Program-made: the position numbers and the translations under genes
Assembly (NCBI GenBank): GCA_025363385.1
Contig: JANYEA010000088.1
Span: 1-64,000 of the forward strand
Reading direction: 5' to 3'
Origin: Bacteroidota bacterium
GTDB lineage: Bacteria; Bacteroidota; Bacteroidia; Chitinophagales; Chitinophagaceae
DNA length: 64,000 nucleotides
The notes under the pieces: generated by a model
The model's input: only the letters and a program-made list of their open reading frames with translations
What the model was told of the DNA's origin: nothing
Database searches by the model: none
Shown: piece by piece, positions 1-64,000 of the stretch
Numbering within the stretch: position 1 is the first letter of the stretch
Layout: the number at the start of each line of letters is the position of its first letter

Positions 1-339
1 TCTCATGGGCATTTAGTTTTAGTTTGTAAAGTTAACATTGGAATAACAGAAAAGACATTTGAATGTTCATTTAAGCTGCTCCATTTTTGAAGAAACTAAC
101 GATCATTCTCTTGCGTCATAATTAATTTAATATCAATTAATTACAATATAAATAGCTTCATTAATTTCAAAAATGGAAGGGCAAATGCATCATTCAGCCA
201 ATCCTATCCATAAAACAGGTACGCAAAATAGCACATTGCGTTAACATCTCCTTTACAAATTGATGAAAATTTAATAATTAGCAGGTGACGAATAGGTCAT
301 TTGCCTATCAATTTCCTTCTTTAAAAGAGTAAAAGTAGC
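1..339. other. Intergenic region without a recognisable gene
   Basis: This stretch lies downstream of the MMPL gene stop codon. The only open frame with an ATG that I noted is 173-244 (+), 23 codons with no recognisable features. The sequence is AT-rich with a weak inverted repeat around 121-142 (TTAATT/AATTAA arms). I see no tRNA, repeat or promoter that I would defend here. The left neighbour lies outside the window, so part of this may be its promoter or its 3' end. Confidence 0.5.
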
Positions 340-2649
340 CTACATTTTGTTTTTGGGTGAAATGCTGATGATTAGTACCGGCAATAATACCAGATTAGTA
401 AGGGTGCCTACTACTAAAGTTAGAGAGGTCAGCCATCCTAAGGCATTAGTACCCCCGAAATCGCTCCAAACAAAAATAATGAATCCTGCAATAAGTACTA
501 AAGAGGTATAAACAATGCTGATTCCAGTATGCCTGATTGTTTGCACCAAAGTAGCATCCACCTTATGATTGAAATGGGGTAGCTCCTGTTTATAATTGAT
601 GAGGAATCGAATAGTAACATCAATAGCAATACCCAATGCCACACTAAACACTAATACAGTGGATGGTTTTAAAGCAATACCCGTCCAGCCCATTACACCC
701 GCTGTGATAATCAGTGGAACTAAATTCGGGATCAAAGAACAAATCAAGATCCTAAAAGATTTAAAGAGGTATAACATACAAATGGTGATCAATAGAAAAG
801 CCCAAAAAATACTTTCTTTCAAACCCTTGATAATAAAAGAAGTGCCTTCTAAAAAAGTAACACTACTTCCTGTGAAAGTGACTTTATACTTTGAGCTATC
901 GAAAATTTTTGCAGACTTCGCCTCGAGATCGGCAATTAACACCGGTAATTTTATACTACCGATATCTTTCATATTTACACTAATTCTGGTGGCTTGTTGG
1001 TTTGAATCAACAAACTGACTCACTAACTTCATGAACTCTGATTTTCCTTTTTCTTTTGAACGCATTGCAGTAGATAAAGATGCCGGTATTTCCAAAGGCA
1101 AAACATAACTGGCAGTATCGCCGCCATAAAATCCCTGGTTCGCAAATTTCAAAGCTTCTACTATACTTAAAGGTCGTGCCACATCCGACTTAGTAGACAC
1201 GTAATTACTAAACTCTTCTATGTCTAACATCGTTTCCATCTTCAATGCCGCCCTTGGTTTTTTTGCATCAACCACAATTTCCAATGGCATCAATCCATTG
1301 AATTGATTTTCAAACCATTTTAGATCGGTATAAAGTTTATCCTTTTTAGGAAGGTCATCCACCACAAAACCCTCACTCTTAATTTTTGTAATTCCTACTA
1401 TTGAAACAATCGTTACTATCGCAGTTATCGTATACACCCATTTAGCGTGATGGAAAGTCCACCTTTCAATTTTTACCAAAATATATTCCAGGTACTTGTT
1501 GTCAAGATACTTGATATGCTTGGGTTTCGGCGCAGGTAAATAACTTAAAACAGCTGGGATAAAAAGCAAGGATATCAGAAATAATGCCATGATATTAATC
1601 CCGGCCACAACACCAAATTCTTTTAAAATCGCACTTTTTGTAAATGCAAAAACTGCAAAACCAATTGCAGCAGCAATATTGCAGAACAATGTTACAATAC
1701 CCATTCTTCCTACCATAGTTACCAGAGCCTTGTCTTTATCGGGAATTTCTTTATAAGTAGTATGGTATTTATTTAAAAAATATATACAATTAGGAATACC
1801 AATCACTACCACTAAAATGGGAATCAACGCTGTTAATAAAGTGATCTCATAACCACATAATACAATGGTACCCAAACTCCAGATTACACCCATTCCAACC
1901 ACCAGCAAACTCATAATAACAGCACTAATAGAACGGAAGAAAAGAAATAAGGTTAATGCAGAAAGCAGAAAAGACGCAAGCAAAAATTTATTCATTTCGT
2001 CTTTAATTCTATTCGCCATTACAGTACGTATAAAAGGCATGCCACTTTTATATATTTCTACCTGCTGTTTATTTTCAAAGTTGCCAACTACTTTAAGTAT
2101 ATCATTGATTAATCTAGTTCTGCTCTTGCTATTAATGGTGTCTTTATTTAAACTGATCCCCATTAAATAAGCATGCGTAGTAGGATTATACAGAAGTGTT
2201 TTATAAAATGGTAGCCCTTCAAATTTTATTTTTGCAATGTCTAAATCAGCCTGATTGGAAAAGGGATAGTGAAACAATTTTACAGGCCCAAGCTTTCCAG
2301 TTACTGAATCATTTCCAAGGGTAACCACTTCTGGAATACTTAAAATACCAGTTACGCCATCAATGGCTTTTAATTGATGATGTAAATCACCTACTGCATT
2401 AAAAAATGTTTTATCAAAATACCTATCCGACTGAATCCCAATTACCATGGTATTTCCGTCAGCACCAAACTTTTTTACAAAAGTCCTAAAATCTATGAAT
2501 TTGGGATTGTCGGTTGGAACTGCTTTCGTAAAATCATAACTAAGCTTTATTTTAGAAGCATAAAATCCCATCACTGATGTAGCCGCCAATAAAAACAACA
2601 AAGCATATAAGCGGTTCTTTAAAATAAATTTTCCCAAACTATACCACAT
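340..2649 (-). CDS. MMPL/RND-superfamily membrane transporter
   Basis: A protein of about 769 residues with the duplicated RND/MMPL plan: one helix near the N-terminus, a large extracytoplasmic domain (about 30-210), a five-helix block (about 220-375), a second single helix near 410, a second periplasmic domain, and a final helix block (about 600-755). Such proteins export lipids, hopanoids or small hydrophobic compounds using the proton gradient. I chose the ATG at 2649 (MWYSLGKF...); the frame extends upstream to a TTG at 2670 but those seven residues are not needed for the first helix. The gene is divergent from the AI-2E permease at 2707 with only 57 bp between the ATGs. No periplasmic adaptor or outer-membrane channel gene is adjacent, which favours a stand-alone MMPL exporter over a tripartite efflux pump. 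The substrate is unknown. Confidence 0.85.
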   Translation of the reverse strand: MWYSLGKFILKNRLYALLFLLAATSVMGFYASKIKLSYDFTKAVPTDNPKFIDFRTFVKKFGADGNTMVIGIQSDRYFDKTFFNAVGDLHHQLKAIDGVTGILSIPEVVTLGNDSVTGKLGPVKLFHYPFSNQADLDIAKIKFEGLPFYKTLLYNPTTHAYLMGISLNKDTINSKSRTRLINDILKVVGNFENKQQVEIYKSGMPFIRTVMANRIKDEMNKFLLASFLLSALTLFLFFRSISAVIMSLLVVGMGVIWSLGTIVLCGYEITLLTALIPILVVVIGIPNCIYFLNKYHTTYKEIPDKDKALVTMVGRMGIVTLFCNIAAAIGFAVFAFTKSAILKEFGVVAGINIMALFLISLLFIPAVLSYLPAPKPKHIKYLDNKYLEYILVKIERWTFHHAKWVYTITAIVTIVSIVGITKIKSEGFVVDDLPKKDKLYTDLKWFENQFNGLMPLEIVVDAKKPRAALKMETMLDIEEFSNYVSTKSDVARPLSIVEALKFANQGFYGGDTASYVLPLEIPASLSTAMRSKEKGKSEFMKLVSQFVDSNQQATRISVNMKDIGSIKLPVLIADLEAKSAKIFDSSKYKVTFTGSSVTFLEGTSFIIKGLKESIFWAFLLITICMLYLFKSFRILICSLIPNLVPLIITAGVMGWTGIALKPSTVLVFSVALGIAIDVTIRFLINYKQELPHFNHKVDATLVQTIRHTGISIVYTSLVLIAGFIIFVWSDFGGTNALGWLTSLTLVVGTLTNLVLLPVLIISISPKNKM

Positions 2650-2706
2650 AACTATATAAATTGACCGCAAAGAAACGGATATTTCTTGGTTTCACTATCT
2701 TGCCGT

Positions 2707-3729
2707 ATGGCTAAAATCGATAACCAACACATCAGGCAAGTTAGTTTTTACATTTTACTAGTGTCTCTTGGGGTATTTCTTTTCCTCCAATTTACTAATT
2801 TCTTACCTGCACTTTTAGGTGCAATTACTTTCTATATTTTACTTCGCTCACCCATGCACAAAATGGTGTATCAAAAAAAATGGAAAAAATCTTATGCTGC
2901 TTCCCTGCTTCTTTTGCTTTCCTTTTTAATTGTCTTAGTGCCAGTTGGTATTTTTTTAAATATGCTATCAGTTAAGCTAAACTACGTTATCAATAATTCA
3001 AATCAGGTACTTGAAACTTTTCATAAACTAATATCAACCCAAGAAGAACAATATCATATTGTAATATTTAGCGATGAAAATATAAAAAAGATAAGTAACA
3101 ATATTGCTAATTTTCTTCCAAGTATTTTAGGTGCTACTATAAGCTCTATTACAACAGCAACAATCCTGTATTTCATCCTTTATTTTATGCTTATAGGAAG
3201 TAAAGAAATGGAATTTTGGTTGGAAGAAAACATTCCATTGAAAAATAAGAATGTAGATCTTTTAGGAATTGAATTAAAAAAACTCGTCATCAGCAACGCA
3301 GTAGGAATACCACTTACTGCCATAGTGCAAGGTTTAATTGCACTTATTGGTTATTGGGTCGCAGGCGTAACGGATCTTGGATTCTGGTTTGTATTTACTT
3401 GTATTACTTCAATGGTACCCGTTATTGGTGCAGGTATTGCCTATATTCCAATTTGTGCTATTCTCTATGCAAATGGTCATGCAAATACCGCTATCATCTT
3501 AATGCTCTACTGTATTATTATTGTAGGCACAGCAGATCATGTATTCAGATTTGCTTTACAAAAAAAATTAGGAGATATACATCCTCTTATCACCATATTT
3601 GGAGTAATAGTTGGGCTTCAACTATTTGGGTTTATAGGTCTGATCTTTGGGCCTATCTTAATTGCACTCTTTATACTTTTGATCAGAATTTATCTAAACG
3701 AATTCAGTTCCGAATCTCGTAATGCTTAA
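2707..3729 (+). CDS. AI-2E family transporter (PerM/TqsA-like permease)
   Basis: A membrane protein of 340 residues. It shows the family plan: a hydrophobic hairpin near the N-terminus, a soluble stretch at about 90-135, further helices, and the typical C-terminal block with a PVIGAGIAYIP segment and GDIHPL followed by FGFIGLIFGPI. Members move autoinducer-2, act as sodium/proton antiporters or export other small molecules; the substrate cannot be told from sequence. The ATG at 2707 is preferred; an in-frame TTG at 2686 exists upstream. It ends exactly where the convergent PAP2-like gene ends, with no space for a terminator. Confidence 0.85.
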   Translation: MAKIDNQHIRQVSFYILLVSLGVFLFLQFTNFLPALLGAITFYILLRSPMHKMVYQKKWKKSYAASLLLLLSFLIVLVPVGIFLNMLSVKLNYVINNSNQVLETFHKLISTQEEQYHIVIFSDENIKKISNNIANFLPSILGATISSITTATILYFILYFMLIGSKEMEFWLEENIPLKNKNVDLLGIELKKLVISNAVGIPLTAIVQGLIALIGYWVAGVTDLGFWFVFTCITSMVPVIGAGIAYIPICAILYANGHANTAIILMLYCIIIVGTADHVFRFALQKKLGDIHPLITIFGVIVGLQLFGFIGLIFGPILIALFILLIRIYLNEFSSESRNA

Positions 3730-4413
3730 TTACATGATAAACCAATAAGCAAGTAACTGGCACCCAATTCCTACAGCTAATCCTGTGTAAATCTCTTTGT
3801 TGGTATGATCACTTACCAGGAATCTACTAGTACAAACAATACCACATAATAAAATGCTGATACTGATTACAGCTCCAAAATTCAAGTGATAATAAATAGA
3901 GAATAAAATAATAGCAGTTGTTGCTCCGCCAATACCCATAGCATGCAAGCTTATTTTGAAATAATTATTAAGGATTAATCCAAATACAGTTGCAATAAAT
4001 ATTCCCATAAAAAAGAAGCGCAACACAATTGGCTGATCTTGAAAATTGCGACTCAAATAATACATCCACCAGTAAAAGAACATTGTAATCACATAGGGTA
4101 CTATTCGTTCTTTCTGAGTTCGAAGGAAAATACTATCACTAAATTTCAATCTCCATAATAAGAAAACCGCAAATGCAGGAAAGAAAGCTGTTAACCAAAA
4201 TACCCCAAATAGCTTCATCTGTAACTGCCAATCAGTAATATCCGCAAACTCATAGGGGAATGCTTTTAATAAAAAAAGAAACACATAAGTTGGAATAAAC
4301 AATGGATGAAATATATAGGAAATAGCAGACGCCAACCACTTTACAATAGAACCTCCCATATTATTGGAAGAGTTGTTACCCTTTTCTAATTGAATTGTTT
4401 TTTCAGGAATCAT
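3730..4413 (-). CDS. PAP2-like integral membrane protein
   Basis: A protein of 227 residues with about six hydrophobic helices. Near the C-terminus it has Ser196-Arg197-x5-His203-x3-Glu207, close to the third motif of type 2 phosphatidic acid phosphatases (SRx5Hx3D), and KERIVP at 101-106 and KISLHAMG at 153-160 sit where motifs 1 and 2 would be. The classical PSGH is not conserved, so catalysis is uncertain. It could be a lipid phosphatase or phosphotransferase, or an inactive relative. Its ATG overlaps the rpoN stop codon by one base (TAATG arrangement), so it is probably translated together with rpoN; this coupling of a sigma factor to a membrane protein is an inference from overlap only. 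Confidence 0.6.
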   Translation of the reverse strand: MIPEKTIQLEKGNNSSNNMGGSIVKWLASAISYIFHPLFIPTYVFLFLLKAFPYEFADITDWQLQMKLFGVFWLTAFFPAFAVFLLWRLKFSDSIFLRTQKERIVPYVITMFFYWWMYYLSRNFQDQPIVLRFFFMGIFIATVFGLILNNYFKISLHAMGIGGATTAIILFSIYYHLNFGAVISISILLCGIVCTSRFLVSDHTNKEIYTGLAVGIGCQLLAYWFIM

Positions 4414-5897
4414 TATAACTCTTTTCGCAGCCTTGCCACAGGCACATTTAATTGTTCTCGATATTTAGCTACTGTTCTTCTGGCAATATTATAGCCCTTT
4501 GCCTGCAACATATCTGTCAATATCTCATCACTTAGCGGTTTACGCTTATCCTCGCCTTCAATAATATCATTCAAAATTTTCTTCACTTCTCTGGTACTCA
4601 CTTCTTCTCCACTATCTGTACTTAATGATTCACTAAAGAAGAACTTTAAACGATACGTACCAAATTCAGTTTGTACAAACTTGCTATTGGCAACCCTGCT
4701 TACTGTAGAAATATCCAATCCAGTTAACTCTGCAATGTCTTTGAGAATCATTGGCCGCATATTTGTTTCATCACCTGTTAAAAAGAATTCTTCCTGGTGA
4801 CTAATAATAGCACTCATCGTATTGATCAAAGTTTCTTGTCTTTGTTTGATCATGTCGATGAACCATTTCGCTGAATCTATTTTCTGCTTGATAAATAAGA
4901 CCGCTTCTTTTTGACGCTTGTCTTTCTTACTGCCCTTCTCATAATCTTTCAACATATCCCTATAACCCTCACTAATACGCAGGTCTGGAGCATTTCGCGC
5001 ATTTAAACTAAGTTCTAGCCTTCCATTATTATTGATAATATAAAAGTCTGGAATGATATAACTTTCAGCCTTATTGATCTCACCAATATTGCCACCGGGC
5101 TTAGGATTCAATTTAATGATCTGATTAATTACATCCCTAATCTGATCATCATTTAAATTTAAATTATGCTGTATTTTCTCGTAATGTTTTTTAGTGAACT
5201 CTTCAAAATATTTACTCAATATTTGAATGGCAAGTGCCACACTTTTCCCTTCACCGAGTTTTCTTTTCAATTGTAACAAAAGACATTCCTGCAAATTTCT
5301 TGCGCAGATGCCTGCTGGATCAAATTGTTGGATCTGTTCAACAAGTTCTTCAATTTCCTTTTCGGCTACCACCATACTTTGGCGAAAGGCAAGGTCATCC
5401 GCAATTGAAGATAATTCTCTTCTCAGGTAACCATCATCATCTAAACTCCCCACAATCTGTTCTGCTATTTTAAATCTTCTCTCATCTAGTTCTAACATCC
5501 CCAATTGGTCAACCACTAAATCGTGAAATGTTGTTTCCACACGAATGGGCATTACTTTCTGATCGTCCATTTCGGGATAATTATCATCCCTAGTTTTATA
5601 ATCTGCTATCTCCCCATCATCGTCTACAATATATTCCGTCATGTCTGCATTCTCATAATCATCTTCACTTCCATCCATTAACTCCTCCATTGGATCATCT
5701 ATAGAATCCTGAGTGTCTTCTCCAAATTCATCATCACTTCCCTCTTCATCCATTTCTAATGCAGGATTCTCTTCCAATTCTTCCTTCACCCTTTCTTCCA
5801 AATTAGCAGTAGGAACCTGCAACAACTTCATTAACTGAATCTGTTGTGGAGATAGTTTTTGTAATAATTTCTGTTGAAGAGATTGACTTAATGACAT
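4413..5897 (-). CDS. rpoN: RNA polymerase sigma-54 factor
   Basis: 494 residues. Region I is clear: a Gln/Leu-rich activator-interaction segment from residue 3 (LSQSLQQKLLQKLSPQQ) to ENPALE near 48. An acidic linker (about 50-100) follows, then the core-binding and DNA-binding domains, and the RpoN box ARRTVAKYRE at about 472-481, which contacts the -24 promoter element. Sigma-54 directs transcription that needs an NtrC-type AAA+ activator; no such activator is encoded in this window. The gene is followed by a one-base overlap with the PAP2-like gene and lies 5 bp downstream of the aminotransferase gene, so the three minus-strand genes may form one transcript. Confidence 0.97.
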   Translation of the reverse strand: MSLSQSLQQKLLQKLSPQQIQLMKLLQVPTANLEERVKEELEENPALEMDEEGSDDEFGEDTQDSIDDPMEELMDGSEDDYENADMTEYIVDDDGEIADYKTRDDNYPEMDDQKVMPIRVETTFHDLVVDQLGMLELDERRFKIAEQIVGSLDDDGYLRRELSSIADDLAFRQSMVVAEKEIEELVEQIQQFDPAGICARNLQECLLLQLKRKLGEGKSVALAIQILSKYFEEFTKKHYEKIQHNLNLNDDQIRDVINQIIKLNPKPGGNIGEINKAESYIIPDFYIINNNGRLELSLNARNAPDLRISEGYRDMLKDYEKGSKKDKRQKEAVLFIKQKIDSAKWFIDMIKQRQETLINTMSAIISHQEEFFLTGDETNMRPMILKDIAELTGLDISTVSRVANSKFVQTEFGTYRLKFFFSESLSTDSGEEVSTREVKKILNDIIEGEDKRKPLSDEILTDMLQAKGYNIARRTVAKYREQLNVPVARLRKEL

Positions 5898-5902
5898 ACC
5901 GC

Positions 5903-7108
5903 TTAAGACTTTCCAATAACTTTTCGAATTGCTGAAGCCAATTTCTCCCCTTTTTCTTTGATTTGTTCATCAGTCCATACTAAACTAATAGCAGTTGAGA
6001 TACAACGACTCATAATGGCATCGCTAGCCGGGAACTGCTTTTTTTGCAAGCCCAGTAAATGTTCTTTCTGAGCTTCAGAGGAAGGATTCAATGTAACTGA
6101 ATTTTTTAAATGATCCCATTTACTGATATAGTGCCAGTTATTTACGAACCAATAAAAATTACCAGCAAGTATTCCCTGTTCTTTCAACTCTGTAACTACA
6201 GCTTTTGTTTGTTCTTCTGTGGGTAAAAACCAACTTAAAAAAGAACAACTATCGCCCAATTCATCAGGTACTTTACGAAAACTCACTTCTGGAATAGCTT
6301 CCAAATAGGCACGTAAAGCTTTATTATTTTTACGTTGAATGCTTAAAAAAGTATCGAGTTTGCGAATTTGAGCTAATCCAACTGCCGCATGCAATTCACT
6401 AATTCTAAAATTGTAACCTATAAAAGGATGCAAATCAGCCCCCCTATCAACACCTAAATGGTCATGACCATGATCTGTATATCCATCACTCTTCACAAAA
6501 ACATCTTTATGATTTGTCATTACAACACCCCCTTCCGCACAGGTAATGGTCTTTACAAAGTCGAATGAAAAAGTACCTGCATCTCCAATGGTACCCAATG
6601 ATTTTCCTTTATAAGTGCCGCCGATCGACTGGCAGGCATCTTCCAATAAAATCAAATGATTTTCTGAGCAAATAGCTTTCAATGCATCCAAATCGGCCAT
6701 ACTTCCGCACATATGCACAGGCATCACACATTTTGTTTTGGGAGTGATCGCTTTTTTTACAGAAACTGGATCAAGGGTTAAGGTTTCATCAATATCTACT
6801 AAAACAGGTATGGCTCCCACGCTTAAAACCGCCTCAAATGAGGCTACGAAGGTAAAACAAGGCATAATTACTTCATCACCCGCACCAATACCCAAAGCAG
6901 ACATTGCAGTAGTAAGTGCCGCTGTTCCGCTACTTGTTAAATGTGCATAGTCGCAACCAAAAACGGTTGTTATGGCTTTTTCCAGCTCTAAAGCCTTCCA
7001 AATACCCTTTCTCGGTCCATCAAATCCATAGCGCATCAGGATCCCTGTTTCTAATACATCATTAACTTCTTTCCGTTCTTCGGCACCAAATAGTTCAAAT
7101 CCTGGCAT
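5903..7108 (-). CDS. DegT/DnrJ/EryC1/StrS aminotransferase, KdnA-like
   Basis: 401 residues, a PLP-dependent sugar aminotransferase of fold type I. The Schiff-base lysine is Lys186 in FSFDFVKTITCAEGG, the PLP-pyridine aspartate is Asp157 in LLEDACQS, and SSGTAAL (59-65) binds phosphate. The N-terminal MPGFELFG and the FDFVKTITC active-site variant are, from memory, features of 8-amino-3,8-dideoxy-manno-octulosonate transaminase (KdnA), which makes Kdo8N for lipopolysaccharide in Shewanella. Its partner oxidase KdnB is not seen nearby, so the specific role is an inference; a different nucleotide-sugar or cofactor-sugar substrate is possible. A -7-like TACCTTTA lies at about 7135-7142 on the minus strand. 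Spacing to rpoN is 5 bp. Confidence 0.85.
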   Translation of the reverse strand: MPGFELFGAEERKEVNDVLETGILMRYGFDGPRKGIWKALELEKAITTVFGCDYAHLTSSGTAALTTAMSALGIGAGDEVIMPCFTFVASFEAVLSVGAIPVLVDIDETLTLDPVSVKKAITPKTKCVMPVHMCGSMADLDALKAICSENHLILLEDACQSIGGTYKGKSLGTIGDAGTFSFDFVKTITCAEGGVVMTNHKDVFVKSDGYTDHGHDHLGVDRGADLHPFIGYNFRISELHAAVGLAQIRKLDTFLSIQRKNNKALRAYLEAIPEVSFRKVPDELGDSCSFLSWFLPTEEQTKAVVTELKEQGILAGNFYWFVNNWHYISKWDHLKNSVTLNPSSEAQKEHLLGLQKKQFPASDAIMSRCISTAISLVWTDEQIKEKGEKLASAIRKVIGKS

Positions 7109-7240
7109 ATGGTAAATTTGAGTTTTACTAAAGTGGTAAAGGTAGAAAAATAATATTTGCTATCTGCTTTAGAAGCAGTGTCAAAAGTTAAAATGACAAC
7201 CAAATCATTAACAAAAACCGCTTTCATTTAACTTCGCGGC

Positions 7241-7891
7241 ATGAAACCGACTATTTTTTATTGTTATGATGCTTATTGTGGATGGTGTTATGGCTTTAGT
7301 CCTGTTATCAAAAAATTAGCCGAAACCTATGGTAATCAGATTCCGTTTGAAGTGCTTTCGGGCGGCATGATCCTTCCAGAACAGCCCGTATCCATCAGTG
7401 TTACAGCAGGATATATAGATAAAGCTTACCCTATGGTTGAACAAACCACTGGAATAAAATTCGGATCAGACTATTTATGGCATATTAAGAACCCAGATCT
7501 TAGTGATTGGTTTCCAAATTCCGAAATGCCCGCCATTGCCATGTGCATTTTTAAAGAACTTTATCCGAATAGGCAAGTGGAATTTGCGGCTGATCTGCAA
7601 TATGCACTTCATTTTGAAGGAAGAGACCTAACCGATAAAGAAGCCTATCGTGTGCTGATAGAAAAATATGGCATCAATGAAGAGATGTTTTACGACAAAC
7701 TGCAGAGTGATGCATTTAAAGAGCAAGCACAATATGAGTTTCAGCTTTGCAAGCAGTTGCAGGTAACCGGATTTCCCTGTGTATTGATACAGGTTTCAGA
7801 AACGAAGTTTCATTTATTAGCAAGGGGATTTACTGCTTATGAAGATTTGGTGGCAAGACTGCAAGCAGTTTTAAAAGATCTAAACACCTGA
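7241..7891 (+). CDS. DsbA-family thioredoxin-fold oxidoreductase
   Basis: 216 residues. The redox motif is Cys13-Gly-Trp-Cys16, placed in YCGWCYGFSP, followed by a helical insertion, and the cis-proline loop VTGFPC is near residue 170. This is the DsbA/FrnE-like group. There is no signal peptide, so a cytoplasmic role is likely, unlike periplasmic DsbA. A -7-like TAACTTCG ends only 4 nt before the ATG, suggesting a leaderless mRNA. Between this gene and the divergent aminotransferase gene there is a perfect CTGCTT-tag-AAGCAG inverted repeat (7164-7178) that might be an operator. The substrate is unknown. Confidence 0.85.
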   Translation: MKPTIFYCYDAYCGWCYGFSPVIKKLAETYGNQIPFEVLSGGMILPEQPVSISVTAGYIDKAYPMVEQTTGIKFGSDYLWHIKNPDLSDWFPNSEMPAIAMCIFKELYPNRQVEFAADLQYALHFEGRDLTDKEAYRVLIEKYGINEEMFYDKLQSDAFKEQAQYEFQLCKQLQVTGFPCVLIQVSETKFHLLARGFTAYEDLVARLQAVLKDLNT

Positions 7892-7989
7892 TTTTGAATA
7901 ATATGATTGTTAAAACAGACGATCGTTGCATTGTAAAATGGTAGATCGCTCTTTTTATCTTTACTTTGCAGCTCTTAAATATTGAACTA

Positions 7990-8406
7990 ATGGAGTATAG
8001 TAAATTGATTTCTATTACCGGAATGCCCGGTTTGTTTGAACTAGTTGGAAGTAAAACCGACGGTGCTATTGTAAAATCGCTCGACGATAAGACCACAAAG
8101 TTTGTGAGTAGTCGTGTTCATAATTTTTCGCATTTGGAAAGCATTGAAGTGTATACCGTACGTGAAAATGTGAACCTGGTAGAAGTATTTCAGGCAATGA
8201 ACAATAGTTCTGAAGCTCTTCCTTCCGACAAAGATGCAGCTGCAGTAAAATCATATTTTGCTAAAGTATACGCAGATATCGATTTTGATAGGGTTTATGC
8301 AAGTGATATGAAAAAGATGGTGAAATGGTTTGTGATTTTAAAAGCTAATGAAGTTGATTTTAAATTAACCGAAGCTGAAGACGAAACTGAAGAAACCGAA
8401 GCATAA
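7990..8406 (+). CDS. DUF5606 domain-containing protein
   Basis: 138 residues, soluble and acidic, with a Glu/Thr-rich tail ending EAEDETEETEA. The opening MEYSKLISITGMPGLFEL and the central KFVSSRVHNFSHLESIEVYT match, from memory, the DUF5606 family that is widespread in Bacteroidota; its function is unknown. I chose the ATG at 7990; a TTG at 7966 is in frame, but it lies within the likely promoter (TTACTTTGC at 7962-7970, close to TAnnTTTG). A strong terminator follows at 8426-8455. Confidence 0.75.
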   Translation: MEYSKLISITGMPGLFELVGSKTDGAIVKSLDDKTTKFVSSRVHNFSHLESIEVYTVRENVNLVEVFQAMNNSSEALPSDKDAAAVKSYFAKVYADIDFDRVYASDMKKMVKWFVILKANEVDFKLTEAEDETEETEA

Positions 8407-8425
8407 TTAAATATTCATCGATAAA

Positions 8426-8455
8426 AGCCGAAGCATAGTTTGCTTCGGCTTTTTT
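8426..8455 (+). terminator. Intrinsic terminator after the DUF5606 gene
   Basis: A perfect 10-bp stem, AGCCGAAGCA (8426-8435) with TGCTTCGGCT (8441-8450), a 5-nt loop and a following run of T. It separates the DUF5606 gene from the downstream exported hydrolase gene. Confidence 0.9.
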
Positions 8456-8488
8456 ATTTTGATTATCTTGTTAATCGAATTTTTCAAT

Positions 8489-11398
8489 ATGAAGAAACTA
8501 CTCCTCATCAGCTGCACTATTTTCTGTGTACTTCTACAATTAAACACAGAAGCCCAGTTGTTTTACAATCAAAGTCCATCTGCAAAACGTTGGGTAAATC
8601 GAAAATTTAAAAAGCTTTCTGAAGATCAAAAAATTGCCCAGCTCATGATTATTCGTGCGCATAGCAATCTTGGTCCTGAGCATATTGCATCAGTTGTAGA
8701 GCAAATAAAAAAGTACAATGTAGGTGGGCTATGCTTTTTTCAAGGCGGACCTATTAGGCAGGCTGTACTCACAAACTATTATCAAAAAATGGCTAAAACA
8801 CCATTGATGATATCTATTGATGCAGAGTGGGGTTTGGGTATGCGTTTAGACAGTGTTATCAATTACCCAAGGCAATTATTGATGGGAGCAGTTCCCGATG
8901 GCAATTTAATTTATCAGTTTGGCTTAGCCGTTGGCGAACAGTGTAAACGTATGGGTATTCAAGTAAATTTTGCCCCTGATGTTGATGTTAATAATAATCC
9001 GTTGAACCCCGTGATTAATGATCGGAGTTTTGGAGAAGACAAATTCAAAGTGGCATTATACGGTATACAATACATGAAAGGAATGGAAGTATCTGGTGTT
9101 CTGGCATCTGCTAAACATTTTCCTGGCCATGGTGATGTATCAGTTGATTCACACAAAGACCTTCCGGTAATTAACAAAACAAGGGCGCAGTTAAACGATT
9201 TAGAATTGTATCCATTTAGAGAGATCATCAAAGCAGGTGTGGGTAGTGTGATGGTAGCGCATTTATCAGTGCCCGCTATTGATACCACTACTAATTTACC
9301 TACCAGTTTGTCACCCAAAACAATCAATGGTTTGTTAAGAACAGAATTGGGTTATAAAGGACTCATTTTTACAGACGCATTAGAAATGGAAGGTGTTGCT
9401 AAATTTTACCCGAAAGGTGAAATTTCTGCGCGTTCATTAATTGCAGGCAATGACCTTTTGTGTTTACCTGGAGATATCCCCGGAAGTATTGCTGCAGTAA
9501 AACAAGCAATCGCTGATGGAAAGCTAAGCTGGGATGAAATTAATGAAAGAGTTAAAAAAGTGTTGCTGGTTAAATATAATTTAGGATTGCATCATTTAAA
9601 AAAAATTGATACTACAAATTTGCTGAGCGACTTAAATGAGAAAACAATTCATCTGAAAGAATTACTTGCCAAAAATGCCATCACTTTATTAAAAAAATCA
9701 AATACATCTCTACTTCCTTTAACTGCAAAAAAAATAGCTTATCTGGGTGTAGGAATTGACAAAAGCAATGAATTTGCAACCCGCCTTTTACTCGATTATA
9801 AAGCAGATGTTTTTCTTTTCAGCAATAAAGATGCTGCTACAAAAATTGATAGCCTCATGCAGGTCCTATCAAACTATGATGCAGTGGTGATAGGACTTCA
9901 CAACTATAGCCGCAGGCCAGCCAATAATTACGGACTTTCTAATAATACGATTGATTTATTGAAGAAAGTACAACAATTCAATTGCATCAATTTTGTATTT
10001 GGAAATCCTTATGCATTAAAATATTTGTGTGATGCCAAAAACCTGGTGGCTTGCTATGAAGATGATCTGATAACACAATCAACTGCTGCAGATTTACTGA
10101 AAGGCAAGTTCGATGCCAAGGGGAAACTTCCCGTTACAGTTTGTGAAGAATTAAAAGTAGGCGATGGAATTGTGTATAATCAATTCCTTCCTGCAAGCAT
10201 TCCCTCAACAGTAGGCATGAATGAAGATGCATTAAAAAAAATTGATGAGATCGCAATGAATGGAATTACAAAAGGAGCCATGCCTGGCTGCGTGGTTTTA
10301 GTGGCTAGAGATGGTAAAATTGCATACCATAAAGCTTTCGGCTTTACCAACTTCGACAATAAGGAACCCATCAATAAAGATATGGTATATGACCTTGCTT
10401 CAGTTACCAAGGTTTCTGCTACAACTGTATCTATTATGAAACTTTATGAAGAAGGAAAAATAGATCTGCATAAAACACTAGGCGATTTTCTTCCCTGGGT
10501 TAAAGGAAGTGATAAGGCAACAATTACCCTGAAAGATATTTTATTACACCAGGCTGGATTAAATCCGTTTATCCCTTTTTACAGAGATGTAATTGATACG
10601 CTTACTGGTATTCCGATGCCTGCTTATTTTAGCAAGGTGAAAGATGTAAATCATCAGTTTAGGGCTGCAGAAGATTTATATGTTCGAAACGACTATGAAG
10701 ATAGCTTGTACCAAAGAATTGTAAACAGTAAGCTTACACCTTCCGGGCATTATGTATATAGTGATAATGATTTTATTTTTTTGGGCAAAGTTGTAGAAGC
10801 AGTTAGTGGATTACCATTAAACGAATATGCCCGTATAAATTTCTACGAGCCTCTTCAAATGACAACTACAGGTTTTAAACCAAGAGAAAGATTGCCTCTT
10901 GGAAACATTGTGCCCACCGAAGAAGAGAAGCATTTTCGCATGCAATTAATTAGAGGTGATGTGCATGATGAAGGAGCGGCCATGTTTGGAGGTATTGCTG
11001 GTCATGCCGGACTTTTCAGTAACGCATACGATTTGGCAAAACTGTATCAAATGCTTTTGAATGGTGGAGAGCTAAATGGTGTGAGACTTTTAAAAAAAGA
11101 AACCATCGATTTGTTTACTGCCTACAATAGCGATGTGAGTCGCCGGGGTCTCGGCTTTGATAAACCAGAAAAAGACAATGCTACTAGAAAAGAACCTTAC
11201 CCAAGTGCCAGTGTTTCACCACAAACATTTGGGCATACTGGTTTTACTGGCACTTGTGTTTGGGTAGATCCTTCCCAAAAATTAGTGTACATATTTTTAT
11301 CAAACCGTGTAACCCCTACTCGTAATAATAACAAATTGAGTCAAATGAATATACGACCAACCATTCAGGAAGCCGTTTATCAGTCAATTTCGAAGTAA
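8489..11398 (+). CDS. Exported GH3 (NagZ-like) / serine beta-lactamase-like fusion
   Basis: 969 residues with a signal peptide (about 1-22, MKKLLLISCT...). The N-terminal half is a glycoside hydrolase family 3 domain with the NagZ signature KHFPGHGD (about 209-216) and Asp220-Ser-His222, the catalytic His/Asp dyad of beta-N-acetylglucosaminidases, plus the nucleophile Asp296 in FTDALEMEG. The C-terminal third (from about 580) is a class C beta-lactamase/transpeptidase-like domain with Ser638-Val-Thr-Lys641 (SxxK), a YSD in place of YxN, and HTG near the end. The fusion is known in Bacteroidota and probably acts on peptidoglycan in the periplasm, combining glucosaminidase and serine peptidase or esterase activity. 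The ATG at 8489 gives a clean signal peptide; a TTG at 8459 is in frame but inside the terminator tail. Confidence 0.9.
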   Translation: MKKLLLISCTIFCVLLQLNTEAQLFYNQSPSAKRWVNRKFKKLSEDQKIAQLMIIRAHSNLGPEHIASVVEQIKKYNVGGLCFFQGGPIRQAVLTNYYQKMAKTPLMISIDAEWGLGMRLDSVINYPRQLLMGAVPDGNLIYQFGLAVGEQCKRMGIQVNFAPDVDVNNNPLNPVINDRSFGEDKFKVALYGIQYMKGMEVSGVLASAKHFPGHGDVSVDSHKDLPVINKTRAQLNDLELYPFREIIKAGVGSVMVAHLSVPAIDTTTNLPTSLSPKTINGLLRTELGYKGLIFTDALEMEGVAKFYPKGEISARSLIAGNDLLCLPGDIPGSIAAVKQAIADGKLSWDEINERVKKVLLVKYNLGLHHLKKIDTTNLLSDLNEKTIHLKELLAKNAITLLKKSNTSLLPLTAKKIAYLGVGIDKSNEFATRLLLDYKADVFLFSNKDAATKIDSLMQVLSNYDAVVIGLHNYSRRPANNYGLSNNTIDLLKKVQQFNCINFVFGNPYALKYLCDAKNLVACYEDDLITQSTAADLLKGKFDAKGKLPVTVCEELKVGDGIVYNQFLPASIPSTVGMNEDALKKIDEIAMNGITKGAMPGCVVLVARDGKIAYHKAFGFTNFDNKEPINKDMVYDLASVTKVSATTVSIMKLYEEGKIDLHKTLGDFLPWVKGSDKATITLKDILLHQAGLNPFIPFYRDVIDTLTGIPMPAYFSKVKDVNHQFRAAEDLYVRNDYEDSLYQRIVNSKLTPSGHYVYSDNDFIFLGKVVEAVSGLPLNEYARINFYEPLQMTTTGFKPRERLPLGNIVPTEEEKHFRMQLIRGDVHDEGAAMFGGIAGHAGLFSNAYDLAKLYQMLLNGGELNGVRLLKKETIDLFTAYNSDVSRRGLGFDKPEKDNATRKEPYPSASVSPQTFGHTGFTGTCVWVDPSQKLVYIFLSNRVTPTRNNNKLSQMNIRPTIQEAVYQSISK

Positions 11399-11399
11399 A

Positions 11400-11407
11400 T
11401 ACCTTTG
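11400..11407 (+). promoter_or_regulatory. Bacteroidota -7 element (TACCTTTG)
   Basis: A perfect TAnnTTTG match that begins 2 bp after the preceding stop codon and lies 50 bp upstream of the DUF4836 ATG at 11458. I do not see a good TTG -33 element at 17-23 bp, so this rests on the -7 match and position. Confidence 0.45.
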
Positions 11408-11457
11408 CAGTAGGGCATTTAACATGATACAGTAACTTAGCTATACAATATGTTCAA

Positions 11458-13197
11458 ATGAAAAATATGCAATTTACTTTTCGCCTTTTCCTGGGTTCGA
11501 TTTTATTGGTTAGTTTATTAACTGCCTGCGGTAATCGTGCACCCAAGGAGGCAAAATATATCCCTAAAGATGTAAGTGCTGTTTTGGTAGCTGATCCCAA
11601 AAATTTACACGACAAGTTAGAGAAATCAGGTATTAATATGGATACTTTGATCAATCGCCTTTTTCAGAGAAATGCTGTTGATACAGCAGGCCGTGCAAAA
11701 TTTTACGAGATAAAAGATGGTGCTGGCATAAACTGGAACGAGAAAATATTTTTCTTCGCGATGCAAAATGCTGAACAAAATCAATCAGAATCAAATGTGT
11801 TGAATTTAATTGCGGGTCTTTCAGACGCATCAAAGTTTGAAGCATTTTTAAAAAAGCAACCTTACTTTTTAAACAAAGCCGTACAAAAAGAAAAAAGTTA
11901 TTCCTATATACTGATCAATAACGAATCTATGATTGCCTGGAATGAAAGCAATGTTATTGGAAGCATTTATCAGAGTAAAATTAAACCTGTTTACGATACA
12001 GTAGCTATGAAATTCATTGTGCCAGAAAAAGCGAACATTGAAAAGGAAATGAAGGCTGAAGTAAATAAATATTTTACACAAAAAGAATCTGAGTCGCTTG
12101 CAAGTGTTGAAGCATTTGGAAAAATGTTTCAATCAAAATCTGATGGATATGCATTTAGTAGCACGAATAGGTATTTGAGTATACTAGGTTCCATGCCACT
12201 TCAGCTTCCTAAATTGGAAGAATTAGTAAAAGATAATTATATCGCTTCTACTTTAAGCTTTGAAGACGGTAAAGTTATGGCAACAGCCACTACTTATACC
12301 AATCCTTTTGTGAGTAGTATTTTAAAGAGATATGCCGGACCAACTGTAAACCTTTCACTAATTGAAAACTATCCATCTGAAAATATCAATATGATTATGA
12401 TGGCCTCCTTTAATCCAGAAATTTTTGGTGGAATATTAAAGCAGCTGGAAGTGGAAGGTTTGGTGAATAATTTTATGGAGAAAACTGGTTTTAGCAGTCA
12501 GGATCTGTACAAAACTTTAAAAGGAGATATTGCAGTTGTTGTATCTGATTTACAAATGCCTACAAAAGATGTAAAAGTAAAAAACGATTCAACACTTTCT
12601 ATTGAAAGAAAACCTCTAGGGAAGATGGTCTTTAATGCACCAGTGGGCGACCCTGTTGCGTTTGCAAAGATTATGAATAAAGGGGTGGAACTAGGCTATT
12701 TTACAAAAATCGGAACTGTGTATAATGCTGGCAATTTAATGCGTTTTATGGGCATGTACATGCATGCAGATGAGAAAAATTTGATCATAGCAAGTGACTC
12801 TATCACTTATGCGCAATATGTTTCGAATAAAACAAAAGCTGTTATTAGTAATGATGCATTGAATTTGTTTAAAGGAAAATCTGCGGTTGCCTATTTTGAT
12901 ATTGCAAATACCATTAAAGGATTTTTAAGTAATCAAAATGGTAATTATAAAAATTCATTGGTTACAGCCAAAGAAACATTCAAAGACCTGATTGTTAGTT
13001 CAGAAAATTTTGACGGAAACTCATTACAAGGGAAGTTTGAAATTCGATTGAATAACGAAAAACAAAATAGTTTAGTAACCCTAACTAGTCTTTTTACAGA
13101 TATTGCAGTAGATATGAGGATGGCAGCTAAGAAAGAATCAGAAGCTGAAGAAAAAATGTTTCCAACAGGTATGCCAGCCATCATTAGAACGAATTAA
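11458..13197 (+). CDS. DUF4836 family lipoprotein
   Basis: 579 residues. A lipoprotein signal ends in LLTACGN with Cys24 as the lipid site. After it comes KYIPKDVSAVLVADPKNL, typical of DUF4836 proteins of Bacteroidota, whose members carry repeated alpha/beta units describing 'AVFxVDxxxL'. The C-terminal half contains a second similar unit (YMHADEKNLIIASDS, then SAVAYFDIANT). The function is unknown; it is presumably anchored in the outer or inner membrane facing the periplasm. It is followed 16 bp later by an ABC ATPase and then a permease on the same strand, so these three probably form an operon. Confidence 0.8.
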   Translation: MKNMQFTFRLFLGSILLVSLLTACGNRAPKEAKYIPKDVSAVLVADPKNLHDKLEKSGINMDTLINRLFQRNAVDTAGRAKFYEIKDGAGINWNEKIFFFAMQNAEQNQSESNVLNLIAGLSDASKFEAFLKKQPYFLNKAVQKEKSYSYILINNESMIAWNESNVIGSIYQSKIKPVYDTVAMKFIVPEKANIEKEMKAEVNKYFTQKESESLASVEAFGKMFQSKSDGYAFSSTNRYLSILGSMPLQLPKLEELVKDNYIASTLSFEDGKVMATATTYTNPFVSSILKRYAGPTVNLSLIENYPSENINMIMMASFNPEIFGGILKQLEVEGLVNNFMEKTGFSSQDLYKTLKGDIAVVVSDLQMPTKDVKVKNDSTLSIERKPLGKMVFNAPVGDPVAFAKIMNKGVELGYFTKIGTVYNAGNLMRFMGMYMHADEKNLIIASDSITYAQYVSNKTKAVISNDALNLFKGKSAVAYFDIANTIKGFLSNQNGNYKNSLVTAKETFKDLIVSSENFDGNSLQGKFEIRLNNEKQNSLVTLTSLFTDIAVDMRMAAKKESEAEEKMFPTGMPAIIRTN

Positions 13198-13213
13198 AAA
13201 CCATAGGAACAAA

Positions 13214-13861
13214 ATGAAGCTTACATTGGACCAGTTGGTTCCTTATTCTTTAAAAGATAAAATAAAAAACGGGGGTTCTGACATATGGAACCAGTTAGTA
13301 AGTTTTGATCAGGGAGATTTTATTAAAATAGAAGCCCCAAGTGGTACTGGCAAAACCACACTCACGCATTTGTTATACAAAGTAAGAACCGATTATACGG
13401 GACGCATCACTTATGGCAATACTGTGCTAGGTTTATGTGATGAAGATGGTTTAGCAGATGTAAGGCAAAGTCATTTAAGTATTGTATTTCAAGATCTTCG
13501 ATTATTTCCTGATTTATCTGCCAGAGAAAATATTGAGATCAAAAGATTATTAACCCCTCAATTTTCGTCGAAAGAATTAGTGGATGAAATGGCAGAAAGA
13601 TTGCGGGTTTCGGATATTTTAGACCAACAAATGCGTTTTTGCAGTTTTGGAGAACAACAAAGAATTACTATTATTCGTGCGTTAATGCAACCATTTGATT
13701 GGCTGATCCTTGACGAACCTTTTAGTCATTTAGACCTGGGAAATGTTCAACTAGCCGCAACGCTTATTAATGAAGCATGTTTGCAAAGAAATGCAGGGCT
13801 AATTATAATGGGATTAAACAAAGATCAATATTTCAACTATCATAGGGAACTTGTTTTATAA
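13214..13861 (+). CDS. ABC transporter ATP-binding protein with degenerate signature loop
   Basis: 215 residues. The Walker A is SGTGKTT (43-49), the Q-loop Gln93 is in IVFQDLR, and Walker B is WLILDEPF (163-170). The C-loop reads SFGEQQR (144-150) where LSGGQxR is usual, and the switch (H-loop) histidine is absent: the segment reads IIMGLNKD. It pairs with the FtsX-like permease 19 bp downstream and belongs by length and order to the LolD/FtsE/MacB group. The loss of the H-loop histidine suggests slow or regulatory ATP hydrolysis; that is an inference. Its conserved context after a DUF4836 lipoprotein suggests a periplasmic or lipoprotein-related job. Confidence 0.85.
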   Translation: MKLTLDQLVPYSLKDKIKNGGSDIWNQLVSFDQGDFIKIEAPSGTGKTTLTHLLYKVRTDYTGRITYGNTVLGLCDEDGLADVRQSHLSIVFQDLRLFPDLSARENIEIKRLLTPQFSSKELVDEMAERLRVSDILDQQMRFCSFGEQQRITIIRALMQPFDWLILDEPFSHLDLGNVQLAATLINEACLQRNAGLIIMGLNKDQYFNYHRELVL

Positions 13862-13880
13862 TCCGCATAGCGCAAATTAA

Positions 13881-15077
13881 ATGCTCGATCAATTATTAAA
13901 GAAACTAATCAGAAATGCTGCAGGCCAAACAAAATTTGTACTTGCAGTGATAGGTTTATCAACAGCGCTAATATTGATCCTTTCAGCAGTTCAACTGCAA
14001 TCGAATTATTATGAATTATTAAATGGCAAAAATAACCAAGATAGCATTGCTAATTTTTTAGTGGTAAATAAGTCACTGACTGATCAGAATGTAGGATCCA
14101 GCAGCTTATCAGAAAAGCAGTTAACCGATTTAAAAAAACAAACATTTACAGAATCAATTGGAACCCTTACAGTTTCCAGATATAAAGCATCAATACAAAG
14201 CAATAGCCAGCTATTCCCTTTTTATACAGACATCGCATTTGAAAGTGTTCCAGAAGAATTTATTGATGTAAACACAAAGGAATGGCACTGGGATGAACAA
14301 GCTTTGTTTCTACCAATAATAGTACCAAATCAATTTTTAGACTTTTATAATTTTCAATATTCTTTTTCTCAAAACTTACCGCAGCTTACACCGCAGGTGG
14401 TAAAAATGGTTTCTTTTAAAGTTACCATACAGGGTAACGGACAGAGTTATCATTTAAATGGTAGAGTTGTTGGTTTCAGTAATAGAATTTCATCTATGCT
14501 GGTTCCGCAAAATTTTATGGGCTGGGCAAATTATAAGTTTTCCTCTACATCCACCCTGCGACAACCTTCAAGAGTAATTATCAAAACAAAAGATGCAGGT
14601 AATCCGGAACTGAATAATTATTTAAAAAAAGCAGGGCTTATCACAGACGCTGATAAAACAAGGTTTAGCAGATACCGCCAGGTAGTAGATTTTGTAGTAA
14701 ATATATCTGGTATAACAGGCTTACTGATGTTTACATTTGCCCTCTTGATATTTTCTCTATTTATTCAATTAACAATAGCATCCTGTAAAGAAGAAATTGA
14801 ATTATTGATTTTGATTGGCAACTCTCCAAAGAATATTGGAAGATTTCTGATGAAACGGTTTTTTCCACCGAATGTTTTCATCATTTTGATTGGACTAATA
14901 AGTGTTACAATTGCGCAATATTTTTTAGCAAATTATCTCATTTCAAAGCAGGTGATACTAAGCCCCTACATATCGCTTTATACGATTCTTGCAGCTATTT
15001 TAGTTTTGATAGTAATTGCAGTAATGAATTATATTACAATTCAAAAGTATCTACGATTGCAGCAACGCACTAAATAA
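13881..15077 (+). CDS. FtsX/MacB-like ABC transporter permease
   Basis: 398 residues with one helix at about 20-40, a periplasmic domain of about 220 residues, and three helices near 270-290, 325-345 and 365-385. This is the four-helix FtsX/LolC/MacB topology. It follows the ATPase gene by 19 bp and is its likely partner. Such complexes use ATP for mechanical work in the periplasm (lipoprotein release, peptidoglycan hydrolase control or export), not classical substrate import. The specific role is unknown. It ends flush with the convergent PAS-receiver gene, with no terminator between. Confidence 0.8.
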   Translation: MLDQLLKKLIRNAAGQTKFVLAVIGLSTALILILSAVQLQSNYYELLNGKNNQDSIANFLVVNKSLTDQNVGSSSLSEKQLTDLKKQTFTESIGTLTVSRYKASIQSNSQLFPFYTDIAFESVPEEFIDVNTKEWHWDEQALFLPIIVPNQFLDFYNFQYSFSQNLPQLTPQVVKMVSFKVTIQGNGQSYHLNGRVVGFSNRISSMLVPQNFMGWANYKFSSTSTLRQPSRVIIKTKDAGNPELNNYLKKAGLITDADKTRFSRYRQVVDFVVNISGITGLLMFTFALLIFSLFIQLTIASCKEEIELLILIGNSPKNIGRFLMKRFFPPNVFIILIGLISVTIAQYFLANYLISKQVILSPYISLYTILAAILVLIVIAVMNYITIQKYLRLQQRTK

Positions 15078-16178
15078 TTAAGCTTTTAAGATCCCTTCTA
15101 CAAACTCAATAGATAAAGGTTTAGTGATATAGTCGATTACAAAATCATAACTACGTGCACGATCTCTGTCTTCATTATCAATTGAAGAAGAAAGCATCAC
15201 CACTTTTGATTTGTGCTTGTAATGGGTATATTTATTTAAGAAATCCCATCCGCTCATTTCAGGGAAATTGATATCCAATATAATTAGGTAGTCTTCGCCC
15301 TCTTCTTCATGTGCTTGTAGAAACTTAAGTGCATCTTCTGCTGTTGTAAAGATTTCAATTGGCATGTCTTTAATAGCAACTTGAATAATTTTCTTATTCA
15401 ACATATTAGTTAATGCATCATCGTCTACTAGTAATACTTTCTTATACTTGGCAACCAATCCAGTACTTTCAAAATAAGAGTCGTTCTGATTGAAAGACAG
15501 TTTATGATTTATTTTGAAAATAGTACTATTGATGATTTGGATAGATTGTTTTGCCTCTAGTAAAAGCAACTGGCGTTCTTTATCGTCGATGAACTGATTA
15601 TCGATCAATTGAATTATTGATTGGATTTTTGCATATTCATGACGTAGTTCATGGGAAGTAATAAACGAAAGTTCTTTCAGTGTATTAATGCTCCTTTGTT
15701 TGTGCATTTCATACTTTACTTTCTCAGACATGTCTTGAGCGATACACAAAACCTGCTCTATATCTGTCCCTTGTTTCTTAAATATAGAAACGGTAGTTTG
15801 ATAATAGGTATAGGAGCCTTTGGTGTTCTTAATGCGAGCCTCAACTGTGATTTTTTCCTTTGATTTTAGTTTATTGATACTTTCGAAAGCATCTGTCATC
15901 AAAGCATGGTCTTCTGGATGCACAATAGACTTAAAACTAGCTCCCTCGATATTTTCAATAGAAAGATGATTATAAATTAAAAGTGCATCTAAGGCGGCGT
16001 TACGTATTATAATTTTATGCTCTTTCAAGTCATAAACAAATACCAGATCAGCGAGGCTCTTGAACACTGTTGCCAGCAAATTCGCCTTTTCATCTGCACT
16101 ATAATGATCATTCAAAAAAATAGAGTTCATTTCAAGAGCTTTTATTAAGGGGGGGGTTAAATCGTATTTCTTATACAT
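15078..16178 (-). CDS. PAS - DHp-like - receiver protein without kinase ATPase domain
   Basis: 366 residues. A PAS domain spans about 30-150. A dimerisation/phosphoacceptor-like segment follows at 160-230 with SFITSHELRHEYAKIQ (His176, possibly His180). Then comes a CheY-like receiver from about 245: VDDD (251-254), phospho-acceptor Asp302 in LDINFPEMSGWDF, Ser/Thr at about 330 and Lys353 in ITKP. There is no HATPase domain and no DNA-binding output, so it may pass phosphate between partners or act by protein contact. A run of eight C in codons 8-10 (plus-strand G at 16149-16156) could slip and switch the frame. It is clearly paralogous to the protein at 19031-19843, which lacks the DHp-like segment. 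The start is the ATG at 16178. Confidence 0.85.
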   Translation of the reverse strand: MYKKYDLTPPLIKALEMNSIFLNDHYSADEKANLLATVFKSLADLVFVYDLKEHKIIIRNAALDALLIYNHLSIENIEGASFKSIVHPEDHALMTDAFESINKLKSKEKITVEARIKNTKGSYTYYQTTVSIFKKQGTDIEQVLCIAQDMSEKVKYEMHKQRSINTLKELSFITSHELRHEYAKIQSIIQLIDNQFIDDKERQLLLLEAKQSIQIINSTIFKINHKLSFNQNDSYFESTGLVAKYKKVLLVDDDALTNMLNKKIIQVAIKDMPIEIFTTAEDALKFLQAHEEEGEDYLIILDINFPEMSGWDFLNKYTHYKHKSKVVMLSSSIDNEDRDRARSYDFVIDYITKPLSIEFVEGILKA

Positions 16179-16233
16179 TAACTCAAAAATAGGTCATGTT
16201 ATTATACAGACTACAGTAAAAACACCCAAATTT

Positions 16234-16345
16234 AACACGTGTTTTACACGGGAAAAGTAAATAATGTCTTCTGTTATTTCGTCAATTACTATAAAAATAA
16301 GGTGTAAAACCTCGTTTTTACACGGTGAAAACACCGAATTTTTTT
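16234..16345 (+). promoter_or_regulatory. Repeat- and hairpin-rich leader upstream of the lipoprotein gene
   Basis: TTTTACACGG occurs at 16242-16251 and 16316-16325, its inverse core GTGTAAAA at 16302-16309, and a palindrome AACACGTGTT at 16234-16243. GTGTAAAA (16302-16309) can pair with TTTTACAC (16316-16323). Just after, CGGTG (16323-16327), loop AAAA and CACCG (16332-16336) followed by AA and seven T form a terminator-like hairpin on the plus strand. GGTGT (16301-16305) could instead pair with ACACC (16331-16335), which would break that hairpin. The layout suits an attenuator or operator cluster for the plus-strand genes; it is unproven. Confidence 0.5.
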
Positions 16346-16471
16346 GTAGAAAAAAATCATAACTAACTGATTGTCAATATTTTGATTTATTTCACACAAT
16401 AAGGAGTCTTTTTTCGACGTTTATAGTGATTCGAGACATATTAATTTAGCTAACAATTCAAACGTAAGATT

Positions 16472-16951
16472 ATGAAAAAATTATCCTTATTAGGCAATTT
16501 GGCTATGGTTCTAGGACTTACTATTCTAGTTGCATCATGCCAAAAACAACAAGACGCGGTTGCCACAACAACAACTGCTACAGATGCGGCAGTAATTAAA
16601 AGCGTATCAGGCGAAGGTTATTCTGGAAAGATTAGCCGAGATGAGGCTGACGAAATGGCCAAAACTTTTAAATCGAGCGCAAAAAGTGGTTCTACTGAGT
16701 ATGTAGAATTCAACATTAAAGACCTTCAAACTTATTTGGCTTCTATTCAAGCTAAATACAAGGCTGATAAAGTTTATGTGAATTTTGCGGTTTACGACCA
16801 GGCAACTGCTCCAGAACCAAAATTAGAAGGCAGACAAACTGTTTTCTTTAGCGGTAATAATGTTACAGGAACTAGAAATGGAGATTCCCGTACTGGATTT
16901 GGTGTGAGAGTTATGATGGACTACATGAACCATGGTAACGTTTATCCATAA
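16472..16951 (+). CDS. Small lipoprotein of unknown function
   Basis: 159 residues. A lipoprotein signal peptide ends at VASCQK (Cys about 23), followed by a Thr/Ala-rich linker (about 30-45) and a compact domain. I do not recognise the family. It is the first gene of a plus-strand set that continues, 15 bp later, with a seven-helix membrane protein, then a histidine kinase and a NarL-type regulator. It could be a periplasmic ligand-binding or stress-sensing accessory of that signalling set, or simply a target gene. The leader upstream carries repeats and a terminator-like hairpin. Confidence 0.65.
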   Translation: MKKLSLLGNLAMVLGLTILVASCQKQQDAVATTTTATDAAVIKSVSGEGYSGKISRDEADEMAKTFKSSAKSGSTEYVEFNIKDLQTYLASIQAKYKADKVYVNFAVYDQATAPEPKLEGRQTVFFSGNNVTGTRNGDSRTGFGVRVMMDYMNHGNVYP

Positions 16952-16966
16952 CACTAAATTGAGTGA

Positions 16967-17626
16967 ATGACGGTTGTTCTGTTTGAATTACTAACCCTAT
17001 TTACAGCAATATTCTGTTACAAAGACTTAAAAGCAACAAAAATGGTATTATTTATACCATTTTTGTTGCTTACTGTGTTTGTAGAGTTTATTGGTTATCT
17101 GTCTGTTATATACGCAGTTCAGGACAAAAACTATTGGATTTACAATATATTCACCACGGTTGAGTTTATTTTCTATGCTTATTTATTTGAGCAGTATTTC
17201 AAATTGCCATTTTTAAAAAAAGTAGCTAAGTATTTTATTCCTCTGATTATTGTTTTTTCAATTGTGAATTTTATTTTTATACAAGGCACAGAACATTTTC
17301 ATACCTACACACTTTTATTTGGGTCATTTTTTTTGGTCCTTTTTTGTTGTTGCTACTTTTATGAGTGGGTACTACCCGAACAAATTAATCAGAACCTGCT
17401 TAAACAACCTTTTTTTTGGGTTTGTGTAGGATTACTGTTATTTTACCTGGGGTCAGTAATTATTAATGCACTTTACGAATATTTGCGTAGCAGCGATATG
17501 GTTGAAGAAGGCAAACATATTTATGGATTAATCAACAGAAGTTTAATAGTAGTTTTATATTCTTCTTTTAGTATATCATTCATTTTATGCCGAAACAACA
17601 GGAAGAATTCCTCATTACCATTGTAG
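16967..17626 (+). CDS. Seven-helix membrane protein, probable sensor partner of the kinase
   Basis: 219 residues with about seven hydrophobic helices (near 3-18, 25-45, 55-75, 85-107, 112-130, 150-170, 190-212) and short loops; no catalytic motif is visible. It overlaps the downstream histidine kinase gene by 40 bp in another frame, which implies translational coupling and balanced synthesis. The kinase has only one N-terminal helix and no sensor domain, so this protein may supply sensing. That role is inferred from context only; the family is a common uncharacterised one in Bacteroidota as far as I recall. Confidence 0.65.
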   Translation: MTVVLFELLTLFTAIFCYKDLKATKMVLFIPFLLLTVFVEFIGYLSVIYAVQDKNYWIYNIFTTVEFIFYAYLFEQYFKLPFLKKVAKYFIPLIIVFSIVNFIFIQGTEHFHTYTLLFGSFFLVLFCCCYFYEWVLPEQINQNLLKQPFFWVCVGLLLFYLGSVIINALYEYLRSSDMVEEGKHIYGLINRSLIVVLYSSFSISFILCRNNRKNSSLPL

Positions 17627-18384
17627 TTGCATCAGTATTTTTTGTGCTGATTGGGATATTTTTAATGATATTGGTCTTCTTCTTTTTACGTAGACAACGT
17701 AAAAACAAAATGGAGAAAGAAGATATGCGTAATCGCTTTGATCAAACGCTTCTAAACACCCAGCTCGAGATCCAGGAGCATACTTTCAATTATATCAGCC
17801 AAGAGATTCATGATAATATCGGACAGATCCTAAGTCTTGTACGCATTAATATGAACGTACTTTCCGAGAAATTCGGGGAAGATCAATTCGACACAACAGA
17901 CGAATTACTAGGCAAAGCAATCAGAGATCTGAGAAATCTTAGCCATAATTTAAATAGTAATCGTTTAAAAGAGATCGGAATTGTGGAAGGGCTCCGCTCA
18001 TTAATTATCCAACTCGATAAAACAGACAAATATACAACTGAATTTAGTGCCCCTGAGAATGCGTTATCTTTTATGAATAACGACCATTGCCTAATTCTTT
18101 ACAGAATGGTTCAGGAGGTTATACATAATATTCTCAAGCACGCCAACGCAACTCATATTAGTCTTGAAATCAAACCTAAAGGAAATATTTCTTACTTTGT
18201 AACCATTACAGATAATGGCAAGGGATTCGATATGAAAACATTAGAGAGTCAGAATACTGGCATTGGTCTGCAAAATATCTTTTCAAGAGCCAAACTGATA
18301 AATGCCACTGTAAAAGTAATAAGTAAGGAAGGTGAGGGAACTTCCATTATTTTTGAGATATCAAATCAAAAGATCACTAAATGA
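17587..18384 (+). CDS. Sensor histidine kinase (HisKA_3 / NarX type)
   Basis: 265 residues. One transmembrane helix (about 9-33), a short linker, then HisKA_3 with His75 in SQEIHDNIGQ, and a C-terminal HATPase domain: N-box EVIHNILKHA, G1 DNGKGFD and G2 TGIGLQNI. No periplasmic sensor domain is present, so the signal probably comes from the membrane protein encoded just upstream (40-bp overlap). Its stop overlaps the start of the NarL-type regulator (ATGA), making the pair a cognate two-component system. Confidence 0.92.
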   Translation: MPKQQEEFLITIVVASVFFVLIGIFLMILVFFFLRRQRKNKMEKEDMRNRFDQTLLNTQLEIQEHTFNYISQEIHDNIGQILSLVRINMNVLSEKFGEDQFDTTDELLGKAIRDLRNLSHNLNSNRLKEIGIVEGLRSLIIQLDKTDKYTTEFSAPENALSFMNNDHCLILYRMVQEVIHNILKHANATHISLEIKPKGNISYFVTITDNGKGFDMKTLESQNTGIGLQNIFSRAKLINATVKVISKEGEGTSIIFEISNQKITK

Positions 18385-19034
18385 CCACGACGATAGCATT
18401 AGTTGACGATCACGAATTACTCAGATCTGGCTTAGCGGCCATCGTAAATTCTATAGAGGGGTATCGTGTAATATTGGAAGCCGATAATGGTCAGGTATTT
18501 ATTCAAAATCTGAAAAATAAACCAGCTCCAGATATTATTCTTCTCGATATTACCATGCCAGTAATGGATGGTTATGAAACTGCAGCATGGATTAAAGCAA
18601 ACCTGCCTGAAACCAAAGTATTGGTTTTAAGTATGCTAGAAAACGATGGAGCAATCATTAGAATGCTTAAACATGGTGCAAGAGGTTATATATTGAAAGA
18701 CAGTAACCCAAAAATATTTCGTAAAGCCCTTAACAGCATTCGCGATTCTGGTTATTTCATCAATGAACTTGTTAGCAATAAATTGATGCATTACATCAAT
18801 CAAGAAGATTCTTTAGACGCACAGGTAATGCCGATACAAACCTTATCGGAAAACGAACTGACTTTCTTAAAATGGATTTGCACAGATAAGACATATAAAG
18901 AAATTGCGGATGAAATGAATTTGAGCCCGCGTACCATTGATACTTATAGGGACAATCTTTTCAAAAAACTTCAAATTAAAACAAGAACGGGCTTGGCAAT
19001 TTTTGCAATTAAAAATGGCATCATCGATATTTAG
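18381..19034 (+). CDS. NarL/FixJ-type response regulator
   Basis: 217 residues. Receiver domain with the acidic pair in LVDDHE and Asp56 in LLDITMP, the conserved Ser in VLSML and Lys in ILKDS. A LuxR-type helix-turn-helix occupies about 150-210 (TYKEIADEMNLSPRTIDTYR). It starts within the kinase stop codon (ATGA) and is the kinase's likely phosphate acceptor. Its stop codon overlaps that of the convergent PAS-receiver gene. Confidence 0.93.
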   Translation: MTTTIALVDDHELLRSGLAAIVNSIEGYRVILEADNGQVFIQNLKNKPAPDIILLDITMPVMDGYETAAWIKANLPETKVLVLSMLENDGAIIRMLKHGARGYILKDSNPKIFRKALNSIRDSGYFINELVSNKLMHYINQEDSLDAQVMPIQTLSENELTFLKWICTDKTYKEIADEMNLSPRTIDTYRDNLFKKLQIKTRTGLAIFAIKNGIIDI

Positions 19035-19843
19035 TTCAACAAAGTTTCTAAAAACTCAAAGGATAAAGGCTTACACATATATTGCAATACCGAATTGTAA
19101 GCAAGCGCTTTTACTTTATCGCCTGGAACAATAGAAGAAGATAACACAATAATTTTCGACTGAATCTCAAATACACAATAGGATTTCATAAAATCCCAGC
19201 CATTTTTTCCAGGAAAATTAATGTCTAAAAATATAAGGTAGTTACCTTGCGTATCATTTAATTCAAGCCAATCTAGCGCTTCTTCCACTGATAAGAATAC
19301 CACTACCTCCATTTCAGGATGAACAGACTTGATGATCTTTTCATTAAGAATATTAGTTAACACATCATCATCCACTAATACAATTTTTGAAAAATCTTTT
19401 GAACTATTATCATATCCCACAACTTTTAAATGATCTTGTACCGTTCGCACTTTGCACATTATTAGATCAGAACTTTCCGGTTTCCTGTCGAAAAGTGACG
19501 CCTCAATTTGATAATGACCATACACCTGTTCGCTATTTTTTATATGCAGATCACGAATAACTAAATCTCTGTTTTCTAAACTATTGATACGATCAATTAA
19601 TTGATACATTGCAGGCAGGTCGTTCGGACTCAATCTAGCTTTAATTGATTCAAAAAAATTAGAAGAACTTACTATGATTTCCCAATTAGAAATGGGATTA
19701 AATGAATTATTATGGAAAATAATTTTGTAACTGTTTAACTCAAAAACAAAAATTAAATCTTCCATATTACCAACCAGCCTTTCTAAGAAACGATTCTTTT
19801 CTTCCAAACTATAATCATATAAAAAGAATTGTTTTTTCATCAT
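19031..19843 (-). CDS. PAS-receiver protein without output domain
   Basis: 270 residues from the ATG at 19843 (MMKKQFFLYDYS...); a TTG at 19891 is in frame but there is no support for it. A PAS-like domain (about 15-140) precedes a CheY-like receiver beginning at KIVLVDDDVLTN, with the phospho-aspartate in LDINFPGKNGWDF and Lys in CKPLS. It is a paralogue of 15078-16178, with matching PAS and receiver parts, but the DHp-like segment with the histidine is missing. Neither kinase nor DNA-binding domain is present. It might be a phosphate sink or a protein-binding switch for the neighbouring kinase; this is inference. The upstream minus-strand leader has a terminator-like hairpin and other predicted structure. 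Confidence 0.82.
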   Translation of the reverse strand: MMKKQFFLYDYSLEEKNRFLERLVGNMEDLIFVFELNSYKIIFHNNSFNPISNWEIIVSSSNFFESIKARLSPNDLPAMYQLIDRINSLENRDLVIRDLHIKNSEQVYGHYQIEASLFDRKPESSDLIMCKVRTVQDHLKVVGYDNSSKDFSKIVLVDDDVLTNILNEKIIKSVHPEMEVVVFLSVEEALDWLELNDTQGNYLIFLDINFPGKNGWDFMKSYCVFEIQSKIIVLSSSIVPGDKVKALAYNSVLQYMCKPLSFEFLETLLN

Positions 19844-19910
19844 ACCCGTTAAATATTCTTTTGAAATAAATTTATATAACACTGAAACCAAATATTGGTT
19901 GATACCCGAT

Positions 19911-20203
19911 AAAAATCCCCTCCTAGAAAGGAAGGGATTATTAATTTGATGGGGAGCACCCCTAATTGCTACACCATCAACTTACTGGCATCAGACTCGG
20001 TGAGTTAATTGGTTAGCCTCCCAGTAACTGTAACTATTCAGTAAACGAGTCTTGTATCCAGCAACATTTTTATATAGGGATTTATGAACTTACTTATAAA
20101 CAATTCCAATCAATTTTGCCCTAATCACATAACAAAAATCAAACATTTAATAAGCAAGTCTTGTAGCGGTAAACTTGAATCTCATGTAGGTGTATTGCTA
20201 CAA
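19911..20203 (-). ncRNA. Candidate structured RNA or riboswitch-like leader with terminator
   Basis: On the minus strand, AATCCC-t-TCCT / AGGA-g-GGGATT with a TTCT loop, followed by TTTTT (reading 19939 down to 19911), forms an intrinsic terminator. Just upstream on that strand are perfect 7-bp pairs: 19946-19952 with 19974-19980 (TTGATGG/CCATCAA), 19982-19988 with 20021-20027 (TTACTGG/CCAGTAA), 19993-19999 with 20046-20052 (AGACTCG/CGAGTCT, interleaved with the previous pair as in a pseudoknot), and 20161-20167 with 20197-20203 (TTGTAGC/GCTACAA). AGTCTTGTA occurs at about 20048-20056 and 20157-20165. About one such short-range 7-bp pair is expected by chance, so the cluster is suggestive, not proof. 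It could be an sRNA or the leader of the PAS-receiver gene. I recognise no known class. Confidence 0.4.
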
Positions 20204-20241
20204 ATAGTTATACAATTGCTGTATTCGCTTAACTTTATCCC

Positions 20242-22599
20242 ATGCATTTCATAAGCATCCCCTTTAATAAAAGCTATACCCGATTCTTCTTAAAGGATAC
20301 CTTTCGTATCACCTGGCTTTGTATGCTCTTTTTTTGTTTTGGAAATCTTGGAATTGCTCAGAATAGCATACCATACATTGGTAACTGGAGAGAACATTTA
20401 CCTTATCAACATTGCATACAGCTAGTAAATGGCGATAAACTTTATACTGCTACAGAAGACGCAATTTTTTCTATCCATGCCAACCAAATTACCCGGTATA
20501 CAAAAATGACTGGCTTAAATGATATGGGTATTGCTGCTATTTCCTGGGATGAGGCAACTGCACAGTTGGTTATTGCATATACGAATAGTAATATTGATAT
20601 TCTCAGGGGGGCTATTGTAAAAAATATGGGCGACATAAAAAGGTCTTCCATCAACGCAAACAAATCGATCAATCAAATTTTTTGTGCAAACGGACTAGCT
20701 TATTTAAGTGCTGGCTTAGGGGTTATTGTGGCTGATTTAAATAAATATGAAATAAAAGATACCTGGTATTTAGGTAGCAATGGTAGTCAGGTGAAAGTTT
20801 ATGGCTTCAATAAAGATGCGCAATTTTTTTATGCGGCTACTGAAGAAGGACTCAAAAAAGCAAATCAGCAATCCCCTGATCTTTCTAGTCCAAATGCATG
20901 GCAAAATATAAGTGGCATTGCAGGCTTAAGTTTTGGAAGCATAAACAACATTGTATCACTGAATAATAAGATGGTTGTTCAAAAAAATGATAGCCTCTTC
21001 ATTCAAAACAATGCAATATGGTCTTATCTGTTTAACGACCCAAATTGGCCAATACTTTCTATGAATAGTAATGGAACCGAATTAGCAATTACACAAAGAA
21101 AAAATGACGGGAGTTCGCGCGTTCTAATAATTGATGACAAAGGAAATATCCTCCAAAATATTTCAAAAAGCGCTGTCATTTCATTTCCAAAAAATGCCAT
21201 TAAAATCGGGAGTGATGTTTGGGTAGCCGATTATTTTGGAGGACTCATTAATTGCAATGCAAACTTTGAGCAATATATTCCAAATGGACCTTTAGGTAAA
21301 TCCAGTGGTGAGATGATTTTTCAGAACAACCAATTAACTGTAGCTGCTGGTGCAGTAAATGATGCATGGAATTACCAATATGACCGTGATGGCATTTTTG
21401 ATTTTTTAAATGATAGATGGACCTATCAAGGTTATTATAATCGACCACAACTAGATTCTGTATTCGATTTCATCAGCCTGGCTACAGACCCCGACGATGC
21501 GAGTATTTGGGCGGGTAGTTATGGAGGAGGCCTAATTAATATATACGAGAGCGCTATAACCATTTATAAGCAAAAGAATTCAACACTTCAGGCAGCCATT
21601 GGCGATCCGAATAGTTATAGAATAAGTGGCTTAGCATTCGACCAAAATAAAAACCTTTGGATTAGCAATTATGGCGCTGCTAAAAATCTTCAGGTTAGAA
21701 AAAATGATGGAAGCTGGAATGCTTTTCAAGTGCCTTTTAACCTTACAGAAAATGCACTAAGTCAGATTGTTATTGATGATGCAAACCAGCTATTTATTAT
21801 TAGTCCAAAAGGAAATGGGCTTATCTGTTATAACCCTGGGAATAATGTGGATGCTGTAAGTGACGACAAATGGAAAAACTTTCTTTCGGGAACTGGTTTG
21901 GGTAATTTACCAAGCAATAATGTATTGAGCATTGCTAAAGATAAAAATGGGTTTATTTGGGTGGGAACCGATAAAGGCATTGGAATCATACAATGCAATA
22001 CCGAAATATTTAGCGGATCAGGTTGTGATGCCTTATTACCAATTGTACAACAAGATCGATTTGCCGGATATCTATTTCACGACGAAACAGTTCAATGTAT
22101 TGCAGTAGATGGCGCAAATAGAAAATGGATAGGAACTAAAAACGGACTTTGGTTAATTTCTCCAGATGGAGATAAGATCATCTATCAATTCAACACTGAT
22201 AATAGCCCATTACTTAATAACGATGTGAAGAAAATAGCTATTAACCCGATCAGTGGGGAAGTCTTTATAGCTACTATTAACGGGATCTGTAGTTTTAGAA
22301 GTACCGCAACTGAAGGAACAGAAAAGAATCAATCTATATTGGTTTTTCCCAATCCGGTCCCCACAGGATACAATGGCAGCATAGCCATCCGGGGAACTGC
22401 AAACAATGCATTGGTTAAAATTACTGAACTTAACGGAACACTAGCATATCAAACCAGGGCATTCGGTGGACAGGCCATCTGGGATGGAAAAAATTATAAA
22501 GGACAAAAAGTGGCCAGTGGCGTTTACCTTGTTTTCATCAGAGATGAAACTGGCAATGAAAAACTCGTTACTAAAATTGTAATTGTTTCAGGGCGTTAA
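20242..22599 (+). CDS. porZ: PorZ-like type IX secretion system protein
   Basis: 785 residues. An N-terminal export signal ends near residue 38 (GNLGIAQ). The mature start, IGNWREHLPYQ and DKLYTATEDAIFS, matches the PorZ N-terminal beta-propeller as I know it. Propeller repeats of the 'two-component regulator' type continue (for example LWISNYG and FIWVGTDKGIGI). The last 80 residues (from about 700, FPNPVPTGYNG to the end) are a type A T9SS sorting domain. In Porphyromonas, PorZ is a surface protein of the attachment complex that delivers A-LPS to the PorU sortase. The length agrees with PorZ (about 780). A -7-like TAACTTTA (20230-20237) ends 4 nt before the ATG. PorU is not in the window. 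Confidence 0.8.
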   Translation: MHFISIPFNKSYTRFFLKDTFRITWLCMLFFCFGNLGIAQNSIPYIGNWREHLPYQHCIQLVNGDKLYTATEDAIFSIHANQITRYTKMTGLNDMGIAAISWDEATAQLVIAYTNSNIDILRGAIVKNMGDIKRSSINANKSINQIFCANGLAYLSAGLGVIVADLNKYEIKDTWYLGSNGSQVKVYGFNKDAQFFYAATEEGLKKANQQSPDLSSPNAWQNISGIAGLSFGSINNIVSLNNKMVVQKNDSLFIQNNAIWSYLFNDPNWPILSMNSNGTELAITQRKNDGSSRVLIIDDKGNILQNISKSAVISFPKNAIKIGSDVWVADYFGGLINCNANFEQYIPNGPLGKSSGEMIFQNNQLTVAAGAVNDAWNYQYDRDGIFDFLNDRWTYQGYYNRPQLDSVFDFISLATDPDDASIWAGSYGGGLINIYESAITIYKQKNSTLQAAIGDPNSYRISGLAFDQNKNLWISNYGAAKNLQVRKNDGSWNAFQVPFNLTENALSQIVIDDANQLFIISPKGNGLICYNPGNNVDAVSDDKWKNFLSGTGLGNLPSNNVLSIAKDKNGFIWVGTDKGIGIIQCNTEIFSGSGCDALLPIVQQDRFAGYLFHDETVQCIAVDGANRKWIGTKNGLWLISPDGDKIIYQFNTDNSPLLNNDVKKIAINPISGEVFIATINGICSFRSTATEGTEKNQSILVFPNPVPTGYNGSIAIRGTANNALVKITELNGTLAYQTRAFGGQAIWDGKNYKGQKVASGVYLVFIRDETGNEKLVTKIVIVSGR

Positions 22600-22603
22600 A
22601 TGA

Positions 22604-25027
22604 TTAATCTTTTTCTACTTTATTTGCTTTAAAAAAAGCAGCTCTTTTGGGTCTGGGGAATGGCTCTTGATCACCTTTTAATCCATACCATAAAACCATA
22701 TTGAATTCTAAATCTGGCACTGCATCTTCTTTTGCAAAATCATATTTTTCAGACCTTCTTTGCCATTCATTCATGGCAGTATTTTTGTCTTCCAGATTAA
22801 TCATACTGTTTCGAACAGTAAAACCAGTACTATTTGCCTTTGTATCAAATACCCTCCATAGAGGTGTTGCAGCAGCATCATATTGGCTCATAGGTGGAAT
22901 ACCTAAAATTAATTCCATGGTGCGTAAGATGGAAGAAGTAGAATACATGGTATGATCAACGATTCCTCTTTTTACAAATCCTCCAGCCACATAAGCAGGA
23001 CTCCTATGAGCATCTACATGATCAGCGCCATTTTGTGCATCATCTTCAACAATAAATATGGCAGTTTCGTTCCAGATAGAACTCTTACTCAGATATTCAA
23101 TAAACATTCCTACCGCTAAATCATTATCTGCTACATGCGCATTGGGAGTTGGTCTACCTTTTTTTAATCCCTCCGTATGATCATTTCCAAAACGTACTGT
23201 GTTAAAATTAGGTACTGCACCCGCAGCTAATAAAGAATCAAAGTCTTTTTTCCACTGACCAAATCGAGTAGTATCTTTTACCATTCCTGTGAATCCAGTA
23301 AAATAAGGACAAAGATGGTCTTTCAATACCGGAATATTCGGTTTGAAGTTATCTGCGAATTCACCATAAGTTCGGTAACTAACCCCTGCTTTTTTACAAT
23401 GATCCCAGATAAAACCTCCTTTATTATTTGCCACTTCTCTATTACCTTCTGCATCATAACCACCGCCCCTTCCTCCATAACTATTTACCCAGTTTTTTTC
23501 TAAGAAATCGGTAGCATAAGCTCCGGTTGTCCAGTTATGACCATCTGCACTCACTTCACCATCTACATAAAAATTATCTAGTAAAACAAACTCATCGGCC
23601 AAAGCATGCTGATTTGGTGTGATGTGCTCCCCAAATAAAACCAATCTTGGCTCCCCATTCCCTTTCTTCATATCGCCAAGAACCTGATCGTAAGTTCTAT
23701 TCTCTTTAATCACATAAAAAACATATTTGATGGGGCTCTTCTCACCAACTTTCATGGGTATGGGGTTCCCGATTTCTCCTTCGGCAAGAGATTCTTTTTC
23801 TTTTTTATAAGGCGTATTATTATATACTTGTTTTGAATAAATAGCAAGTTGTTCTGCAGTAGGTTCTTCAAAAATGCTCATGGAGCCTTTAAATAATCCA
23901 CCGATATACTGAACATTTTTGGGCCGTTCCAAATCACCCTGTTGATAATTTACCTGTTGTTTATTTCCAAATGGATTGGGACCATAAGGATTAGCCATGG
24001 AAGAAAATCCTTTTCCATTAGCAACAAATACTTTCTTCCCAATTGTTTTCACATTTGTAGGATACCAACCAACTGGAATAAACCCCTTGCTTTTACTGGC
24101 ACCAGGTTTACTAACATCAAAAACAGCTAAACAGTTATTGTCTGCATTAGCAATGTATAATGTTTTTTCATCCGAACTTAAAGCAAGAGCATTGGTAGTT
24201 GATCCATTGGGTGCATCTGGAAACAGAGCAGCATTCAGCACTTCTATTACTATTCTTTTACCCGCATCAATAATGGAAACCGAGTTGTCATTTGAGTTAG
24301 CAACATACATCCAATTACCCTTCTTATTAAGTACAATATCATTGGGATTATCTCCAACGGAAATCTGATCAACTATGTTTTTTTTCTCAGTATCAAATAC
24401 TAATAACTTATCGCATCCCCAGCAACTGATGTACAATTCTTTTTTGTTGGGCGATAAAACGCAGGCAAATGCTTCTCCCCCTAAACTATATGGAATGGCA
24501 ATTTTCGTTGTTAGATCTACTATATATAATGAACGGTCGTCTTTTGTTACTGCATACAAAATATTCTTTTCATCATCCAATGCAATACCTGCTGGTGCAA
24601 TTTTATTGGGCCATTTTTTACCAAGAACAATGCTGTCTTCCAAATGCAGCTTTTTTTGTTGAATGCTATATTTTAAAATCCAGTTATCATGTCCACCAGC
24701 AGCATACAGAAATTTTTCATCCGCACTAAATGCTAAGCCATACCAGCTCTTTGCAACAAACACAGAATCCAATATTTCTTCAGTAACCGGATCAATCAGT
24801 TCAATACTTTGAACACTTTGTCCGTTATTGGTAACAGCCAACATTTTTTTTGATTTACTCACTACCATATTTAAGGGTAAATCGCCTAGAGGAATACCCC
24901 TACCAACTGGCGACAAACTCCATCCATTGGGTAAGGTTTTCATTGATGAAGCTAATTGAGTAGCCGTTTGTGCTCCTAAAATTTGTATTGTAAATAGTAA
25001 AATAACAATACCTACTAGTTTCTTCAT
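22604..25027 (-). CDS. Bifunctional YncE-like beta-propeller / phosphoesterase
   Basis: 807 residues from the ATG at 25027 (MKKLVGIVILLF...), with a signal peptide of about 20 residues. Residues about 40-400 are a YVTN/YncE-type seven-bladed propeller (repeats such as KTLYIANADNN and NWMYVANSNDNS). Residues about 430-780 are a phosphoesterase/alkaline-phosphatase-superfamily domain with KENRTYDQVLGD, a metal-binding GEVSADGHNWTTGA region and IVEDDAQNGADHVDAHR. The combination is a known periplasmic family with undefined substrate, probably a phospholipase C or phosphodiester hydrolase. A -7 match TATTTTTG (25046-25053, minus) lies 18 bp upstream of the ATG. The frame also opens at a TTG (25048), within that element. 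Confidence 0.88.
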   Translation of the reverse strand: MKKLVGIVILLFTIQILGAQTATQLASSMKTLPNGWSLSPVGRGIPLGDLPLNMVVSKSKKMLAVTNNGQSVQSIELIDPVTEEILDSVFVAKSWYGLAFSADEKFLYAAGGHDNWILKYSIQQKKLHLEDSIVLGKKWPNKIAPAGIALDDEKNILYAVTKDDRSLYIVDLTTKIAIPYSLGGEAFACVLSPNKKELYISCWGCDKLLVFDTEKKNIVDQISVGDNPNDIVLNKKGNWMYVANSNDNSVSIIDAGKRIVIEVLNAALFPDAPNGSTTNALALSSDEKTLYIANADNNCLAVFDVSKPGASKSKGFIPVGWYPTNVKTIGKKVFVANGKGFSSMANPYGPNPFGNKQQVNYQQGDLERPKNVQYIGGLFKGSMSIFEEPTAEQLAIYSKQVYNNTPYKKEKESLAEGEIGNPIPMKVGEKSPIKYVFYVIKENRTYDQVLGDMKKGNGEPRLVLFGEHITPNQHALADEFVLLDNFYVDGEVSADGHNWTTGAYATDFLEKNWVNSYGGRGGGYDAEGNREVANNKGGFIWDHCKKAGVSYRTYGEFADNFKPNIPVLKDHLCPYFTGFTGMVKDTTRFGQWKKDFDSLLAAGAVPNFNTVRFGNDHTEGLKKGRPTPNAHVADNDLAVGMFIEYLSKSSIWNETAIFIVEDDAQNGADHVDAHRSPAYVAGGFVKRGIVDHTMYSTSSILRTMELILGIPPMSQYDAAATPLWRVFDTKANSTGFTVRNSMINLEDKNTAMNEWQRRSEKYDFAKEDAVPDLEFNMVLWYGLKGDQEPFPRPKRAAFFKANKVEKD

Positions 25028-25095
25028 AATGAAAATATTGAAATGCAAAAATAAATAAATGATAAAGCCCAGTTATTAAAAAAAAAAACAAATGA

Positions 25096-25692
25096 TCATG
25101 GTTGTTGTTTTTTAAATTCAAAAGATCTGAGTACTTTAAATTTAAATCCCTCTTGTTCTGTGGGAACAACTCGATATTGAATTTGACGTATCATACCAGA
25201 AGGAGTATTTGTAACACTATCTACTTTTTGATACACTGGAAAGCGTCGCATCAGGTTTCCTTCTACCAAACTATATTCATCATGTCCCTTATAGCCCATT
25301 GAAAGTTTCATATCGTCCATAATATCAGGAAAAATAATGGGGCGAATACCTTGATTTTTATCAGAATAAATACCGAATACTTTTCCGTACCCATTTACAT
25401 CGCTACTGTATACATATAGTACCAGATCGGGAAAGCCATCATTGTTAAGGTCGTCCGACTCTGTAGTTAAGATTCTGCCTTTAATTTCAAGGGTTATTTC
25501 ACGAGATCCGGATTCAAATCCTACGGGTGTGATACTCAGGTTATTTTTTTCAGGGTTTTTATTTGTACAATAAACACGATAACCCGCTTTTCCTACTTTC
25601 ATAGTAGTATCAATCCTTCTATACTGGGCATTCAACATTGATAGCGTAATGAACGTACAACCCAACACCAATAAAAGCCTTTTTACTAACAT
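25096..25692 (-). CDS. PliI-like inhibitor of I-type lysozyme, exported
   Basis: 198 residues with a signal peptide ending near residue 22 (SMLNAQ). The body has DLNNDGFPDLVLYVYSSD, then MGYKGHDEYSLVEGNLMRRF and MIRQIQYRV, which agree with the conserved blocks of the PliI family of periplasmic inhibitors of invertebrate-type lysozymes, as I remember them. Its role would be protection of peptidoglycan from host, prey or competitor lysozymes. The gene stands between the phosphoesterase and icmF, all on the minus strand; gaps of 59-68 bp leave operon membership open. Confidence 0.72.
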   Translation of the reverse strand: MLVKRLLLVLGCTFITLSMLNAQYRRIDTTMKVGKAGYRVYCTNKNPEKNNLSITPVGFESGSREITLEIKGRILTTESDDLNNDGFPDLVLYVYSSDVNGYGKVFGIYSDKNQGIRPIIFPDIMDDMKLSMGYKGHDEYSLVEGNLMRRFPVYQKVDSVTNTPSGMIRQIQYRVVPTEQEGFKFKVLRSFEFKKQQP

Positions 25693-25751
25693 AATTTTGA
25701 TTTTAAAACGAGCATCAAGTTAGCTTTTTTTAAAAGAACTGAAAAACCTAC

Positions 25752-28700
25752 TTACATATTTCTACGATACTGACCGCCCACTTCATATAATGCATGGGTA
25801 ATTTGGCCCAATGAACAATACTTCACTGTTTCCATTAACTCTGCAAAAAGGTTCTCGTTATTGATGGCTGCTTTCTTTAAACGCATTAGTGCTGCATCGC
25901 TTCTATTTTTATTGCGCTTTTGAAACTGTAACAGATTCTGAATCTGTTGTTGTTTTTCTTCGGTAGTTGAGCGAATTACTTCACCAGGCAAGATGGTTGG
26001 GCTTCCCTTTTTATTAAGAAAGGTATTTACACCCACAATTGGCAGATCGCCCGTATGTTTTAAGGTTTCATACTGAAGGCTTTCTTCTTGAATTTTATTA
26101 CGTTGATACATTCTTTCCATCGCACCCAAAACCCCGCCTCTCTCTGTTAACCGATCAAACTCTACTAAAACGGCCTCTTCTACTAAATCTGTTAGTTCTT
26201 CCATTAAAAAACTTCCCTGATTAGGATTTTCGTTCTTTGCGGTACCGAGTTCCCGATTAATAATTAATTGTATTGCCATAGCCCTTCTTACACTTTCTTC
26301 AGTGGGAGTAGTAATGGCTTCATCGTATGCATTCGTGTGCAAACTATTGCAGTTATCATAAATAGCATATAGTGCCTGAAGTGTGGTACGAATGTCATTA
26401 AAATCAATTTCCTGCGCATGCAGGCTTCTACCACTAGTTTGTATATGATATTTTAACTTTTGTGAACGATCATTGCCATGATATTTGTATTTCATGGCCT
26501 TTGCCCAGATTCTTCGCGCAACACGGCCTATTACACTATATTCAGCGTCCATCCCGTTACTAAAAAAGAAAGACAAATTGGGAGCAAAATCATCAATATG
26601 CATACCCCTACTTAAATAATATTCTATAAAAGTAAATCCATTCGATAATGTAAACGCCAGTTGGGTAATAGGATTTGCACCTGCTTCAGCAATATGATAC
26701 CCACTAATACTTACACTATAAAAATTTCTGATTTTCTCGTCAATAAAATAACCTTGTACATCTCCCATTAATTTCAATGCAAACTCTGTTGAAAATATAC
26801 AAGTATTCTGTGCCTGATCTTCTTTTAATATATCGGCTTGTACAGTGCCTCTGACTTGTCTGAGTGCTTCTTCTTTTATTTTATGATATATTTCTTTCGG
26901 CAAAACTTCATCGCCTGTAATCCCAAGAAGTTTTAACCCTAGTCCATTATTCCCTTCAGGCAATCTTTCAGGAGAAGAGGGGTTATAATAAATAGGTCGT
27001 AAAGATGTTTGAAATTTATGACTCAGGTATTTTTCAACTTCAGGCCATTCATTATTTTCATCAATATATTTTTCACAGAGTTGATCAATTGCGGCATTCA
27101 TAAAAAATGCCAGGATAATTGTGGCCGGGCCATTGATGGTCATGCTTACAGAAGTCTTTGGATCGCAAAGATCAAATCCGCTATATAGTTTTTTCGCATC
27201 ATCTAAAGTGGCAATACTTACCCCACTGTTACCCACTTTGCCGTAAATATCTGGTCTGGGTGCTGGGTCTTCTCCATATAATGTTACACTATCAAATGCA
27301 GTTGATAAACGAATTGCTGGCTGTCCCAATGAAACATAGTGAAAGCGTTTGTTGGTGCGCTCTGGGCCACCTTCGCCAGCAAACATACGGGTGGGGTCTT
27401 CCCCTTGACGCTTGAGTTCAAAAGAACCAGCCGTAAATGGAAATTCCCCGGGAACATTTTCCTGCAACTGCCATTTCAAAATATCGCCCCAGTCTTTATA
27501 TTTAGGTAAAGAGATCTTTGGAATTCTTGTTCCGCTTAATGATATATTTACCAGCGATTGCTTAATGGTTTTATCACGAACTTGATATTCAAAAAAATCA
27601 GAATTATATTTTTTAACAATAGAAGGCCATTGCTCAATTAATTTTTGACAATCTCTATCCCATTTTTCCTCGAAATGCTTTTTCATTGAATTCAAAATAT
27701 CTATTGCATCTTTTGTCTTTGATACAGGATTTTTTTGAATGAGTTCTAGTGTTCCGTTTATCTGATATAATTTACTGGCAATGGCAGATTGTTCATTTGC
27801 CCAAGCATCATATGTTCTATTCTGTTCTGCTATTTCAGATAAATACCGAACACGTTTAGGTGGTATAATTTGTGATTGAGTGGACACTACTCCATTCAAC
27901 CAAGTATCTGGATCTGTTCCAAAAACAACTGTTGTTTTTAATGCGATAGTTTTAACCAGGCGGATAAACAATTCGTTCACACCAAGATCATTAAACTGCG
28001 CAGCAATGGTACCCACTATTGGAAGTTCTTCATCCTTCACTTCCCATAGTTGATGGTTTCTTTTATACTGTTTTCTTACATCATGCAAGGCATCTAATGC
28101 ACCTGCTTTGTCGAATTTATTGATACAAATAATATCTGCATAATCTAACATGTTTATTTTTTCAAGTTGAGATGCTGCACCATATTCTGGAGTCATGATA
28201 TACAAACTCAAATCACAAAAATCTAAAATACTGGCATCACTCTGTCCAACCCCTGCACTTTCTAAAATAATAAAATCAAAACCGGTGCTTTTACATATAT
28301 CAATGGCGTCTTGCATATAAGCACTCAGCGCCGTATTATCATCACGGGTTGCCATGCTGCGCATATATACCCTTGGGTTTGAAATAGAATTCATTCTAAT
28401 ACGATCGCCCAACAAAGCACCTCCTGTTTTTTTCTTTGAGGGATCTACAGAAATCACCGCAATTGTTTTATCGGTATAATGTGCCAGGAACCTTCTTACT
28501 AATTCATCAGTTACGGAACTTTTACCAGCCCCTCCTGTACCCGTAATCCCTAAAACAGGAATTTTTTTCTGCAATTCTGTGAGCTCAATTTTTTGGAAAT
28601 TTTTATCATTTTCAGCATTCGTAATTTGTCGGGCTACTATTCGAATATCCTTTACCTCTGCTAGTTGCAATGCTTGGGGATATTGAAAAGAATGGGGTAA

Positions 28701-29126
28701 TTCAAAATCGCATTGTTGCATCAGGTCTTCAATCATGCCTTCCAATCCCATTTGTCGTCCGTCATCCGGACTATAAATTCTGCTAATTCCATATTGATGA
28801 AGCTGCCGCATTTCTTCTGGTAAAATGGTACCACCTCCCCCACCAAAAATTTTAATATGGCTGCACCCATTTTGGTCTAACAGGTCTTTCATGTATTTGA
28901 AAAATTCGAGGTGCCCGCCTTGGTAGGAAGTTATGGCAATCCCCTGCACATCCTCTTCAATGGCACATTCTACAATTTCAAGTACACTTCTATTATGACC
29001 AAGATGAATAATTTCTGCACCCTTCGATTGAAGAATTCTACGCATTACATTAATGGCAGCATCATGCCCGTCAAATAAACTTGCTGCTGTAACAATTCGA
29101 ATTTTATGCTTTGCTGTATAAGCCAT
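25752..29126 (-). CDS. icmF: Fused isobutyryl-CoA mutase (IcmF-type)
   Basis: 1124 residues with the IcmF order. The N-terminal B12-binding domain has Asp19-Gly-His21 in [11 protein letters not shown]; His21 is the lower axial cobalt ligand. A MeaB-like G-protein chaperone domain follows with the P-loop GTGGAGKSS (196-204) and ICINKFDK for base recognition. The large substrate-binding mutase barrel occupies about 560-1110 ([16 protein letters not shown]..., [13 protein letters not shown]-like segment). The enzyme interconverts isobutyryl-CoA and butyryl-CoA (or pivalyl/isovaleryl-CoA) using adenosylcobalamin. The fusion of GTPase and mutase separates it from methylmalonyl-CoA mutase. It stands alone here. 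Confidence 0.93.
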
Positions 29127-29198
29127 TTACTACCTCATTGAGCTGTAAAAATACAGGATTGGCAGCAATAGTTAACGCTTGTTAGTTTTATTTGGAGA

Positions 29199-29543
29199 TT
29201 ATAATTTTGTCCAATAGATTGTTTTAGAAAAAATGCCTTTTCTAGCTATGATCTTTATTCGATTTACTTCTACTAACAACTCACAATTGGCTGTTTGTTT
29301 TTTGGTAGGATTCGTCATTTCAGAGACCCATTTTCCATCTTTGAATTGAAGGTCTTTCAACACAACAAATTTCTTCAAAACACCAACTCCTATAAAACCT
29401 AATTCTTTTCTAGAAATCTCAATAATACCTCCTTCTTCTGTTTTCCATTTTCCACTAAAGTCATTTGTGGCTCTTTGTGAAAAAACAGCAGTTTTCATCA
29501 ACATCAAAAACAAAATCACCAAAAAAGATTTGCTAATAACCAT
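29199..29543 (-). CDS. Small exported DUF2147-like protein
   Basis: 114 residues with a signal peptide of about 22 residues (ending AVFSQ). The rest reads as a short version of DUF2147: DFSGKWKTEEGGIIEIS at the front and CELLVEVNRIKIIARKG to IYWTKL at the end. The middle is shortened compared with the usual 140-150 residues of that family. Function unknown; probably periplasmic. Confidence in the gene is good, in the family only moderate. Confidence 0.6.
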   Translation of the reverse strand: MVISKSFLVILFLMLMKTAVFSQRATNDFSGKWKTEEGGIIEISRKELGFIGVGVLKKFVVLKDLQFKDGKWVSEMTNPTKKQTANCELLVEVNRIKIIARKGIFSKTIYWTKL

Positions 29544-29810
29544 AGCTTAGTTTAGAATTTAAATGAATTAAGTTATTGCCTGTTTGTAATAGTATTTTCT
29601 TGGAAAACCATTTATCTGACAAAAGATCAAGCATGATTTTACAAAATAATCTTATAAATCTGTACAGTTTATTCTGATATTTGAAAAACATATGACAAGG
29701 CAAACACCCAAAGAATGGTTAAAGTTTTATCTCCCTGCTAAGATTGCAGACACTTGACTGAATCGTTGAAAATAAGAAGCAGGCGCAGATGACAATTCGG
29801 ATAATAATTT
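29544..29810. other. Intergenic region with a possible gene remnant
   Basis: No full gene. A 21-codon frame at 29692-29757 (+) starts ATGACAAGGC and reads MTRQTPKEWLKFYLPAKIAD, which is protein-like in composition, with a near -7 element (GATATTTG) about 10 nt before it. It stops at a TGA and is followed by further stops. It may be the remnant of a decayed gene or a microprotein; I cannot tell which. Confidence 0.3.
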
Positions 29811-30266
29811 TCATGATTCTACATTTTTTTGCATACAAACACTATTGGCCACGTCAACATATTGTCCATAATTTGGTGTTATCTCGAATCCTATTTTTTG
29901 ATAGAGTTGAATGGCTTCGGGTTGATTTTTTCCTGTTTCAAGAATACACTTTTCAAACCCTAATTCTTTTGTCCATGATTCGAGACTATTAACAACCATT
30001 TGAGCAAAACCTTTCCTACGAAATTCTGGCTGTACAAACATTCTTTTAATTTCCATGGTACCAGAACCCCACTCACGAATGGCTCCACAGGCGATTGCGG
30101 TTTTGTTTTGATACACCAGAATTACGTACTTAATTTTATCAGTTTTATTAAACTGAGCATAAAACGCATGATCTTCGCCATCTCGAAATGCCAGGTCAGC
30201 ATCTAAGAATGCTACTAAGGATTGGAAATCTGCATTACTCGAATCGGTTTTAATAATTTCAATCAT
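29811..30266 (-). CDS. GNAT family N-acetyltransferase
   Basis: 151 residues from the ATG at 30266 (MIEIIKTDSS); a TTG at 30293 is in frame. The acetyl-CoA-binding motif A is MFVQPEFRRKGFAQMVV (the RxxGxA/G loop), and NQPEAIQLYQKIGF is the typical C-terminal strand-helix. Substrate unknown. It is flanked by a 267-bp non-coding stretch on one side and the divergent aldose epimerase on the other. Confidence 0.82.
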   Translation of the reverse strand: MIEIIKTDSSNADFQSLVAFLDADLAFRDGEDHAFYAQFNKTDKIKYVILVYQNKTAIACGAIREWGSGTMEIKRMFVQPEFRRKGFAQMVVNSLESWTKELGFEKCILETGKNQPEAIQLYQKIGFEITPNYGQYVDVANSVCMQKNVES

Positions 30267-30354
30267 TTTTTGCAAAGTCTGTTTAGAGAACAAGGGAACT
30301 ATAATATGTAACCTGATTTGAAAATTTACTTAACTTCAATCACAACTTATCTAT

Positions 30355-31299
30355 ATGTCATTCGAAGTTTTTGTTGATCATCGCCAAAGTTCTCCCGTAA
30401 TTACACTTAAGGATAATCTTACTCAAACCAGTGCTGAAATTTACGCATTTGGTGGAATACTAAATGCATTTAGCATCCTTATTGATAAAAAAAACAACAA
30501 CCTTGTAGCTGGTTTCAACTCCGTATCAGATGCTGTTGAAAATATAACCAATGGATTTAAAAGTGCTAAACTTTCTCCCTTTGTTTGTAGAATGAATGCT
30601 GGAAAATATATATGGGAAGAAGAATCCATGCAGATAGAAAAATGGTTCCTGGGCAAACACGCCATTCATGGAATTATTTATGACGCAGTATATCAAATAC
30701 AAACTACGAAGGCAGATGATCAAAGTGCCAGTGTGGAATTATACTATTCTTATCCTGGAAATGTGAAGGGATATCCTTTCCCATACCTGATTCAGGTTTT
30801 GTGGAAATTGGAAAAGAGAAATAAACTCACTGTAACCACTACGATTACGAATGCAAGTGCTTTAAATATTCCCATAACTGATGGTTGGCATCCCTACTTT
30901 ACATTGGGTGATTCAGTTGATGATTATACTTTACAATTTAATTCCACACAACAAGTAGCATTTGACTCAGAACTTATCCCAACAGGCAAATTGATCAATG
31001 ATGAACGATTTATAAATGGTCAGTTGATGAATGGAATTTTTCTTGATAATTGTTTTTTATTGGATCAAAAATCTGGACATCCAACCTGTATTTTAAGAAA
31101 TAAAAATTTGCAACTCATCATTGAACCAACCAGCAATTATCCATACATGCAATTCTATACACCAGATGATCGGAAAAAAATTGCCATCGAAAATTTAAGC
31201 GCAGCACCGGATGCTTTTAATAATAAAATGGGGCTCCATATTTTGGAACCCCAGGAAACAATAAATTTCAGCACCACTTACTCTGCAGTAAAGCTTTAG
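30355..31299 (+). CDS. Aldose 1-epimerase family protein
   Basis: 314 residues, beta-rich. The galactose mutarotase fold is supported by the substrate-site segment PITDGWHPYF (near residue 180) and a C-terminal glutamate context in IAIENLSAAPDAFNN. The usual NHxYFNL is reduced to GWHPYF, as in the broader aldose 1-epimerase/YeaD group. It probably interconverts sugar anomers in the cytosol; there is no signal peptide. Its stop lies 1 bp from the end of the convergent ridA gene. Confidence 0.85.
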   Translation: MSFEVFVDHRQSSPVITLKDNLTQTSAEIYAFGGILNAFSILIDKKNNNLVAGFNSVSDAVENITNGFKSAKLSPFVCRMNAGKYIWEEESMQIEKWFLGKHAIHGIIYDAVYQIQTTKADDQSASVELYYSYPGNVKGYPFPYLIQVLWKLEKRNKLTVTTTITNASALNIPITDGWHPYFTLGDSVDDYTLQFNSTQQVAFDSELIPTGKLINDERFINGQLMNGIFLDNCFLLDQKSGHPTCILRNKNLQLIIEPTSNYPYMQFYTPDDRKKIAIENLSAAPDAFNNKMGLHILEPQETINFSTTYSAVKL

Positions 31300-31300
31300 T

Positions 31301-31687
31301 TTACAATTTTTCCACTGCAATCATACTAATCTCTACATTTACACCTCTGGGTAAACCTTTTACAGCTACTGTTTCACGGGCAGGAAAATCGCCTGTAAAG
31401 TAAGTGCCATATACGGCATTCACTTGCGCAAACAAAGACATATCGCTTAAGAAAATGGTAGTTTTTACAATATGCTCGAAACTGATTTTTGCTTCATCAA
31501 GTACTGCCTGAATATTTTTCATTACTTGATGCGTTTCAGCTTCTAAACTGCTATGTTCCAATTCTCCAGTGGCTGGAACAAAGGCTACCTGTCCGCTTAA
31601 AAATACCATCCCATTAGCACGAACGGCCTGACTATATGGGCCAATGGGTGAGGGTGCTTTATCTGTGTTGATGACTTGTTTTGGCAT
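31301..31687 (-). CDS. ridA: RidA family enamine/imine deaminase
   Basis: 128 residues from the ATG at 31687 (MPKQVINTDKAPSPIGPYSQAV); a TTG at 31708 is in frame but unlikely. The hallmarks are PIGPYSQAV, FLSGQ, the catalytic-pocket arginine in FPARETVAV and the C-terminal VEISMIAV. RidA hydrolyses reactive 2-aminoacrylate made by PLP enzymes such as threonine dehydratase. The length is standard. It is divergent from the HCDH-like gene, with about 75 bp between. Confidence 0.95.
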   Translation of the reverse strand: MPKQVINTDKAPSPIGPYSQAVRANGMVFLSGQVAFVPATGELEHSSLEAETHQVMKNIQAVLDEAKISFEHIVKTTIFLSDMSLFAQVNAVYGTYFTGDFPARETVAVKGLPRGVNVEISMIAVEKL

Positions 31688-31737
31688 ATATTTTATTTTG
31701 GATGGCAATTTGCTGCATTTCCATCAAGCTACCAACC

Positions 31738-31745
31738 TAAATTTG
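31738..31745 (+). promoter_or_regulatory. -7 element (TAAATTTG) of the HCDH-like/tsaB genes
   Basis: A perfect TAnnTTTG match 17 bp upstream of the ATG at 31763. A TTTG at 31709-31712 lies 25 bp before it, slightly further than the usual 17-23 bp. Confidence 0.5.
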
Positions 31746-31762
31746 CAGACTAATAAAAACAA

Positions 31763-32392
31763 ATGCAGATTGTTGTAAAAGCTAACAAGGAACAGAAAGC
31801 TACCCTCGAGTCTATGGATTGGGTAGAAGGCCTTGTAATTCAATGGTTAGAGGACAACACATACAGGAAAGATGCAGATGCTTACTTCGATCTTTGCTAC
31901 GAGGAAGAAGGCTGGACCTTTCATGAAATAAAAGAAAGTCCCGTATTTATAAACGCAGTTATCCAAATTTCTCATGAATTACCTTCTAATGCTATTCGCA
32001 TGAACGCCTGGAATAGTTTTTTAAATAGATCTGTATGGGAAATTGCTTCAAATAATGCTACACTTAATCAAAGCGCATTAAGGTTTCTGGAAAGCATAGG
32101 AAGAAAAGGGATCAACGTTCCAGATGAACCAGGTTTCATTGCTGTTCGCATCATTGCAATGATTATTAATGAAGCCTATTTTGCTTTGGAAGAAGGTATC
32201 AGTTCAAAAAATGAAATGGACATTGCAATGAAATTAGGTACCAACTATCCCTACGGACCCTTTGAGTGGGCAGGCATGATTGGGCTTAACAAAATTGCAA
32301 AACTCCTGGAAACACTATATTTAAGAGACGAACGATATGAAACTGCACCTGCGCTTTTGCAGGAATTGGTTACTAAAAATGATTCTAACTGA
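31763..32392 (+). CDS. 3-hydroxyacyl-CoA dehydrogenase-like protein lacking the NAD-binding loop
   Basis: 209 residues. The C-terminal half is a good HCDH C-terminal domain: DEPGFIAVRIIAMIINEAYFAL and MKLGTNYPYGPFEWAG. The N-terminal part retains the order of a Rossmann domain (DADAYFDLCYEEEGW, SPVFINAVI, RMNAWNSFLNR) but is short and has no GxGxxG. The N-terminus is real by its position 17 bp after a -7 element. It is therefore probably not a functional dehydrogenase; it may bind acyl-CoA or act as a subunit. It is 8 bp upstream of tsaB and likely cotranscribed. I recall similar short forms in Bacteroidota. Confidence 0.75.
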   Translation: MQIVVKANKEQKATLESMDWVEGLVIQWLEDNTYRKDADAYFDLCYEEEGWTFHEIKESPVFINAVIQISHELPSNAIRMNAWNSFLNRSVWEIASNNATLNQSALRFLESIGRKGINVPDEPGFIAVRIIAMIINEAYFALEEGISSKNEMDIAMKLGTNYPYGPFEWAGMIGLNKIAKLLETLYLRDERYETAPALLQELVTKNDSN

Positions 32393-32400
32393 ATGTAAGC

Positions 32401-33084
32401 ATGGGGCTAATATTACAAATCGATACCGCAACAGAACATGCAAGTATCTGCCTGAGCAGAAATGGCATTCCATTACTTTCTGCAGAAAGTGCTGACCAGA
32501 AAAACCATGGTTCATTTTTACAGCCTGCTATTCAGGAACTCATGGCAAAATATGGTGAGAAATTAGCCGCTTTAGATGCTATTGCCGTAACTGAAGGACC
32601 AGGTTCATATACTGGATTAAGGGTGGGACTTGCCTCTGCAAAAGGGATTTGCTATGCTTTACAAATACCCTTAATTACTATCAATACACTAAAGGTTATT
32701 GCGGTTTCATCAATAAAATCAAAAGCTGACGACGCCAATAGGTATGCCTATATTCCCATGATTGATGCAAGAAGGATGGAAGTTTTCACAGCCGTATATG
32801 ATCAAAAATTAAATTTTATTGAATCCCCCCAGGCAAAAATCTTGGACGAAAACGCTTTTCTATCCATTTTAAACGAGAAACCAACCATTTTCTGTGGCTC
32901 AGGTTCTGTTAAATTTCAATCCATTTGCCAGCATCCACATGCCATTTTTTCAACGTTACAACATCAAGCAAAAGACATGAGTGCATTGGCATTCAATGCT
33001 TTAGAAGAGAAAAGTTTTGCCAACTTGGCTTATTGTGAGCCTTTTTACCTAAAATCTTTTTATACGCCTCCTCCAAAAAAATGA
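32401..33084 (+). CDS. tsaB: tRNA t6A biosynthesis protein TsaB
   Basis: 227 residues of the ASKHA fold. Near the N-terminus LILQIDTATEHASICL and then TEGPGSYTGLRVGLASAKGI (about 63-82), the signature of TsaB. It forms a complex with TsaD and TsaE and is needed to add threonylcarbamoyl to A37 of ANN-decoding tRNAs. It lies 8 bp after the HCDH-like gene. The C-terminal YLKSFYTPPPKK is ordinary. Confidence 0.95.
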   Translation: MGLILQIDTATEHASICLSRNGIPLLSAESADQKNHGSFLQPAIQELMAKYGEKLAALDAIAVTEGPGSYTGLRVGLASAKGICYALQIPLITINTLKVIAVSSIKSKADDANRYAYIPMIDARRMEVFTAVYDQKLNFIESPQAKILDENAFLSILNEKPTIFCGSGSVKFQSICQHPHAIFSTLQHQAKDMSALAFNALEEKSFANLAYCEPFYLKSFYTPPPKK

Positions 33085-33188
33085 CTACACTCTTACATAT
33101 ATTGGCAAAATATTTAATTTAAAACCCTTAATTTTGTATACGTTTTTTAAGTAATTAATTCATTTTCTTAACCATAAAACTCCCCCCC

Positions 33189-33524
33189 ATGAGTCAAACA
33201 ATGCAATCAGTAGTCTTAAATGCCAGTAAGGCAGCTTTAAAGGTCGATTTTATTCATACCAAGAAAGCGTCACTGATTTTAAGGTCTATCAACCACAAAC
33301 TTCGTCAGCAAATCATTAAATTATTGGATGAGCAGCAAAAAATGACTGTTACCGAGATTTATGTGAAATTGCGACTTGAGCAATCAGTGGCATCTCAACA
33401 TTTGGCAATCTTAAGAAGAGCAGGTATTGTAGCTACCTCAAGGGATGGAAAGTTCATTTATTATTCTGTAAACTATACACGTTTAGCAGAGGTAGTAGCA
33501 TTTGTTGAAACCCTGGTAGGTTAA
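33189..33524 (+). CDS. ArsR-family transcriptional regulator without cysteine
   Basis: 111 residues. A winged helix-turn-helix with TVTEIYVKLRLEQSVASQHLAILRRAGIVATSRDGKFIYYSV, typical of the ArsR/SmtB group. It contains no cysteine, so it has neither the arsenic/cadmium CxC sites nor the paired cysteines of the persulfide sensors SqrR/BigR. It precedes, by 96 bp, a persulfide dioxygenase-rhodanese gene, a layout that resembles BigR-controlled sulfide detoxification loci. The signal must therefore differ, or it is not the sensor. Seven C lie directly before the ATG (33182-33188). Confidence 0.88.
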   Translation: MSQTMQSVVLNASKAALKVDFIHTKKASLILRSINHKLRQQIIKLLDEQQKMTVTEIYVKLRLEQSVASQHLAILRRAGIVATSRDGKFIYYSVNYTRLAEVVAFVETLVG

Positions 33525-33576
33525 TTTCTACCTTACACCCCTATTTAATTTTGACTGACTTTCTGGCCATTTCATA

Positions 33577-33605
33577 TTGTGGCTTGAAGCTTGCTATTAT
33601 CTTTG
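33577..33605 (+). promoter_or_regulatory. Promoter of the persulfide dioxygenase gene
   Basis: TTG at 33577-33579, an 18-bp spacer and TATCTTTG at 33598-33605, a good match to the Bacteroidota TTG/TAnnTTTG promoter. The ATG is 15 bp downstream. The gene thus has its own promoter and need not depend on read-through from the ArsR gene. Confidence 0.65.
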
Positions 33606-33620
33606 CTTAAAATAAATGTC

Positions 33621-35039
33621 ATGTTTGTTGAGCAATTATATACAAGCTGTTTAAGTGAATCTGCGTATTATATAGAAAGCGAAGGTGAAGCAGCGGTGAT
33701 AGATCCACTTCGAGATATTGAAGAATACCTTCATATGGCGCAAAGCAGAAATGCAAAAATCAAATACATATTTGAAACGCATTTTCATGCCGATTTTGTA
33801 AGCGGTCATTTGGATCTGGCAACTGCAACAGGTGCTACCATTATATATGGACCAGGCACTGTAACTAATTTACCAGTGCATATTGCAAAAGATGCTGAAA
33901 GATTTAATCTTGGCAAATTGCAGTTAGAAGTATTGCATACGCCGGGCCATACCTTAGAAAGCAGTTGTTATTTATTAAAAGACGAACAAGGTAAAGACTA
34001 TGCGATTTTTACCGGAGATACTTTGTTTGTGGGAGATGTTGGTCGCCCAGACCTTGCACAAAAAGCCAATGAAATTACGATGGAAGATTTAGCAGGAATG
34101 CTATATGATAGTCTTCAATTTAAAATTTTTCCCTTAGCTGATAATGTAATTGTATATCCAGGTCATGGTGCAGGAAGTAGTTGTGGCAAGAGTCTTGGCT
34201 CTGAAACGTTTAGTACCATTGGCGAACAGAAATTAGGAAATTATGCATTACAACAACCCGATAAAGACTCTTTTGTAAAAGCGGTTACAGAAGGTTTGCA
34301 GGCTCCGCCCAGTTATTTTCCTATCAATGCCAAAATCAATAAAGAAGGATATAAAAATATCAATGCAGTTATTGAAAAAGGAATGAATGCATTGTCTGTT
34401 GATGAATTCAAAAATAAAATGAAGGAAGACAATATATTTATTTTAGACACGCGTATTTCATCCGTTTTTACTGAAGGTTTTATTCCAGGATCTATAAGCA
34501 TTGGCTTAGAAGGAAGGTTTGCCGAATGGGCAGGAAATCTCTTGCCATTCGATCAATCTATTTTATTAGTTACTGAACCTGGTAAAGAAAAAGAATCCAT
34601 TGTTCGATTGACTCGCGTGGGCTATGAAAAATTTGAGGGCTATTTAGCGGGTGGGTATGCAGGTTGGGTTGCTGCTGGTGAAAAATACGATATGATCATC
34701 GATGTGGAAGCTGATGAGTTAGCCATGGATATTCCTTTTGACCCTAATTTAGTGGTGATTGATGTAAGAAAAGAATCAGAATTTGCAGAAGGCCATGTAA
34801 GTGTTGCCATAAATATTCCTTTGAACGATCTGATCGATCCTGCAAGTATGGCAAACCTTGAAGACACCCACAATATGTATGTGCATTGCGCTGGCGGGTA
34901 CAGAAGTGTTATAGCTCTATCCCTTTTAAAACGCCAGGGATTTAATAATGTAAGAAATGTAATTGGAGGCTTTGCACAAATTAAATTACTCGAAGATAAA
35001 ATTGAGATTTTAAAATCAGATCCCATTGAAATAAAATAA
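33621..35039 (+). CDS. MBL-fold persulfide dioxygenase fused to two rhodanese domains
   Basis: 472 residues from the ATG at 33621 (MFVEQLYTSCL); a TTG at 33591 lies before the promoter and is rejected. The N-terminal metallo-beta-lactamase domain has THFHADFVSGH (His54, His56, Asp58, His63), HTPGHT and FTGDTLFVGDVGRPDL, as in ETHE1-like persulfide dioxygenases. The first rhodanese domain (about 255-350) lacks the catalytic cysteine, reading LLVTEPGKEKE. The second (about 365-472) keeps it: Cys423 in VHCAGGYRS. The protein should oxidise persulfides to sulfite and pass sulfane sulfur. It is cytosolic; no signal peptide. A bidirectional terminator follows. Confidence 0.92.
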   Translation: MFVEQLYTSCLSESAYYIESEGEAAVIDPLRDIEEYLHMAQSRNAKIKYIFETHFHADFVSGHLDLATATGATIIYGPGTVTNLPVHIAKDAERFNLGKLQLEVLHTPGHTLESSCYLLKDEQGKDYAIFTGDTLFVGDVGRPDLAQKANEITMEDLAGMLYDSLQFKIFPLADNVIVYPGHGAGSSCGKSLGSETFSTIGEQKLGNYALQQPDKDSFVKAVTEGLQAPPSYFPINAKINKEGYKNINAVIEKGMNALSVDEFKNKMKEDNIFILDTRISSVFTEGFIPGSISIGLEGRFAEWAGNLLPFDQSILLVTEPGKEKESIVRLTRVGYEKFEGYLAGGYAGWVAAGEKYDMIIDVEADELAMDIPFDPNLVVIDVRKESEFAEGHVSVAINIPLNDLIDPASMANLEDTHNMYVHCAGGYRSVIALSLLKRQGFNNVRNVIGGFAQIKLLEDKIEILKSDPIEIK

Positions 35040-35042
35040 ATG

Positions 35043-35077
35043 AAAAGTCCCGAAAGAAATACTCTCGGGACTTTTTT
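35043..35077. terminator. Bidirectional intrinsic terminator
   Basis: AAAAGTCCCGA (35043-35053) pairs with TCGGGACTTTT (35065-35075), with T on both sides. It sits between convergent genes and should end transcription of the persulfide dioxygenase gene; on the other strand it overlaps the end of the acyltransferase gene. Confidence 0.88.
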
Positions 35078-35960
35078 ATTTCACTATTAAATGTGCATGT
35101 TTTTCAGAATCGAATTCCCATTTCCAACGACGATGACTCCATAAATAATTCGCTGGTGTTTTTCGAACTGCACGCTCTACATGTTCTGCAAAAATTTGAG
35201 TGAGTTGTCCATTTGCAAACTCTCGCGGAGTTGTAGTAATCAGTTCCAGATCCACTCTAAAATAACCACGCTTAACCTTATAAAAGTGCCCGAATAATAC
35301 CACTGTATTTTTTTCCTTTGCCCCTTTTTCCGGGCCAACCACAAAAGGGGTTAACCTGTCAAAAAAATTCACCCAATGTGCCTTGAACTCACTTGGTGGG
35401 TTCTGGTCTGCAGCCAATCCCATGGCATACCTATCTTCTACATAATCACTGAAGTTGTTTTTGAAATCAGACGCGGGTATTAAAATGGTTCCATTCTTTT
35501 GTCGCATTTTTAACATTATCCGATCCATCACTTTATTACTTAGTGGCTGATAAACGCCTATAAATGGATACCGGCTTTTCAATCCAATATTTAAATTAAC
35601 GATCTCCCAATTGAAAAAATGACCACACCCTAATTGAACATTTTGTCCACTTTCATAATGATCGTTCAACACTTCGTAATTGGCAGAAAATCTTTTTTGT
35701 AATTCTTTATTGCTAATCGAAAACATTTTAATGGTTTCGAAAATCATGTCAATAAAGTTGTGATAGAAATCCTTTGCAATCCGAACTCTCTCTGCTTCCG
35801 TTTTTTCGGGAAACGCAATGGATAAATTTTTCATCACAATTGGTTTTCTATAACCAAATCCATAATATACCATCGCATAAAAAATGTCTGCAATAAAATA
35901 CATTATTCGCCATGGTAACAGAGACAACAGGTAGAAGAATCCATACGTTATATAAAACAT
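35076..35960 (-). CDS. LpxL/HtrB-like lipid A acyltransferase family protein
   Basis: 294 residues with one N-terminal hydrophobic helix (about 7-35). The catalytic motif His114-x4-Glu119 is in GHFFNWE, and ADQNPP with WVNFFDRLTPFVVGP is the second family signature. The C-terminus has NYLWSHRRWKWEF. It is a late acyltransferase that adds a secondary acyl chain to Kdo-lipid A, or a related lysophospholipid acyltransferase, at the inner membrane. It lies 17 bp downstream of nadB on the same strand, followed by a terminator. Confidence 0.85.
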   Translation of the reverse strand: MFYITYGFFYLLSLLPWRIMYFIADIFYAMVYYGFGYRKPIVMKNLSIAFPEKTEAERVRIAKDFYHNFIDMIFETIKMFSISNKELQKRFSANYEVLNDHYESGQNVQLGCGHFFNWEIVNLNIGLKSRYPFIGVYQPLSNKVMDRIMLKMRQKNGTILIPASDFKNNFSDYVEDRYAMGLAADQNPPSEFKAHWVNFFDRLTPFVVGPEKGAKEKNTVVLFGHFYKVKRGYFRVDLELITTTPREFANGQLTQIFAEHVERAVRKTPANYLWSHRRWKWEFDSEKHAHLIVK

Positions 35961-35977
35961 GGCAATTGCTTAAAAGC

Positions 35978-37573
35978 TTATAAAATAATATTCTGCAGAA
36001 GTTCACTTTTTTGTTGGTGATCTGTATTGTAATGCAATCCCCTGCTTTCTTTTCTAAACTGTGCACCTTTCACAATCAAATAGCCCACTGTAATTAAATT
36101 TCTTAATTCAGATAGTTGTGGAGATACTTTGGTAGATCGATACAGTTCTTCCGTTTCTGTAAATAAAAGATCTAATCTTTTCATTGCCCTTTCCAAACGC
36201 ACATCTGTTCGAACTATACCTACATAATCACTCATGATCTGTGTGAGTTCTTTCTGACTCTGAGTAATTAAGATCATTTCTCTAGGATCGCTTGTTCCAG
36301 TAGCCTTCCAATCAGGGATACGATATTCGAATGCAATATCATTCACATTATTACAACTGTCTATAAAACATCTGTGTGAGAACACCATCGCTTCCAGTAA
36401 ACTATTACTTGCTAAACGGTTTGCACCGTGCAAACCAGTACTGGCACATTCTCCACAGGCATATAAATTTTGTATAGAAGTTCTACCCCACTCATCTGTT
36501 TTTACGCCACCACAACTATAATGCGCAGCAGGTGCTACGGGAATCATATGTTGCATGGGGTCTATTCCCAGACTTAGGCATTTTTCATAAATATTGGGAA
36601 AGTGATGAATAAATTTTTCTTTATCCATATGCTTGCAATCTAAATACACGTGCTCAGTTCCCGTACGCTTCATTTCATTATCAATGGCACGTGCTACAAT
36701 ATCTCTAGGGGCAAGGTCTCTTCGTTCATCATACCTTTTCATGAAAGCCTCGCCCGTTTTATTTCTCAATATTCCACCATCACCTCTTACGGCTTCTGTA
36801 ATTAGAAAAGAAGGAGAAACCCCGGGTTCATATAAGGCAGTTGGATGGAACTGAATAAATTCCATATTTTCTATCTTACCCTTTGCACGATATACCATTG
36901 CAATACCATCGCCAGTTGCGATCTTAGGGTTTGTAGTAGTTCGGTAAGCCTGTCCGCAGCCCCCAGAAGCTAGCACGGTTATTTTAGATAAGATTTTTCC
37001 AATCTGATTGGTTTGTTTATTTAAAACATATACCCCATAACAGGTAATATCCAATGTTGATTTTGTAACTAAAAAACCAAGGTGGTGCTGCGTAATAATA
37101 TCAACCACAAAACAATGATTGATCAATTCAATATTCGGTATCGATTCCAATCGATCCAGCAAAGCGCGTTCCATTTCTTTACCAGTAACGTCTTTGTGGT
37201 GCAGTATTCTATTCTCACTATGTCCGCCTTCTTTTCCTAAACTATATTTCCCTTTTGCATCCTTATCAAATTCTGCACCATATTCTATAATTTCTCTGAT
37301 TCTTTCCGGCCCTTCTTTCACTACAATTTCTACAATTGAATGATTACACAATCCATCCCCGGCAATCAAGGTATCTTCAATATGTTTCTCGTAGCTATCA
37401 TTTTTTTCGTCCCACACTCCTGCTATACCGCCCTGAGCATATTTGGTATTTGTTTCCTCAGCATCTGTTTTAGTGATGATGGTGATTTTTTTTTCAGGCA
37501 TTTGCTCAGCTACTTTTAAAGCATAAGTTAATCCTGCTATGCCCGATCCTATTACCAGGAAGTCTGTTTCCAT
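35978..37573 (-). CDS. nadB: L-aspartate oxidase
   Basis: 531 residues. FAD-binding GSGIAGL (8-14), AQGGIAGVW, the active-site region EFIQFHPTAL and RGDGGILRN, and SCGGVKTD with GLHGANRLASNSLLE, all typical of NadB within the fumarate reductase/succinate dehydrogenase flavoprotein superfamily. It oxidises L-aspartate to iminoaspartate, the first step of de novo NAD synthesis; NadA and NadC are not in the window. It lies 27 bp after ispG on the same strand. Confidence 0.96.
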   Translation of the reverse strand: METDFLVIGSGIAGLTYALKVAEQMPEKKITIITKTDAEETNTKYAQGGIAGVWDEKNDSYEKHIEDTLIAGDGLCNHSIVEIVVKEGPERIREIIEYGAEFDKDAKGKYSLGKEGGHSENRILHHKDVTGKEMERALLDRLESIPNIELINHCFVVDIITQHHLGFLVTKSTLDITCYGVYVLNKQTNQIGKILSKITVLASGGCGQAYRTTTNPKIATGDGIAMVYRAKGKIENMEFIQFHPTALYEPGVSPSFLITEAVRGDGGILRNKTGEAFMKRYDERRDLAPRDIVARAIDNEMKRTGTEHVYLDCKHMDKEKFIHHFPNIYEKCLSLGIDPMQHMIPVAPAAHYSCGGVKTDEWGRTSIQNLYACGECASTGLHGANRLASNSLLEAMVFSHRCFIDSCNNVNDIAFEYRIPDWKATGTSDPREMILITQSQKELTQIMSDYVGIVRTDVRLERAMKRLDLLFTETEELYRSTKVSPQLSELRNLITVGYLIVKGAQFRKESRGLHYNTDHQQKSELLQNIIL

Positions 37574-37600
37574 GATGACTAATTCTATTAAAAATAATTT

Positions 37601-39610
37601 TTATGCCGGATCTATCCAGGCACCACTGTCTTTCAAAAGCTGGATCAATTCGTTCACCGCAATACTACTATCAATATTTTTTTTCATGATCTCTTTGCTT
37701 TTGTACAAAGTAATTTTTCCTGCACCACTTCCTACATATCCAAAATCGGCATCTGCCATTTCACCCGGACCATTAACAATACAACCCATGATTGCAATCT
37801 TAACGCCTTTTAAATGATGCGTTACACTTCGAATGCGAGCCGTTGTTTCTTGCAAATCGAATAGTGTTCTACCACAACTCGGACAAGAAATATATTCCGT
37901 TTTTGAGATCCTGGTTCTTGTTGCTTGTAAAATACTGAACGCAGTATTATTACAAAATTGTTCCGCGCTTAGATTATTTAAATAATTCCTGCCAGATGCA
38001 TTATTCACCAATGCCGTATGATAAGAGTTAGCAGTTAACCCAATACAAATTCCATCCCCAAATCCATCTAAAAACAAAGCACCGGTTTCTGTTGAAAAGT
38101 GAATCAGGTGTTCATCCGCGGAACTCCAGTTACTATCTGTAATTAGTATCACAGGGTTTTTGATATTTCTGGTATTTAGTTCCATAAACATCCTTCTCAC
38201 AGCTGGCATGGCTTGTTTATTGGTACTGCTTAAACAAAGCACCACATTTTGTTGATTGGCAATCTCATCTAAATAAGTGTAATCATTGATTGAAGTAGTA
38301 TCTGAATAACAATCAATCATCACAAAATTCATTTCCAGATGTTTGTATTCGGAATCAATAAAACCGGCTGCATCAAAAATGGGGAAATATTTTTCAGGAT
38401 CTTTTGATTCTAAGGCAGCCATCGGATAACAAATTACTTTTAATGTTCCCGGCAACTTAAAATCTACTTTTTGATGACCCGTAAAAATATAATCAGCAGC
38501 TGTATCGGCAATATTCCATTTATCAATTTCAGCATTGTAATGGTACCCAATAGCCGAAAGGTCAGAAGCCCTGATTGTTTGCATTTTACTCAGGTCAGCC
38601 ACTACTACCGGAACTTGTTTTGCGCCAATATTATTTACTGTGAAGCTTTCTCTTCTAGCATATTGGAATGGGTTATAAGTAGGTTTGTCAATAGGTGGAA
38701 TAGCATTATTGGAAGGGACTTTAGTGATGGTAGTATATCGTTTCACCAAATCTCGGCAAACGGGTATTTCAAATTCCGGGTCTTCTGTTAAACTAACCCT
38801 TACAGTATCTCCGATTCCATCTTCTAATAAAGTACCTATGCCTGCTGCACTTTTTACTCGGCCATCTTCCCCATCGCCTGCTTCTGTAACACCCAAATGT
38901 AAGGGATAGGCTTCACCAAATTCTGCATCCATTTGTTGGATCAATAATCGATAAGCCTGAACCATCACTTGCGGATTGGAAGCTTTCATACTCAATACAA
39001 TATTGTGGAAACTTTCATCCCTTGCAATACGTAAAAATTCCATAGCACTTTCCACCATACCCATAGGTGTATCACCATACCTGCTCATGATACGATCGCT
39101 CAGGGAACCATGGTTGGTACCAATACGCATGGCAGTTCCATATTCTCTGCAGATTTTTACTAGGGGTGAAAATCTTTCGCGAATCCGATCGATCTCTTCT
39201 GCATATTCAATATCGGTATAGTCTATTTGTTCAAATTTTTTCTTATCAACATAATTACCCGGATTCACCCGAACCTTTTCAATAATTCTTGCTGCAATTT
39301 CTGCGGCATTTGGGGTAAAGTGTATATCCGCGATCAGTGGCGTAGCATATCCCCGCTTTCTCAATTCATTTTTAATATTCAATAAATTCTCTGCTTCAAA
39401 TTTACTTGGGGCTGTAATACGCACCAATTCGGCTCCCGCTTCAATACATCGAATAGTTTGCTCTACTGTAGCCAACGTATTCATCGTGTCGGTAGTAGTC
39501 ATGGTTTGTAAACGAATAGGGTTAAAGTTTCCCAATGAAAGATCGCCCACTTTCACTTCTCTGGTGGCCAAACGTGCTATTTGCGTTAGCGAATTACAAT
39601 ACAATTGCAT
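37601..39610 (-). CDS. ispG: 4-hydroxy-3-methylbut-2-enyl-diphosphate synthase, long form
   Basis: 669 residues, the three-domain form of IspG seen in Bacteroidota, Chlamydiae and plants: TIM barrel (about 15-290), an inserted domain (about 310-560) and the C-terminal iron-sulfur domain. The [4Fe-4S] cysteines are Cys576 and Cys579 in SCPSCGRTLFD and Cys610 in GCIVNGPGE. It converts methylerythritol cyclodiphosphate to HMBPP in the MEP isoprenoid pathway. The start is the ATG at 39610, 17 bp downstream of a -7 element on the minus strand. The usual bacterial form is about 370 residues. Confidence 0.96.
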   Translation of the reverse strand: MQLYCNSLTQIARLATREVKVGDLSLGNFNPIRLQTMTTTDTMNTLATVEQTIRCIEAGAELVRITAPSKFEAENLLNIKNELRKRGYATPLIADIHFTPNAAEIAARIIEKVRVNPGNYVDKKKFEQIDYTDIEYAEEIDRIRERFSPLVKICREYGTAMRIGTNHGSLSDRIMSRYGDTPMGMVESAMEFLRIARDESFHNIVLSMKASNPQVMVQAYRLLIQQMDAEFGEAYPLHLGVTEAGDGEDGRVKSAAGIGTLLEDGIGDTVRVSLTEDPEFEIPVCRDLVKRYTTITKVPSNNAIPPIDKPTYNPFQYARRESFTVNNIGAKQVPVVVADLSKMQTIRASDLSAIGYHYNAEIDKWNIADTAADYIFTGHQKVDFKLPGTLKVICYPMAALESKDPEKYFPIFDAAGFIDSEYKHLEMNFVMIDCYSDTTSINDYTYLDEIANQQNVVLCLSSTNKQAMPAVRRMFMELNTRNIKNPVILITDSNWSSADEHLIHFSTETGALFLDGFGDGICIGLTANSYHTALVNNASGRNYLNNLSAEQFCNNTAFSILQATRTRISKTEYISCPSCGRTLFDLQETTARIRSVTHHLKGVKIAIMGCIVNGPGEMADADFGYVGSGAGKITLYKSKEIMKKNIDSSIAVNELIQLLKDSGAWIDPA

Positions 39611-39627
39611 AGTAGAATTATGTGTTA

Positions 39628-39635
39628 CAAATCTA
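39628..39635 (-). promoter_or_regulatory. -7 element (TAGATTTG) of ispG
   Basis: A perfect TAnnTTTG match on the minus strand, 17 bp before the ispG ATG. A -33 TTG is not obvious. It would drive ispG and possibly nadB and the acyltransferase gene. Confidence 0.5.
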
Positions 39636-39666
39636 ACAGTAAAATATTAGAAAGGTTCTAAAACAA

Positions 39667-39690
39667 AGCCGGCAGAGAGTGCTGCCGGCT
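39667..39690 (-). terminator. Intrinsic terminator of the class D beta-lactamase gene
   Basis: AGCCGGCA (39667-39674) and TGCCGGCT (39683-39690) form a perfect 8-bp GC-rich stem with an 8-nt loop, 18 bp after the beta-lactamase stop codon. The minus-strand flank is T-rich (TTTGTTTTAG). It isolates the beta-lactamase gene from ispG. Confidence 0.85.
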
Positions 39691-39708
39691 AAAAAATAGT
39701 ATGATGAA

Positions 39709-40539
39709 TTATCTTTTCCCCTCTAAAAATCCCTGTTGCTTTAATATAGATTTTAAAAGGTCTAACCTGAACGACATAATATTCGCCTCTGGCTTGCCAT
39801 CCATATTCATTACAAAAAAATAAGGGTGGCGGTTTTCTTCTACCCAACCTACGATCCAACAAAGTGTTCTGCCATTTTTAAGGGTACCTGTTCCGGTTTT
39901 ATAAGCGAGTTGATAATTGGCATTAGTTTCCTGAACCATTACCTTTTTTACAATTTCCTGGGTTCTTTTTTGAAAAGGCAACTGATTAAAATATAGTTTT
40001 TTTACAAATCCCATTTCTTCGTCTGCCGTAATTTTCAGGGTATTATCTAACCAAAATACATCCACAGGAGATACGATCTTCATAGAACCATATTTCAAAC
40101 TATCTAACCAATATTGCATCGTATCCTTACCAATTCTTCGCGCTACTTCCTGATAATAAGGTAAAGCAGATCTTTTGAAAGCCTCTTCCATGGTAAGATC
40201 TTTGTTCCAGGTCTTGGCACTATCTCCACCCGGAAAAGGGCGAATGATACCATCCCATTTAATGATCATTTTTTCATTCACAATCCTACCAGTTTCAATC
40301 CCCACTAAAGAATTCACAATTTTAAATGTCGATGCAGGCAAATAAGCCGAATCTCTGAAACGCGCAATATTGTGTATCATAAACTGTCCGCTCCCATTGT
40401 CGTACAAACCGAATGTACCCACTACCCCTTTTTCATCGAAAAAATGTTGCAGGTCTTTATCTATTTTTACATTATTCGGAGAGCAGGCTGAAATAACAAT
40501 CAAAAAAGTCAAAAAAATACCTGAAAATATAGATCGCAT
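39709..40539 (-). CDS. Class D (OXA-type) beta-lactamase, lipoprotein-like
   Basis: 276 residues. A signal peptide ends in ISACSP, so Cys19 may be lipidated. The catalytic Ser70-Thr-Phe-Lys73 motif is intact, followed by SAL at 124-126 (usually SxV), YGS at 150-152 (usually YGN), Trp163 in the FWLD segment and Lys214-Thr-Gly216. FKRSALPYYQEVARRIG matches the OXA helix well. The two substitutions concern residues around the active site, so the hydrolysis profile could differ from known OXA enzymes. Length agrees with the class. There is no mobile-element signal, so it is probably a chromosomal intrinsic enzyme. Its activity is inferred, not shown. Confidence 0.88.
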   Translation of the reverse strand: MRSIFSGIFLTFLIVISACSPNNVKIDKDLQHFFDEKGVVGTFGLYDNGSGQFMIHNIARFRDSAYLPASTFKIVNSLVGIETGRIVNEKMIIKWDGIIRPFPGGDSAKTWNKDLTMEEAFKRSALPYYQEVARRIGKDTMQYWLDSLKYGSMKIVSPVDVFWLDNTLKITADEEMGFVKKLYFNQLPFQKRTQEIVKKVMVQETNANYQLAYKTGTGTLKNGRTLCWIVGWVEENRHPYFFVMNMDGKPEANIMSFRLDLLKSILKQQGFLEGKR

Positions 40540-40562
40540 AATTGTGATTTAAGGGTGCAAAG

Positions 40563-41750
40563 CTAGCCCAAAACTCCGAGTTCCTTTCCAACTTTAGTGA
40601 ATGCTTCTATGGCTTTATCTAAATGTGCTTTTGTATGGGCGGCACTCAATTGAACCCTAATTCTTGCCAGCCCTTTTGCAACCACTGGATAGAAGAATCC
40701 TATCACATAAACCCCTTCTTCTAATAAGGCTGCTGCGAATTGTTGTGCAACGGTTGCTTCATATAACATGATGGGAACAATAGGGTGATCACCAGGTTTG
40801 ATGTCAAAACCAGCTTCCGTCATTTTAGTTCTAAAATACCTGGTATTGTATTCCAGTTGATCGCGTAATTCAGTTGTTTCAGTTAGCATATCTAAAACCG
40901 CAATTGATGCCCCTACAATACTTGGTGCTACGGTGTTTGAAAATAAATAAGGCCTACTTCTTTGGCGCAACATTTCGATCACTTCTTTTTTGCCAGAAGT
41001 AAATCCGCCACTTGCCCCTCCCAAAGCTTTTCCTAAAGTGCCTGTGATGATATCTATTCTACCCATCACACCCCGATATTCGTGGGTACCCCTTCCGGTT
41101 TTTCCAAGAAAGCCAGATGAGTGGCATTCATCAATCATTACAATAGCATCATATTTATCTGCGAGATCACAGATTTTATCTAATTGTGCAATGGTTCCAT
41201 CCATACTGAAAGATCCATCCGTAACAATAATTCTATTTCTTAATGTAGCAGTTTCTTTTAACTTCTCTTCCAGGTCTACCATATTATTATGCTCATAACG
41301 ATATCGCTGTGCCTTACATAAGCGGACGCCATCAATGATGGATGCGTGATTCAAAGAATCGCTGATGATTGCATCTTGTTCGTTAAACAAAGGCTCAAAC
41401 ACACCCCCATTTGCATCAAAAGCCGCAGCATATAAAATGCTGTCTTCCGTACCTAAAAATTGAGCAATTTTTTGCTCTAATTCTTTGTGAATATCTTGTG
41501 TACCACAAATAAAACGAACACTACTCATACCATACCCATGGGTATCAATAGCTTTATGCGCCGCTTCAATTACTTTAGGGTGCGATGAAAGTCCGAGGTA
41601 ATTATTTGCACAAAAATTTAAAACAGTTTTGCCATTTACGGTAATTTCTGGTCCTTGTTCACTGGTAATAATACGTTCACGTTTAAATAATCCTGCAGCA
41701 TCTATTTCTGTTACTTCTTCTTGAATTCGATTTATAAAATTCTGATTCAT
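40563..41750 (-). CDS. kbl: Glycine C-acetyltransferase (2-amino-3-ketobutyrate CoA ligase)
   Basis: 395 residues from the ATG at 41750; a TTG at 41771 is in frame but falls in the -7 element. It is an alpha-oxoamine synthase: NFCANNYLGLSSHP near the front, DECHSSGFLGKTGRG, and the PLP lysine Lys241 in TGTLGKALGGASGG. Together with threonine dehydrogenase it converts threonine to glycine and acetyl-CoA; tdh is not in this window. Other oxoamine synthases (BioF, serine palmitoyltransferase) are alternatives, but the length and start MNQNFINRIQEEV favour Kbl. Confidence 0.9.
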   Translation of the reverse strand: MNQNFINRIQEEVTEIDAAGLFKRERIITSEQGPEITVNGKTVLNFCANNYLGLSSHPKVIEAAHKAIDTHGYGMSSVRFICGTQDIHKELEQKIAQFLGTEDSILYAAAFDANGGVFEPLFNEQDAIISDSLNHASIIDGVRLCKAQRYRYEHNNMVDLEEKLKETATLRNRIIVTDGSFSMDGTIAQLDKICDLADKYDAIVMIDECHSSGFLGKTGRGTHEYRGVMGRIDIITGTLGKALGGASGGFTSGKKEVIEMLRQRSRPYLFSNTVAPSIVGASIAVLDMLTETTELRDQLEYNTRYFRTKMTEAGFDIKPGDHPIVPIMLYEATVAQQFAAALLEEGVYVIGFFYPVVAKGLARIRVQLSAAHTKAHLDKAIEAFTKVGKELGVLG

Positions 41751-41768
41751 ATTGGTATAGTTTGAGCT

Positions 41769-41776
41769 CAAAGGTA
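41769..41776 (-). promoter_or_regulatory. -7 element (TACCTTTG) of kbl
   Basis: A perfect TAnnTTTG match on the minus strand 18 bp before the kbl ATG. A TTTG lies 24 bp further upstream, about one base outside the usual spacing. Confidence 0.55.
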
Positions 41777-41886
41777 AGGGAGTAAATTAAACTGACCTGT
41801 CAAAAATAGGTTACCCTCTTTGTTAAATATTTGATCATTTTGAACTTATTTCAAGCCAATAAAAAAGGAGGCTTTACCTTTACTTA

Positions 41887-43023
41887 ATGAAACGAGTCTT
41901 GATCCTTCTAGGATTTGTGGCACTCATGAGCGCCTGTAGTAAATCATCCAGCCCTGATCCTGTTACACCTCCATTACCACCTGTATTAGCACCCTTAAAT
42001 ACCGATTTTATACGTGGGGTTGATCTCTCTTTTTCGCCAGAAATTTTATCAGCAGGAACCATTTTTAAAGATAACAATCAAGCTAAGGACCTTGTACAAA
42101 TATGTAAAGACAAGGGCCTCAACACTGTTCGACTTCGTGTATGGCATACCCCTATTGATGGCCATTCTGGTTTAGCAGAAGTAGTAGATTTTGCAAAAAA
42201 TTTAAACACCAAGGGATTCAATATCTGGCTCGACATTCATTATTCAGACAGTTGGGCTGACCCCGCAAATCAAACTAAGCCTGCCGCTTGGAAAAATGCA
42301 AGTTTTACTGATCTAAAAGACAGTGTTTATCAATATACCAGCCGCTGTATTCAATCATTTAAAACTGCTGGCATCAATTTGAAAATGGTTCAAATTGGCA
42401 ATGAAACAAATAGCGGATTTTTATGGGACCTTGGAAAAGTAGGTGGTTCATTTGATAGTAATTGGGGTAACTATGCTTTGTTGCTCAAAGAAGGTATTCG
42501 TGCGGTGAAAGATAATAGTAGCACTACAAAAACCATGATTCATCTGGCTGGCTTTGATTCAGCAGACTGGTTTTTCGGAAATCTAGCCACACAAAATGTT
42601 AGTTACGATTATATTGGGTTAAGTTATTATCCTGTTTGGCATAGCAAAAGTCTCGACGCATTATCAACCTCTCTTACGAGTTTAATCAACAAATACCAAA
42701 AGCCCATTATTATTGCAGAAACTTCTTATCCTTTTACACTTTTATGGAACGACTTTACCAATAATATAGTGGGCACCACGTCTCAATTAATTCCGGCATA
42801 TGATGCAACGCCTGATGGTCAGAATGCATATACTAAAGCGCTCATCGATTTGATGCGCAAATTGCCTAATCAGCAAGGCCTTGGCGTTTGCTGGTGGGCG
42901 CCAGAATGGGTAAGTTTTAAGGGAACAACAGCCACCAATGGTTCGAGTGCAGAAAACCTCACTTTATTCGATTTTTCAAATAATGCATTACCCGCATTAT
43001 CTAGTCTTGGTAGTTACCAATAA
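41887..43023 (+). CDS. GH53 arabinogalactan endo-beta-1,4-galactanase, lipoprotein
   Basis: 378 residues. The lipoprotein signal ends MSACSK (Cys17), followed by a Pro-rich linker to about 38. The catalytic domain has RGVDLSFSPE, NTVRLRVWHTP, the acid/base Glu173 in QIGNETNSGFLW and the nucleophile Glu278 in IIIAETSYPF, all as in GH53. It cuts beta-1,4-galactan side chains of pectin at the cell surface or in the periplasm. No SusCD or other polysaccharide-utilisation genes are adjacent. A -7-like TACCTTTA (41875-41882) ends 4 nt before the ATG. Confidence 0.92.
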   Translation: MKRVLILLGFVALMSACSKSSSPDPVTPPLPPVLAPLNTDFIRGVDLSFSPEILSAGTIFKDNNQAKDLVQICKDKGLNTVRLRVWHTPIDGHSGLAEVVDFAKNLNTKGFNIWLDIHYSDSWADPANQTKPAAWKNASFTDLKDSVYQYTSRCIQSFKTAGINLKMVQIGNETNSGFLWDLGKVGGSFDSNWGNYALLLKEGIRAVKDNSSTTKTMIHLAGFDSADWFFGNLATQNVSYDYIGLSYYPVWHSKSLDALSTSLTSLINKYQKPIIIAETSYPFTLLWNDFTNNIVGTTSQLIPAYDATPDGQNAYTKALIDLMRKLPNQQGLGVCWWAPEWVSFKGTTATNGSSAENLTLFDFSNNALPALSSLGSYQ

Positions 43024-43068
43024 AAATGCCACCTCAAGGAATGGCTTTACCTATTTACATTAATATGA

Positions 43069-43146
43069 GTAAGAGGATTAAATGGCTATTTTCTGTATCA
43101 TGGCTTTAATAATACAAATGAATAGTCAATATTTCGAACCTCTTAC
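43069..43146. repeat. Nested inverted repeat between convergent genes
   Basis: GTAAGAGG (43069-43076) is complementary to CCTCTTAC (43139-43146), and inside it ATTAAA (43077-43082) to TTTAAT (43105-43110). Placed between the GH53 and response-regulator stop codons, it might serve as a weak bidirectional terminator. The loop is long, so it may also be chance. Confidence 0.3.
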
Positions 43147-43147
43147 A

Positions 43148-43834
43148 TTATTCCCTAACAAAACGATAGCCCACACCCTTGATAGTAATAATTTCCAGAT
43201 TTGGGTCTTCTTTTAAATAACTCCTGATCTTAGTAATATACACGTCTAGGTTTCGGCTATTAAAAAAGCTGTCGTTCCCCCAGATATGGTTAAGTAATTC
43301 ACGACGATCGATAATGGAGTTACTATTTAAGTATAAATATTTTAATAATTCTGTTTCGCGATAAGAGAGCTTCTTGTCGATGCTGCCAAATCGAAGAATT
43401 TGTTTGTTCAGTTGAAAATGATAATTGCCAATTTGAATGGATTCACTTAAGGTAATTGTGGGCTCATCTTTTCGTACCCGAAGTGCATTCTCAACCCGCA
43501 CAATGAGCTCTTCCATACTGAATGGTTTTTTAATATAGTCGTTTCCGCCAATTTTAAAACCGTGAACCAGGTCTTCCGTAAGTGTTTTTGCCGTTAAAAA
43601 AATGATAGGAATATCATCATTTATTTTTCGAATATCTTCTGCAATTTCAAAACCACTTCGATGAGGAAGCATTACATCAAGTATACAAATATCTGGTTGT
43701 TCATCTTCAAAGCTGCGTAACACATCGGCACCATCGGTTTCCATAAAAACCTCAAAACCCCTACTCTCCAAAGTTTCCTTTACAATTTTTCCAAGAAATA
43801 ATTCGTCTTCCACATACAAAATTTTGATACTCAT
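43148..43834 (-). CDS. OmpR/PhoB-type response regulator
   Basis: 228 residues. Receiver domain with LYVEDE and phospho-acceptor Asp53 in CILDVMLP, Thr in FLTAK and Lys in IKKPFS; a C-terminal winged helix (about 130-228) with SRNLDVYITKIRSYLK and GVGYRFV. Its start overlaps the kinase stop (ATGA), so it is the cognate regulator of that kinase. Target genes are not known. Confidence 0.95.
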   Translation of the reverse strand: MSIKILYVEDELFLGKIVKETLESRGFEVFMETDGADVLRSFEDEQPDICILDVMLPHRSGFEIAEDIRKINDDIPIIFLTAKTLTEDLVHGFKIGGNDYIKKPFSMEELIVRVENALRVRKDEPTITLSESIQIGNYHFQLNKQILRFGSIDKKLSYRETELLKYLYLNSNSIIDRRELLNHIWGNDSFFNSRNLDVYITKIRSYLKEDPNLEIITIKGVGYRFVRE

Positions 43835-45477
43835 ACTTTCGGCAGTTTAATCATAAATCTACTTCCCTTTCCTAATTCTGTTTCCAATTGAATAGCACCT
43901 TGATGCTTACGCACAACTTCTGCCACATAGCATAGCCCTAATCCATATCCCTTAATATTATGGTGATTACCAGACGGAACCCTGAAAAATTTATCGAAAA
44001 TCTTATCTGCATATTCTGCTGAAATACCGATACCATTATCTGAAACAGATAACTGTACTTCATTGGAAATGGAAGCCATTTCAATTTGTATAGAAGGGCT
44101 TGATTTACTGTATTTCAGGGCATTGTCTAATAAATTATAAATAACACTTGTAATATGCATACGATCGGCAGTAATTGTAAAATCGGGGCCAAAAGTTTTG
44201 AAACTAATATTTGCACCTTGTTTTTCAAATTGCAATCGCATACTATAGATCACTTCATCTACCAATAGTTTCATGTCTACTTGTTCTTTCTGAAGTTCGA
44301 TTTCTTTGTTTTCAAACATAGATAGCTTCAATACTTTATCAACCAACATACTTAAACGTTGTAATTCAGCGGCAGATATATCGAGGTATTCTTTTGTTTT
44401 TTCCGGGCTTTCTAAGGCATTGAAATTGCGCAATGCTTCAATGGCCACATTTACGGTTGCTATAGGTGTTTTTAATTCATGTGTAATATTGCTGATGAAA
44501 TCGTTTTTCATCAAAGCAAGTCTTTGTTGAGAAAGAAGGTTCCGATATAAAAAAAGAAATGTAATGGCAATAAAAGCTACCAATAATAGAGATAAGCCCA
44601 TTTGAGGCATCATATTCCCCAGCAGAAAAAATGTGGGCACATCAAAGCTTGCCTGATATGCGTTCTTACTAAGAAAACCAACTGGTACTTTTGAAGTGGC
44701 ATAATCTGTTCCAGCAAAATTTTCTGGTTTGAATATACTATCCTTTGTAATATGAAATACAGCATTTATTCCATTTAACACAAGTGCCTTTTTATAAACA
44801 GAATCTATCTGCTCAATGGATATCGTATCATTTAAGACCCTTGATTTTACCAGTACATCTTTAGCAACCAAATTGTGCGGAACACGCGGCGTTCTTCTAT
44901 TTTGAGGTCCTTCAAATTCTGGTTGATGCTTCAACTCAACCTTGGTTCTTTTCAGTTCTTTTCCTGCTTCTTTCAGCCCTAAATTAAAACCCTCCTGTAT
45001 GAGTTGAGTAATATTAATATTCGTTGATTTGATTTTCCTATGATGAGAACTATCTGTACTATGCGTTATTTCTATTGAAGACGGAATATGATCGGGGTTC
45101 TCGTTTTGCATATTGATATCATCTTCCGATGAATCAATATTCGTTGAAAAAGACATTTCAGCACCTTGTTCATTCGTATTGGTAGAAAAGCTAATTCGCG
45201 GAATTTTTGAGTTTACCAATTCAGCCACATCGCCCATAAAACTATTTTGTTCAGGGATGTATTTATAGAAGAAAGAGTCGCGATTTAATCTCTGTGCCTG
45301 CACTTTGTACATGGTTTCGCGAAATACCACATCCGTGGTTTTCTTAAAACCAGAAGCCTCTTCTGAATAAAGTTTATGTAACCAGTACACCTGAAATCCA
45401 GCAATCAAAATAATAGCAGCAATCATCAGAAAGCGGGCTATTTGTAATTTTGATATTCGAGATTTGAGCATATTCAT
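43831..45477 (-). CDS. Membrane sensor histidine kinase
   Basis: 548 residues. TM1 at about 14-32, an unusually long periplasmic domain (about 33-300) with a charged, low-complexity middle, TM2 at about 303-322, HisKA with His333 in ISNITHELKTPIA, and a HATPase domain (N-box YNLLDNALKYS, G1 DNGIGI, G2 GYGLGLCYV). The sensor domain has no family I recognise. It pairs with the OmpR-type regulator that overlaps its stop. The start is the ATG at 45477, with a second ATG at codon 3. Confidence 0.93.
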   Translation of the reverse strand: MNMLKSRISKLQIARFLMIAAIILIAGFQVYWLHKLYSEEASGFKKTTDVVFRETMYKVQAQRLNRDSFFYKYIPEQNSFMGDVAELVNSKIPRISFSTNTNEQGAEMSFSTNIDSSEDDINMQNENPDHIPSSIEITHSTDSSHHRKIKSTNINITQLIQEGFNLGLKEAGKELKRTKVELKHQPEFEGPQNRRTPRVPHNLVAKDVLVKSRVLNDTISIEQIDSVYKKALVLNGINAVFHITKDSIFKPENFAGTDYATSKVPVGFLSKNAYQASFDVPTFFLLGNMMPQMGLSLLLVAFIAITFLFLYRNLLSQQRLALMKNDFISNITHELKTPIATVNVAIEALRNFNALESPEKTKEYLDISAAELQRLSMLVDKVLKLSMFENKEIELQKEQVDMKLLVDEVIYSMRLQFEKQGANISFKTFGPDFTITADRMHITSVIYNLLDNALKYSKSSPSIQIEMASISNEVQLSVSDNGIGISAEYADKIFDKFFRVPSGNHHNIKGYGLGLCYVAEVVRKHQGAIQLETELGKGSRFMIKLPKV

Positions 45478-45489
45478 TTACTTAAAGTA

Positions 45490-45497
45490 CAAATGTA
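45490..45497 (-). promoter_or_regulatory. -7 element (TACATTTG) of the kinase-regulator pair
   Basis: A perfect TAnnTTTG on the minus strand, 12 bp before the kinase ATG. A TTG lies 15 bp upstream of it, a little closer than usual. Confidence 0.5.
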
Positions 45498-45564
45498 ATG
45501 CCCCATTATTCCCAATTTTACTTTTATTAACCTAAATTAACTTTTATACAAGTTTCATTAACAC

Positions 45565-47190
45565 CTACAATTCCCCTTCTGCCCATCTTTTTCTTAATTC
45601 TTTTTTATTGAGTTTTCCAACACTGGTTTTAGGTATTTCAGTCATTGAAATATATTGATCCGGCAATTGATAAGGAGCAAAATGTTCAGACAAAAATGCA
45701 TTCAATGCGTCTTTTGAAACTATCGTTTCATTTCTAAAAACCACGCAAGCTAATGGCCTTTCTAACCATTTTTCATCGGGTATGGCTATCACACAAGCTT
45801 CTTTTATTTCAGGATGCGCCATGAGGGTAATTTCTAATGCCACACTCGAAATCCATTCCCCACCACTTTTAATAAGGTCTTTACTTCGGTCGCTGATATT
45901 CATATAACCTTGTGCATCCAAAGTACCTACATCACCTGTTTTAAACCATCCATCTTCAGAAAAAGAGAGATGATTGTCGTGATACTTATAATAACTCTTA
46001 ATAATCCATGCACCCCTGATTTCAAATTCACCTGCCGTTTCACCGTCCCTTGGTGCAATTGAACCATCTTCCATCACTGCTCTAATTTCAACACCTGGCA
46101 ATTCAATTCCCTGCTTTGCTCTTACCGCTAATTTTTTATCATCACTAAGATTGTCGTGAATATTTTGCAACCTACTGGCTGTTCCAATTGGTGAAGTTTC
46201 CGTCATGCCCCATGCATGTACCCCTTTGATTCCAAAATCTCTTTCAAACGCATCAATTAAACTTGGCGGTAATGCAGAACCACCAACCATATATTCGCGC
46301 AAAGCCAGTTTTCCTTTTGGTGGATTTTTTTTCAAGGCATCATATACCCCCAACCAGATAGTGGGTACACCATTTGCTACTGTAATTTTTTCTTGTTCTA
46401 ATATTTGAATGATGGCATCGGGTTGCAAATGCAAACTTGGCAAAATCATATCAGAGCCTGCAAGAATACAAACATAAGGAAAGCCCCAAGCCATTACATG
46501 AAATTGAGGTACGATCAATAACACCCGATCACGAACTGAGAGGTTTGCAGCATTGGGCATGAGCAATGCAAGGGCATGTAAGTAAGTGGACCTATGCGAA
46601 TACAAAGCCCCCTTGGGGTTTCCTGTTGTACCGCTGGTATAACATAGACCACAGGCATCATTCTCTTCAGAAGGATACCATTGATAATCGGGTAAGCCGG
46701 TTTTTAAAAGGTCTTCATATAAAATGAAATCGGGAAGGCTTGTTGTAAATTGATCAGGCGCATTGAGCAATACATATTTTTTTACTCCTGTTGTATAGGG
46801 TGCCACTTTCTCAAAAAGGGGTACCAGTGTGGCATCAATAAAAATAATCTTTGCTTCTGCGTGATTTACTATAAAAATAATTTGCTCTACACTGAGCCGC
46901 ACATTCAATGTATGGCAAATTGCGCCGGCACCTGGAATGCCATAATATAATTCTACATGTTGATAATGGTTCCAGGCAAATGTGGCAACACGGTCGCCCG
47001 GTTGCACAGCAAGCTGATGCACTAATGCGCTGGCCAATTGCTTTGCTCTTTGATGAAGATCTGAGAAATGATATCGATGCCAGATTCCATCAGGCAATTT
47101 GGTTACAATTTCTTTGTGAGGAAAGACCCTATTTCCATATTCCAAAATGGCATGGGTAGTTAATGGAAAATTCATCATTAATCCTTTCAT
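45565..47190 (-). CDS. Acyl-CoA synthetase (AMP-binding, AlkK/FadD-like)
   Basis: 541 residues of the ANL superfamily. The ATP-phosphate loop is YTSGTTGNPKG (184-194), followed by GMTETSP, WFKTGDVG and DRSKDLIKSGGEWIS, with the adenylation lysine in SVGKLNKKELR near the C-terminus. It activates a medium- or long-chain fatty acid to acyl-CoA in the cytosol; chain length cannot be told from sequence. The N-terminus has three possible ATGs (47190, 47178, 47175). It stands alone between the kinase and a VOC protein. Confidence 0.9.
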   Translation of the reverse strand: MKGLMMNFPLTTHAILEYGNRVFPHKEIVTKLPDGIWHRYHFSDLHQRAKQLASALVHQLAVQPGDRVATFAWNHYQHVELYYGIPGAGAICHTLNVRLSVEQIIFIVNHAEAKIIFIDATLVPLFEKVAPYTTGVKKYVLLNAPDQFTTSLPDFILYEDLLKTGLPDYQWYPSEENDACGLCYTSGTTGNPKGALYSHRSTYLHALALLMPNAANLSVRDRVLLIVPQFHVMAWGFPYVCILAGSDMILPSLHLQPDAIIQILEQEKITVANGVPTIWLGVYDALKKNPPKGKLALREYMVGGSALPPSLIDAFERDFGIKGVHAWGMTETSPIGTASRLQNIHDNLSDDKKLAVRAKQGIELPGVEIRAVMEDGSIAPRDGETAGEFEIRGAWIIKSYYKYHDNHLSFSEDGWFKTGDVGTLDAQGYMNISDRSKDLIKSGGEWISSVALEITLMAHPEIKEACVIAIPDEKWLERPLACVVFRNETIVSKDALNAFLSEHFAPYQLPDQYISMTEIPKTSVGKLNKKELRKRWAEGEL

Positions 47191-47269
47191 ATAAAAGCTT
47201 TGGCGTGAACAATCGAAGTACTATCCATCATTGGATAGTGATAAACAAGTTAGTGTATTTTAAGAAAAA

Positions 47270-47677
47270 CTAAAAAGCCCAATTTGGGTTAGAAGGTTGG
47301 ATGAGATCCCAAAGATTTCCATATAGGTCTTCAAATACTGTTACAATTCCATAATCTTCCACCGCAGGTGGCCGAACAAATCGGATGGCATCTTTTTGCA
47401 TGCATAAATAATCGCGCCAAATATCATCAGTATACAGAAAAAGAAAAACTCTGCCCCCCGTTTGGTTCCCAATTCTGGAAATTTGTTCAGGTGTTGCCGC
47501 CCTTGCTAAGAGTAAACAGATATTAGAATTACCGGGTGGGGCTACCATTACCCAGCGTTTGGTATCTGACAGCTTGGTATCTTCTACCAATGTAAAATGA
47601 AGTTTCTGGGTATAAAAAGCAATTGCTTCATCATAGTCTTTTACTACCAAAGCAATATGTGCAATTTGCTGTCTCAT
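47270..47677 (-). CDS. VOC-superfamily (glyoxalase-like) protein
   Basis: 135 residues with the paired beta-alpha-beta units of the vicinal oxygen chelate fold: IAHIALVVKDYDEAIAFYTQKL at the start and VTVFEDLYGNLWDLIQP at the end, with the terminal Asp/Glu-Gly-Asn segment that often ligands metal. It may be a glyoxalase, a dioxygenase or a binding protein; the substrate is unknown. Confidence 0.8.
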   Translation of the reverse strand: MRQQIAHIALVVKDYDEAIAFYTQKLHFTLVEDTKLSDTKRWVMVAPPGNSNICLLLARAATPEQISRIGNQTGGRVFLFLYTDDIWRDYLCMQKDAIRFVRPPAVEDYGIVTVFEDLYGNLWDLIQPSNPNWAF

Positions 47678-47768
47678 TGTGGTTTCTTTTTGCTCTCCTT
47701 CTTTTGCTGAATCTCTGAAATGATTTCGAAAATAAAGTTATCTGGCCCTTGTTCATTTCAATATTATT

Positions 47769-48746
47769 TTATCCGTGTGAAAGAGGTCTTTTTTTAATCA
47801 TGCCGCCCTTAGTATCTTTTACGCTACTCATCACTACAAATGCGTGGGGGTCAATTTTTTCTAATTCTGCTTTCAATTTATTTAATTCTAAACGAGTAAT
47901 CACGGTATACACAATATCGTTCTCTTTTGTGGGTCCCTTTTTACCATAACCCTGTCTGCCACTATACAACGTAACACCTCTTCCCATTTTATTAATGATC
48001 ATTTGCCTTATTTCAACAAAGTGCGAAGAAATAATGGTAACGCCTGTATATTCTTCAATTCCCTCAATGATAAAATCGAGTGTTTTGGATGCTGATAAAT
48101 AAGTGATCATACTATACAATGCAATTTCAATAGATAATAAATAGGCAGCCAAAGAAAAAATCATCACATTGATAATAATAATTACATCGCCCAAAGTGGT
48201 TCCTAATTTTTTACTCAAAAAAATGGCTAATACCTCAGTACCATCAATCACCGCGCCACCTCTTACTGCGAATCCAATACCTCCGCCCAAGAACATTCCC
48301 CCGAATATGGCAACTAGTAATTTGTCGTGCGTTACAAAAGGAAAATCAATAAATGCCACACAAATGGAAAGCCCAGCAATGGCAAGCACCGTTTTTATAG
48401 CAAAAATTCTTCCCATGATTTTATAACCTAAAAACATGAAGGGAATATTAATGGTAATGATTAAAAGATATAGTGGGATTTTGGTTAGGGTTGAGATGAG
48501 CAATGATATACCTGTAGCGCCACCATCAATAAACTGGTTGTTGATTAAAAAACCCTTTAAGCCAAACGATGCAGAAAATATTCCTAGAACAATAAATATG
48601 AAATCTTTGAAATAATGAGTGATGGTAATTTTAAATTCGCGATAGCTCTTTGCCACCTGGAAGTCGTTCAACGCTAAACTGCCTTCCTCCAGATTTTTCT
48701 CTCTCAAGATGTTGTTTACAATAATCTGTTTCCAAAATGATTTCAT
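47769..48746 (-). CDS. YitT family membrane protein (DUF161/DUF2179)
   Basis: 325 residues. An N-terminal cytoplasmic extension (about 1-45), five or six helices (about 48-225) with the family segment GGATGISLLIS, GGGIGFAVRGGAVIDGTEVLA, and a C-terminal DUF2179 domain (about 235-310) containing GRGVTLYSGRQGYGKK and KIDPHAFVVMSSV. Function is unknown; some members are thought to be transporters controlled by the DUF2179 domain. Confidence 0.85.
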   Translation of the reverse strand: MKSFWKQIIVNNILREKNLEEGSLALNDFQVAKSYREFKITITHYFKDFIFIVLGIFSASFGLKGFLINNQFIDGGATGISLLISTLTKIPLYLLIITINIPFMFLGYKIMGRIFAIKTVLAIAGLSICVAFIDFPFVTHDKLLVAIFGGMFLGGGIGFAVRGGAVIDGTEVLAIFLSKKLGTTLGDVIIIINVMIFSLAAYLLSIEIALYSMITYLSASKTLDFIIEGIEEYTGVTIISSHFVEIRQMIINKMGRGVTLYSGRQGYGKKGPTKENDIVYTVITRLELNKLKAELEKIDPHAFVVMSSVKDTKGGMIKKRPLSHG

Positions 48747-48797
48747 TATAAATATTTTTTGACTAACAAAATCAAGTTAGTGTAAAAAAATAAAATA

Positions 48798-49325
48798 TTA
48801 ATTTTCTTTCTCAAGAATATCTTTCAAAGTAGCTGCACTAATGGCTAAATCTTTCCCTAGTAAATTATCAATGAAAAGATTCATTAGCGAAAAAGGAAAT
48901 TTATTTTTTCCAAGAAACCCCCATTTTAATCTGGTGATATCATCTGTAATTGGCTCCGTTATCATATACACCTGTGCAATATTCGGGAAAGGCTTGATAA
49001 AACGAATTTCAAAATCGATCCGTTGATTCAATTCAATGGATTTTATTTCTTGCTCCCCCTTTCCAAGTTGTTTATTGGCACTTTCCCATTCAACTATACA
49101 ACCTATATTTCCGTCCTGACCTTTAAACGCAATTGTGGCAAGAGGATCAACCATCCACCATTTATTAAAGTTTCTTTGATGCTTCAAAAAAAGGATATAA
49201 TCAAAGACCCTACCTACTGGTTGGTCAATGATGATAACTCTTTCTATTATATACTCTTTCTTGATCAATAATGCAGTTACCAGAAATAAAGCAATTAGAA
49301 TTAATACAATGTATAGGATAATCAT
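48798..49325 (-). CDS. SRPBCC family protein with N-terminal membrane anchor
   Basis: 175 residues: one hydrophobic helix (about 2-21) followed by a START/Bet v1-like domain (VIIIDQPVGRVFDYILFLKHQRNFNKWW and later LKWGFLGKN). Such domains bind hydrophobic ligands. This group is often annotated as polyketide cyclase-like; I do not infer an enzyme activity. It lies 51 bp upstream of the YitT gene on the same strand. Confidence 0.72.
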   Translation of the reverse strand: MIILYIVLILIALFLVTALLIKKEYIIERVIIIDQPVGRVFDYILFLKHQRNFNKWWMVDPLATIAFKGQDGNIGCIVEWESANKQLGKGEQEIKSIELNQRIDFEIRFIKPFPNIAQVYMITEPITDDITRLKWGFLGKNKFPFSLMNLFIDNLLGKDLAISAATLKDILEKEN

Positions 49326-49509
49326 AACCGTATTTTATTTACAAAATAAGGGCTAAAATGCTGTATTCGTGAATTATTTGAAAGAAAAAAAAAGGGCCTT
49401 AAAGAATATATAAATAATATGAAAACAATCAGTTACATACTCCTAAATTTTGTATATATTTAGATACGCTCTTTTTGTTACTCCCCCCTATTTTAAGTTG
49501 TTCTTCAAT

Positions 49510-51081
49510 ATGAAAAGTGTGAATAAATTATTTAATGAAACCTTATTAAGAATAAGGGCAAGGTTTCAATTAGTGAAAGAAATTCAGGACGAATATGCTG
49601 AAAATGTAGATGCAATTCGTGAATTGGCTAATTCTGACGAACGTGTTCGTTTAATTATTCAGAATATATCAGACATGGTTACACTTGTAAATAAACAAGG
49701 GGTGATCATTTATAATAACAATGCAATTACACGCATATTAGGATATAATCCGGAAGAATTATATGGGAAAGACATTCTTGAATTGGTGCATCCTGATGAT
49801 AAAGAGCGTATTGGTAAAAGATTTAGTAGTCTGGTTAATAGAGATGGAATTGGCCACTTAATTGAATTTCAATTTCGATCAAAATCTGGAAAATACCTTC
49901 TTATAGAGAGCATCGGAAATATACAACTAAATAACCCAGCTTTTCATGCAGTTATTTTGATTTCAAGAGATATCACAGAAAAGAGAAAAGTGGAAGATGC
50001 CATGAAGGCCAGCGAAGAAAAATTTCGCTCACTCATTCATCATATTTCAGATATTATCACCATCGTATCAGCCAGTGGAGAAATTATCTGCCAAAGTGCC
50101 TCAGCCAGGCAGCTGATGGGTTATGAAGAAAATGAATTGAGAAAAAGAAACTTTTCCGAGATAGTTCACCTAGATGATTTGCCAGGTTTACTGCAATCCT
50201 TTCAAAAACTAATTGTAGCAGGGGGTGTGAGTGATTTAACAGAGTTTAGATTACTAGATAAAGATGGTAACTATTTTTATATTGAAGCCCAGGCTACCAA
50301 TCAGTTAGATAACCCCTATATTAGGGGTCTTGTTGTAAATTCGCGAGACATCTCTATTCGAAAAAAAGCAGAAGAAGAAAGAAAAGTATTGATCAAAGAA
50401 CTTACCAGAAATAATGCCGACTTAAAACAATTCTCCTACATTGTTTCTCACAACCTTAGAGCGCCACTTACAAATCTAACATCAATGATCAATTTGTTAG
50501 ATTTCAATACAGTAACTACTGATCGATCAATGAAACTTTTAGAAGGCTTCAAATTAACCACTTTTCATCTTAATGAAACCTTGAACGACTTAATAGATAT
50601 ATTAGTAGTAAAAGACAATACCAATATTCAAACGGAGCCTATCCTTTTTGAAAAATCATTGTCAAAAATCATTAAGTCAATTCAATCCCTTTTTACAGAA
50701 ACAAAGGCACATATTAGTTCTGATTTTTCTTCCGCAGAATTTGTAAAATTCAATGAGCCTTACCTGGAAAGTATCTTTCAAAATCTAATCACAAATTCTA
50801 TCCGATATAGAAGTAGTGAAAGAGAACCTGAAATTTTGATCAGCAGTAAAATAGAGGATGGGGAAACCATTTTAACCTATTCCGATAATGGCATTGGTTT
50901 TGATATTAATCAAGTAAAGGATAAAATATTCGGATTACACCAAAAATTTCATCACCATCCGGAAAGTCGGGGAATTGGCTTATATTTAATCCATGCACAA
51001 ATAACTTCTTTAGGAGGTGCCATTAGTGTTGATAGTAAGGTAAATATGGGAACTACATTTAAAATCTCTTTTAAAAATTAA
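49510..51081 (+). CDS. Soluble PAS-PAS sensor histidine kinase
   Basis: 523 residues from the ATG at 49510 (MKSVNKLFNETL); a TTG at 49450 is in frame. Two PAS domains occupy about 45-160 and 170-290, each with the typical ITEK/ISIR-like exit. HisKA has His314 in IVSHNLRAPLTN, and the HATPase domain shows FQNLITNSIRYR, SDNGIGFD and SRGIGLYLIH. No transmembrane segment, so the signal is probably cytoplasmic (redox, gas or ligand). The single-domain receiver gene starts 1 bp after its stop and is its probable partner. Confidence 0.92.
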   Translation: MKSVNKLFNETLLRIRARFQLVKEIQDEYAENVDAIRELANSDERVRLIIQNISDMVTLVNKQGVIIYNNNAITRILGYNPEELYGKDILELVHPDDKERIGKRFSSLVNRDGIGHLIEFQFRSKSGKYLLIESIGNIQLNNPAFHAVILISRDITEKRKVEDAMKASEEKFRSLIHHISDIITIVSASGEIICQSASARQLMGYEENELRKRNFSEIVHLDDLPGLLQSFQKLIVAGGVSDLTEFRLLDKDGNYFYIEAQATNQLDNPYIRGLVVNSRDISIRKKAEEERKVLIKELTRNNADLKQFSYIVSHNLRAPLTNLTSMINLLDFNTVTTDRSMKLLEGFKLTTFHLNETLNDLIDILVVKDNTNIQTEPILFEKSLSKIIKSIQSLFTETKAHISSDFSSAEFVKFNEPYLESIFQNLITNSIRYRSSEREPEILISSKIEDGETILTYSDNGIGFDINQVKDKIFGLHQKFHHHPESRGIGLYLIHAQITSLGGAISVDSKVNMGTTFKISFKN

Positions 51082-51082
51082 G

Positions 51083-51511
51083 ATGATGCTTGATATGGTA
51101 ATGAGCGTTGACGACGATTCAATGGTTCAGATGATTAGTGAAATAATTATGAGTGATGAAGGTTTCTGTGAGTCGATCGTTAAAATTGAGGATGGAAGAA
51201 TGGCTTTAGAATATTTTGAAGAACAATCAAAACTCCCTATAGAAAAACAAAAAATACCCGAATTGCTTTTTCTAGACATCAATATGCCCATATTTAATGG
51301 ATGGGATTTTTTAAATAAATATGATCAGGATTTTAAAAAATTTCATGATCGAACAAAAATCATTGTACTTACTTCTGCAGTTGACCCTGAAACTGAAATA
51401 AAAGCAGAAGAACATCCTTTGATTTTCAAATATATTACCAAACCGCTCGAACACAAACATATTGCCGAATTAAAACTTGACCCTATTTTTCAATCAGATT
51501 CTCATTCTTGA
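51083..51511 (+). CDS. Single-domain CheY-like response regulator
   Basis: 142 residues: only a receiver domain, with SVDDDSMV, the phospho-acceptor in LLFLDINMPIFNGWDF (about residue 66), Thr/Ser in VLTSAV and Lys in YITKPLE. It has no output domain, so it acts by protein contact or as a phosphate shuttle. It is of the same receiver subfamily as the PAS-receiver proteins at 15078 and 19031. It starts 1 bp after the PAS kinase stop codon. Confidence 0.9.
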   Translation: MMLDMVMSVDDDSMVQMISEIIMSDEGFCESIVKIEDGRMALEYFEEQSKLPIEKQKIPELLFLDINMPIFNGWDFLNKYDQDFKKFHDRTKIIVLTSAVDPETEIKAEEHPLIFKYITKPLEHKHIAELKLDPIFQSDSHS

Positions 51512-51534
51512 AAGACTAAATAGCTTCGTTTATT

Positions 51535-51542
51535 TATCTTTG
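51535..51542 (+). promoter_or_regulatory. -7 element (TATCTTTG) of comB
   Basis: A perfect TAnnTTTG only 5 bp upstream of the comB ATG, which predicts a leaderless mRNA. A CTTG lies about 24 bp upstream, roughly where a -33 element would be. Confidence 0.55.
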
Positions 51543-51547
51543 CTCTT

Positions 51548-52270
51548 ATGTTTGAAAAACCTACCCTTCATACAGTACTATCGCCCAGACTTTTAGACAT
51601 CTATGATGTTAAAAATAGTATCGTAGTAGTTATCGATGTTTTTAGAGCCACTTCAACCATCGCAACGGCATTGTACAATGGAGCTACCAAAGTGATTCCT
51701 GTTGCTGAAGTAAATACCTGTATCGAGATTGGCAAAGAAGTGGGTGGTATTACAGCAGGGGAAAGGGATGGAAAAGTAATTGAGGGTCTGGAACATGGTA
51801 ATTCACCAGCCGAATATCCCCGTTCTTTTATAGAAGGAAAAACCTTAGTTCTTACAACCACTAATGGAACAAAGCTCTTACACATGGCTCTTAATAATGG
51901 TGCAGATGAAATTGTAACCGGATCTTTTCCAAACTTGCAAGCAGTTTGTGAATATTTAGTACAATCCAAGAAAAATGTAGTATTTGGTTGCTCTGCCTGG
52001 AAAGACCGGGTAAATATTGAAGATGCTTTATTTGCAGGAGCCGTAATTAATCAAATAAAATCTGCTTTTACGATACATTGTGATAGTAGTTTGATGGCTT
52101 CAGAATTATACTCAGCCCAGCAAGGTCAAATGTTTGAATTTATACGAAAAACAACCCATTGGCATCGTCTAGCAGCATATGGACTTGAAAAAGATCTGGA
52201 ATATTGTGTAACTCCAAATCTTGCCAATATTTTACCAATTTATCGGAATGGCGATCTAGTAGTGGCTTAA
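51548..52270 (+). CDS. comB: 2-phosphosulfolactate phosphatase
   Basis: 240 residues. The family blocks are visible: VVVIDVFRATSTIATAL near 26-42, EVGGITAGERDGK, GNSPAEYP, and LVLTTTNGTKLL. ComB removes phosphate from 2-phosphosulfolactate; in archaea this belongs to coenzyme M synthesis, whereas in bacteria the gene is common without that pathway, and the real role may be sulfolactate or sulfonolipid metabolism. Sulfonolipids occur in Bacteroidota, but nothing else in the window supports that link. Confidence 0.88.
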   Translation: MFEKPTLHTVLSPRLLDIYDVKNSIVVVIDVFRATSTIATALYNGATKVIPVAEVNTCIEIGKEVGGITAGERDGKVIEGLEHGNSPAEYPRSFIEGKTLVLTTTNGTKLLHMALNNGADEIVTGSFPNLQAVCEYLVQSKKNVVFGCSAWKDRVNIEDALFAGAVINQIKSAFTIHCDSSLMASELYSAQQGQMFEFIRKTTHWHRLAAYGLEKDLEYCVTPNLANILPIYRNGDLVVA

Positions 52271-52338
52271 ATATTAAAATAACAAACATTTCATCCACAA
52301 TTTTTTCAATTAGCATCCAAAAGCAATCTCCTTTCCTT

Positions 52339-52346
52339 TACTTTTG
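52339..52346 (+). promoter_or_regulatory. -7 element (TACTTTTG) of the SNF2 gene
   Basis: A perfect TAnnTTTG 63 bp upstream of the ATG at 52410. The -33 element is not clear. A seven-codon ATG frame (52380-52403) lies in the leader but has no special composition. Confidence 0.4.
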
Positions 52347-52409
52347 CAAATTGCCCTTTTCGAACCGTTGCCAAAAACAATGGTTGGTGAATGGGACAAT
52401 TGAATTACT

Positions 52410-55400
52410 ATGGCATTACCTTATTTAGTTAAACATATTTACAATAGCGGTACTGAAGAAGTTATTCGCAGGGGCAAAAAAATTCATGCCTTAGGTAATG
52501 TGGAATTATTAGAGTACGACGACCTGATGGGTGCAGTTATTTTTAGAGTAAAAGACGATGGTTATGCTACCTATTATAAAGTACACATCACACAATTTAA
52601 AGACCCAAAGACTTTATCACTTCGTTGTACATGCCCATATAACCTCTCAGAGATTTGCAGACATAAAGCAGGTGCTCTATTTCATTTACAAGACCTGCTG
52701 GATAAAAATTTACTGGGCGACAAAGAAACTGTTTACAACCAGCAACACACGGTGGTTAAAATGAAACAGCTTGATATTAAATTGATCAGGTTGTTAACCA
52801 GAAAAGAGAATTTTGAAGCTGCCGAAAATTATGTAAGAAGTACTCGTGCAACTATTCAAGAAGCAAAAGATGAAAGGGTTTTAGCTACGCTAGATTTTGA
52901 AGGAGAGACATTTAAAATTCTTATCCAAAAAAACGAAGAAAGGAATTTTGACACAAGTTGCAATTGCCAAAGTGATACTGAACACCCACTTTGCATGCAC
53001 AAAAGCATCGTATTACTTCAGTTACTTCAAAACTATGGTGCAAACTATTTTGATAGTATCAGAAACTGGGATAAAGAAAAAAATAAGCTTCTTGCATTAT
53101 ATGGGTACTCGCTTACAGACGACTTAAAAGGCAAATTTGAATTTACATATACCGATAACAAACCATTTTTAAGGGTTCTAGATACTAGTATTAAACGAGT
53201 TACCACTAATGCAGGCGCTGAATTAAGGCCAAGGACAGTTGAGGCCACGATTAATCAGTTTGATTTTAAGACAGAGTCTGACAAGAATACGATCCTGAAA
53301 CTAGGCGTAGTAATTACATGCAATGAATTGGGTTATCCATATATCTCACTGGAAGCTATTCAAGGCGAAGCAGATGAAACAGGCACGAAATATGTCTCCA
53401 AAACTTCCAAGATCGATCTTACGAAATTTGTAAATACAGAAGTTTTTAGTGAGGACGATAAAATGTTGTTGCAGCAATTGCGGAAATTAATGTCTGGAGA
53501 AGTGAATCGTTACTTAAATAGGAACTCGCCATTTAGTGGGATCTGGGAAAATATTATTCAGCAACATAATGATGAGTTACCAGAAGAAACCAGACACCTA
53601 ATAAATGAATACCTGCATCCGAAAATAAAAAAGCTATTTGCAGAACTGGCAGAAAGTAATTTTCTGTTTTACCTACCAACAAAAAAAATATTCACTACTC
53701 AGAATCTTTTAGCTGCGGAGTTTAGTATGCATTTTATTAGTCCTGAATTTGAAGTGAGTTATGCCAATGGATTTTATTCTATTGATTGCAGGGTGAAGCT
53801 ACCATTAGCCGATTTGAATATCGCTGAAAACGAAACCGAATCTGCCTTGCTATTTCAATACCATAATCAATTTTATACCTGGCAGAAACCAGAAGATATT
53901 ATGCAAGTGGAGAAATTTTTACCAACAGGTAAAATGGCTATCGCTGCAGAAGATTGGAATACAGAACTACTTAGGTATGTAATGCCGCTTTCAAAAGAAT
54001 ATCATGTACATTTTACAAATGTTCAGAAAGAAGAAATAAAAGATATTAAACCCGATTGGAAAATCCAATTAAAGGAAAAGGGCGACTACCTCCTCTTTCA
54101 ACCCATTTTTATATATAGAGGATATGAAGTTCGACCTTCTGATAAAGAAAAAATAATTCTTCCAGTGGAAGATAAAATTTTGATTATTCAGAGGAATCTT
54201 GAGGTTGAAAAAGAAATGATGCTTCGGATTGAATCATTACATTCTCAATTCATTCATCCAACAGATAGTAATTCATTAGCACTTAAGGGTTCAGACGTTT
54301 TAAAAAACAATTGGTTCTTTCTATTTGTAGATGCCACCAGAGAAATGAATATTCCAGTGCTTGGTTTTGATGCATTGAAAAACTTCCGATTCAATACTGC
54401 AAAACCTTCTACTCAGATATTTATTAGTAGTAATACAGATTGGTTCGATGCTAAAATTCAAATCAATTTTGGAGAACAGAAAGTAACCGTAGAGGATGTA
54501 AAAAAAGCGCTCACCAATAAACAACAGTTCGTTCAATTAGGCGATGGAACACTAGGTATTTTGCCAGAAGAATGGATCAAAAAGTATTCCTTACTTTTCC
54601 GTGTAGGCGATGGCAAACAAGGAAATATTAAATTAAGCAAATACCACTTCAGTGTAATAGAAGAACTTTATTTACAAAGAGATGAGGAAGAACTTTTCTT
54701 TCAACTGGAAGAAAAGTATGAACGGTTAAAAGAAAATCACTCTATTAAACCAATCCCTGCACCTGAACACCTGAGAACTATATTACGACCTTATCAGGAA
54801 AGTGGTTTTCAGTGGTTGAATTATTTGCGGGAAGTACAATGGGGTGGGATTTTAGCCGATGATATGGGTCTTGGTAAAACCATACAAGCACTTAGCTTCT
54901 TACATCATTTAAAAAAGGAGAACGGAACCCTAAAGGCGTTGGTAGTTTGCCCAACAACATTGATGTATAACTGGCAAAACGAAATTAAAAAATTTACTCC
55001 TGAGCTTAGTTTTTATATGCACCATGGTGGAACTCGTTCCAGGGGCAGTTTAAGCGATACCAATATCGACGTAATTATCACAACTTATGGAACACTGAGA
55101 AGCGATATCAAACAATTCGTTGAAGTAAATTTCGATTATGTAATTCTGGATGAAAGTCAAGCCATTAAAAACCCTTCCAGTAAAGTAACAAAAGCTGCAG
55201 GTTTACTTCGCGCTAAAAATCGTTTATGTTTAAGTGGTACACCTTTACAGAATAATACATTCGACATATTTGCCCAGATGAACTTCTTAAATCCGGGCAT
55301 GTTGGGTTCAATGGAATTCTTTAAACATGAATTCTCCATGCCCATTGATAAATTTGGCGAGAAAGAACAGAAAGATCATTTAAGAAAACTATTGTATCCA

Positions 55401-56171
55401 TTTATTTTAAGAAGAACAAAAGAGCAAGTTGCAAAAGACCTCCCTGAAAAACAAGAGATGGTTTTGTTCTGCGAAATGGGTGATGAACAACGTAAAATAT
55501 ACGATGCCTATAGAAATGATTACAGAGATAAGATCTTAGGGGTTGTCGAAAATCAGGGGATTCAAAAATCGCAATTAACCATTCTTCAGGGATTAATGAA
55601 ATTGCGTCAGATCTGTGATAGCCCTGCTATTGTAAAAGAAGCAGAACGTTTTCCAAATGTATCTGTGAAACTGGAAGAAATTGGTAGAGAGATTACTGAA
55701 AATATTAGTAATCATAAAGCATTGATTTTTTCGCAATTCTTAGGAATGCTATCGCTGATTAAAGATAAAATGCGGGAATTAGAAGTAGATTTTGAATACT
55801 TCGATGGCAGCAGTACAATTAACGAAAGAGAAGCAGCAATACAGCGTTTCCAAAACGATGATTCCTGCAGGGTATTCCTTATCTCATTAAAAGCCGGGGG
55901 AGTGGGTTTAAACCTAACTGCTGCAGATTATGTATATATTGTAGATCCATGGTGGAACCCGGCTGTTGAACAACAGGCTATTGATAGAACACATCGTATT
56001 GGGCAAACCAAAAATATTTTTGCCTATAGAATGATTTGTACAGATACCGTAGAAGATAAAATTCTGAAATTACAAGAACGCAAACGGAATCTGGCAAAAG
56101 ATTTGATTACAGACGACGAAGGATTTGTAAAAACACTTACAAAAGAAGATGTAGAATATTTATTCAGTTAA
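52410..56171 (+). CDS. SWIM zinc finger / SNF2-family helicase
   Basis: 1253 residues. Two CxC...CxH SWIM-type zinc sites lie near the N-terminus: Cys73, Cys75, Cys83, His85 and Cys184, Cys186, Cys195, His197. A long middle domain follows, then an SNF2 helicase core from about 785: DDMGLGKT (about 817-824), VVCPTTLMYNWQNE, the DESQ box (in place of DEAH), LSGTPLQNN, and the C-terminal lobe with FSQFLGML, SLKAGGVGLNL and WWNPAVEQQAIDRTHRIGQ. It is a DNA translocase probably remodelling nucleoprotein. There are no restriction, methylase or nuclease genes nearby, so no defence role can be claimed. Confidence 0.93.
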   Translation: MALPYLVKHIYNSGTEEVIRRGKKIHALGNVELLEYDDLMGAVIFRVKDDGYATYYKVHITQFKDPKTLSLRCTCPYNLSEICRHKAGALFHLQDLLDKNLLGDKETVYNQQHTVVKMKQLDIKLIRLLTRKENFEAAENYVRSTRATIQEAKDERVLATLDFEGETFKILIQKNEERNFDTSCNCQSDTEHPLCMHKSIVLLQLLQNYGANYFDSIRNWDKEKNKLLALYGYSLTDDLKGKFEFTYTDNKPFLRVLDTSIKRVTTNAGAELRPRTVEATINQFDFKTESDKNTILKLGVVITCNELGYPYISLEAIQGEADETGTKYVSKTSKIDLTKFVNTEVFSEDDKMLLQQLRKLMSGEVNRYLNRNSPFSGIWENIIQQHNDELPEETRHLINEYLHPKIKKLFAELAESNFLFYLPTKKIFTTQNLLAAEFSMHFISPEFEVSYANGFYSIDCRVKLPLADLNIAENETESALLFQYHNQFYTWQKPEDIMQVEKFLPTGKMAIAAEDWNTELLRYVMPLSKEYHVHFTNVQKEEIKDIKPDWKIQLKEKGDYLLFQPIFIYRGYEVRPSDKEKIILPVEDKILIIQRNLEVEKEMMLRIESLHSQFIHPTDSNSLALKGSDVLKNNWFFLFVDATREMNIPVLGFDALKNFRFNTAKPSTQIFISSNTDWFDAKIQINFGEQKVTVEDVKKALTNKQQFVQLGDGTLGILPEEWIKKYSLLFRVGDGKQGNIKLSKYHFSVIEELYLQRDEEELFFQLEEKYERLKENHSIKPIPAPEHLRTILRPYQESGFQWLNYLREVQWGGILADDMGLGKTIQALSFLHHLKKENGTLKALVVCPTTLMYNWQNEIKKFTPELSFYMHHGGTRSRGSLSDTNIDVIITTYGTLRSDIKQFVEVNFDYVILDESQAIKNPSSKVTKAAGLLRAKNRLCLSGTPLQNNTFDIFAQMNFLNPGMLGSMEFFKHEFSMPIDKFGEKEQKDHLRKLLYPFILRRTKEQVAKDLPEKQEMVLFCEMGDEQRKIYDAYRNDYRDKILGVVENQGIQKSQLTILQGLMKLRQICDSPAIVKEAERFPNVSVKLEEIGREITENISNHKALIFSQFLGMLSLIKDKMRELEVDFEYFDGSSTINEREAAIQRFQNDDSCRVFLISLKAGGVGLNLTAADYVYIVDPWWNPAVEQQAIDRTHRIGQTKNIFAYRMICTDTVEDKILKLQERKRNLAKDLITDDEGFVKTLTKEDVEYLFS

Positions 56172-56187
56172 TCACCACAACAAAAAA

Positions 56188-56222
56188 GCAGCCGCAACAA
56201 CTAATCGTTTTGGGGCTGTTTT
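56188..56222 (+). terminator. Probable terminator after the SNF2 gene
   Basis: CAGCC (56189-56193) pairs with GGCTG (56214-56218); the preceding A run (56182-56187) can pair with the following T run. The loop is 20 nt and the stem is short, so strength is moderate. It lies between convergent genes. Confidence 0.5.
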
Positions 56223-56241
56223 TACATTATTTTTATAAGCG

Positions 56242-56562
56242 CTATTTTTTAAACTCTACAGATGCAAACAATTTATCTGCGTCTTTTACAAAAGATTCTT
56301 TACACTCTGTTGAACAAAAACCTAACACTTTATTCTTAAAATGAAGTGTATCAGACACACCTGCAGTAACAGGCATCCCACAAGAAGGATCTTTCTTATT
56401 ATCCACCATTGCTTGATCGTAAGACTTAGTAGAATCAGCTGGCATAATAACGGTAGCGGCAGGAGCCGGTGCAGGTGTAAGCACTTTTTCTTTATTTGAA
56501 TCAGAATTACATGCTGCACAAAATGCAATTCCTATTAAGAATGGTTTGAAGTTGAAAGACAT
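56242..56562 (-). CDS. YHS-domain lipoprotein
   Basis: 106 residues. A lipoprotein-like signal ends at FCAACN; a Pro/Ala linker follows, then a YHS domain with DPSCGMPV (about 58-65) and GFCSTECKESF, which holds the CxxC-spaced cysteines and probably binds copper or another metal. Domains like this are linked to metal trafficking. It faces the SNF2 gene convergently. Confidence 0.82.
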   Translation of the reverse strand: MSFNFKPFLIGIAFCAACNSDSNKEKVLTPAPAPAATVIMPADSTKSYDQAMVDNKKDPSCGMPVTAGVSDTLHFKNKVLGFCSTECKESFVKDADKLFASVEFKK

Positions 56563-56800
56563 GGACTAAGATTTTATGGTACAATTGTATTCAAAAATAA
56601 CTAAAATACAAACCCTAAGATATATTTGAAACAGTTCTATTTACCATCCATCCTTTTTTGCCTATCAAGAACCAGATAACCTGCCTATGCATTACAATAG
56701 TTCACCGATTTAATTAAACCACTTCCTGATGTACTATTAGCTTGCAATGAAAATAGGTGGCAAACTATTATTGAAAACGTTTATTATTATTCTATTTCAA

Positions 56801-59629
56801 ATGAATATTCGAAACTTTTACATCATTATACTGCTTTCTTTTATTTCTAATATTTCCATGTCGCAATCCATTGGATCTGTAAAAGGAAAATTATTGGATT
56901 CTTTATCAAAGCAAATTTTAAAAGATGCAACAGTTTCAATAATGGATGCAAAAGATTCTACAGTAGAAGTTTTCGGGTTAGCAAAAACGGATGGCTCGTT
57001 TGAATTAAAAAATCTTTCACTTAAACCATTGATTCTCCATATAAGTTTTCAGAGTTATGAAACCTATAGTAAATCCATTGTTCCCACAAAATCTTATCCG
57101 GATATCAATGTGGGTATCATTTACTTACACCCAAAATCGCATGATTTAGGAAATGTTACAGTTACCCAATCACCGATTATCATCAAGAAAGATACCATCG
57201 AATTTAATGCAGCAAGTTTTAAAACCAAACCGAATGCCGTCGCTGAAGACTTGCTAAAAAAAATGCCGGGAATTGAAGTTGATAAAGATGGTGCGGTGAA
57301 AGCACAGGGTGAAACAGTGCAAAGAATCTTAGTGGATGGTAAGCGTTTTTTTGGTGATGACCCGAAACTAGCTACCAAAAATTTACCTCCGGATGTGATC
57401 GATAAAATTCAGGTGTATGATGGATTAAGTGATCAAAGTGCTTTTACAGGTTTTGATGATGGTAATCGGGTTAAGACCATTAATATCACTACTAGAAAAG
57501 ATAAACGCAAGGGCTATTTCGGAAAACTTTCTTTAGGTGGGGGCAGTACAGGTGATGAAGCAGTTTATGATAATACTATTAATCTAAGTAAATACGATGG
57601 CGACCGACAAATAACATTGATTGGCCAGGGCAATAACGTAAACAAGCAAAATTTTACTGGGCAAAATTTATTTGGGGGTGGGGTGGGAAATAGAGTTGGA
57701 GGATTTAGTACGGGCGCCGCTACTCCAAGTAGTGGTATTATCAATACATGGGCGGCAGGTTTGAACTACCGAGATAATTGGGGTAAAAAAACACAAGTTT
57801 CCGGAAGTTATTTTTTTAACGATCAACACGTGTACACAGATCAAAAAAGTTTTGTCGAAACTTTAGTAAGTGGCAACCCAGACTCTTCAAATCTTAGTAA
57901 TAATATTAATTCTGCCATAAAGCATAATCAAAACAATCGGGTCAACTTTAATATTGAAACCCAGTTCGACAGCAGTAATAGTATGATTCTAAGGCCAAAT
58001 TTAAATGTTCAACATACTGATATCAATAACAATTCACAATCTGCCAGCACAAAGGGAAAGGTAAACCTCAATAGTTCTATTGCACAAAGTGCTTCTACAA
58101 ACGATGGATTCAACGGTTCTATTGATGCTACATTCCGACACCGATTTGCAAAAAAAGGTCGTACTTATTCTATTGCTATTGTATTAGGAGGTTCTACCAA
58201 CGATGGTAAAGGAACCAATCATTCCATCAACCAATATTATACACAGAATAGGGTTGATACAATTGATCAAATCAATAATAGCAATGCAGACGGCAAAAAT
58301 TTGAGTACCACCCTATCCTATACAGAACCTATTGGAAAAGGACAGTTGATTGAAATGAACTATACTTACTCTTTTAGTGATAATACCAATGGAAAAAACA
58401 CCTATGGATTTAATAAATTGTCAAACCAATACGATATAGTGGTTTCTAATCTGAGTAACACATTTGAAAATATTTATAACTCCAACAGGGGTACATTGAG
58501 TTATCGGATACAAAATAAATTAATGAATTTGAGTTTTGGATCTGGCTTTCAAGTGGGCTACTTAACCAGTAACAATCTTACAAAAGATACTGCTATCAAA
58601 CAACACTATGTAAACCTTTTCCCAACTGCAACTTTCAGGTACGATTTTACAAAAACAAAAAATCTTCGGATTAATTATTCGGGGCGTAGTTCGCAACCCT
58701 CTGCTTCGCAATTACAACCCGTAGCTGATAATAGTAACCCTTTAAATATTGTGTTAGGTAATCCATACCTAACACAACAGTTTACGCATAACTTGCGTTT
58801 GATGTATTCTTCCTTCGAGGTTATTTCACAGCGAATCATCTTTGCAACAATCAATGCCAGCGCCATTCAACATGATATACAGAACTCTGTTATCATTCAA
58901 CCAAATGGCGCTCAGCTTACACAACCTGTTAATTTAGAGGGCACTTATAATGTATCTGGTTATTTCAACTATGGATTCCCAATTAAGAAACCCAAAAGCA
59001 ATATGAGCTTTACAAGCAATGTTTCTTATGGCCAAAGTCAAAATTTAATTAATTTAAAACCCAACTACACAAAAAATACCATGGCGGGTGGCACGGTAAA
59101 ATGGGCAACTAATTTGAAGAACAATTTCGATATGAATGTCTCATCAAATTCCACTTTCAATTTCGCGCGATATACTTTGCAACCCCAACAAAATGCAGAT
59201 TATTTTACGCAAACATTTTCAACAGAGGCAACCTTTTATACAAAGAGTGGCTGGATTCTGGCATCTGATTTTGATTATATCATCAATACCGGACAAAGTG
59301 TAGGTTACAATACCAATATCCCTCTCTGGAATGCAAGCCTTTCAAAACAATTGTTTAAGAAAAAAGAAGCTGAACTGAAATTTTATATGTTCGATTTACT
59401 CAATCAAAACGTGAGTATCCGAAGAACCGTTTCCGGAAACAGCATCCAGGATGTACAAACACAAGTACTGAAAAGATATTTTATGATCAGCTTTACTTAT
59501 AATCTAAGAAAATTCGGAACAAACTCACAAATGCAAAGAGGTAACAATCCAATGAATAATATGATGAGAATGGGTGGAGATAGAGGCCCGGGTGAAATGC
59601 GCATATTTAAAGGCGACAGAGGAGAATAG
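56801..59629 (+). CDS. Outer-membrane beta-barrel protein (TonB-receptor-like, CarboxypepD-reg domain)
   Basis: 942 residues from the ATG at 56801, which gives a normal signal peptide (MNIRNFYIIILLSF... ending MSQ); the frame opens earlier at an ATG at 56747. A carboxypeptidase-regulatory-like domain (about 25-105) is followed by a plug-like segment (LLKKMPGIEVDKDGAV, ILVDGKRFFGDD) and a large beta-barrel to the C-terminus. The tail is rich in Met, Asn, Arg and Gly (from about 915). Such proteins occur without a SusD partner, and none is present here. Substrate unknown. Confidence 0.85.
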   Translation: MNIRNFYIIILLSFISNISMSQSIGSVKGKLLDSLSKQILKDATVSIMDAKDSTVEVFGLAKTDGSFELKNLSLKPLILHISFQSYETYSKSIVPTKSYPDINVGIIYLHPKSHDLGNVTVTQSPIIIKKDTIEFNAASFKTKPNAVAEDLLKKMPGIEVDKDGAVKAQGETVQRILVDGKRFFGDDPKLATKNLPPDVIDKIQVYDGLSDQSAFTGFDDGNRVKTINITTRKDKRKGYFGKLSLGGGSTGDEAVYDNTINLSKYDGDRQITLIGQGNNVNKQNFTGQNLFGGGVGNRVGGFSTGAATPSSGIINTWAAGLNYRDNWGKKTQVSGSYFFNDQHVYTDQKSFVETLVSGNPDSSNLSNNINSAIKHNQNNRVNFNIETQFDSSNSMILRPNLNVQHTDINNNSQSASTKGKVNLNSSIAQSASTNDGFNGSIDATFRHRFAKKGRTYSIAIVLGGSTNDGKGTNHSINQYYTQNRVDTIDQINNSNADGKNLSTTLSYTEPIGKGQLIEMNYTYSFSDNTNGKNTYGFNKLSNQYDIVVSNLSNTFENIYNSNRGTLSYRIQNKLMNLSFGSGFQVGYLTSNNLTKDTAIKQHYVNLFPTATFRYDFTKTKNLRINYSGRSSQPSASQLQPVADNSNPLNIVLGNPYLTQQFTHNLRLMYSSFEVISQRIIFATINASAIQHDIQNSVIIQPNGAQLTQPVNLEGTYNVSGYFNYGFPIKKPKSNMSFTSNVSYGQSQNLINLKPNYTKNTMAGGTVKWATNLKNNFDMNVSSNSTFNFARYTLQPQQNADYFTQTFSTEATFYTKSGWILASDFDYIINTGQSVGYNTNIPLWNASLSKQLFKKKEAELKFYMFDLLNQNVSIRRTVSGNSIQDVQTQVLKRYFMISFTYNLRKFGTNSQMQRGNNPMNNMMRMGGDRGPGEMRIFKGDRGE

Positions 59630-59648
59630 ATTATTATTATGCAGTTAT

Positions 59649-59679
59649 AAAGCCGTTCTCTAAGTAGGGAGCTGCTTTT
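59649..59679 (+). terminator. Terminator after the outer-membrane barrel gene
   Basis: AAAGC (59649-59653) with GCTTT (59674-59678), and TTCTCT (59656-59661) with AGGGAG (59666-59671) including two G-T pairs, around an AAGT loop; T follows. It lies 20 bp after the stop and upstream of the arginine promoter. Confidence 0.6.
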
Positions 59680-59749
59680 ATGCTAACAGACGTTAGGGCG
59701 TTAAATGTAAATTTCACAAATAATTAAAGGGTATTCTCTCAATTTTTTA

Positions 59750-59767
59750 TACTTTTGAGCCCTCAAA
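59750..59767 (+). promoter_or_regulatory. Arginine operon promoter with overlapping palindrome
   Basis: TACTTTTG (59750-59757) is a perfect -7 element. The palindrome TTTGAG-CC-CTCAAA (59754-59767) covers its end and the likely start point, as an operator would. No good -33 TTG is visible. The transcript would begin near 59764 and have a leader of about 230 nt. Confidence 0.5.
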
Positions 59768-59837
59768 GAAAAATCAATTAACATTGAAGCAGTTTTTTAC
59801 ACCTCTTAACCCTTTTCAATTGTCTGCATCTTTACCG

Positions 59838-59894
59838 ATGCTTACATCAAAGGCTGCTTTTAATTGTTTACCGCGACCTCGACGCGGTTTCTGA
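59838..59894 (+). CDS. Arginine operon leader peptide
   Basis: An 18-codon frame MLTSKAAFNCLPRPRRGF ending in TGA, with Arg codons CGA, CGA and CGC at 59874-59885. The same frame is open upstream to a TTG at 59784 (MKQFFTPLNPF...), which would give 36 residues; I favour the ATG but cannot exclude the longer form. The Arg cluster just before the stop, the position between a promoter and the N-acyltransferase, argG, argC and argD genes, and a hairpin (CCGCG/CGCGG, 59871-59887) across the Arg codons are what amino-acid attenuation leaders show. It would sense charged arginyl-tRNA. I know no exact precedent for this sequence. Confidence 0.65.
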   Translation: MLTSKAAFNCLPRPRRGF

Positions 59895-59926
59895 TAGGAC
59901 GAGCAACTGGCACTTGCCCCTATCAG
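59891..59926 (+). promoter_or_regulatory. Hairpin over the leader-peptide stop codon
   Basis: CTGATAGG (59891-59898) pairs with CCTATCAG (59919-59926), an 8-bp stem that starts in the last codons of the leader ORF; inside it GCAA (59902-59905) pairs with TTGC (59913-59916). A ribosome stalled at the Arg codons or released at the stop would leave or block this stem. No T run follows, so it may act on translation or on Rho rather than as an intrinsic terminator. Confidence 0.5.
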
Positions 59927-59994
59927 TGGAAAATCCCCAAAAACATACACTACACTATACGTGTTTTCTGTTTACACTTATAACATAAACAAAG

Positions 59995-60711
59995 TTGGAA
60001 ACCAAGGAAATTATTGTCAGGGTAGCCACTCACCTTGATACACATTTTGCACAACGTATTACTGATGAAATGGAATCATCGGCTAAGGCGAGGGGTACAG
60101 GTATTGCTAAAAGATCACCTGAATATGTAGCAGCTAAAATGTTAGATGGCAAAGCCGTTATAGCTGTTACCAGATTAGGACAATGGGTAGGTTTTTGCTA
60201 TATCGAAGCATGGGGCCATGGAAAGTTTGTAGCAAATAGCGGTTTGATTGTTTCTCCTGAATATCGCAAGAGCGGTGTTGCTAAGACTATTAAAAAAAGA
60301 ATCTTTGACCTATCCAGAATCATGTATCCAGATTCTAAAATATTTGGATTAACTACGGGTCTTGCTGTGATGAAAATTAATAGCGACTTAGGTTATGAAC
60401 CCGTAACCTATAGCGAACTAACTGATGATGAAGAGTTCTGGGCAGGCTGTAAAAGTTGCGTAAACTTTGATATCCTGATGAGTAAAGACCGAAAGAACTG
60501 CATGTGCACTGCCATGTTATACGATCCTGCTGATCATTTTAAACCTGAAAAAACTGCAGAGGAATTCAAACAGAATTCAAAACTATATGAACGTTTTATG
60601 AAAATAAAACAAAGTAAACTATTGAATATTTTCAGAAAAAAAGATGGTGGAAACGGCGGTGGAAGTGGCATTAAGCAAAAAACTTTCTTCCACGATCTTT
60701 TTACTTTTTAA
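59995..60711 (+). CDS. GNAT N-acyltransferase, probable first enzyme of arginine synthesis
   Basis: 238 residues starting at a TTG (59995); an in-frame TAA at 59986-59988 rules out an earlier start, and the first ATG comes only at codon 26, inside a conserved-looking part (ESSAKARGTGIAKRS). The GNAT core is SGLIVSPEYRKSGVAKTIKK. A Cys-rich segment (CKSCVNFD, CMCTAML) lies near the C-terminus. In Bacteroidota this family sits in front of argG and argC and is taken to be the N-acetylglutamate (or N-succinylglutamate) synthase; that is family knowledge plus context. A TTTTTACTTTTTAATT repeat covers its last codons and stop. Confidence 0.82.
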   Translation: METKEIIVRVATHLDTHFAQRITDEMESSAKARGTGIAKRSPEYVAAKMLDGKAVIAVTRLGQWVGFCYIEAWGHGKFVANSGLIVSPEYRKSGVAKTIKKRIFDLSRIMYPDSKIFGLTTGLAVMKINSDLGYEPVTYSELTDDEEFWAGCKSCVNFDILMSKDRKNCMCTAMLYDPADHFKPEKTAEEFKQNSKLYERFMKIKQSKLLNIFRKKDGGNGGGSGIKQKTFFHDLFTF

Positions 60712-60754
60712 TTATTTCAACATCTTTTTACTTTTTAATTTTTACTTTTTAATT
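60698..60754 (+). repeat. Triplicated 16-bp repeat at the end of the acyltransferase gene
   Basis: TTTTTACTTTTTAATT occurs at 60698-60713, 60725-60740 and 60739-60754. The first copy encodes the last residues and the TAA stop of the acyltransferase; the others fill most of the 51-bp gap before argG. It may come from slippage duplication; it leaves the argG start region very T-rich. Confidence 0.8.
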
Positions 60755-60762
60755 TTTCAAAT

Positions 60763-61962
60763 ATGAGTGAGTCAAAGAAAGTTGTATTAGGATTCAGTGG
60801 CGGATTAGACACTACTTATTGCGTTAAATACCTAAGCGAAGACAAGGGCTATGAAGTGCATTCTATTATAGTAAATACCGGTGGATTTACAGAAGAGGAG
60901 CTAAAACAAATTGAACAACATGCCTACAGTTTAGGGGTTAAAACCCACACAACTGTAAATGCAGTGAAATCTTATTATGATAGCATTATCAAGTTTTTGA
61001 TTTTTGGCAATGTTTTAAAAAATAATACCTACCCATTAAGTGTAAGTGCCGAAAGATTAAGCCAGGCCTTACACATCGCAGAACATGCTAAGAAATTAAA
61101 TGCTGATGCTGTTGCCCATGGAAGTACGGGCGCTGGAAACGACCAGGTACGTTTTGACATGATCTTCCATATCATGATACCCGGTGTTGAAATTATAACA
61201 CCCATCCGTGATTTAAAATTGAGTAGAGAAACAGAAATCAGCTACCTCAAAGGAAAGGGTGTAAATATGAATTTCGAAAAATCGATGTACTCTATTAATA
61301 AAGGACTTTGGGGTACAAGTGTAGGTGGTAAAGAAACTTTGAATTCAAAAGGTATTTTACCTGAAGAAGCATGGCCAACTCAGGTTACTGCTACTGAAAG
61401 CAGGGAAGTGAAATTGCATTTCGAAAAAGGTGAACTAACAGGTATCGACAATCAAAATTTTCAACAACCCACTGAAGCAATTCAATATTTACAAACCATT
61501 GCAGGTGCTTATGGTGTTGGTAGAGATATTCATGTAGGGGATACCATCATCGGAATTAAAGGCCGTGTTGGTTTTGAAGCTGCTGCTCCAATGGTAATTC
61601 TTAAAGCACACCATGCTTTAGAAAAACATGTTTTAACCAAATGGCAATTAGGTTGGAAAGACCAGTTAGCACAGTTTTACGGAAACTGGTTACATGAAGG
61701 TCAAATTCTTGATCCCGTAATGCGCGATATTGAAGCCTTTCTTACACATAGTCAGGAAAATGTTACTGGAAATGTATTTGTTCAGCTATTGCCTTATCGT
61801 TTCCACGTTATTGGAATTGAATCGGCTTTTGATTTAATGAATAGCAAATTTGGCAAATACGGTGAAATGAATACCGGATTTACGGGAGATGATGTAAGAG
61901 GATTTAGTAAAATTTTTGGTAATCAAATATCGATCTGGCATAAAGTGAATCAAAGTTCTTAA
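60763..61962 (+). CDS. argG: Argininosuccinate synthase
   Basis: 399 residues, the normal length. The ATP-binding PP-loop is GFSGGLDT (10-17); AHGSTGAGNDQVRFD is the citrulline/aspartate region, and the C-terminal part has the multimerisation segment. It joins citrulline and aspartate to argininosuccinate in the cytosol. Second gene of the arginine operon, 51 bp after the acyltransferase, with the repeat in the gap. Confidence 0.97.
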   Translation: MSESKKVVLGFSGGLDTTYCVKYLSEDKGYEVHSIIVNTGGFTEEELKQIEQHAYSLGVKTHTTVNAVKSYYDSIIKFLIFGNVLKNNTYPLSVSAERLSQALHIAEHAKKLNADAVAHGSTGAGNDQVRFDMIFHIMIPGVEIITPIRDLKLSRETEISYLKGKGVNMNFEKSMYSINKGLWGTSVGGKETLNSKGILPEEAWPTQVTATESREVKLHFEKGELTGIDNQNFQQPTEAIQYLQTIAGAYGVGRDIHVGDTIIGIKGRVGFEAAAPMVILKAHHALEKHVLTKWQLGWKDQLAQFYGNWLHEGQILDPVMRDIEAFLTHSQENVTGNVFVQLLPYRFHVIGIESAFDLMNSKFGKYGEMNTGFTGDDVRGFSKIFGNQISIWHKVNQSS

Positions 61963-61984
61963 TCAACCAGGCAAATCATAGTAT

Positions 61985-62995
61985 ATGGCAAACGCGGCAA
62001 ATCCTAATAAAAAGATTCAAGTTGGCATTGTAGGAGGTGCTGGTTATACAGGTGGTGAATTAATACGCATTTTAGTAAATCACCCAAATACTGAAATACG
62101 ATTTGTTCATAGCAAAAGTAATGCTGGCAATCCCCTTTATAAAGTACACAACGACCTGATTGGAGAAACGGATTTGGTTTTTGCGGAACACCTTGAGCAA
62201 GACGTTGACGTTTTGTTTCTATGTGTAGGCCATGGGGATGCCAAGAAATTTTTAGCAGAAAATAGTGTAGCCTCTCATATTAGAATCATTGACCTATCAC
62301 AAGACTTTCGTTTAAATGCAAATAATATTATTTCAGATCGTGCATTTATTTATGGATTACCAGAATTGAATAAAAAAGAAATAAGAGCCGCACAAAATAT
62401 TGCCAATCCCGGTTGTTTTGCTACTGCTATTCAATTGGCATTAATCCCTTTGGCAAAGGCGGGAGTTTTAGACGATGTTTATACAACTGGCATAACCGGA
62501 TCTACTGGGGCTGGACAGAGCTTGAGTAACACTTCACATTTCAGTTGGCGCTCAAATAATATTTCTGCATATAAAACACTTCAACACCAACATCTAAATG
62601 AAATTTGCGAATCGCTTCAGCAGGCTTCAGGGAATCAATTAACCAAGAAAGAATTTATTCACTTTGTACCTTGGAGGGGAGACTTTACAAGAGGCATTTA
62701 CACAAGTAGCGTAACAAAATCATTGCTTGGATTAAATGAGATAAAAAAAATGTATCAGAATTTTTATGCAGATGCTGCTTTTACGCATATGAGTGATGCT
62801 ATGATTGATCTGAAACAAGTGGTGAATACAAATAAATGTCTTATTCATATAGAAAAACAAGGCGATAAAATTGCCATTCACTCAGCAATTGATAACTTAC
62901 TAAAAGGAGCTTCAGGACAGGCAGTACAAAATATGAATCTACTTTTTGGTTTAGATGAAGTTTCAGGGTTACGACTTAAGGCAAACTATTTCTAA
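61985..62995 (+). CDS. argC: N-acetyl-gamma-glutamyl-phosphate reductase
   Basis: 336 residues. NAD(P)-binding GGAGYTGGEL (17-26) and the catalytic Cys144 in NPGCFATA, with HxxxxTRG-like FVPWRGDFTRGI in the C-terminal half. It reduces N-acyl-glutamyl phosphate to the semialdehyde. It lies 22 bp after argG, consistent with an operon. Confidence 0.96.
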   Translation: MANAANPNKKIQVGIVGGAGYTGGELIRILVNHPNTEIRFVHSKSNAGNPLYKVHNDLIGETDLVFAEHLEQDVDVLFLCVGHGDAKKFLAENSVASHIRIIDLSQDFRLNANNIISDRAFIYGLPELNKKEIRAAQNIANPGCFATAIQLALIPLAKAGVLDDVYTTGITGSTGAGQSLSNTSHFSWRSNNISAYKTLQHQHLNEICESLQQASGNQLTKKEFIHFVPWRGDFTRGIYTSSVTKSLLGLNEIKKMYQNFYADAAFTHMSDAMIDLKQVVNTNKCLIHIEKQGDKIAIHSAIDNLLKGASGQAVQNMNLLFGLDEVSGLRLKANYF

Positions 62996-63055
62996 TTAGA
63001 ATTGGTTTGCCCAAACATAAAGATGAAACTGAATTTGAATTTTAAAAAAAATATC

Positions 63056-64000
63056 ATGAAACTTTTCGACGTATACCCTATCAATAACATCACCATCACT
63101 AAAGCCCTTGGTTCTTATGTATGGGATAATTTGGGGCAAGAATATTTAGACCTCTATGGCGGGCATGCAGTAATCTCTATTGGTCATACACATCCACATT
63201 ATGTGAAGCGTTTAACAGATCAATTAAATAAATTGGGCTTTTATTCTAATTCCATTAAAATACCTATTCAGGAAAAGCTTGCTAGTAAATTAGGAGATCT
63301 TAGTGGCAAGGAAGACTACCAACTTTTTCTTTGTAATAGCGGTGCAGAAGCCAATGAAAATGCGTTAAAAGCTGCTTCATTTTATAATGGCCGCAAAAAA
63401 ATTATATCATTTACAAAGGCTTTTCACGGTAGAACATCTTTGGCAGTAGCCGTTACAGACAATCCAAATATTATAGCTCCTGTTAATCAAACAGATCATG
63501 TGGTTTTTCTTCCTTTCAACAATTCCGAAGCTCTTAAAGTTTATTTTGAGGCTAATGGAAATGAAGTGTCTTCCGTTATCATAGAAGGCATACAGGGTGT
63601 AGGTGGTATTAATGTAGCAAGTACCGATTTCCTACAAACGATTCGTAGTCTCTGCAATCAATACAATGCTGTTTTCATCGCAGATAGTGTGCAATGTGGT
63701 TATGGCAGAACCGGGAAATTTTATGCCCACGATCATAGTGGTATTGATGCAGATATTTATTCGATGGCTAAGGGAATGGGTAATGGATTTCCAGTTGCTG
63801 GCATTTCTATCTCTCCCAAAATTCACTCGAAACATTATATGCTTGGTACCACATTTGGTGGTAACCATTTAGCTTGTGCAGCAGCATTAGCAGTATTGGA
63901 AATTATGGAACAAGACGCTTTGATGGCCAATGCAACTAAAATTGGAAATTATATTATGCATGAATTAGCAGTCTTTCCCAATATCAATGAAATTCGCGGA
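63056..64000 (+). CDS. argD: Acetylornithine/succinylornithine aminotransferase (partial)
   Basis: Open from the ATG at 63056 to the window end, 315 codons without a stop; the last 60 or so residues are missing. The start MKLFDVYPINNI is typical; an in-frame ATG at 63023 would add 11 residues. The PLP-binding lysine is Lys239 in SMAKGMGNGFPVAG, and the PLP aspartate is Asp210 in IADSVQCGYGRTGKF (most relatives have DEVQTG). It transaminates N-acyl-glutamate semialdehyde. It continues the operon, 60 bp after argC. Confidence 0.93.
   Translation, partial: MKLFDVYPINNITITKALGSYVWDNLGQEYLDLYGGHAVISIGHTHPHYVKRLTDQLNKLGFYSNSIKIPIQEKLASKLGDLSGKEDYQLFLCNSGAEANENALKAASFYNGRKKIISFTKAFHGRTSLAVAVTDNPNIIAPVNQTDHVVFLPFNNSEALKVYFEANGNEVSSVIIEGIQGVGGINVASTDFLQTIRSLCNQYNAVFIADSVQCGYGRTGKFYAHDHSGIDADIYSMAKGMGNGFPVAGISISPKIHSKHYMLGTTFGGNHLACAAALAVLEIMEQDALMANATKIGNYIMHELAVFPNINEIRG

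Follow-up and report, generated by a model that had tools for sequence, protein, structure and literature searches.

A candidate amino-acid-supply switch, built from an arginine-codon leader peptide and a stop-codon hairpin, upstream of an arginine operon in Chitinophagaceae

How is arginine synthesis controlled in a bacterium in which no ArgR is found? The question is raised by the first 64,000 nt of contig JANYEA010000088.1 (assembly GCA_025363385.1, Chitinophagaceae, Bacteroidota), hereafter the window, near the end of which a short ORF ending in arginine codons lies directly upstream of an arginine operon. ArgR/AhrC is a protein repressor of arginine genes that exerts end-product control, and the sequence-only reading of the window had set this usual repression against what it saw at the operon. 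ArgR (PF01316) was indeed not found in the same genome, nor in any of 195 genomes of the family, in a search that gave matches in 9 of 14 known genomes used as a control. Leader peptides that report amino acid supply are an old kind of regulator, and in attenuators of the his/trp/leu type a short leader ORF, with codons for the pathway product just 5' of its stop, lies upstream of a biosynthetic operon.

The leader frame and its operon

The frame, its stop and three Arg codons (CGA, CGA, CGC) that had been read from the letters are all present in the window, as is the -7 element placed 5' of them (Table 1). The frame ends CCG CGA CCT CGA CGC GGT TTC TGA (Pro-Arg-Pro-Arg-Arg-Gly-Phe-stop), and the leader region folds better than most of its shuffles (z -3.2; 2 of 200 equally good). 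A TAnnTTTG element occurs within 70 nt 5' of the chosen start in 73 of 223 leaders and is absent from 150, compared to 9.7 in mononucleotide shuffles; in this set the automatic choice picked an incorrect ORF at a handful of loci (L008, L058 and L063 among them), and these were kept in the counts. Two starts had been offered, an ATG at 59838 and the TTG at 59784, and the distances between start and stop in the 69 loci that share the hairpin described below support the TTG better: a TTG, GTG or ATG is found 30–38 codons 5' of the stop in 60 loci (34–37 codons in 44), and an ATG 18 codons 5' of the stop, corresponding to 59838, in five, the window among them. The short ORF directly 5' of the operon appears to be translatable, with frame, start and stop kept in relatives.

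Table 1. Features at the 3' end of the window (codon numbers are relative to the leader stop)
Feature	Position	Strand	Details
Bacteroidota -7 promoter element TAnnTTTG (predicted)	59750..59757	+	TACTTTTG; motif match
Leader ORF	59784..59894	+	TTG start, 36 codons, MKQFFTPLNPFQLSASLPMLTSKAAFNCLPRPRRGF-stop; TGA stop at 59892-59894
Candidate regulatory codons Arg-Pro-Arg-Arg (CGA CCT CGA CGC)	59874..59885	+	Codons -6 to -3; Arg codons CGA 59874-59876, CGA 59880-59882, CGC 59883-59885
Stop-codon hairpin	59891..59926	+	CTGATAGG / CCTATCAG; internal loop ACGA opposite C; inner helix GCA / TGC
Conserved GTGRAAA tail, then C-rich stretch	59927..59941	+	Alignments A1 and A2; no pairing partner found
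First operon gene, GNAT-like	59995..60711	+	TTG start; Pfam GNAT below cut-off, E 5e-4; PDB GNAT PA4794, E 8.6e-6
argG, argininosuccinate synthase	60763..61962	+	PF00764, 138.1 bits; TIGR00032, 267.5 bits, just below the 268.2 cut-off
argC, N-acetyl-gamma-glutamyl-phosphate reductase	61985..62995	+	TIGR01850, 293.8 bits, above cut-off
argD, acetylornithine transaminase-like	63002..64000, continues beyond the window	+	TIGR00707, 345.1 bits, below cut-off; PF00202, 328.3 bits

The operon is longer than the four arginine genes first counted: four are in the window, the fourth cut by its edge, but the whole comprises eight arginine genes behind one leader. In the remainder of the contig (L332), argD is followed by argF-like, argB, ArgE/DapE-like and argH genes, of which argB (TIGR00761) and argH (TIGR00838) match above cut-off, and the N-acetylornithine carbamoyltransferase-like gene (NF003384) and the ArgE/DapE-type deacylase (TIGR01910) below it. 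The argD ORF is listed from a TTG, although translation may really begin at an internal ATG. The first gene gave no NCBIfam match at 1e-10, and from its position it probably provides the N-acetylglutamate synthase (argA) function; relatives are present in 155 of the 195 family genomes. By eye, many of the family loci read seem to use TTG or GTG instead of ATG as the start of the first arginine gene.

Conservation of the frame and the hairpin at its stop codon

The upstream DNA of 80 loci with relatives of the first gene was compared with that of the window (81 sequences in total). The same arrangement of leader and hairpin is found in 69, the window counted, and the remaining 12 consist of one truncated contig (L021) and 11 loci that have a leader ending RRPRI and are without this hairpin. 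The last seven codons of the 69 hairpin-type leaders contain two Arg in 25 cases and three in 44, with an Arg-Arg pair in 66, and the last Arg is most often three codons 5' of the stop (52/69). Codon -6 is CGA, AGG or AGA in 55 leaders, codon -5 is mostly Pro (written CCT, CCA, CCC and CCG), and codon -3 encodes Arg as CGT or CGC in 52 leaders, the other 17 having Pro there. A motif search returned 139 matches, of which 58 are the window or loci fetched via the first gene, so that their gene context is not independent; the 139 include 133 distinct argA-side copies, all with two to four Arg among the last eight codons. In 132 of these, TGA occupies a fixed place in the stem, and the exception (L042) has TGG there and stops at the next in-frame TAG. 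All these sequences are related by descent, and the counts are not numbers of independent events.

Over the last seven codons, in 4,000 random pairs drawn from the 133 distinct copies, the synonymous share of codon differences is 0.324 in the leader frame and 0.098 and 0.037 in the other two, i.e., synonymous differences are three to nine times commoner in the leader frame. Synonymous codon variation combined with retained Arg indicates that the frame is read, and that Arg is what is conserved. Loss of the frame or of its Arg codons in relatives had been named beforehand as grounds for giving up the leader; clearly, the opposite is seen, both being conserved with synonymous change.

The leader ORF proposed by the sequence-only reading is upheld, but that reading lacked the most conserved part of the locus, a hairpin around the stop codon, with the TGA inside its 5' arm. 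The consensus has an asymmetric internal loop, (A/C)CGA opposite C, followed by a short inner helix, and alignment A1 (57 of the 69 hairpin loci, near-duplicates dropped) shows almost no variation in the stem or in the asymmetric CGA loop. One pair of the outer helix varies: among 87 distinct hairpins in fetched loci, two viral matches left out, it is U-A in 38, U-G in 22 and C-G in 27; C-A, which the search pattern would also have accepted, is absent. Alignment A2 consists of the window and one locus per distinct hairpin, taken from part of the loci, and its selection pattern fixes helix 1 except for one pair, so that only this pair and helix 2 are free to vary. At the three pairs of the inner helix, both sides change in 6, 3 and 25 cells, and pairing fails in 6, 2 and 2 of 62 cells. 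None of 500 shuffles matched the whole-structure covariation score of 0.226, and sliding the structure by three columns gave more pair types (12 vs. 9) but a lower score (0.112 vs. 0.226). Coding in another frame across the hairpin was ruled out because loop lengths differ by single bases.

A model of the hairpin finds one strong copy in the same genome (E 6e-22) and three weak matches (E 1.4 to 9.5), among which is the strong hairpin read on its opposite strand; the weak extra matches are without the strict motif and were set aside, as were model matches in three other genomes (G021, G020 and G626; E 0.002-0.006) that are without a leader of this kind. Across the family, model R1 detects the hairpin in 58 of 195 genomes, with one copy each except in one genome (G134), and the exact pattern, in a scan that is unbiased with respect to the first gene, is present in 128 of 394 (reversed-pattern control, 0). 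About two thirds of the family genomes are therefore without this hairpin. Gene contexts were read for part of the 128 genomes: of 30 loci from the scan, 29 have an argA-like gene and one (L343) has no listed ORF, 11 more comprise nine argA and two proC contexts, and some further loci were also covered. Two hairpin matches in viral contigs were taken as chance, being without an Arg/Pro-rich leader and without an argA or proC signature 3' of them. Rfam, including T-box and other cis-regulatory RNAs, gave no match at the gathering score in the window or in 20 related loci, and three sub-threshold matches around the site were also regarded as chance.

Codon exchange at proC, the proposed switch and its alternatives

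The second hairpin copy of genome G134 follows MTGYNFHNASFVPCPPPGC-stop and lies 5' of proC (TIGR00112, 225.8 bits, above cut-off). Three other genomes of the genus (G388, G474 and G587) carry the same hairpin 5' of a gene with a proC-like N-terminus; all four also have the arginine copy (read directly in these three, and assigned by position in G134), and among the 20 genomes listed for the genus, 17 of which have a hairpin match, they are the only ones with a second copy. In their last eight codons the four proC leaders have three or four Pro and no Arg, as against the two to four Arg of the argA leaders. Three of the four proC leaders have Pro-Pro at codons -4 and -3, the positions usually taken by Arg-Arg in the arginine copies, and the following Gly-Cys-stop is unchanged (e.g., RRGC-stop in an arginine copy and PPGC-stop in a proC copy). 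Codons for the operon's own product are thus concentrated 5' of the stop in 133/133 argA and 4/4 proC copies, the two remaining of the 139 motif matches being the viral-contig ones, which have neither. With Pro codons at proC and Arg codons at the arginine operon, codon identity tracks what the operon makes, and this exchange is the best evidence that the codons reflect that product and that the hairpin is a reusable part, although the proC copies come from one genus and perhaps one event.

In the proC leaders L333, L366, L367 and L407, the final Cys is preceded by Pro-Pro-Pro-Gly or Pro-Ala-Pro-Gly. Ribosomes are known to pause at polyproline-glycine in an EF-P-dependent manner, so stalling in these leaders may not need uncharged tRNA-Pro.

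We consider, with a probability of about 0.7, that leader peptide and stop-codon hairpin together form an amino-acid-supply switch that starvation turns on. The leader very probably senses the supply of the amino acid that its operon makes, and probably switches the arginine operon on when arginine is short. It would be transcribed from the promoter predicted near 59750 and then translated. When charged tRNA-Arg is ample, the ribosome would reach the UGA and cover the 5' arm of the hairpin, which then could not form next to the polymerase. Under arginine shortage, it would be held up at codons -6, -4 and -3 (CGA/CGC), with its leading edge level with the hairpin base or slightly past it, and the hairpin would fold wholly or mostly, allowing transcription, or intact mRNA, to continue into the eight-gene operon. 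Covering and release in this scheme follow the general geometry of the ribosome footprint. As no terminator was found, our guess for the output, held with low confidence, is Rho-dependent termination or mRNA decay that the hairpin would block. Comparison among relatives establishes the frame, the codons, the hairpin, the fixed place of the stop and the codon-product match; tRNA charging as the signal, the starvation-on polarity and the last step are what we infer. Some points sit uneasily with this scheme. The near-invariance of the stem exceeds the needs of a simple steric switch and leaves room for a bound factor, and, once the -3 codon occupied the A site, the ribosome would open a few base pairs at the bottom of the stem, which makes for an imperfect geometric fit.

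The closest precedent with experimental support appears to be orf34 (SpeFL)-speF of Salmonella. According to excerpts of PMC6386406, pausing at two Arg codons permits a hairpin just 3' of the stop and a ribosome at the stop prevents it, as tested experimentally; the output in that system runs through RNase G decay, through Rho and through access to the start site, and the authors believe that the ribosome acts indirectly, via polymerase speed. The likeness lies in Arg-codon pausing that permits a hairpin by the stop, a logic that our scheme adopts; unlike the present locus, orf34-speF is proteobacterial, controls polyamine synthesis, and involves another peptide and another RNA. In rbfL-rbf of S. 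aureus, rare Arg codons in a leader peptide sense arginine limitation through pausing (excerpts of PMC13009471), but there, unlike in our proposal, a stalled ribosome obstructs the following start site, with reduced expression as the outcome, and the target is a biofilm regulator. As these excerpts describe them, neither leader precedes an arginine-synthesis operon.

An alternative is a textbook attenuator, in which a competing antiterminator and an intrinsic terminator were missed by our scans. It is unlikely, but its odds overlap with those of the proposed switch because the sensing step is common to both. Some relatives have a second small hairpin 5' of a T-rich stretch, and in sister lineages the interval from leader to operon contains several hairpins, which would suit such a device. 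However, intrinsic terminators (a hairpin of -6 kcal/mol or better, then 5 T in 7) lie between leader and first gene in 2 of 77 distinct loci and in none of the other 75, pairing of the 3' side of the hairpin with downstream sequence is no better than in shuffles (mean z 0.17 over 76 loci), and RNAalifold found no shared pair in 19 sister-lineage sequences. Pairing of the hairpin arms with the upstream leader was likewise not seen (mean z 0.05 and 0.30 over 77 loci). A pairing between the 3' flank of the hairpin (AGTGRAAA) and a downstream TTTTCAC is plausible in some relatives and fails over the 76 loci, and the second hairpin was rejected as a conserved terminator, with little or no structure in the Ferruginibacter loci. 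With so few terminators and pairing scores near zero, the locus falls outside the classical his/trp-type definition. The analogy to his, trp and leu leaders, drawn when the frame was first noticed, thus holds for a leader ORF with pathway-product codons before its stop, in a conserved frame and 5' of a biosynthetic operon; it does not extend to a shared intrinsic terminator or competing fold, and it differs further in the stop lying inside a near-invariant hairpin and in arginine as the amino acid. Taken together, the comparisons support the core of the interpretation, a leader that would work like an attenuator while standing outside that definition.

Arrest peptides such as SpeFL and TnaC sense their ligands, and here too the leader peptide in the ribosome tunnel might sense free arginine or ornithine, with codon decoding playing no part. 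Many of the leaders are long (36–44 codons) and, by eye, conservation within clades goes beyond Arg (e.g., HPSLMG...RPVRRPRI and RGVFPV...RPVPVRVRR), as might be expected of a sensing peptide. Between clades, however, the C-termini vary (also by eye) and Arg is their common part, and the proC copy with the same hairpin changes to Pro. Codon choice, which a peptide sensor could not see, also argues against this: CGA makes up 54% of 183 Arg codons in the 69 hairpin-type leaders and 6.6% of 792 across the first genes of the loci compared with the window, and over all leader types, the handful of incorrectly picked ORFs included, CGA and AGA account for 43% and 4% of 747 Arg codons, compared to 13% and 36% of 651 in 39 long ORFs of the window. 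This bias favours decoding over sensing by the peptide alone, though part of it may be kept for RNA reasons, and we regard an arrest peptide as a shade less likely even than the textbook attenuator.

Direct sensing of arginine by the hairpin itself, as an aptamer or a protein site, with an incidental ORF, is improbable. The near-invariant stem and CGA loop of alignment A1 would fit such a site, but an incidental ORF is at odds with the synonymous pattern and the fixed position of the stop, the hairpin also serves proC, where it has Pro codons and another inner loop, Arg leaders occur without it, and it has no Rfam match at the gathering score. Least probable is a DNA operator for some regulator, for although the palindromic arms are near-invariant, the outer pair tolerates U-G and never C-A, the covariation score exceeds that of every shuffle, and the position is locked to the reading frame.

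Arginine leaders and ArgR across the phylum

Arg leaders are not confined to loci with the hairpin. When an Arg leader is defined as an ORF with at least three Arg in its last 12 codons that ends 60–180 nt 5' of the first gene, 83 of 98 family loci have one (mean 4.4 and maximum 7 in 10 dinucleotide shuffles), and outside the family 45 of 78 loci do (mean 6.9, maximum 11), a few genomes being entered twice in this count; by the same rule, 15 family loci and 33 loci of other families have none. Leaders with at least four Arg occur in 31 of the 98 (0.5 in shuffles) and 39 of the 78 (0.9). Smaller excesses are seen for Pro (23 vs. 2.6 in the family, 12 vs. 4.5 in other families), for Val (11 vs. 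3.0) and Asp (4 vs. 0.2) in the family, and for Gly (7 vs. 1.4) and Ala (7 vs. 2.7) in other families. Most of the hairpin-less family loci that were read carry another Arg leader, and the C-termini found in Chitinophagaceae and other families include RRPRI, RPVPVRVRR, SRRRPYMPRA, RRIPRRR, PTRRRP and RRFRRPFRV, among others.

In a survey of 198 genomes of the phylum, ArgR is present in 73 and a relative of the first gene (E 1e-30) in 83, and the two occur together in two genomes only (G222 and G244), both with weak ArgR matches; the same two are the only ArgR genomes among the 96 that have an argG relative at E 1e-60. Because the overlap is nearly absent, ArgR and this type of operon look like alternative states, on a survey that covered leaders outside ArgR genomes. 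ArgR/AhrC would do the same job as the leader proposed here, but it is a protein repressor, and one that is not found in this genome or in the family. If so, the leader would offer an answer to how arginine synthesis is controlled without ArgR in a large part of a major phylum. We also entertain, at somewhat under even odds, a broader reading: a modular attenuator of an undescribed kind, in which one near-invariant stop-codon hairpin stands behind interchangeable codons (Arg or Pro), with no intrinsic terminator and perhaps acting by binding a factor or blocking Rho, and which, along with other Arg leaders, would replace ArgR across much of Bacteroidota. The natural pair of codons (Arg at argA, Pro at proC) makes codon sensing directly testable. 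That the hairpin goes without a terminator suggests an output step beyond textbook attenuation.

Within the phylum, structured 5' leaders of Flavobacterium psychrophilum give strong clues of leader-peptide attenuation before amino acid operons (PMC9723704); the excerpted main text, supplementary tables aside, does not name an arginine operon. Bacteroid-trp (RF01692) is listed as a Bacteroidetes cis-regulatory RNA in an excerpt of PMC2864571, and its name alone suggests an attenuator. In a search of open-licence PMC papers, in part of top-ranked matches only and with most subscription journals beyond its coverage, no paper was seen to describe a leader peptide for arginine in Bacteroidota.

Other arrangements were noticed among the Arg leaders. 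In family loci L235-L283, where leaders end VRR, there are hints of several competing hairpins 3' of the stop (TGATAC..GTATC, CATAGT..ACTATG, then a GC-rich hairpin); a three-hairpin attenuator in this sister lineage is suggestive by eye, but was not retained, as an alignment of 19 sequences gave no consensus fold. In another family (f5), loci L169, L176, L178, L284, L288, L289 and L297 (and the variants L177 and L294) have an Arg leader, ending ..RRP-stop in most, followed by a stem-loop whose stem letters vary around a constant core, UAGGUGAGUCC, that faintly resembles UAGGACGAGC of the window hairpin; six of these loci were scanned against Rfam and gave no match for the stem-loop. Tandem Arg-rich leader ORFs precede the same operon in L177, L178, L288 and L294, and those of L288 end RRRRPMRRR and VRRFFPRP.
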